From positions 1 through 23,118 of the IMG/VR virus record IMGVR_UViG_3300040801_003220: 23,118 bases of DNA. One strand, given 5' to 3'. The position numbers were made by a program, and so were the translations under genes. Below the pieces are notes generated by a model. That model saw only the letters and a list, made by a program, of their open reading frames with translations, was not told the DNA's origin and searched no databases. This DNA comes from a virus. The stretch's first letter is position 1; each line of letters starts with the position of its first letter. Of the stretch, positions 1 through 23,118 are shown piece by piece.

Positions 1-80
1 AGAACCGAAACAACGATGGGTTCAAGGACATGGTAGAAAGCTACTACAACGAGATTAAGGAGAATATCGATCATGAGTGA
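1..80 (+). CDS. C-terminal end of an unknown protein (partial)
   Basis: An open frame enters from the left edge and stops at TGA 78-80. The visible tail is about 26 residues, charged, ending ENIDHE. No family can be assigned from this fragment. It overlaps the next start in the form ATGAGTGA (73-80), so the two are probably translationally coupled; the AAGGAG ribosome site of the next gene lies inside this frame. The same ATGAGTGA overlap recurs at the far right of the window. Confidence 0.6.
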   Translation, partial: NRNNDGFKDMVESYYNEIKENIDHE

Positions 81-333
81 GAGTCCTTTTGAAATTCCTG
101 GAAGGGAGTACATTGTACTTCGCATCAATCACGAATGGCAACTATTTTCTCGAGAAAAAGGACTGCAACTCATTGAATTACTTGGACAAGGAATCATTGT
201 TAAAACGAAAAGTTCATACGATTGTGACGAGATCGTAGAGATTCAGTGCTCCGCACCTGAACTAGGACGTATTCGTTTCATGTCCAAGGCAGAAATTCAG
301 GAGGGTCTCTTTAAACAACTACTGGAGAGTTAA
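73..333 (+). CDS. Small unknown protein, 86 aa
   Basis: The ATG at 73 has AAGGAG about ten bases upstream and overlaps the previous stop by eight bases. The protein is soluble, with no membrane segment or recognisable motif; it has a mixed alpha/beta look with a basic middle and one pair of cysteines (near residues 51 and 60). It is directly followed, without gap, by another small gene and then the Dda-like helicase, which suggests an early or replication-linked transcript. I do not recognise a family and assign no function. Confidence 0.75.
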   Translation: MSESPFEIPGREYIVLRINHEWQLFSREKGLQLIELLGQGIIVKTKSSYDCDEIVEIQCSAPELGRIRFMSKAEIQEGLFKQLLES

Positions 334-591
334 ATGAAATCTGAGAAAAATCTGCAGGAATATACAGTTAATCTATTTAATTACGAGTTTACTGTTTTAG
401 CCAGCGTAAACAAAGAGTTTGAACTTACTTTTTGGAAAATTTTAGGTGAAAACAAAGAACACAAACTTCTTACAGCCTTGTTACGGGTTCACTATAACGA
501 TCACATTGTTCGTCAAATACGTGAGCAACACGCTGAAGACGAATACCACTTAGCCAACTACCCAGTTACCTGGGAAGACGTGCCATTTTAA
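334..591 (+). CDS. Small unknown protein, 85 aa
   Basis: The ATG directly follows the TAA of the previous gene; TGGAGAG upstream serves as the ribosome site. The protein is soluble, with alternating hydrophobic and charged stretches and an aromatic-rich C-terminus (a Tyr-Pro-Val-Thr-Trp segment near the end). No catalytic motif, cysteine cluster or membrane helix is visible. Its position nine bases upstream of the helicase start suggests co-transcription with replication genes. The function is unknown. Confidence 0.75.
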   Translation: MKSEKNLQEYTVNLFNYEFTVLASVNKEFELTFWKILGENKEHKLLTALLRVHYNDHIVRQIREQHAEDEYHLANYPVTWEDVPF

Positions 592-600
592 GGAGAAATT

Positions 601-1905
601 ATGACTAATTTGACCAGCTGCCAAGAACAGGCAGCAAGCAAGTTTGCCGGGTGGCTGATCAATCCTGATGAACGTGAATTTGTTCTTACTGGACCTGCCG
701 GGACTGGTAAAACATTTCTAGTTCAGCAGCTAATTAAAGAGGCCCGAAACATTCATGATTTCCACGCTCTCGTGGACGAAGAATGGGCAAAATACCACAA
801 GAGTCTTCATATTGATTTTTGTGCTACTACTCACAAAGCTGCTTCAGTTCTTTCCGAGTCTCTCAATACTGAAGTCCATACTATTAACGCCTACACTGGC
901 ATCGTTCCTCGTTACTCTAAAAAGACTCGGGATATGCGACTGCAAGTGCCTAAGGGTTATCTTAATACCCGCAAAAACACTTACCACACCCATCTGCTAA
1001 TTGTTGATGAATCTTCAATGATTGCTAAAGAATTTTATACGAAGTTCTTTAGCAAATGGCTCCTGCACAGTCCTGACACAAAAGTTCTTTGGATAGGCGA
1101 CAAGCATCAGCTTCCCCCTGTGAAAGAAAAGATGTGTGTCATCTTTGAAGATGATATTCCTCAGGCCGAGCTGAAACAGGTTGTACGCCAATCTCAGAGC
1201 TCACAGCTATCTCAGGTCGTCCAAACCCTTCGGACAGGCGTAGAGGAGCCTGAGAAGCTTCTGGGGGATATGCCTGATGGTAGTGATGGTTCTGTAGTCT
1301 TTCACAAAGATCTTAAGTCTTTTCTTGCAGAGGTAGAAAATACTTGGCCTGACTACGATTCCGATCCTGATGCAAAAATTCTTGCGTGGACGAATGCTCG
1401 AGTAGGCGAGTTTGCTTCTTATCTCCGTAAGTTCTGGGGAGCACCTGAGCACTTTGAAGCAGGTGAGACTGTATGGGTTAACTCTGCAATCTTGGACAGC
1501 AGCTTCAAGATTAAATGCATGGGTTCCCAGCCTGTCAAAATCTTGGACAGTGAAATAAAGACAGAAGAAGATACTTTAGGCCGTCGTTACTTGGTCATGT
1601 ATGACCGCTTTGGTGAAGCACACACAGATTGGTTTTTCATGCCTGATTCTCAGGATGACAAGAAAGCCACAATCGCAAGGCTTTACCAAGAAAAGCAATA
1701 TGACATGGCTTCTAAAGTGAAATTCACATGGGCTGACTTTCGTCAGAACCAGTCTATGACTGTTCACAAGTCTCAGGGCTCTACTTACGAAAAAGTGTTT
1801 GTAGATGCTTCCAACCTTCGGCGTTCTTCTGATCTCAGAAAGCTGCAATACGTAGCTGCTTCTCGTGCATCGAAAGAGCTTCATATTCTTGGAGAGTTCC
1901 AATGA
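601..1905 (+). CDS. Dda-like SF1 DNA helicase
   Basis: At 434 residues it is the size of T4 Dda (about 440). Seen in order: Walker A GPAGTGKT at residues 31-38; Walker B VDESSM with D136-E137; motif III GDKHQLPPV with D167 and Q170; a late segment with TVHKSQGSTYEKVFVD; and a terminal AASRA motif. This order defines superfamily 1B (RecD/Pif1/Dda) 5'-3' helicases. By family, such proteins unwind DNA at replication starts and help strand invasion; that role is inferred here. The start has AAGGAGA seven bases upstream. The stop overlaps the next gene by ATGA. Confidence 0.93.
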   Translation: MTNLTSCQEQAASKFAGWLINPDEREFVLTGPAGTGKTFLVQQLIKEARNIHDFHALVDEEWAKYHKSLHIDFCATTHKAASVLSESLNTEVHTINAYTGIVPRYSKKTRDMRLQVPKGYLNTRKNTYHTHLLIVDESSMIAKEFYTKFFSKWLLHSPDTKVLWIGDKHQLPPVKEKMCVIFEDDIPQAELKQVVRQSQSSQLSQVVQTLRTGVEEPEKLLGDMPDGSDGSVVFHKDLKSFLAEVENTWPDYDSDPDAKILAWTNARVGEFASYLRKFWGAPEHFEAGETVWVNSAILDSSFKIKCMGSQPVKILDSEIKTEEDTLGRRYLVMYDRFGEAHTDWFFMPDSQDDKKATIARLYQEKQYDMASKVKFTWADFRQNQSMTVHKSQGSTYEKVFVDASNLRRSSDLRKLQYVAASRASKELHILGEFQ

Positions 1906-2405
1906 ACCAACACGAACTTAACGTTATGGCAGATTACGTTTATGGTTCTTCTATCAAGTCTGCTAGACGGAACTTAATTGAATGGGCTAGACAAGCTGGA
2001 TCATATCCCGTTTCTTCCTCAATACTGGACTATCAATGTTTCGGTGTTGGGGGAGTTGAGGTTCCAGATCTTTATTTTGATCCTCACTGGGTGGTCGATC
2101 CTGACCACCCTGCTTTTGATCAAATTTATTCTGAAGCCAAAGTAGCAGCCGACCTTATACGACACAAAGAAGGTTATAAAATTTTTCTCTCTTATTTGTA
2201 TGACTTGGGAGTCCACTATACAAAATTAAAAGAGATTATTGGTAAAGAACTTGTGCCTTCGAACGTAATGCTTAAGAGCTTTATGAGATCTCCAATTAAT
2301 TGGACCCCAAACCAAGAAGAAGCCTTGAACACTTACCTTAAACATGCTTCAGAAATTGTAAAACGGGCAAAAGACCAGCTATTTCTGAGATTGCTCGACG
2401 AATAA
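1902..2405 (+). CDS. Unknown protein, 167 aa, between helicase and polymerase
   Basis: It starts inside the helicase stop (ATGA, 1902-1905) with GGAGAG upstream and ends ten bases before the polymerase start. The N-terminal half has a Pro/Asp/His-rich stretch (around residues 54-70); the C-terminal half looks helical and basic. I see no P-loop, metal ligand set or membrane segment. The tight overlap suggests it is made in step with the helicase and could be a replication accessory factor, but this rests on position only. Confidence 0.8.
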   Translation: MNQHELNVMADYVYGSSIKSARRNLIEWARQAGSYPVSSSILDYQCFGVGGVEVPDLYFDPHWVVDPDHPAFDQIYSEAKVAADLIRHKEGYKIFLSYLYDLGVHYTKLKEIIGKELVPSNVMLKSFMRSPINWTPNQEEALNTYLKHASEIVKRAKDQLFLRLLDE

Positions 2406-2415
2406 AGGACTCGAC

Positions 2416-4971
2416 ATGTTAGACTCATTTGAACTTGAGCCAGGGAATAAATCCCTGGCTATTTTTATTTCTCCTAGAGATAAGCATACGGTACGCGAAG
2501 TTGTTCAATCAATCGGTATCAAACTGGAGAAAGTTCAGGTTTTTTGTCTTCAGTACGAAGAAAAAAATAAGGCTCCTGTAAAACGGGTCATTAAGCCTTA
2601 CATTGATCAAGTCACACCAATTATACAGGCTATGGGTATCACCACTGCTGTTGTTCTTGACGGTAACTACTTCAAAACAATGGCCAAGGTTCGCAAAGCA
2701 GATGCATATCTTGCAACTGCTTGTGAAGGTGTCTGGGAAGGCGTAAAAATTTTTTACTACCCAAGTCCTTTTCGGGCAGTTTTCGACCAATCTGTATCTG
2801 AGAAGATAGAACTTGCTGCTCGAGCCATTGAAGATCATCTTACTGGTGGTGTTGGGTTGTTTGGCACTTTTCCTAAACATCATACCCAAATCAGAGGTCT
2901 TGACGTGTCAAGACAGTTCAAGCTTCTGTATCGGCACAAAATTCTCACTTGTGATATTGAAACTCGAGGGCTTCAACCTGAAAAAGGTTGGATTATTACT
3001 CTTGGCTTTGGTGTAGATGAGCAAAACGCTTACACAGGCCCTATCCAAAACAACGAATTTCGGAAAAACGTCAAAGACTTTTTTGAAGAAGGCGGTCGTA
3101 CTTTTATTTGGCACAATGGTTCCTACGATGTTAAATGGCTTATTCGACATCTTTGGATGGAAAATAGTTACGACATTGAGGGAATGGTTCGTGGTCTTGA
3201 AGTTTTCTTCGATCTTAACAAGTACGAAGACACAAAACTTCTTGCTTACTTGGCTACTAACTCATGTTCAGGTAATTCTCTTAGTCTGAAAGATTTGGCA
3301 TTTGAGTTTGCTGGCAACTACGCCCATGAACAAGTTGCTGATTTAAGCAATGTTCCTCTAACAGAAATTCTTGAGTACAACGCGAAAGACGTAGCTGCCA
3401 CATGGTGGGTTTACAAAAAGTACCGAGAAGAAGTACGTAAGACTCAGGAGTCTGTTTATCAGGAAGTTTTTATTCCTTCTATGAAAACCATCACTCAGAT
3501 GGAGCTTGTTGGCTTGCCTCTCAATAAAGGGCAAGTTATCGCAACTTCTTCAGAGCTCAAAGATATTGAAGACGATTTGCTTCGTCGTATTGCCGGACAT
3601 CCTCTTACCCAAGAACTTAACTGGATGCTTCGCAATAAGCACACCGACAAGCGTAACTCTGAGCTCAAGAAAAAAAGAGTGGTTGCTGAAGATTTCATGG
3701 ACATGGAGTTTAATCCTGGCTCTCCTTTACAACTGCAAATGTTGCTCCACGATCTCATGGGGCTCGAAGTTCTTCAGAGAACTGCCACTAAGCAGCCTGC
3801 AACGGACGCTAAGACGCTAAAAGGCCATATCAATACTCTGGCAAGGGTAGAGGGTAAAGAGGCCGAGAAAGAGCTTCTAGGGCTTATTTTGAATTGGTCT
3901 GAGGTATCCAAGATAACAAGCACTTTTCTCAAAGCGTTTAAAGAATACGCAGCTGATAGAGATGGATGGCAATTTCTCCCAGGCAACTTCAACATGGGCG
4001 GAACTAAATCAGGCCGTCAATCCAGTTCAGATCCCAACCTGCAGAATCTCCCCAGTACGGGAACTCAGTATGCCAAACACATCAAGATGTGTATTTCTGC
4101 ACCCCGCTGGGCATCAGACGATTCTAATGGATGGATTTTTCTGGGAGCTGACTATCTGAGTCTTGAAGATAGAATCTCTGCTTTGCAAACAAAAGATCCA
4201 AACAAACTAGCTGTTTATACAGATGGTTACGATGGTCATTCTTTGCGGGCTTACAGCTACTTCAAGGAACAGATGCCTGACATCGATCCAAACAGTGTCG
4301 ATAGCATTAACTCAATTGCTCAGAAGTATTCGCATCTTAGACAAGACGGCAAAATGCCTACATTTGCTTTGACGTACTTGGGTACTTGGATGACGCTTGT
4401 AAAGAACGGAGGTTTTACTGAAGAAGAAGCCAAGCATATTGAGAAACGCTATCACGAGCTTTATCGAGTAGCTGACGAATGGGCCCATGAGCAAATGAGG
4501 CTTGCCCACGAAAGAGGGTATGCCGAATTGGCATTTGGCTTACGCCTGAGAACTCCGGCTCTTGTGGATGTTATTTGGGATGCTCAAGACACGTGGCCCA
4601 AAGAAGCGTACGCTGAACTTAAGACAGCTACTAACGCTCTTGGACAGTCCTACGGTCTACTAAACACACACACAGCTAATCTATTCATGCAACGGGTGTG
4701 GGCAAGTGAGTACCGCTATTCTGTTCTTCCTTGTGCTCATATCCATGACGCTCAGTATTATCTTGTCAGGAACAATCTCCAAACTCTTAAATGGGTAAAT
4801 GACAATTTGATTGAGTGCATGGAATGGAATGAGCTTCCAGAAATTCAGCACCCGCAAGTGAAACTTCGGGCTGAGTTGGATGTTTTCTACCCCACTTGGG
4901 CTAATCCAATTACTTTGCCTAATCGAATCTCTGCTCAGGAGATTTCTAACATACTTAAGGAATCATTATGA
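2416..4971 (+). CDS. Family A DNA polymerase with 3'-5' exonuclease
   Basis: 851 residues. The proofreading domain is visible as exo I DIET (D180), exo II NGSYD (D238) and exo III YNAKD (Y321, D325). The polymerase has motif A DYLSLEDR (D579), motif B R642-x3-K646-x3-F-x3-Y-G-like (the O helix, with Phe at the site that selects against dideoxynucleotides in Pol I) and motif C HDAQ (D778). The residue after the motif C Asp is Ala779 rather than the usual Glu. The N-terminal 170 residues match no domain I recognise; there is no obvious 5' nuclease. The start at 2416 has AAAGGA eight bases upstream. This is the main replicative polymerase of the phage. A terminator-like hairpin sits in codons 8-15. 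Confidence 0.96.
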   Translation: MLDSFELEPGNKSLAIFISPRDKHTVREVVQSIGIKLEKVQVFCLQYEEKNKAPVKRVIKPYIDQVTPIIQAMGITTAVVLDGNYFKTMAKVRKADAYLATACEGVWEGVKIFYYPSPFRAVFDQSVSEKIELAARAIEDHLTGGVGLFGTFPKHHTQIRGLDVSRQFKLLYRHKILTCDIETRGLQPEKGWIITLGFGVDEQNAYTGPIQNNEFRKNVKDFFEEGGRTFIWHNGSYDVKWLIRHLWMENSYDIEGMVRGLEVFFDLNKYEDTKLLAYLATNSCSGNSLSLKDLAFEFAGNYAHEQVADLSNVPLTEILEYNAKDVAATWWVYKKYREEVRKTQESVYQEVFIPSMKTITQMELVGLPLNKGQVIATSSELKDIEDDLLRRIAGHPLTQELNWMLRNKHTDKRNSELKKKRVVAEDFMDMEFNPGSPLQLQMLLHDLMGLEVLQRTATKQPATDAKTLKGHINTLARVEGKEAEKELLGLILNWSEVSKITSTFLKAFKEYAADRDGWQFLPGNFNMGGTKSGRQSSSDPNLQNLPSTGTQYAKHIKMCISAPRWASDDSNGWIFLGADYLSLEDRISALQTKDPNKLAVYTDGYDGHSLRAYSYFKEQMPDIDPNSVDSINSIAQKYSHLRQDGKMPTFALTYLGTWMTLVKNGGFTEEEAKHIEKRYHELYRVADEWAHEQMRLAHERGYAELAFGLRLRTPALVDVIWDAQDTWPKEAYAELKTATNALGQSYGLLNTHTANLFMQRVWASEYRYSVLPCAHIHDAQYYLVRNNLQTLKWVNDNLIECMEWNELPEIQHPQVKLRAELDVFYPTWANPITLPNRISAQEISNILKESL
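2438..2470 (+). terminator. Terminator-like hairpin inside the 5' end of the polymerase gene
   Basis: AGCCAGGGA (2438-2446) pairs perfectly with TCCCTGGCT (2452-2460) around a five-base ATAAA loop, and ATTTTTATTT follows. The shape is that of a rho-independent terminator, but it lies within codons 8-15 of the polymerase. The upstream start codon is well supported by its ribosome site. It may act as an attenuator that translating ribosomes override. It could also be chance; its function is unproven. Confidence 0.5.
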
Positions 4972-5177
4972 AACTTACAAAAGGTTGGTTGTGTCTCTCC
5001 CTGACAGCAGATCAGGGAGAATTACTTTCTTATTACATGCAAAAGATGCTAGATAGCAACGGAGTTGCTAACCCTGAATGGGTTCAGTACGTACGGGATG
5101 CAGCTAAATCTTGGTCTGATACTAAACGCAAGCAAGACAAACAACGGAGAGAATATGAGTTACACAAACAAGCATGA
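4968..5177 (+). CDS. Small unknown protein, 69 aa
   Basis: It begins at the ATGA overlap with the polymerase stop, with TTAAGGAATC upstream as ribosome site. The N-terminal half is mixed; the last 25 residues are strongly basic and glutamine-rich, probably helical. It overlaps the following nuclease start by 23 bases in another frame. No domain is recognised. Its place between polymerase and nuclease suggests a replication-linked role, but nothing in the sequence shows it. Confidence 0.65.
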   Translation: MKLTKGWLCLSLTADQGELLSYYMQKMLDSNGVANPEWVQYVRDAAKSWSDTKRKQDKQRREYELHKQA

Positions 5178-6117
5178 CATTCCACTACCCCTCGCAATTT
5201 GGTTGGCTACTGACAATTACGATTACGATTCCCGTGAAAACAGTGTTTCTGCTACAACTTTGCTGAATCCAATCAAATCAACAATTTTGTCAAAGCGTGT
5301 CGAATACGGTGCTCCTACCGACATCATGGATTTGGTGCCTGCCCGTTTGGGGAGCGCCATCCATGATTCAGTAGAAATGTCTATACGAACTAATTATTTG
5401 GACGCCATGGCAAATCTGGATATCCCTAAAAAAGTTATCGATACTGTTCAGATTGACCCTCATCATGTTGATCTTGAGTTCAAATACGATATTTCACTTG
5501 AACAACGTCACGAAAAAGAAATTGATGGGTTTGTTGTCACTGGTAAATTTGACATTGTTGAAGCAGGCCGAGTCAAAGACATCAAAACTACCAAAACCTA
5601 CAACTGGATCAAAGGCGGTAACGACGACAAATACATGAAACAAGGAAGTATTTATCGTTGGCTTGCTCCACATCTTATTACTGATGACAAAATGGATGTA
5701 CTTATGCTCTTCACGGATTGGAATCCGTTGAAGGCTATTGCTTCCAAAGACTACCCAAAGAATCCGATTATGACTCGAACTCTCGATCTGATGTCAATTG
5801 ACGAGACACAAAGTTGGATTGAGAGTAGACTGGACCTGCTCCGCAGGTTCTGGGATTGTGATCAATCCGAAATCCCTGAATGTACCCCTGAAGAACTCTG
5901 GCAGGAAGATACGACATACGCTTGGTACAAAGACCCCAGTAAACTTACGAGGTCAACCAAAAATTTCGATTCTTATGCAGAAGCCCAAGCTCATAGCAAA
6001 GGCGTAGGGATTATTGTGGAGCGCCCCGGTTCAGTTAAATTCTGCAACTACTGTAATGCAAGCTCTATTTGCTTACAGGCAGAGCGATACCGGGAACAAG
6101 GACTATTAAAGGACTAA
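5155..6117 (+). CDS. PD-(D/E)XK nuclease, RecB/Cas4-like exonuclease
   Basis: 320 residues from the ATG at 5155, chosen over an in-frame ATG at 5065 because CGGAGAGA lies just upstream and the longer form would run through all of the small upstream gene. Motifs in order: GSAIH (H70), GKFD (D133), D142-I-K144 followed by Thr-Thr, and Q163-x3-Y167. This is the core of the RecB/lambda-exonuclease/Cas4 fold. A C-terminal cysteine group, C297-x2-C300-x5-C306, plus an earlier Cys near 251, could hold an iron-sulfur cluster as in Cas4 and AddB-type nucleases. The likely role is DNA end resection for recombination, with the Sak4-like and SSB-like proteins downstream. Confidence 0.88.
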   Translation: MSYTNKHDIPLPLAIWLATDNYDYDSRENSVSATTLLNPIKSTILSKRVEYGAPTDIMDLVPARLGSAIHDSVEMSIRTNYLDAMANLDIPKKVIDTVQIDPHHVDLEFKYDISLEQRHEKEIDGFVVTGKFDIVEAGRVKDIKTTKTYNWIKGGNDDKYMKQGSIYRWLAPHLITDDKMDVLMLFTDWNPLKAIASKDYPKNPIMTRTLDLMSIDETQSWIESRLDLLRRFWDCDQSEIPECTPEELWQEDTTYAWYKDPSKLTRSTKNFDSYAEAQAHSKGVGIIVERPGSVKFCNYCNASSICLQAERYREQGLLKD

Positions 6118-6140
6118 AAATCTAACCTAGAGGACTAAAA

Positions 6141-8288
6141 GTGAGCAAATATCAAAACCTCCCGTTCAATGAGCGGATGGAGGAAGTGGTAGCTATTCTC
6201 CAAAAAAGGACTCAAAACATGGACCCGGTATTCTTCCGGCTCATCGTTGCCTATTTCTTTTCCAAGGTAGCGTCCATGATGCGAGTCAACGTGCAGATTG
6301 CTGATAGCCAGGTTCTTCCTGTCAATATGTACGTAATTAATTTGGCACCTTCTGGCTCTGGTAAAGGTCATTCAATCAACATTATTGAAGACAATATCAT
6401 TGCTCCTTTCCGAACTACCTTTATGAACGAAGTGTTCATCAAGAAGGCTGAGCAAAACATTGCCCGTATTGCTAAACGTCGGGCAACTCGCAATGAGACT
6501 GTTCCTGAAGATGAACTTGCAGCAGCAATGCGAGAATTTGAAGACCTGGGTGAACTTCCCTTTTCTTTCGACTCAGCTACTGGACCAGCACTTAAGCAGA
6601 TGAGAACTAAGCTCCTCATGGCAGGTGCTGGCTCCATGAACCTCGAGATTGATGAAATCGGTTCCAACCTTCTGGGTAATATGGAACCGTTGAACATGTA
6701 TCTCGAATTGTTCGATGCTGGCAAAATTAAGCCTAAGCTTATCAAGAACACAAACGAGAACCGACGTTCTGAGGACTTGGTTGGCATTACACCAGCTAAT
6801 CTTTGCATGTTTGGTACTCCGCCTAAGCTTCTTGATGGTGGTAAGACCGAGCAAGAGTTCGATGGCTTTCTTGAAACAGGCTATGCTCGTCGTTGTTTCT
6901 TTGGCTTCTCCCGCCGAAGAGCAACCCAGGCTAAGCAAACTGCTCAGGATCTTTACGACATCTACAACGATCCAAAGAGCTCTAGCAAACTTCAGGTGCT
7001 GGGTGCTCATATTGAGCGACTGGCAAAAGTCTCTGGCTTTGGTCGAACCATGACCATGCCTAAAGACGTGTCACTGGCTTTGTTCGAATACCGTCTGTGG
7101 TGCCAAGAGCAAGCTGATGAAATGCCTGAGCACTTCGAGGTACGGAAAGCCGAGATGGCTCACCGTTACTTTAAAGTTGCCAAGCTGGCTGCTGTTTACT
7201 CCTACATTGATGGCATGTCAGAAGTCACTATGGATAGTCTTGAGAACGCCATTGCCATGTCTGAAATGTCAGGACAAGCTTTTGAGCAGATTCTGCATCG
7301 TGAACGTCCTCACGCAAAGCTTGCTCAGTACATTGCATCTAATCCAGGCGCATTGACTGAAGCTGATCTCATCGAAGATTTGCCTTATTACAAAGGCAGC
7401 AAACAGCATTTGCAACAGATGATGACTTACGCCGTGGCACATGGCTACCGTGAAGGCATTTACATCAAAGAGGAGGTGATCGACGACATCAAGTTCTATT
7501 CTGGGGAAATGGTTCCTGAAACTGATACAGATAGAATCCTTGTGGCTTACTCTACTGACATTGCTCAGGGGTATGACTACAAGCGAATCAAGTTTGATCA
7601 GATTCACAAGCTAACCCAAGCTCCCGGAAGGCACTGGATTACTCATGCCGTACGTGGTGGTCACCGACGCGAAGAAAATGTCGTAGAAGGCTGTAATCTG
7701 GTTGTTCTTGACATCGATGACAGTGTGTCAATTGACATGGCTAAATCGCTGCTCAAGAACTACCGTTTCCACCTTTACACGACCAAGCGCCATACTGCTC
7801 AAAATCATCGATTCAGAATTGTGATGCCTTTGTCTCATGAAGTATCTTTGGATGCTTCTGACTTCAAGCAATTCATGAACAATATCTTTGATTGGCTTCC
7901 TTTTGAAGTGGACCGTCAAACAGGCCAAAGAGCACGTAAGTGGCTGTCACACAAAGGAAATTACTGGTATAATGAGGGTGATCTGTTACCAGCACTCCAC
8001 TTCGTACCTAACACCAAGAAAGCAGAACAACAACGAGCTCGAATCAATGAGCAAACTAACCTGTCTGCACTGGAACGGTGGTACGTAAATAACGCTGACA
8101 TCAAGGGTCGGAACAATGTTCTGATGAAGTATGCCTATGCTCTCGTGGACGCAAAGAAAACGCTTCCCGAGATCCAGGATCATGTACTGAAACTGAACCG
8201 TAAGTTTCCTGATCCTCTTGATGAAGCAGAAGTGCTGTCCACGGTCATGGTGACAGCCAGTACTGAACTCTCTAAACGAGGAAATTAA
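6141..8288 (+). CDS. P-loop ATPase fused to archaeo-eukaryotic-type primase
   Basis: 715 residues with a GTG start at 6141, preceded by GAGGA. The N-terminal half has Walker A APSGSGKGHS (K75) and a Walker B-like LEIDEIG (D171-E172), resembling DUF3987-type phage helicase/ATPase domains. The C-terminal half has LDIDD (D524, D526), then a basic segment with H551 and an HRFRIVMPL stretch (R557, R559), the signature arrangement of AEP primases (metal aspartates, then His and Arg). The last 60 residues (RNNVLMKYAYAL...) fit a PriCT-type helical domain. It would supply primers and unwinding for the family-A polymerase. The order ATPase-primase is the reverse of many PrimPol-helicase fusions. Confidence 0.85.
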   Translation: MSKYQNLPFNERMEEVVAILQKRTQNMDPVFFRLIVAYFFSKVASMMRVNVQIADSQVLPVNMYVINLAPSGSGKGHSINIIEDNIIAPFRTTFMNEVFIKKAEQNIARIAKRRATRNETVPEDELAAAMREFEDLGELPFSFDSATGPALKQMRTKLLMAGAGSMNLEIDEIGSNLLGNMEPLNMYLELFDAGKIKPKLIKNTNENRRSEDLVGITPANLCMFGTPPKLLDGGKTEQEFDGFLETGYARRCFFGFSRRRATQAKQTAQDLYDIYNDPKSSSKLQVLGAHIERLAKVSGFGRTMTMPKDVSLALFEYRLWCQEQADEMPEHFEVRKAEMAHRYFKVAKLAAVYSYIDGMSEVTMDSLENAIAMSEMSGQAFEQILHRERPHAKLAQYIASNPGALTEADLIEDLPYYKGSKQHLQQMMTYAVAHGYREGIYIKEEVIDDIKFYSGEMVPETDTDRILVAYSTDIAQGYDYKRIKFDQIHKLTQAPGRHWITHAVRGGHRREENVVEGCNLVVLDIDDSVSIDMAKSLLKNYRFHLYTTKRHTAQNHRFRIVMPLSHEVSLDASDFKQFMNNIFDWLPFEVDRQTGQRARKWLSHKGNYWYNEGDLLPALHFVPNTKKAEQQRARINEQTNLSALERWYVNNADIKGRNNVLMKYAYALVDAKKTLPEIQDHVLKLNRKFPDPLDEAEVLSTVMVTASTELSKRGN

Positions 8289-9014
8289 ATGAGCAACCGT
8301 AATATCGTTCTGATTTCCGGTAAATCCGCATCTGGCAAAACTGCCAGTTTGCGGGATCTGGAAAACCAAGATGGTGTGTTGTATCTGAACTGCGAGTCAA
8401 ATAAGGAACTTCCTTTTCCCTCTAAGTTTCGGAAAACCTCCATCACCGATCCGCTTCACATTTTCTCCTATATGGAGAAGGCTGAGAAGTCAGAAAACAT
8501 TCATACCATTGTGATCGATACGATTACGTACATGATGGATATGTATGAGTCCCAGCATGTACTCACCGCTGCCAACACAATGAAAGCATGGGGTGAGTAT
8601 GCACAGTTCTTTAAAAAACTCATGCAACAGTATGTTGCTAAGTCTACAAAGAACGTTGTCATGATTGGACATACTTCTGACGTTCTGAACGAAGGTGAAA
8701 TGATTACCGAGACTCTTGTCAAGGTAAAAGGCTCCCTGATGAATCAGGGTATCGAGTCTTACTTCAACAATGTCATCTCTGCCAAGAAAGTTCCGCTTAA
8801 CAAGTTGGACGGTTACGAGAATGACTTGCTGAACATTACCCCTCGTGATGAAGCGGTAGGTTTCAAATATGTTTACCAGACCATGTTGACTAAAGACACG
8901 GTAAACGAACGTATCCGTGGTCCCATGCTGATGTGGGACGACAGCGAAACCTTTATCGATAACAATCTTCAGTATGTGCTTGAGCGTCTGCACAAGTATT
9001 ACGAAGAAGACTAA
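8289..9014 (+). CDS. Sak4-like RecA-fold ATPase (single-strand annealing/recombination)
   Basis: 241 residues, starting directly after the primase stop with GAGGAAA upstream. Walker A GKSASGKT is at residues 11-18; the segment VLYLNCESNKELPF (about 30-43) is typical of Sak4/AAA_24 phage proteins; Walker B IHTIVID ends at D77; a GHT motif near residue 128 fits the sensor position. Sak4 proteins are RAD51-related core ATPases that act with a phage SSB, and an SSB-like gene follows. It probably drives strand annealing during recombination-dependent replication. Confidence 0.88.
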   Translation: MSNRNIVLISGKSASGKTASLRDLENQDGVLYLNCESNKELPFPSKFRKTSITDPLHIFSYMEKAEKSENIHTIVIDTITYMMDMYESQHVLTAANTMKAWGEYAQFFKKLMQQYVAKSTKNVVMIGHTSDVLNEGEMITETLVKVKGSLMNQGIESYFNNVISAKKVPLNKLDGYENDLLNITPRDEAVGFKYVYQTMLTKDTVNERIRGPMLMWDDSETFIDNNLQYVLERLHKYYEED

Positions 9015-9020
9015 TCTTCT

Positions 9021-9033
9021 GCGGCTCCGCCGC
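9021..9033 (+). terminator. Short GC hairpin after the Sak4-like gene
   Basis: GCGGC, three-base loop TCC, GCCGC, followed by TTCTCTGATTTATT. The stem is strong but the T tract is broken, so it may be a weak terminator or a transcript-processing/stability hairpin that lowers read-through into the SSB-like gene. Confidence 0.4.
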
Positions 9034-9065
9034 TTCTCTGATTTATTCACTAATAGGAGAGACTT

Positions 9066-9824
9066 ATGAGTCTTGACAATTTGAATCTTCCGTCCGATGT
9101 GGCTGAAGAAAATACTGACACCCTTCCTGGTACGGGCAGCTACCTACTGGACACGGGTGTGTACGACATGATCTGTAAACTGGCATACAAAAGCGAAAGC
9201 CGTGGTGGAGCTACTGCCATCAACTTCCGCTTTGAAACGCCTGATGGTTCCAAGAGCCACCGTGAAACAATCTACGTTACTTCTGGTCGAGCCAAAGGTC
9301 AGAAGCCCACGTACACTGATCGTAAGACGGGTGAAGAGCGTCCTCTTCCAGGCTTTACTGCAGCCAATGAAATCTCACTGGCACTGACGGGCAAGAAGCT
9401 GGGCCAGCTTCAAACGGAAGAAAAGACTGTCAAGCTGTGGAATTACGATGCTGGCGAAGAAGTCCCCACTCCGGGAACAGAAGTCATCATGGAAATGGTT
9501 GGCAAGCCCTGTAAACTGGGCATCATTCTGAAGCGTGAAAACAAAAACGTGAACAACGGTACTCAAGATGCTCCTAAGTGGGAGCCGGGTCCGGACATGC
9601 GTGAGTTCAATGAAATTAACAAAGCATTCAATGCTGATGGTCTGACCTCTACTGAAGTCAAGGCTGGTGAAGGCAATGGTGAGTTTCTCGAACGCTGGCA
9701 GGCCCGCTTCCCGTCAGATTACGTTGACGAAAAGAACTGGAACCCTGCCCTTGCTGAACAGGCTACTGCAGCTTCAGAACCGGCACTTCCTACTCCGGCT
9801 GAAGATGACGACCTGTTTGCATGA
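9066..9824 (+). CDS. SSB-like phage single-stranded DNA-binding protein
   Basis: 252 residues with TAGGAGAG upstream. It lies directly between a Sak4-like ATPase and a RuvC-like resolvase, the usual place of phage SSBs of this class. The first 150 residues look beta-rich with charged loops, consistent with an OB fold. A linker of Ala/Pro/Glu leads to an acidic tip ending EDDDLFA, which imitates the partner-binding tail of bacterial SSB (acidic residues then a Phe). The fold itself is inferred, not visible as a motif. Its last codons overlap the next start by ATGA. Confidence 0.75.
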   Translation: MSLDNLNLPSDVAEENTDTLPGTGSYLLDTGVYDMICKLAYKSESRGGATAINFRFETPDGSKSHRETIYVTSGRAKGQKPTYTDRKTGEERPLPGFTAANEISLALTGKKLGQLQTEEKTVKLWNYDAGEEVPTPGTEVIMEMVGKPCKLGIILKRENKNVNNGTQDAPKWEPGPDMREFNEINKAFNADGLTSTEVKAGEGNGEFLERWQARFPSDYVDEKNWNPALAEQATAASEPALPTPAEDDDLFA

Positions 9825-10303
9825 ACATCGTTGCAATTGATCCAGGAAAAACTGGAGCAATCTGTGTGCTAAAAGAAGAGGGGCCTGTGTTTTATCAGGC
9901 CCCTTTTTCTATGGAGTCTTTTCAAAAAGCATTGCAGTTTCTGAGTGCTGAAACATGCCATTTTAGTTATTTTGTAATTGAAGATGTACATTCTCTTTAT
10001 GGAATGTCTGCAAAAAGTAACTTTCAATTTGGCCGAAACTTAGGCTTTTGTGAAGCTCTTTTAGCTTATTTTTCTACAAAAATTCATTATCTACAGCCTA
10101 AAAAATGGCAACAGTACGTAGAAATTAAGTTTCCTAAAGGTTCTAAAACTGCAGATAAAAAGCGGATTACCTACGAGAGAGCTATTGGCCTTTATCCTGA
10201 AGCTGAGCTACATGGACCTAAAGGCGGTCTGCTTGACGGTAGGTGCGATGCCCTTATGATTGCTCACGCTTTCAAAATCTATCTGGAGAATTCAAATGTT
10301 TGA
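9821..10303 (+). CDS. RuvC-like Holliday junction resolvase
   Basis: 160 residues, close to bacterial RuvC. The RNase H-fold catalytic set is visible: D7 in IVAIDPGKTGA, E54 in FVIED, and D139/D143 in LDGRCDALMIAHA. A basic middle segment (about residues 94-118) is suited to junction DNA. It would resolve branched intermediates before packaging. It starts within the SSB-like stop (ATGA, 9821-9824). A terminator-like hairpin covers codons 20-28. Base use becomes more AT-rich from here on compared with the SSB-like gene. Confidence 0.9.
   Translation: MNIVAIDPGKTGAICVLKEEGPVFYQAPFSMESFQKALQFLSAETCHFSYFVIEDVHSLYGMSAKSNFQFGRNLGFCEALLAYFSTKIHYLQPKKWQQYVEIKFPKGSKTADKKRITYERAIGLYPEAELHGPKGGLLDGRCDALMIAHAFKIYLENSNV
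9879..9909 (+). terminator. Terminator-like hairpin inside the resolvase gene
   Basis: AGGGGCCTG (9879-9887) pairs perfectly with CAGGCCCCT (9896-9904) around an eight-base loop, and TTTTTC follows. It has every mark of a rho-independent terminator but sits in codons 20-28 of an intact frame. It may end part of the transcription from the strongly expressed SSB-like gene, with ribosomes reducing its effect. Confidence 0.55.
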
Positions 10304-10583
10304 AGCAATTACAGGAATCTTTTTTGGCTTTTTTGGCTTCTTTGCTGCGCTAGTTTTCGTATTTTTTATTGGTGTGAGCATTGTCTATTTCTACAAACGA
10401 AACAAAATTATCAAAGGTCTTGTTAGAAAAGGCATGCCTAAGAAAGTAGCTAAAAATCTTCTGGATCAGGTTCCAGGTAACGTTCTTGCAGACTATTCAG
10501 CAGACGAAATGGTAAGTAACTTGTTCCGGCAATGGAACATTTCTTCTATGGCAGCTGAGTGGGATGTAGGATCATGGCGCTGA
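10296..10583 (+). CDS. Small membrane protein, 95 aa
   Basis: The ATG at 10296 is preferred over an in-frame codon at 10260 because CTGGAGAA lies just upstream. It overlaps the resolvase stop by eight bases. Residues 5-33 are a long Phe-rich hydrophobic stretch, a clear membrane helix, followed by a basic cluster (KRNK) and a soluble helical tail of about 55 residues. This is an N-terminal anchor with a cytoplasmic domain. It matches no family I know. Confidence 0.75.
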   Translation: MFEAITGIFFGFFGFFAALVFVFFIGVSIVYFYKRNKIIKGLVRKGMPKKVAKNLLDQVPGNVLADYSADEMVSNLFRQWNISSMAAEWDVGSWR

Positions 10584-10870
10584 GACGCTCTAGGCGGCCT
10601 CCCAGGCCATCTAAATGGAGAACGAAGGCAAAGCCCTTAGGTGAACCTAAATACAACGTAGGGGACCGTATAGACGCTTGCGTTGTAGACATGTACCGAG
10701 GACATTCTGCTGTTGTTCCAGGAGATGGTCGAAGATTGGCTGTAGAACATCATTGGTACGAGTGTAATTGCGATTGTGGAAATCGCACCATTCGTACCCA
10801 ACAACAACTTAATGACACTCGTCGCAGAAACGCCTGTGATGAATGTCTTTCAAAACCAAAGGACCAATAA
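10574..10870 (+). CDS. Small basic protein with zinc-binding cysteines, 98 aa
   Basis: The ATG at 10574 has TAGGA upstream and overlaps the membrane-protein gene by ten bases. The first 25 residues are Arg/Pro-rich. The C-terminal half carries CNCDCG, then about 20 residues later CDEC, a spacing that fits a treble-clef or ribbon-type zinc site. A nucleic-acid-binding role is plausible from charge and cysteines but not shown. It runs into the next gene by a TAATG junction. Confidence 0.7.
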   Translation: MALRRSRRPPRPSKWRTKAKPLGEPKYNVGDRIDACVVDMYRGHSAVVPGDGRRLAVEHHWYECNCDCGNRTIRTQQQLNDTRRRNACDECLSKPKDQ

Positions 10871-11124
10871 TGCGTATCCAACTGAATGAAGAAGAAATCA
10901 CCCGAGGAGTAATTGCTTTTCTTACTGAACAGGGTGTTGAAATCAACGGCGAAGTCAGTGTTGACTTCTCTATGAAGCGTTCTCCTTCTGCCCTTCAGGC
11001 AGAGGTTGTTATCAACGAAGTTGCTTCACTTGCTCAGGAAGAAGTTCCTGCAATTGAATCTAATCCAGAATCTGATATTGTTGTTGAAGACGACGACGAA
11101 GATTCAACGGATCTTTTTGATTAA
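10870..11124 (+). CDS. Acidic-tailed small protein, 84 aa
   Basis: The ATG overlaps the previous TAA by one base and has AAAGGA upstream. The first 50 residues look like a small alpha/beta domain. The last 25 are acidic and end EDSTDLFD, closely recalling the EDDDLFA tip of the SSB-like protein nearby. The shared tip suggests both bind the same partner; that is an inference. The family is unknown to me. Confidence 0.7.
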   Translation: MRIQLNEEEITRGVIAFLTEQGVEINGEVSVDFSMKRSPSALQAEVVINEVASLAQEEVPAIESNPESDIVVEDDDEDSTDLFD

Positions 11125-11131
11125 TTGTGGG

Positions 11132-11173
11132 AGGGAGAGCCTACGGCTAACGCCTGCGGCTCTCCCTTTCTTT
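11132..11173 (+). terminator. Terminator after the acidic-tailed gene
   Basis: AGGGAGAGCC (11132-11141) pairs with GGCTCTCCCT (11158-11167) over ten base pairs around a 16-base loop, followed by TTCTTT. It fills the only gap between the flanking genes and is a likely rho-independent terminator. The next ribosome site lies just past it. Confidence 0.65.
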
Positions 11174-11183
11174 GGAGAATAAT

Positions 11184-11510
11184 ATGGACAACTTTGAAAA
11201 AGAAGCAGCGGAACTTAAAGTTCGATTGACAATTGCTCAAAACTTGATGCACCAAGTATCAATGTCTCTTGTAGAAATTGCTAAAAGTGTACAAAGCTAC
11301 GCTACTGTTACCACTACTTTTCTACAGGATAACCTTGATTACCCTGACGGCTTTGATCCTGAAGAGTATGCGAAAAGTATTTTGGAACCCCTCATCGAAG
11401 AAGAAATTGATGTTCCTGAACCTTCAGATGAATGGGTAGACGAACAAGCACAGCGTCAGCAAGCTTGGGAAGAAGAACAATTAGAGTTTGAATTTCCTGA
11501 AAATGATTGA
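11184..11510 (+). CDS. Acidic helical protein, 108 aa
   Basis: The ATG at 11184 has TGGAGAA upstream; an upstream in-frame TTG at 11172 would place the start inside the ribosome site, so it is rejected. The N-terminal half is a long helix with regular hydrophobic spacing, possibly coiled coil. The C-terminal half is strongly acidic (EEEID, EEEQLEFEF). No catalytic motif is seen. Function unknown; the acidic tail could be a protein- or DNA-mimic surface. Confidence 0.72.
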   Translation: MDNFEKEAAELKVRLTIAQNLMHQVSMSLVEIAKSVQSYATVTTTFLQDNLDYPDGFDPEEYAKSILEPLIEEEIDVPEPSDEWVDEQAQRQQAWEEEQLEFEFPEND

Positions 11511-11868
11511 GCAAGGTGTGTCTTCTCTAACAGCTGCGTTTATTGGTCAAATGCTTAACGTCATACAGCACCGTAACAAAGAAGATCCTATTAAGCTAAA
11601 AATCATCTCAAGCTCTACAGCTGAAGATGCACTCAAAAACAGCATTGACGAGTTGATAGATTGGTTTGCTCGAGAGGCTCCTAATATTCAGGTAGTCAGA
11701 TCGATAGCTACTTCTATTCTTTACGAAGATGAAATTGTCAGCTTTATGGATCACGAAATAGGCTTTGAGTTGATTTGGGAAAATGATTCAGTAATGATTT
11801 CTTCTAGCCTCAGTTTGCCACCATCTCGATGTGACTGGCATTCGTTTGCACCAGAGATGCTTCAATGA
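11503..11868 (+). CDS. Unknown protein, 121 aa
   Basis: The most likely start is the ATG at 11503, which overlaps the previous stop (ATGATTGA). Its ribosome site is weak, so coupling to the previous gene is likely. It is soluble, mildly acidic and mixed alpha/beta, with a Trp-Glu-Asn-Asp segment near residue 93 and no recognised motif. It ends in an ATGA overlap with a tiny membrane-protein gene. Confidence 0.7.
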   Translation: MIEQGVSSLTAAFIGQMLNVIQHRNKEDPIKLKIISSSTAEDALKNSIDELIDWFAREAPNIQVVRSIATSILYEDEIVSFMDHEIGFELIWENDSVMISSSLSLPPSRCDWHSFAPEMLQ

Positions 11869-12002
11869 CTAAACTAGCTGTGCTTATGGGAACACTTTCC
11901 CTTATTGCAATTGTGGGGTTTGATTATGACCCGGCAGCTGTATTTGTAGGGGTACTTGTTATCTCTGCAGCCATTGGGTATTTAGCTTCTAAGTACCGTT
12001 AA
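11865..12002 (+). CDS. Tiny membrane protein, 45 aa
   Basis: The ATG at 11865 overlaps the previous TGA (ATGA). Residues 4-18 and 23-41 are two hydrophobic stretches separated by an Asp-Tyr-Asp-Pro turn, with a basic end (SKYR), so it is probably a two-helix hairpin in the inner membrane. Its size would suit a small holin-like or regulatory membrane peptide, but no lysis gene is near and I assign no function. Confidence 0.6.
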   Translation: MTKLAVLMGTLSLIAIVGFDYDPAAVFVGVLVISAAIGYLASKYR

Positions 12003-12020
12003 CCCACTAAGAGAGGATTT

Positions 12021-12230
12021 ATGACTCCAGTACATATTATCGATGCTTTTGGTCCCATTGAGGGCTACGTTTTTGTGATTAAGGCTCGCAATGGCCGTGA
12101 CCTTGTAGAATCTTCAAACGTCTACACTCGTAAGCGTGATGCTGTACGTGCAGCTCGTCTTTTTGTAAAAAGCTACATGAACAGTGTGGCTGACATCTAT
12201 GACAACACTGTCTTGTCTATTGCAGCATAA
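12021..12230 (+). CDS. Small unknown protein, 69 aa
   Basis: The ATG has GAGAGGA seven bases upstream. The protein is soluble and rather basic, with alternating strands early and a helix (about residues 38-56) rich in Arg and Ala. No motif is recognised. It is the last gene before a 220-base noncoding stretch holding several hairpins and a terminator, so it probably ends an operon. Confidence 0.7.
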   Translation: MTPVHIIDAFGPIEGYVFVIKARNGRDLVESSNVYTRKRDAVRAARLFVKSYMNSVADIYDNTVLSIAA

Positions 12231-12401
12231 CTATCCGGAGGTGTAACCAGTAACACCGGCTTGCCTTGCAAATTTTGATCCAACCTCTGTTTATATCTCA
12301 CATACAGCAAGCACTGTCCCTGTGCACGACTACAAGTTAATTTGATCAAAGGTATAAGCAAACATTGCTGGACCCCTGTGCGAGCAGGGGGATCATTTTA
12401 T
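12231..12401 (+). other. Structured noncoding stretch, possible small RNA or leader
   Basis: No credible gene fits here. Hairpins visible: GGTGT with ACACC (near 12240-12258); GCAC 12311-12314 with GTGC 12322-12325; AGCAA 12357-12361 with TTGCT 12365-12369; and CCCCTG 12373-12378 with CAGGGG 12385-12390 followed by GATCATTTT. An earlier CAGCAA (12305-12310) can also pair with TTGCTG (12365-12370), so two folds compete. A terminator follows directly. I tested it for a tRNA cloverleaf and found none. Confidence 0.4.
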
Positions 12402-12434
12402 AAGCTTGTTCAATAATCTTGAACAGGCTTTTTT
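12402..12434 (+). terminator. Terminator before the MazG-like gene
   Basis: AAGCTTGTTCA (12402-12412) pairs with TGAACAGGCTT (12420-12430), eleven pairs with one G-T, around a seven-base loop, then TTTT. A convincing rho-independent terminator that closes the preceding noncoding stretch; it also shows that a longer MazG start at 12406 is unlikely. Confidence 0.75.
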
Positions 12435-12453
12435 ACTGAACAGAGGAACTATT

Positions 12454-12792
12454 ATGTCCCGCTACACCTTTGACGAATATTCCCTTGTAGCCAGTACTAC
12501 TGCTATCTATCCTGCAGCTGGCTCGGGTTTGCTTAAACCTCTTTCTTATGTTGCCCTTGGCCTTTGTGGTGAAGCAGGCGAAATCGCAGAAAAAATTAAA
12601 AAGAACATTCGTGATGGTACTCCTGTAGACAAAGAAGCCCTTACTAAGGAACTTGGTGACGTGCTTTGGTACATCAACGCATTGTGCAAAGAGCTGGACA
12701 TCAGTCTGGATCTCGTTGCTAAAACAAACGTTGCAAAGCTGCTGGACCGCCAGGAACGAAACAAGCTTCAAGGTTCAGGAGATAACCGATGA
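12454..12792 (+). CDS. MazG-like nucleotide pyrophosphohydrolase
   Basis: 112 residues from the ATG at 12454, chosen because GAGGA lies seven bases upstream and the in-frame start at 12406 falls inside the terminator. The metal-binding pattern is clear: [13 protein letters not shown] (E40, E43, E46) and [10 protein letters not shown] (E66, D69), the ExxE...ExxD signature of the all-alpha NTP pyrophosphatase superfamily. Such enzymes cut (d)NTPs to monophosphates. Phage copies may clean nucleotide pools or lower alarmone levels; which applies here is open. It overlaps the next gene by ATGA. Confidence 0.9.
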
Positions 12793-13115
12793 AATCTGAA
12801 ACTGTGATCCAAGTCACAGAGAATCGTCGAATCGTTTCTTACGCATATGGTTGGAGGCTGGAAATTCTCAGAATTCCTGAGAAATCTTCTAAAAATAATC
12901 CCAATATGGAACCTTCTTGGGTAGAAGATCGTCCTGCTTATCCAGCAACCTTGTCTCACGGGCTCTCTATGCTCCTAGAACGCCTTTTCGCAGAAGAGGG
13001 GAACATGGACCTATCTGAAGTGCCAAAACGTATTGAGGAGGCTCTCACGGCCTTACAGCAGTGTGATGGCATTGCACGGGAAATGGGTAAACCCCAGGTG
13101 GAGTTCAAAAAATGA
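12789..13115 (+). CDS. Unknown protein, 108 aa
   Basis: It starts in the MazG-like stop (ATGA), with TTCAGGAGAT upstream. The N-terminal half is strand-like with several aromatic residues; the C-terminal half is helical and charged. There are no cysteine clusters, nucleotide-binding motifs or membrane segments beyond single cysteines. It is sandwiched by ATGA overlaps between two nucleotide-hydrolase genes, so it may work with them. I do not recognise it. Confidence 0.72.
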
Positions 13116-13657
13116 AACCTTTAACTAAAACTGCAGTTGGAGATGTTTCCAGTACTGACATTGGCTCAGCTGCTCGAGACAATGGCGGCAAATTACAATG
13201 GGGCTTAAACCTATTTCGTAATCTTTTTCCTGTGCTTGGCACAAAAGCTACTCAAAGATTTCTTCCTTATATGGCAGATTTTCAAGAAGACCCTAGCCTA
13301 GAAACCGCTAATGCTCTTATCAGAGCTGTCTATATTTTGGCAGACAACTTAGGTTATCTTTCTACCCAACAGTTGTATGAAGATACGACTCGCGTTTGGG
13401 AACGAGGTGCTGTTAAATATTCGGCCTGGAATTGGGCTTCAGGACAACCTTGGTCAGTGCCTCTAGATTCGATGTTTCGTCATCTTCTTGCTATTTCTAA
13501 TGGCGAAAGCATAGATATTGAAAGTAAATTACCACACGTTGCTCACATACTTTGTAATGCAATTATGCTTTACCATTTTGTTGAGCATTATCCGCAGCTA
13601 AATGATCTGCCTCCTCAGCATTTCTTTGATGTTGCATCCCCAGAAGATGCCTCTTAA
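13112..13657 (+). CDS. dATP/dGTP diphosphohydrolase-like protein (DUF5664 type)
   Basis: 181 residues. The family pattern is visible: DNGGKLQWGL near residue 29, then after an insert of about 70 residues VWERGAVKYSAWNW, RHLLAISNGESID and LPHVAHILCNAIML. This is the DUF5664/dGTP_diPhyd_N layout, related to the MazZ enzyme of 2-aminoadenine phages but also common in ordinary phages. It probably hydrolyses a purine dNTP. The long segment between the first motif and the rest is helical and unusual for the family as I know it. It overlaps the upstream stop by ATGA. Confidence 0.8.
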   Translation: MKPLTKTAVGDVSSTDIGSAARDNGGKLQWGLNLFRNLFPVLGTKATQRFLPYMADFQEDPSLETANALIRAVYILADNLGYLSTQQLYEDTTRVWERGAVKYSAWNWASGQPWSVPLDSMFRHLLAISNGESIDIESKLPHVAHILCNAIMLYHFVEHYPQLNDLPPQHFFDVASPEDAS

Positions 13658-13681
13658 TCTTCTCACTGCATAGGAGTACTT

Positions 13682-13804
13682 ATGACTTATCCAGAAGCTG
13701 TTGCAAAATTGCTTGTTACGCTTCTGCAAGGGGCCTTCATTGCTGCTGCAATGATTGGCGGAATCTATCTTTTAGTATGGTTTATAGGGAAAATTAGCGA
13801 ATGA
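13682..13804 (+). CDS. Tiny membrane protein, 40 aa
   Basis: The ATG at 13682 has TAGGAGT upstream. Residues 9-35 form one long hydrophobic helix (LLVTLLQGAF through YLLVWFIG), ending in a basic-acidic tip. It ends with ATGA, overlapping the next tiny gene, so the two form a pair. Function unknown. Confidence 0.6.
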   Translation: MTYPEAVAKLLVTLLQGAFIAAAMIGGIYLLVWFIGKISE

Positions 13805-13947
13805 GTGAATACGATTTTGAATACCTCGAGCATCTAATAACTCAAGTTTTAGAAGGGGAACTCGATGTAGAAGAATCTGTCTCAGCTTTTCGGAGACACC
13901 TCATCGCTGAACACGGGGAAATTCCTGAACCTATCTTTGGTGACTAG
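13801..13947 (+). CDS. Tiny acidic protein, 48 aa
   Basis: It starts at the ATGA overlap with the preceding membrane peptide gene. It is acidic and helical, with two Arg at residues 31-32 and a Pro-Glu-Pro C-terminus. No motif. Its stop codon lies inside an inverted repeat next to a TATAAT box. Confidence 0.55.
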   Translation: MSEYDFEYLEHLITQVLEGELDVEESVSAFRRHLIAEHGEIPEPIFGD

Positions 13948-13964
13948 CCAAACTTGGCTATAAT
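13945..13964 (+). promoter_or_regulatory. Inverted repeat overlapping a TATAAT box
   Basis: TAGCCAA (13945-13951), two bases, TTGGCTA (13954-13960), then TATAAT at 13959-13964 sharing bases with the right arm. No good -35 box sits at 16-18 bases upstream (TTGGTG at 13937-13942 is the nearest). The layout suggests a promoter for the phosphoesterase with an operator over the -10 region, but this is inferred. Confidence 0.4.
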
Positions 13965-13996
13965 GCCTCAACTGAAAATGAGCATTCGTCCCTAAA

Positions 13997-14014
13997 CCTT
14001 TGGGGGGTCAAAGG
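13997..14014 (+). promoter_or_regulatory. Hairpin that hides the phosphoesterase ribosome site
   Basis: CCTTTG (13997-14002) pairs with CAAAGG (14009-14014) around a six-base loop. The right arm contains most of the AAGGA ribosome site (14011-14015) for the ATG at 14022. Folding would block translation initiation, so this could be a translational switch or thermosensor. Confidence 0.45.
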
Positions 14015-14021
14015 ACAGTTT

Positions 14022-14879
14022 ATGCAAACTCATTTATTGATACCGGATACTCAGGTTAAACCCGGAGTTCCGCTAGATCATTTGTATTGGCTAAGCCAAT
14101 TTATTGTTGAGCACAAACCTGATGTGATTATCCATATCGGTGATCACTACGATTTTCCAAGTCTTAGTCTTTACGATAAGAACAAGAAATCGTTTGAAGG
14201 ACGGAGATATAAAAATGATGTAGAGGCCGGTAACACCGGCCTCGAAATCATTGAAGAGGCTCCAAAGCATTACAATCAAATGCAAAGGATCAACAAAAAG
14301 GCTCAGTATTTGCCTCGTAAAGTGTGGACCATGGGTAACCATGAATACCGCTCTGATCGAATCGCAGAAGAAAGTCCGGAACTTTCAGGAACTGTCGGTA
14401 CTGAAGAGATTCAGGAGTACTGGGAAAAGAAAGGATGGGAAGTGCATCCTTTCAGAGAAGCAGTAGATATTGATGGTGTCTGGTATTGTCATTTTATGCC
14501 TAACCCTTTCACAGGTAATCCTTGGGGCGGAACAATTGACAATCGATTGAAGCAGGTTGGTAATAGTTTTACCATGGGACACCAACAAGCGTTTATGTAC
14601 GGTCAACGCCAAGTTGGTAGAAAAATACAACATGGATTGGTAGCAGGGTCGTTCTACCTTCACGATGAATCGTATAAAGGTCCAGATGGATCTTCCGTTG
14701 TAAGTGGTAACAACCACTGGCGAGGAATCGTTTTGAAAAATGAAGTGGCAGATGGGCAATATTGCCTTGATGTCTGGGACATGAATAGGCTTTGTCGTAA
14801 ATACAGCGGAGCAGATTCAATTCAAGAATACCTTGCGGAAACATACCCAGAGACTAAATTTACTCTGGCGGTTGCTTAA
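14022..14879 (+). CDS. Calcineurin-like metallophosphoesterase
   Basis: 285 residues. The two-metal motifs appear in order: IPDTQ (D9), IHIGDHYD (D41), MGNHE (residues 104-108), a CHF histidine, and MGHQQ later on. This is the metallophosphoesterase set (D-x-GD-GNHE-H-GH) with Gln/Thr in place of the usual first His. Phage members are often of uncertain substrate: nucleic acid ends, cyclic nucleotides or phosphoprotein are all possible. The ribosome site can be masked by a hairpin, and a perfect nine-pair hairpin (GAGGCCGGT/ACCGGCCTC, 14223-14243) lies within codons 68-74. Confidence 0.88.
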   Translation: MQTHLLIPDTQVKPGVPLDHLYWLSQFIVEHKPDVIIHIGDHYDFPSLSLYDKNKKSFEGRRYKNDVEAGNTGLEIIEEAPKHYNQMQRINKKAQYLPRKVWTMGNHEYRSDRIAEESPELSGTVGTEEIQEYWEKKGWEVHPFREAVDIDGVWYCHFMPNPFTGNPWGGTIDNRLKQVGNSFTMGHQQAFMYGQRQVGRKIQHGLVAGSFYLHDESYKGPDGSSVVSGNNHWRGIVLKNEVADGQYCLDVWDMNRLCRKYSGADSIQEYLAETYPETKFTLAVA

Positions 14880-15021
14880 TCCCCCCTACAGGCAGGAGTA
14901 CGCTCCCTCCTCAGTAACCATGTTGTTCCGTGTGGTGCCTGGTCAACGGAACACTAATATGAAAGTACTTATGGCTGAGCAATGGGGCTAGATTGATTGC
15001 TTTACATAGGAGAAAACCCAA
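14880..15021 (+). other. Noncoding gap with inverted repeat
   Basis: TGTTCCGT (14924-14931) and ACGGAACA (14946-14953) form an eight-pair stem with a 14-base loop, and GGAG-TACG-CTCC lies just before it (14896-14907). No T tract follows, so this is not a typical terminator. A 23-codon frame (14920-14991) overlaps the repeat but lacks a ribosome site. Nothing else is seen. Confidence 0.35.
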
Positions 15022-15192
15022 ATGGTAACTGTTCGTAAATACGCTGCTTACGCTTTTTTCTGGATTGGGCATGCTTTCTCTAGAATTGGAGATGCTTCTT
15101 TTTGGCTTTATCAAAAGTCAATGTTGTTTTCTACTAGACTCCAGGGCAAAGGTGAAGGCCCTTGGGATAGTGTAGAAACTGAAAAAGAATAA
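15022..15192 (+). CDS. Small unknown protein, 56 aa
   Basis: The ATG at 15022 has ATAGGAGAAAA upstream. The protein is aromatic and moderately hydrophobic in residues 8-36 (YAFFWIG, SFWLYQ), interrupted by charged residues, so it is more likely a membrane-surface helix than a full span. The C-terminus is acidic (SVETEKE). It ends just before the tmRNA gene; its frame may contain the tmRNA promoter. Confidence 0.6.
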   Translation: MVTVRKYAAYAFFWIGHAFSRIGDASFWLYQKSMLFSTRLQGKGEGPWDSVETEKE

Positions 15193-15273
15193 TCGAATTC
15201 GTTGGCAAGTATGACTGTATGACGTGAACTGAAAACATTGTGGACGCGGGTTCGATTCCCGCCACCTCCACCA

Positions 15274-15349
15274 AAAGCACTTTCTGAGTGGAATGCGATA
15301 GCTACAAAATTCTGCGAGATACTCTAGCTAAGTAGAAAGTGCTTCTGAT
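15274..15349 (+). other. Intervening segment of the permuted tmRNA precursor
   Basis: It lies between the encoded CCA and the 5' G of the coding piece. AAGCACTTTCT (15275-15285) is exactly complementary to AGAAAGTGCTT (15334-15344), so the precursor folds with the two acceptor strands brought together. In two-piece tmRNAs this segment is cut away, leaving two RNAs held by base pairing; that processing is inferred here. Confidence 0.85.
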
Positions 15350-15433
15350 GGGGGTGTCTAGGTTTCGACATGGTGTGGAAGGAACATTGACAGTCCGAGG
15401 TGGTGCCTCGTTAAACAGCCAAAACCAATAGTC

Positions 15434-15481
15434 GCTAATGATGACTACTACGAGAGTAACGTACTGCCCATGGCAGCATGA
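15434..15481 (+). other. tmRNA tag reading frame
   Basis: The resume codon GCT at 15434 follows AATAGTC, as in E. coli tmRNA. The frame reads ANDDYYESNVLPMAA and stops at TGA 15479-15481. It starts AND like most tags and ends in Ala-Ala, as needed for ClpXP-type recognition. At 15 residues it is longer than the E. coli tag. A P5-like hairpin, CTGCC-CAT-GGCAG (15464-15476), precedes the stop. Confidence 0.9.
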
Positions 15482-15514
15482 CTCTAGGGGATCGTCGTCC
15501 CTTTTACCAAAGAC

Positions 15515-15545
15515 AAAGCCCCTCCTTGTGAGGGGCTTTTTAATT
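15515..15545 (+). terminator. Terminator of the tmRNA gene
   Basis: AAAGCCCCTC (15515-15524), five-base loop, GAGGGGCTTT (15530-15539), then a T-rich run to 15547. A classic rho-independent terminator. The same stem arms occur again after the metalloprotease gene. Confidence 0.92.
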
Positions 15546-15582
15546 TTTATGGCAACGATACCAACCAAAAGAGGAAAGACTC

Positions 15583-15744
15583 ATGGCAGATATTTACATT
15601 CGTATTTCCGATGGAGATGGTGAAACCATAAGTGCAATGAATATCTGGGCAGATGGTTCTGACTATGAATACGCTCGTGAGATCTCTGACTGGATTGAAG
15701 AGTACGAAGGTTTCTCTTGGATTGACGAAGAGGACATCCCGTGA
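15583..15744 (+). CDS. Small acidic protein, 53 aa
   Basis: The ATG at 15583 has GAGGAAAG upstream. The protein is very acidic, with a strand-like start (DIYIRISDGDGE) and a helix (DYEYAREISDWIEEY). No motif I know. It ends with GTGA, overlapping the GTG start of a membrane-protein gene. It lies directly downstream of the tmRNA terminator. Confidence 0.65.
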   Translation: MADIYIRISDGDGETISAMNIWADGSDYEYAREISDWIEEYEGFSWIDEEDIP

Positions 15745-16043
15745 TTACTACAGGCATCACTATTTTCTTAGCTTTTTGGTTACTGTGGATTAAGCTGGAT
15801 ATCAACACTCGACTTAAGCTACTTGCCTACCCGTTCCTTTTGGATCTGGTTGTTACTGTAGCTGTGTGGTTTCTCTACGGAGGAACTGGAGACGGCATCA
15901 TGGCAGCTACTATGGCTGCTGTGGTAATGTCAGTAAACATTACTGTAGCTCGTAAATTGTTTGGGTATATCCAAGAAGATGACAACGGTGTTGTCATGTA
16001 CCACAAAGGTATGCTCGATCAATCTGGTAAGATTAAAGTTTAG
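15741..16043 (+). CDS. Multi-span membrane protein, 100 aa
   Basis: A GTG start at 15741 overlaps the previous TGA and has GAGGA about eight bases upstream. Three hydrophobic stretches (about residues 3-17, 28-47 and 53-70) mark membrane helices with short loops; the last 30 residues are soluble and basic. The size and layout are compatible with a holin, but it lacks supporting neighbours such as an endolysin, so this is only a possibility. The stop TAG begins the terminator hairpin. Confidence 0.7.
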   Translation: MITTGITIFLAFWLLWIKLDINTRLKLLAYPFLLDLVVTVAVWFLYGGTGDGIMAATMAAVVMSVNITVARKLFGYIQEDDNGVVMYHKGMLDQSGKIKV

Positions 16044-16060
16044 CTGCTTCGCAGCTTTTG
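16042..16060 (+). terminator. Terminator of the + strand operon
   Basis: AGCTGC, loop TTC, GCAGCT, then TTTTG. The short but perfect stem overlaps the TAG stop of the membrane-protein gene and ends the + strand transcript before the convergent tail operon. Confidence 0.7.
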
Positions 16061-16064
16061 TACT

Positions 16065-16189
16065 CTCTCTGTCTTGGGTTTCATTAACCTTGGTTTTTGG
16101 TTCTGGACTTCCCCTGTCCCCCAAGGCAGAGAGACCTTTCATAAGACCTGGGGGTGGTGGTTTACTCGTCCTTCACTGCTGCCCCCAGG
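16065..16189. repeat. Two large inverted repeats between convergent operons
   Basis: CTCTCTGTCTTGGG (16065-16078) pairs with CCCAAGGCAGAGAG (16120-16133), 14 pairs with one G-T. CCTGGGGG (16147-16154) pairs with CCCCCAGG (16182-16189). Neither has a T tract on either strand. They occupy the whole gap between the + strand terminator and the end of the tail operon, and may end or protect the - strand transcript, or mark an inserted segment. Confidence 0.5.
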
Positions 16190-16192
16190 CAC

Positions 16193-16492
16193 TTATTTAT
16201 CTATCATTTCTACTAAGATAGATCTCTCCATTCTCCTGCCACCGACAGTTACGGCTGTACACACTAGCCGGAATCTCTGTCCACTTTTTACATTTCCCTC
16301 TACCAAAACCGTTGCCGCTGTTGCAGTAAGCGTTTCAGACAAAATGTTTAGACCAGTGTTTCTACTGTCTATTCGCCAGGTAGCGTCGGAAATGACATCA
16401 GCAGGCTCCGCAGCATTCAGCTGTGCAGTAAAATCAATTGTAAAATCCAGCGTTTCTTGCGGGTCCATCGTTGTTTTGAATGTGTAACTCAT
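16193..16492 (-). CDS. Fibre-tail adaptor-like protein, 99 aa
   Basis: The N-terminal part (LDFTIDFTAQL, then ISDATWRIDS) and the Thr/Ala-rich strands ending in RSILVEMIDK match the general look of small phage fibre-tail adaptor proteins with a BACON/Ig-like beta fold. There is no signal or membrane segment. It is last of three - strand genes, linked by an ATGA overlap at 16489-16492. It probably joins a fibre or spike to the tail; this rests on pattern and neighbourhood. Confidence 0.65.
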   Translation of the reverse strand: MSYTFKTTMDPQETLDFTIDFTAQLNAAEPADVISDATWRIDSRNTGLNILSETLTATAATVLVEGNVKSGQRFRLVCTAVTVGGRRMERSILVEMIDK

Positions 16493-16791
16493 GCTTTAAA
16501 CGTCCTTTCCGAGTTTTCTGTAGTAACAACAAAAATTCTAGGTTCTGCTTCCACTGCAAAATATCTTCCTCCATCGATTGCCCGTTGAAGTCCTATAGGA
16601 TCATCAACGTCAGGAATTAGAGGAGGTAATACAGCTTCGTCTACGTACACAACAAATAAAGCTCCTTGTGAATTGGCTACAGCTTCTCCTTCATGAAAGA
16701 AAGGAAAGAAATCACTGTTAGCCAAGTTTTTAGGACAAGGCAATAATCTCGAGTCCTCAGAGCTTCCTAGAACGTACGTAAAAAAGCTCAT
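16489..16791 (-). CDS. Unknown tail-operon protein, 100 aa
   Basis: The middle gene of the - strand operon, overlapping both neighbours by ATGA. Soluble and mixed, with a Pro/Asp-rich loop (LPPLIPDVDDPIG) at about residues 56-68. No recognised domain. Its strict coupling between a fibre-like and an adaptor-like gene points to a virion or assembly role. Confidence 0.7.
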   Translation of the reverse strand: MSFFTYVLGSSEDSRLLPCPKNLANSDFFPFFHEGEAVANSQGALFVVYVDEAVLPPLIPDVDDPIGLQRAIDGGRYFAVEAEPRIFVVTTENSERTFKA

Positions 16792-18050
16792 GGCGTAGCT
16801 TGTCTTACATTAGCAGTCAGGTATTTCACTGCATCAACAACACCAGTAGTGACTTTTAGCATAAAACCATCACCCGGAGCCAATGTAGTAACGGTGCCTG
16901 TTCGTTTCCAACTGATAGGCTCGTCTGTTTCGATGTCACTAAAACCTGTAAGGTCTGTTGCGTAGGACGCAACACTTTCACCAGGAACAAACCCACTAGC
17001 TGCAAATGTCCAACCTGTGGTCGTGTGCCTAATCAGTTCCATGTCGAAGCCAGCGTCAGCTGCACCTCCCAAACCTGTGACATCTAGCATGTCGATAACG
17101 GTAGTGCCATTAGCAAAGTTATCTGCTTTCACTAGACCGTAGTTAAAAGTAGCAGAAGATGAAGCACCATTGCTTGTCAGGGTATAAGTAACTGTACCTA
17201 CCCAACGCTTGGTGGTTTCCATGTAATCATTGGCCACACGGCCTCCAGGAGCTCCGCTGTACAGCTGTTCGCTGTCAGCAGGGGTAAGGGTGCCTGTATC
17301 ATCGATAGACGTTCCAGAGACCGTCAGCGTGATCTCAGTGCCTACTGTGCTCCAAGCTCCCAGTACTGCAAAAGCCTTGGCACCATAAGCTACTGTAGCT
17401 GACCCAATAGTGACCGTTCCTGCTTCTACTAACGAGGCTTCTGTATCAGCAAATTCATAGAAGCCTCCAAGATAAGTGGTTCCTACAGCCGACTGGTGAT
17501 AAGAAAATGTTGAAACAATTGAAGCAGCCAGCTCCGCTGGCGTTCCGCTAATATCGCTGTAATCTAGCACCACATTGCCAGTCTTTCCGTTTACGCTGTT
17601 GACAGTTCTTTGGCGAATAGGCCAAAAATCAGTTAAGTCTTGGACTGTAGTGGTTGCTTGCTTTGACAACAAAAAGTCGCCTGCTTGAAAATCAACTCCA
17701 TCAAATGTTCCATTAACTTCAATTTTGTAGAGATCGAAAGCTCTGGTACTAAGAGGTGATGTGCTACTTTGAGGGTTCCAAGCATCAGGGAGTACTTGGA
17801 TACGCAAAGCGTCAAACTGCAAAGAGATGTTTACATCATCAAGATTAAGCGGAGCACTTAACGTAAGAGAATCAAGCTTAGCCCCATCTGCATGAAGATC
17901 TCTGCCCGCAATGGTATAACCTTGTCCATCAGGCATTTCGATACTGGCAGCACACACCAAATCTTTTGGCAAAAGATAGCGGTCAGCCCCTGTAGGAGCT
18001 TGGATTCTAGGTAGGCTTTCGTTCAAAGCCATGATTTCAAAATCAGCCAT
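16788..18050 (-). CDS. Tail fibre or minor tail protein, 420 aa
   Basis: Beta-rich, Thr/Ser/Gly-rich and poor in Cys, as in phage fibres. Around residue 151 it has VNSVNGKTGNVVLDYSDI, the VNGKTG motif common in tail-fibre and spike proteins where a trimeric shaft begins. The N-terminal 130 residues form a separate domain, perhaps the tail-attachment part; the C-terminal 250 form a repeating beta domain that likely faces the host. No chaperone domain or catalytic residues are seen. It is first in the operon; the start is preceded by a weak GGAA site, and its promoter must lie in the 65-base divergent gap 18051-18115. Confidence 0.78.
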   Translation of the reverse strand: MADFEIMALNESLPRIQAPTGADRYLLPKDLVCAASIEMPDGQGYTIAGRDLHADGAKLDSLTLSAPLNLDDVNISLQFDALRIQVLPDAWNPQSSTSPLSTRAFDLYKIEVNGTFDGVDFQAGDFLLSKQATTTVQDLTDFWPIRQRTVNSVNGKTGNVVLDYSDISGTPAELAASIVSTFSYHQSAVGTTYLGGFYEFADTEASLVEAGTVTIGSATVAYGAKAFAVLGAWSTVGTEITLTVSGTSIDDTGTLTPADSEQLYSGAPGGRVANDYMETTKRWVGTVTYTLTSNGASSSATFNYGLVKADNFANGTTVIDMLDVTGLGGAADAGFDMELIRHTTTGWTFAASGFVPGESVASYATDLTGFSDIETDEPISWKRTGTVTTLAPGDGFMLKVTTGVVDAVKYLTANVRQATP

Positions 18051-18115
18051 TATTCATTCCGAAGGTACAGTCCTGAAGAATCATATCATTAACCAAACAC
18101 TGGTAGGAGAAGTAT

Positions 18116-18685
18116 ATGCCCCGCGTACAAGTATGGAGAGAAGAAACAGATTGTGTTCGATACAGTCTCAAGCTTACTGATCTAGAGCTTGATAAGCTTA
18201 TGTCCGGTAAGCTTAACTATCAACAAACTCAAGACCTACTTTACGAAGTAATGGATAGAGAAGATTGGCCTGAGTGTGATAAATCAATTCCAGGAGACAT
18301 GCCAGGACACTGGTTTGAGTTTAATGTAGAAGATGATTATGAACCAATTTTACTTCCTAAACCTCCTGAAGAAGACAAACATGTGGATGTAATTGGGGCT
18401 CTATCTAAGTTTTTAGAAGACCCTTTGATTCCTCCTAGTACTTGTTTTTATATCCGTAGCATTGTCCAATTTTTGGAAAACTATAAGCCCATGAAAACAT
18501 ATGAAATCACTTTTACCCGTCAGCTTCCTCAAAGCACAACTGTTACAGTTGCCGCCCCTACCATAGAACAAGCAAAAAATGAGGCTTGGGATAAAGTTTT
18601 TGATTTTCCTGATGACTTTCAGTGGGAAGATCACGAAGCAGACAATTTTGAATTAACTTCCTGGGAAGAAAGCTATGATGAATGA
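18116..18685 (+). CDS. Acidic unknown protein, 189 aa
   Basis: The ATG has TAGGAGAAG upstream. It is the first + strand gene after the divergent gap. It is strongly acidic with several Pro-rich linkers (PKPPEE). The last 65 residues (from about residue 126, KTYEITFTRQLPQSTTVTV and then a helix with EQAKNEAW) resemble the short beta-beta-alpha units of DpnD/PcfM-like phage proteins; this likeness is weak. No catalytic site is visible. Function unknown. Confidence 0.75.
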   Translation: MPRVQVWREETDCVRYSLKLTDLELDKLMSGKLNYQQTQDLLYEVMDREDWPECDKSIPGDMPGHWFEFNVEDDYEPILLPKPPEEDKHVDVIGALSKFLEDPLIPPSTCFYIRSIVQFLENYKPMKTYEITFTRQLPQSTTVTVAAPTIEQAKNEAWDKVFDFPDDFQWEDHEADNFELTSWEESYDE

Positions 18686-18830
18686 CATAATGTACCCTAC
18701 GCTAGAAGAGGTTCTTAAACAGATTAAGAACCTTTGCAATAGCAACCGCCCTACTCAGGAAATTCTCGATGATTTGAGAGAAATTGAGTTGGAAGTTTTT
18801 GATCGTATTGATCTCTTGGAGAATGACTAA
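18675..18830 (+). CDS. Small helical protein, 51 aa
   Basis: It overlaps the previous gene by eleven bases; the start may be ATG 18675 or the adjacent ATG 18678. GGGAAGAA lies upstream. Helical with heptad-like Leu/Ile spacing (LEEVLKQIKNL, then LDDLREIELEVFDRIDLLE), a probable coiled coil. It ends LLEND-stop with a TAATG junction into the next gene, resembling the ENNDE ends of the gene train at the right edge. Confidence 0.6.
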   Translation: MMNDIMYPTLEEVLKQIKNLCNSNRPTQEILDDLREIELEVFDRIDLLEND

Positions 18831-19045
18831 TGAGCGAATCAAAACCTATCACTGTTACAGGTGAATTGGTGTATGTCGTGGATACTGGTTATTGGGTACT
18901 TGATGATGATGTCCAAGGAACTCCTATTGCTTGGACTGAAGATCCTGAAACGGCACCACTTGGAATGCAAGTCACTGTTACTCTTCAACCAGAGCGCAGA
19001 GATGACGGTTTTTTTAATGTAATACACGTACAGGTAGTGCAATGA
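18830..19045 (+). CDS. Small beta-rich protein, 71 aa
   Basis: It starts at a TAATG junction with TTGGAGAA upstream. Almost wholly strand-like (ITVTGELVYVVD, MQVTVTLQPERR, NVIHVQVVQ), compatible with a small OB-like or beta-barrel fold. No motif. It overlaps the metalloprotease start by ATGA, so the two are likely made together; it could be an inhibitor or partner of the protease, but that is a guess from position. Confidence 0.7.
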   Translation: MSESKPITVTGELVYVVDTGYWVLDDDVQGTPIAWTEDPETAPLGMQVTVTLQPERRDDGFFNVIHVQVVQ

Positions 19046-20619
19046 AAGGTGACATTATTGTTGGATTTTTTGGTCGGAGGCTTGACCAAAAGAGTTGTGA
19101 CGCTTACGCACGGCAAGCACAAAACTGGTGGAACCAGGTTTCTCAGGGTTACCTGAACATGACTGCTATTGGTGTAGCCATGGATGAAGATTTTCACGAT
19201 CTTCCAGTACCTGCTCCATATTTTGGATTAAATGGTATGCGAGAAATGTGGAGTCGTCTTGATTACGATTTCACTCCTGATTACTGGCACATGCTTGGTG
19301 GTTATTTTCCAGGCCAATGTGGCCAAGCTTTGCTTAGAGGCAGAGTTGGTAGAACCAACACTGATATGGGTTGTGGTGTTGATACCATGCTTCACGAAAA
19401 AGGTCATAACTTCGGGCTGGGTCATGGGAACATTTGGTATCCAAAGACTGAAACAACCAAAGAATATGCTGACAAGAATGTAATTATGGGCTCAGGCAAA
19501 CGTGTTTGGTCTTTGAATGCTGCCCAAGCTTATTACCTTGGGTGGTACGATCCTCTTGAAGTAAACATGATTAAGGCAACTACCCGTTTTAACTGTGTAC
19601 CTTGGGATCTGCCTGCACGTAACCGTTTTAATGATGAGCATGCATTTAACATTATTGGTGGTACTCAAATTCCTGGAGTACAAGGACGTGTTTTCATTTG
19701 TAATAATATGACAAAAGGCTACCCTTACAAATTAGAAAACCAAGGTGTCTTTATTGTCAGTGCTTACGGCTCATCTAATCGGGTTGACGGTATGTTGACT
19801 GAAGGCGAGTCTTTCAAGATTACTAACGGTCCTGAAATTTTTGTCCATTCAATTGATGAAAATGATGTAGCCGATGTTGCTGTTGTTTGGAATGATGATC
19901 CAATGCCTGATCGGGAAATTCCTGTAAAAGATTTGAGGGCATTTCCTACAGATGATTTGAAATTTGTTGAGCCAAAGCATTCTGGTGCCTATTACAACCC
20001 CAACATGGTTGGACAAGGTTTTGATCTCTATTGCGGCAATAATAAAACTATCCTTTATTGGTACACTTTTGAACAGTTCAAAGATTGGCCTCGAGTAGAA
20101 ACTCGACCTGTTTGGTTTATAGCCGACGTAACCAATGGTATTGGCGAACTCCGTTCTTATAACGGCGACCCAAGAAACCCCACAATTGAGGGATTGGTTC
20201 GTGTTGGAATGGAAAATGGCAATCTTGTTGTGGATTATGACACCCAGGACTGGGGTCGAGGCCACATGAATTGTCAACGTATTGCTAAGCTTGCTTCACC
20301 TAAAGATGGTATTTACTACGATCCAAAAAAAGATGGTAAAGGTTGTACTCTTCGATTTGATTTTGAAAACAATCGTATGTATGGGTGGTGGTATCGTTAC
20401 GAAAATAACAATATCCCTGTCTGGTATTATCTTGACGGAAAAAAAGATCTTACAGGTGTTTACCCACTGACTGTTTACAAAGCAAAAGGAACTTTTAACA
20501 AGTTCAACTATGGTGAAGAGTTCCTTTTAGATGAGACAAGAGATGTTTTTTTCAATCCTTTGACTAACGAGCTTAAAGGCTTTGGCGAAACACTTAACCT
20601 GGTCAAACTAGGCACCTAA
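19042..20619 (+). CDS. Metzincin-type zinc metalloprotease with C-terminal aromatic repeats
   Basis: 525 residues. HEKGHNFGLGH at 118-128 is the full HExxHxxGxxH zinc motif with the catalytic Glu119, and VIMGSG with M149 can be the Met-turn, so the active-site set looks complete. The N-terminus has no signal peptide. Residues 314-361 (SGAYYNP...GQGF...RPVWF) and 422-466 (DGIYYDP...GKGC...IPVWYY) are two copies of a Gly/Trp/Tyr repeat seen in secreted proteobacterial proteins; it may bind surfaces or sugars. Possible roles are tail-borne host-surface proteolysis or action on host proteins after infection. It overlaps the upstream beta-rich gene by ATGA and ends at a terminator. Confidence 0.85.
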   Translation: MKGDIIVGFFGRRLDQKSCDAYARQAQNWWNQVSQGYLNMTAIGVAMDEDFHDLPVPAPYFGLNGMREMWSRLDYDFTPDYWHMLGGYFPGQCGQALLRGRVGRTNTDMGCGVDTMLHEKGHNFGLGHGNIWYPKTETTKEYADKNVIMGSGKRVWSLNAAQAYYLGWYDPLEVNMIKATTRFNCVPWDLPARNRFNDEHAFNIIGGTQIPGVQGRVFICNNMTKGYPYKLENQGVFIVSAYGSSNRVDGMLTEGESFKITNGPEIFVHSIDENDVADVAVVWNDDPMPDREIPVKDLRAFPTDDLKFVEPKHSGAYYNPNMVGQGFDLYCGNNKTILYWYTFEQFKDWPRVETRPVWFIADVTNGIGELRSYNGDPRNPTIEGLVRVGMENGNLVVDYDTQDWGRGHMNCQRIAKLASPKDGIYYDPKKDGKGCTLRFDFENNRMYGWWYRYENNNIPVWYYLDGKKDLTGVYPLTVYKAKGTFNKFNYGEEFLLDETRDVFFNPLTNELKGFGETLNLVKLGT

Positions 20620-20624
20620 AGAAA

Positions 20625-20648
20625 AAGCCCCTCGCAAGAGGGGCTCTT
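20625..20648. terminator. Bidirectional terminator after the metalloprotease
   Basis: AGCCCCTC (20626-20633), GCAA tetraloop, GAGGGGCT (20638-20645), then CTT on the + strand. On the - strand the stem is followed by TTTTTCTTT, so it would end leftward transcription even better. The arms match those of the tmRNA terminator. Confidence 0.75.
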
Positions 20649-20787
20649 CCTAGATACCTGATCACCTCCTATGTTTTGGGTTGCTCGAGCATGGAAGGAT
20701 CGCTTTTCAAACTACCTTTGATTATTATGGTCCTGCCTTCGGGCAGCAACGGAAATTTTCCCCATACTAAAAAAGGTATTCCCTTTC
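20646..20787. other. Noncoding gap with an anti-Shine-Dalgarno-like string
   Basis: No credible gene. GATCACCTCCT at 20660-20670 equals the 3' end of bacterial 16S rRNA. A CTGCC-TTCG-GGCAG hairpin lies around 20734-20747. An AAAAAAGGT upstream of 20788 is the only ribosome site for the next gene. No clear sigma-70 promoter is seen. Confidence 0.4.
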
Positions 20788-20997
20788 ATGTCTACTAAAA
20801 AAACTTGCGCTGGTTGCCAGCGTTCTCTTCCTATTGAGAAATTTCCTCGAGGACGTAAAAAATGTCCTCAATGTAGAACATCTTCTCTTTTTCAATTGAA
20901 GATGGAAAAGAAGCGAAATCGAGAATTCCTAAAATTAATGATGAGCTGGGAACGTGTCCCTGACTCTTATTTTCATCCATGGAAATATGACTCATGA
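20788..20997 (+). CDS. Small zinc-finger protein, 69 aa
   Basis: CAGC at residues 8-11 and CPQC at 26-29 form a four-cysteine zinc site with an 'LPIEKFPRG' spacer, like the zinc end of phage endonuclease VII/HNH-type proteins but without the nuclease part. The rest is a basic helix with an aromatic tail. Probably nucleic-acid binding. The ribosome site is weak (AAGG about 11 bases upstream). It overlaps the HAD gene by ATGA. Confidence 0.7.
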   Translation: MSTKKTCAGCQRSLPIEKFPRGRKKCPQCRTSSLFQLKMEKKRNREFLKLMMSWERVPDSYFHPWKYDS

Positions 20998-21509
20998 AAT
21001 TTAACGATCTTTTTATTTTTGACATTGACGGCACTATCGCTGACAACCGTCACCGACTCCACTACATTTTGAGAGAACCCAAGGATAAAGATTGGGATTC
21101 TTATGATGCAGAATGGGCCAATGACACTCCTCTGGTCGGTATGATCGATCTGGTACGTTGTCTACAGAATTATGGAGCCAATGTGATGTTTCTCACAGGG
21201 CGTAACGTAAGAACGCGCTCAGACACTCTCAAATGGCTTTACAGCCATGGTGTAGGTCATCTTCATCCTGAACTTCTCGTTATGCGAGGACTTAAGGATT
21301 ACCGAGATGCTGGCACTATGAAAGTTGAATACTTGGCTAAACGTGGAATTTTTCCAGAGCATGTTCACACAATTTTCGATGACAACAATCATGTAGTCCG
21401 AGCTCTTCGTGATGCTGGATACCATGTTTGCCATGTTGCAGATGACTATACAACTGCAGTACACGAAGGTGGTCCAGGACAATTTGATGAAGAGAACGAC
21501 GATGAGTAA
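20994..21509 (+). CDS. HAD phosphatase, PNKP/nucleotidase-like
   Basis: 171 residues. FIFDIDGTIAD (D10, D12) is HAD motif I; FLTGR (T68) motif II; K110 motif III; and IFDDNN (D129-D130) motif IV. The sequence DNRHRLHYI after motif I resembles the 3'-phosphatase domain of T4 polynucleotide kinase. There is no kinase domain here. It may repair 3'-phosphate RNA or DNA ends, or dephosphorylate nucleotides. Its last codons (ENDDE) overlap the next gene through ATGAGTAA. Confidence 0.87.
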   Translation: MKFNDLFIFDIDGTIADNRHRLHYILREPKDKDWDSYDAEWANDTPLVGMIDLVRCLQNYGANVMFLTGRNVRTRSDTLKWLYSHGVGHLHPELLVMRGLKDYRDAGTMKVEYLAKRGIFPEHVHTIFDDNNHVVRALRDAGYHVCHVADDYTTAVHEGGPGQFDEENDDE

Positions 21510-21951
21510 CACATATAAATCAATTATGGAGGCTCAAATGCTTTCTTCTTCAGAAGAAGAAATAGAACGTTTAGAAGCCCGTGTGGCTGAAGAAAAGTCT
21601 GCCAATCAGGAGGCTGGGGAGATTATAGGTTCCTTAAATGCCCGTGTGGCTGAGTTGGAGGCTGAGCGCGATGACTACCGAAAACGCTGGGAGGATACTA
21701 GCTGCACCCGTCACCACGCAATGGAAACAGCAATCAAACTCTATGAAGCCAAGCGCACCCGTGTGGCTCAGTTGGAGAAAGCAATGATTGCGTATCTGTC
21801 AACAGAAGGATGCTCTTGCTGCCAAGATGTAGAGGGTCACCGTGCTGCACTTGACCAAATAGCCAAGGTTTTTGGCTGGCCCCAATTTGACGATGGCTCT
21901 GGGATTGACTGGTATTCGCGGCGAGATGAACTGGAGAACAACGATGAGTGA
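21502..21951 (+). CDS. Coiled-coil protein with cysteine cluster, 149 aa
   Basis: The start at ATG 21502 is set by the ATGAGTAA overlap and GAGAAC upstream; longer in-frame starts lie inside the HAD gene. Residues 14-95 are heptad-rich with three R-V-A-E/Q units. Then comes a CSCC cluster and an FGWPQFDDGSGIDWY-like ending, a C-terminal pattern I have met in phage unknowns. It ends ENNDE. First of the right-edge train. Function unknown; coiled coil suggests self-assembly or partner binding. Confidence 0.72.
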   Translation: MSNTYKSIMEAQMLSSSEEEIERLEARVAEEKSANQEAGEIIGSLNARVAELEAERDDYRKRWEDTSCTRHHAMETAIKLYEAKRTRVAQLEKAMIAYLSTEGCSCCQDVEGHRAALDQIAKVFGWPQFDDGSGIDWYSRRDELENNDE

Positions 21952-22045
21952 CATACAAGCCTTTATGATTTTTACCGGGGTGATAGTTGTGTTTTTTCTG
22001 GCGTTTCTGCTCTTGCTTTTAAAACTGGGGAACAACGATGAGTAA
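21944..22045 (+). CDS. Tiny single-span membrane protein, 33 aa
   Basis: It starts in the ATGAGTGA overlap (21944-21951) with CTGGAGAAC upstream and ends GNNDE. Residues 7-27 are a clean hydrophobic helix (MIFTGVIVVFF through LLLL) with a Lys after it. It shares both junctions with its neighbours, so although tiny it is probably translated. Function unknown. Confidence 0.6.
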   Translation: MSDIQAFMIFTGVIVVFFLAFLLLLLKLGNNDE

Positions 22046-22388
22046 AATAATTGAGAGCCTTCGCTCTAAAGGCTTTAACGCCGATGAAGTTGTTGAGGCT
22101 ATTGAATCTTTAGAGGCCCGTGTAGCTGAGTTGAAAGCGGAGTTGTTAGAACAATGCCGGGTAAACGGTGCAGGAAGTGAACGTGAAGCTAAGCTAATGA
22201 CCCGTGTGGCTCAGTTGGAAAACCCCGAGCCGTGCGTGTGGGTTCGTGATGAAGACATGCACGGTACGAAATATTGGAACCAAAGTTGTGGAGACTACCC
22301 TTTCGTGTTTGCAAATGGTGGCCCAGCACAAAACAAATTCCAATTCTGTCCTAACTGCGGCAGGCCGCTAGAGGTGAGCGATGAGTGA
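22038..22388 (+). CDS. Coiled coil plus zinc ribbon, 116 aa
   Basis: It starts at ATGAGTAA with CTGGGGAAC upstream. Residues 1-62 are helical, with two R-V-A-E/Q-L units. Cysteines follow at PEPC, QSCGDY and FCPNCGRPLE, a zinc-ribbon layout common in phage unknowns. A binding or adaptor protein is likely. It ends VSDE through an ATGAGTGA junction. Confidence 0.72.
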   Translation: MSKIIESLRSKGFNADEVVEAIESLEARVAELKAELLEQCRVNGAGSEREAKLMTRVAQLENPEPCVWVRDEDMHGTKYWNQSCGDYPFVFANGGPAQNKFQFCPNCGRPLEVSDE

Positions 22389-22590
22389 CCACGATGAACA
22401 ATGCGAATTGCGCCGCGCAATTGACGCGATCCCGGTGGACTGTCGGTGTGAAGTTCGTAGGCTTAATGCCCGTCTGGCGGCGGGTATAGCCGCTACTAAT
22501 GATAAGTCTGAAGCGTATGGGCTTTACGCTATCGGTTGGAACGCTGCATTAAAACACGTTCGTGATGTTTTGGAGAACAACGATGCGTGA
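22381..22590 (+). CDS. Small unknown protein, 69 aa
   Basis: It starts at the ATGAGTGA junction with GAGGTGAG upstream. Charged, with three Cys in the first 25 residues (ECEL-type and DCRC), a degenerate R-L-A unit near residue 31, and a helical end with YAIGWNAALKHV. It ends ENNDA. Higher GC than the left half of the window. Function unknown. Confidence 0.68.
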   Translation: MSDHDEQCELRRAIDAIPVDCRCEVRRLNARLAAGIAATNDKSEAYGLYAIGWNAALKHVRDVLENNDA

Positions 22591-22798
22591 CCAAGTTGAT
22601 TGGCTCTGCGAAATGCTTGGCCTTACAGGTGCGCTGTCTTTTGAAGAAGTGTGCAAAGCAGCGGTTGACCGTCTGACTGAATTGGAAGCTCAAGCAAGAA
22701 ACCATGACCGGCTTATTGCTGCTCTTATGGGTAACTTGCGGTCAGTCAAAACTAACATTGACTGGGCTGTTGAAACGCTGGAAAACAACGATGAGTGA
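22583..22798 (+). CDS. Small helical protein, 71 aa
   Basis: The ATG at 22583 lies in an ATGCGTGA junction with TGGAGAAC upstream; longer in-frame starts fall in the previous gene. All helical, with an R-L-T-E-L-E-A unit at about residues 30-36 and a coiled-coil look. It ends ENNDE. Function unknown. Confidence 0.68.
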   Translation: MRDQVDWLCEMLGLTGALSFEEVCKAAVDRLTELEAQARNHDRLIAALMGNLRSVKTNIDWAVETLENNDE

Positions 22799-23118
22799 CA
22801 TACGTGAACGCATCACCAGCTACCTTCTCACGCATGGGGATTACGACTTCGACAACCCTGAACGAAACCATTTGATTCAACTGTTAAGGGATTGCCGCCA
22901 CTGTTTGCTTGAGTTAGAAACCTTGCTCGACGAATACAAAGACGCTGAATGCAGAGCAGTGAAACGGCATGGAGAAGCATTGACCCGTGTGGCTGAGTTG
23001 AAGGCATTGCTCCGCGTTGCCGAGTGCCCGTGGTTTTGCGAGGGTGTGCTTGTGGTAAGTGCAGCCTACGAGCTTCCTGACGGGGAGATTGAGTACGAAC
23101 TATCAAGGTGCCAATTCT
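22791..23118 (+). CDS. Coiled coil and cysteine protein, cut by the window edge
   Basis: It starts at ATGAGTGA (22791-22798) with CTGGAAAAC upstream and stays open to the last base, so the C-terminus is missing. About 109 residues are visible: helical with a CRHC pair near residue 35, an R-V-A-E-L-K unit, then CPWFC followed by strands and another Cys, the start of a probable zinc ribbon. It matches the plan of the 116-residue gene at 22038. Confidence 0.7.
   Translation, partial: MSDIRERITSYLLTHGDYDFDNPERNHLIQLLRDCRHCLLELETLLDEYKDAECRAVKRHGEALTRVAELKALLRVAECPWFCEGVLVVSAAYELPDGEIEYELSRCQF

Follow-up and report, generated by a model that had tools for sequence, protein, structure and literature searches.

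Does a fragment of an N4-like phage genome carry a genuine circularly permuted tmRNA gene, and how would such an RNA act in an infected cell? The fragment, here called the window, is the entire IMG/VR virus record IMGVR_UViG_3300040801_003220, which is 23,118 bases long and represents part of a genome. On its plus strand, positions 15196–15545 contain a circularly permuted tmRNA (ssrA) gene with all of its parts, as identified by Rfam models, ARAGORN, and direct reading of the sequence. A preliminary description of this DNA had proposed a permuted tmRNA at this position; every element that it named was located, and RF04321, RF01850, and ARAGORN agree with the call. We estimate a probability of about 85% that the gene is a genuine permuted tmRNA carried by an N4-like phage and acting in host-assisted trans-translation.

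Organization and predicted fold of the gene

In searches with all Rfam models, the full RF04321 model (tmRNA_permuted, cut-off 47 bits) matches positions 15213–15481 of the plus strand with 121.9 bits and an E-value of 9.6e-24, and RF01850 (beta_tmRNA) matches positions 15166–15506 with 95.2 bits, which is near its cut-off of 84, and an E-value of 4.9e-28. ARAGORN reports a tmRNA* at 15181–15572 with the tag ANDDYYESNVLPMAA. The preliminary description had named the lack of a covariance-model hit as grounds for abandoning its proposal; since RF04321 and RF01850 both match, those grounds do not arise, and ARAGORN, which it had suggested running in permuted mode, returned the permuted form. A standard one-piece tmRNA was rejected because the order of the parts is permuted and because of the tmRNA* assignment.

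All parts of the gene are on the plus strand, and the T arm and 3′ acceptor strand are encoded ahead of the 5′ acceptor strand and the tag, which is the permuted order. The acceptor piece (15196–15273, 5′ end approximate) contains the 5′ strand of P2, the T arm with the stem and loop GCGGG-TTCGATT-CCCGC ending at 15262, the 3′ acceptor strand CACCTCC (15263–15269), A73 (15270), and an encoded CCA (15271–15273). It is followed by an intervening sequence of 76 nt (15274–15349), which is predicted to be removed. The coding piece (15350–15505, 3′ end approximate) begins with the 5′ acceptor strand GGGGGTG (15350–15356) and continues with the TLD motif GGTTTCGAC (15361–15369), the 3′ strand of P2, pseudoknot PK1, the tag frame, and a 3′ hairpin (15486–15503). 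An intrinsic terminator (15515–15545), composed of a 10-bp stem at 15515–15539 and a T-rich tail, ends the gene.

The acceptor stem is formed from the two pieces with seven of seven positions paired, and together with G3-U70 and A73 it provides the alanine identity set. P2 is formed by GACTGT (15213–15218) and ACAGTC (15390–15395). Stem 1 of PK1 pairs CGAGG (15396–15400) with CCTCG (15406–15410), and stem 2 pairs TGGT (15401–15404) with ACCA (15424–15427). The ends of the intervening sequence can form an 11-bp hairpin, AAGCACTTTCT (15275–15285) with AGAAAGTGCTT (15334–15344), which is also present in the minimum-free-energy fold. This hairpin was not named in the preliminary description. The minimum free energy of the segment 15196–15510 corresponds to a z-score of −2.57, and none of the shuffled sequences was equally stable.

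The resume codon GCT (15434–15436), immediately preceded by AATAGTC, opens the tag frame (15434–15481) predicted by ARAGORN, which is closed by the stop codon TGA (15479–15481). The encoded tag, ANDDYYESNVLPMAA, has 15 amino acids, begins with AND..., and has an end of the [L/I/M]AA type. The preliminary description had considered that host proteins might receive a distinct tag; a special function of the tag is not supported, as its start and the type of its end are those of most other phage tags. Among 95 viral tags, 85 have LAA, IAA, or MAA at the end. The tags predicted by ARAGORN for the loci L031, L061, L078, L042, and L039 are unusually long, with 26–33 amino acids, for example ATNRDSAKSAKVLAFPAMPEALPMAA.

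A scan for sigma-70-like promoters near the tmRNA found none. N4-like phages use their own polymerases for transcription. An inverted repeat GTTCCGT...ACGGAAC, spotted by eye, lies at 14927–14954 (plus strand) between a metallophosphoesterase gene and the tmRNA.

Phage background and related genes

The tmRNA gene is positioned downstream of a replication module (601–10303, plus strand) encoding a Dda-like helicase, a PolA-type polymerase, an exonuclease, a primase (phrog_2135), a Sak4-like protein, SSB, and a Holliday junction resolvase. These phage replication genes, together with the origin of the window from a virus record, bear out the earlier proposal that the tmRNA is phage-encoded. The primase matches 470 phage records, all with less than 60% identity. 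The best match is from Vibrio phage K479, in which the genes for helicase through SSB follow one another as in the window and adjoin a virion RNA polymerase. The order helicase, polymerase, exonuclease, primase, Sak4-like protein, and SSB is what we take to be the N4-like (Schitoviridae) layout; judged by its genes, the replication module of the window is Schitoviridae-like. No open reading frame as large as that of the giant virion RNA polymerase was found within the 23-kb fragment, which is part of a genome. An open reading frame at 16193–16492 (minus strand) matches the podophage fiber-tail adaptor gp77; it is one of three opposite-strand frames at 16193–18050 (minus strand), which probably belong to a tail or late-gene block. 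Further downstream, positions 19042–20619 (plus strand) encode a 525-amino-acid protein with a match to Peptidase_M11 (gametolysin; E-value 6.8e-07) and the motif HEKGHNFGLGH.

Two related viral contigs carry a permuted tmRNA past the same replication genes: L041, with a primase 56% identical to that of the window (tblastx) and the tag ANDDYYEPLRLVA, and L032, with a primase 47% identical (tblastx) and the tag ANDNSYAPVAMAA. Acceptor pair 5 is C-G in both relatives, whereas it is G-C in the window. Among the older models, L032 scores best with the alpha model, whereas the window passes the beta model. Neither L003, a 54-kb fragment, nor Vibrio phage K479 yielded a permuted tmRNA, and the authors of the phi50-12 study found no tmRNA in that phage (PMC9525291). 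The gene is thus sporadic within this phage group and, because it is absent from some relatives, not essential to it.

A maximum-likelihood tree was calculated from the tRNA-like and PK1 parts, which are short sequences, with a viral sample chosen by pattern, rooting on alpha genes, and no cyanobacterial genes. The window gene pairs with that of L041 (support 86) and then with L032 (support 77). The three belong to a clade of 108 permuted genes (support 86) from phages and bacteria, the latter of beta-type and second-copy genes. The clade lies apart from alphaproteobacterial genes and from the sampled one-piece genes, one of which joins at the next node (support 93). In this tree without cyanobacterial genes, the window gene is in a clade that phage and bacterial beta genes share, and its nearest neighbors are phage genes.

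Permuted tmRNA genes in other viruses and in bacteria

The preliminary description knew of no well-described permuted tmRNA in a phage. This does not hold: a two-piece permuted ssrA of the methylophage Melnitz has been published, together with a survey that yielded 53 two-piece calls among the tmRNAs of 18,146 phage genomes (PMC9004378). The tmRNA database paper from which RF04321 originates includes 79 tmRNAs from phages, all forms taken together (PMC11915505). When IMG/VR was scanned with one DNA pattern for the permuted tRNA-like part, in which acceptor pair 5 was left free on both sides, at least 119 further stretches matched, and almost all of the matches listed contain a permuted tmRNA according to ARAGORN. 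ARAGORN also predicts permuted tmRNAs in several isolates: Stenotrophomonas phages Bhz51 (Menderavirus) and DLP_6, Alcaligenes phage QDWS595 (Schitoviridae), Xanthomonas phages Rb1 and X1, Acinetobacter phage BUCT628, and the acidobacterial phage Tunturi_4. RF04321 confirms six of these genes, X1 being outside the RF04321 search. Among the regions of deposited records that were viewed, the gene is annotated only in that of Bhz51; permuted tmRNAs lack annotation in OK149171.2, PQ569993.1, OQ427096.1, MZ593728.1, KU682439.2, and PP885687.1. The survey indicates that permuted tmRNAs are far more common in phages than annotation suggests. A T-arm match in Mycobacterium phage PegLeg was discarded: it falls at the 3′ end of a tmRNA that is already annotated and fits a one-piece gene, and ARAGORN called no tmRNA there.

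In Tunturiibacter phage Tunturi_4 (L127, PP885687.1), a gene annotated as an RF-1 domain peptide chain release factor, which may be ArfB-like, is directly upstream of the permuted tmRNA (2618–2965 and 2936–3470). Two candidate ribosome-rescue genes thus adjoin in a phage of Acidobacteriota.

Acceptor pair 5 is paired in all 95 distinct viral genes, compared to 65% predicted from base frequencies when kinship is ignored. Because the pair is of several types (AT in 56 genes, GC in 28, CG in 9, and GT in 2), these sequences suggest that pairing of one half with the other is under selection. Within the intervening sequences, the ends pair with their own partners with a mean of −13.6 kcal/mol, compared to −7.1 kcal/mol with foreign ends. 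For P2, cognate and non-cognate pairing were not discriminated across all phages. The E-values of the Rfam matches and the covariation in the 95 viral genes place the window gene far beyond chance, and complete isolate phage genomes show the identical architecture; the probability that the gene is a chance resemblance or an assembly artefact is negligible.

Integration often takes place at ssrA, and the gene could have been left in the phage by imprecise prophage excision as a passive, functionless remnant of a host ssrA. The authors of the Melnitz study mention such a route (PMC9004378). However, no integrase is among the identified genes of the window fragment, the structural parts are all intact, related phages with diverged sequences retain an intact gene, and pairing is maintained across the 95 viral genes, which makes a remnant very improbable.

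Stenotrophomonas chelatiphaga (L135/L145) and two Herbaspirillum genomes (L136/L146 and L138/L147) have a one-piece tmRNA plus a second, permuted one. The permuted tags of the two Herbaspirillum genes end in AYGT, not AA. A pattern combining the encoded CCA with a window-like 5′ piece gave no matches and then four bacterial matches in a genome collection; these numbers are not a census and are low partly because several sampled bacterial beta genes have no encoded CCA and the T loop of alpha genes is different. The second copies and the clade shared by phage and beta genes allow, but do not show, that bacteria acquired permuted tmRNAs from phages. The broader proposal, that phages are the main reservoir of beta-type permuted tmRNA and the source of the permuted genes of some Betaproteobacteria as well as of the second copies in Herbaspirillum and S. 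chelatiphaga, appears doubtful to us. If it were true, the third lineage of two-piece tmRNA would have come from phages.

Proposed function and comparison with known systems

From the sequence, it is reasonable to propose that the RNA would serve ribosome rescue and that the phage would specify the tag. By analogy with known two-piece tmRNAs, host tRNA-processing enzymes would remove the intervening hairpin, and the acceptor stem and P2 would keep the two resulting RNAs joined. Host AlaRS may charge the two-piece tmRNA through G3-U70, and host EF-Tu and SmpB would carry it to stalled ribosomes. SmpB was found neither in the window fragment nor in seven further phage records, among them six genome records with a permuted tmRNA, and therefore the tmRNA would need SmpB of the host. 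Translation would resume at GCU and add Ala-ANDDYYESNVLPMAA, the ...AA end of which suits ClpXP-type proteases. The phage may benefit from a sustained supply of ribosomes and the clearance of truncated proteins during infection.

Instead of rescuing ribosomes for the phage, the RNA could mainly compete with host tmRNA for SmpB or stalled ribosomes, or send host proteins to proteolysis for amino acids. Selective tagging of host proteins has been proposed for Melnitz (PMC9004378), and the tmRNA of phage DS6A, which has no CDS, was reported to inhibit endogenous tmRNA in E. coli (PMC11915505). However, a pure competitor would not need a complete tag frame with a conserved type of end, and we regard this explanation as improbable. 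Most likely, the RNA carries out ordinary trans-translation during infection and adds a tag that is specified by the phage but still has an end of the degradation type.

With the window gene, a group that is known but has received little study gains a clear N4-like example. Because some phages with permuted tmRNAs infect hosts that are expected to have one-piece tmRNA, it can be tested whether host SmpB adapted to one-piece tmRNA functions with the two-piece tmRNA of a phage and whether bacterial permuted tmRNAs were gained from phages.

Melnitz and other aquatic phages (PMC9004378) share with the window a permuted two-piece tmRNA gene. The Melnitz gene is alphaproteobacteria-like and belongs to a myophage of 141 kb, together with a glutamine riboswitch, whereas the window gene is beta-like and belongs to an N4-like phage; Rfam models found no riboswitch in the window. 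Alcaligenes phage vB_Af_QDWS595 is of the same family, Schitoviridae, according to its record taxonomy, and has an unannotated permuted tmRNA scoring 93.8 bits with the beta model. In contrast to the window gene, it encodes the tag ANDNVYAAAA, lies inside a tRNA cluster, and is not a close neighbor of the window gene in the tree. The titles and abstracts found in the literature on tmRNA and Schitoviridae mention no permuted gene. The window gene passes the RF01850 cut-off and shares a tree clade with betaproteobacterial permuted tmRNAs, but its score is 95 bits compared to 280 for a bacterial member. Its CCA is encoded, whereas ACCC or ACCT occupies this position in several of the bacterial genes sampled, and its intervening sequence and tag are longer than those of betaproteobacterial permuted tmRNA. 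The window gene adds to an already published kind and differs from it by the phage group, by a beta-like rather than alpha-like sequence, and by its 15-amino-acid tag.
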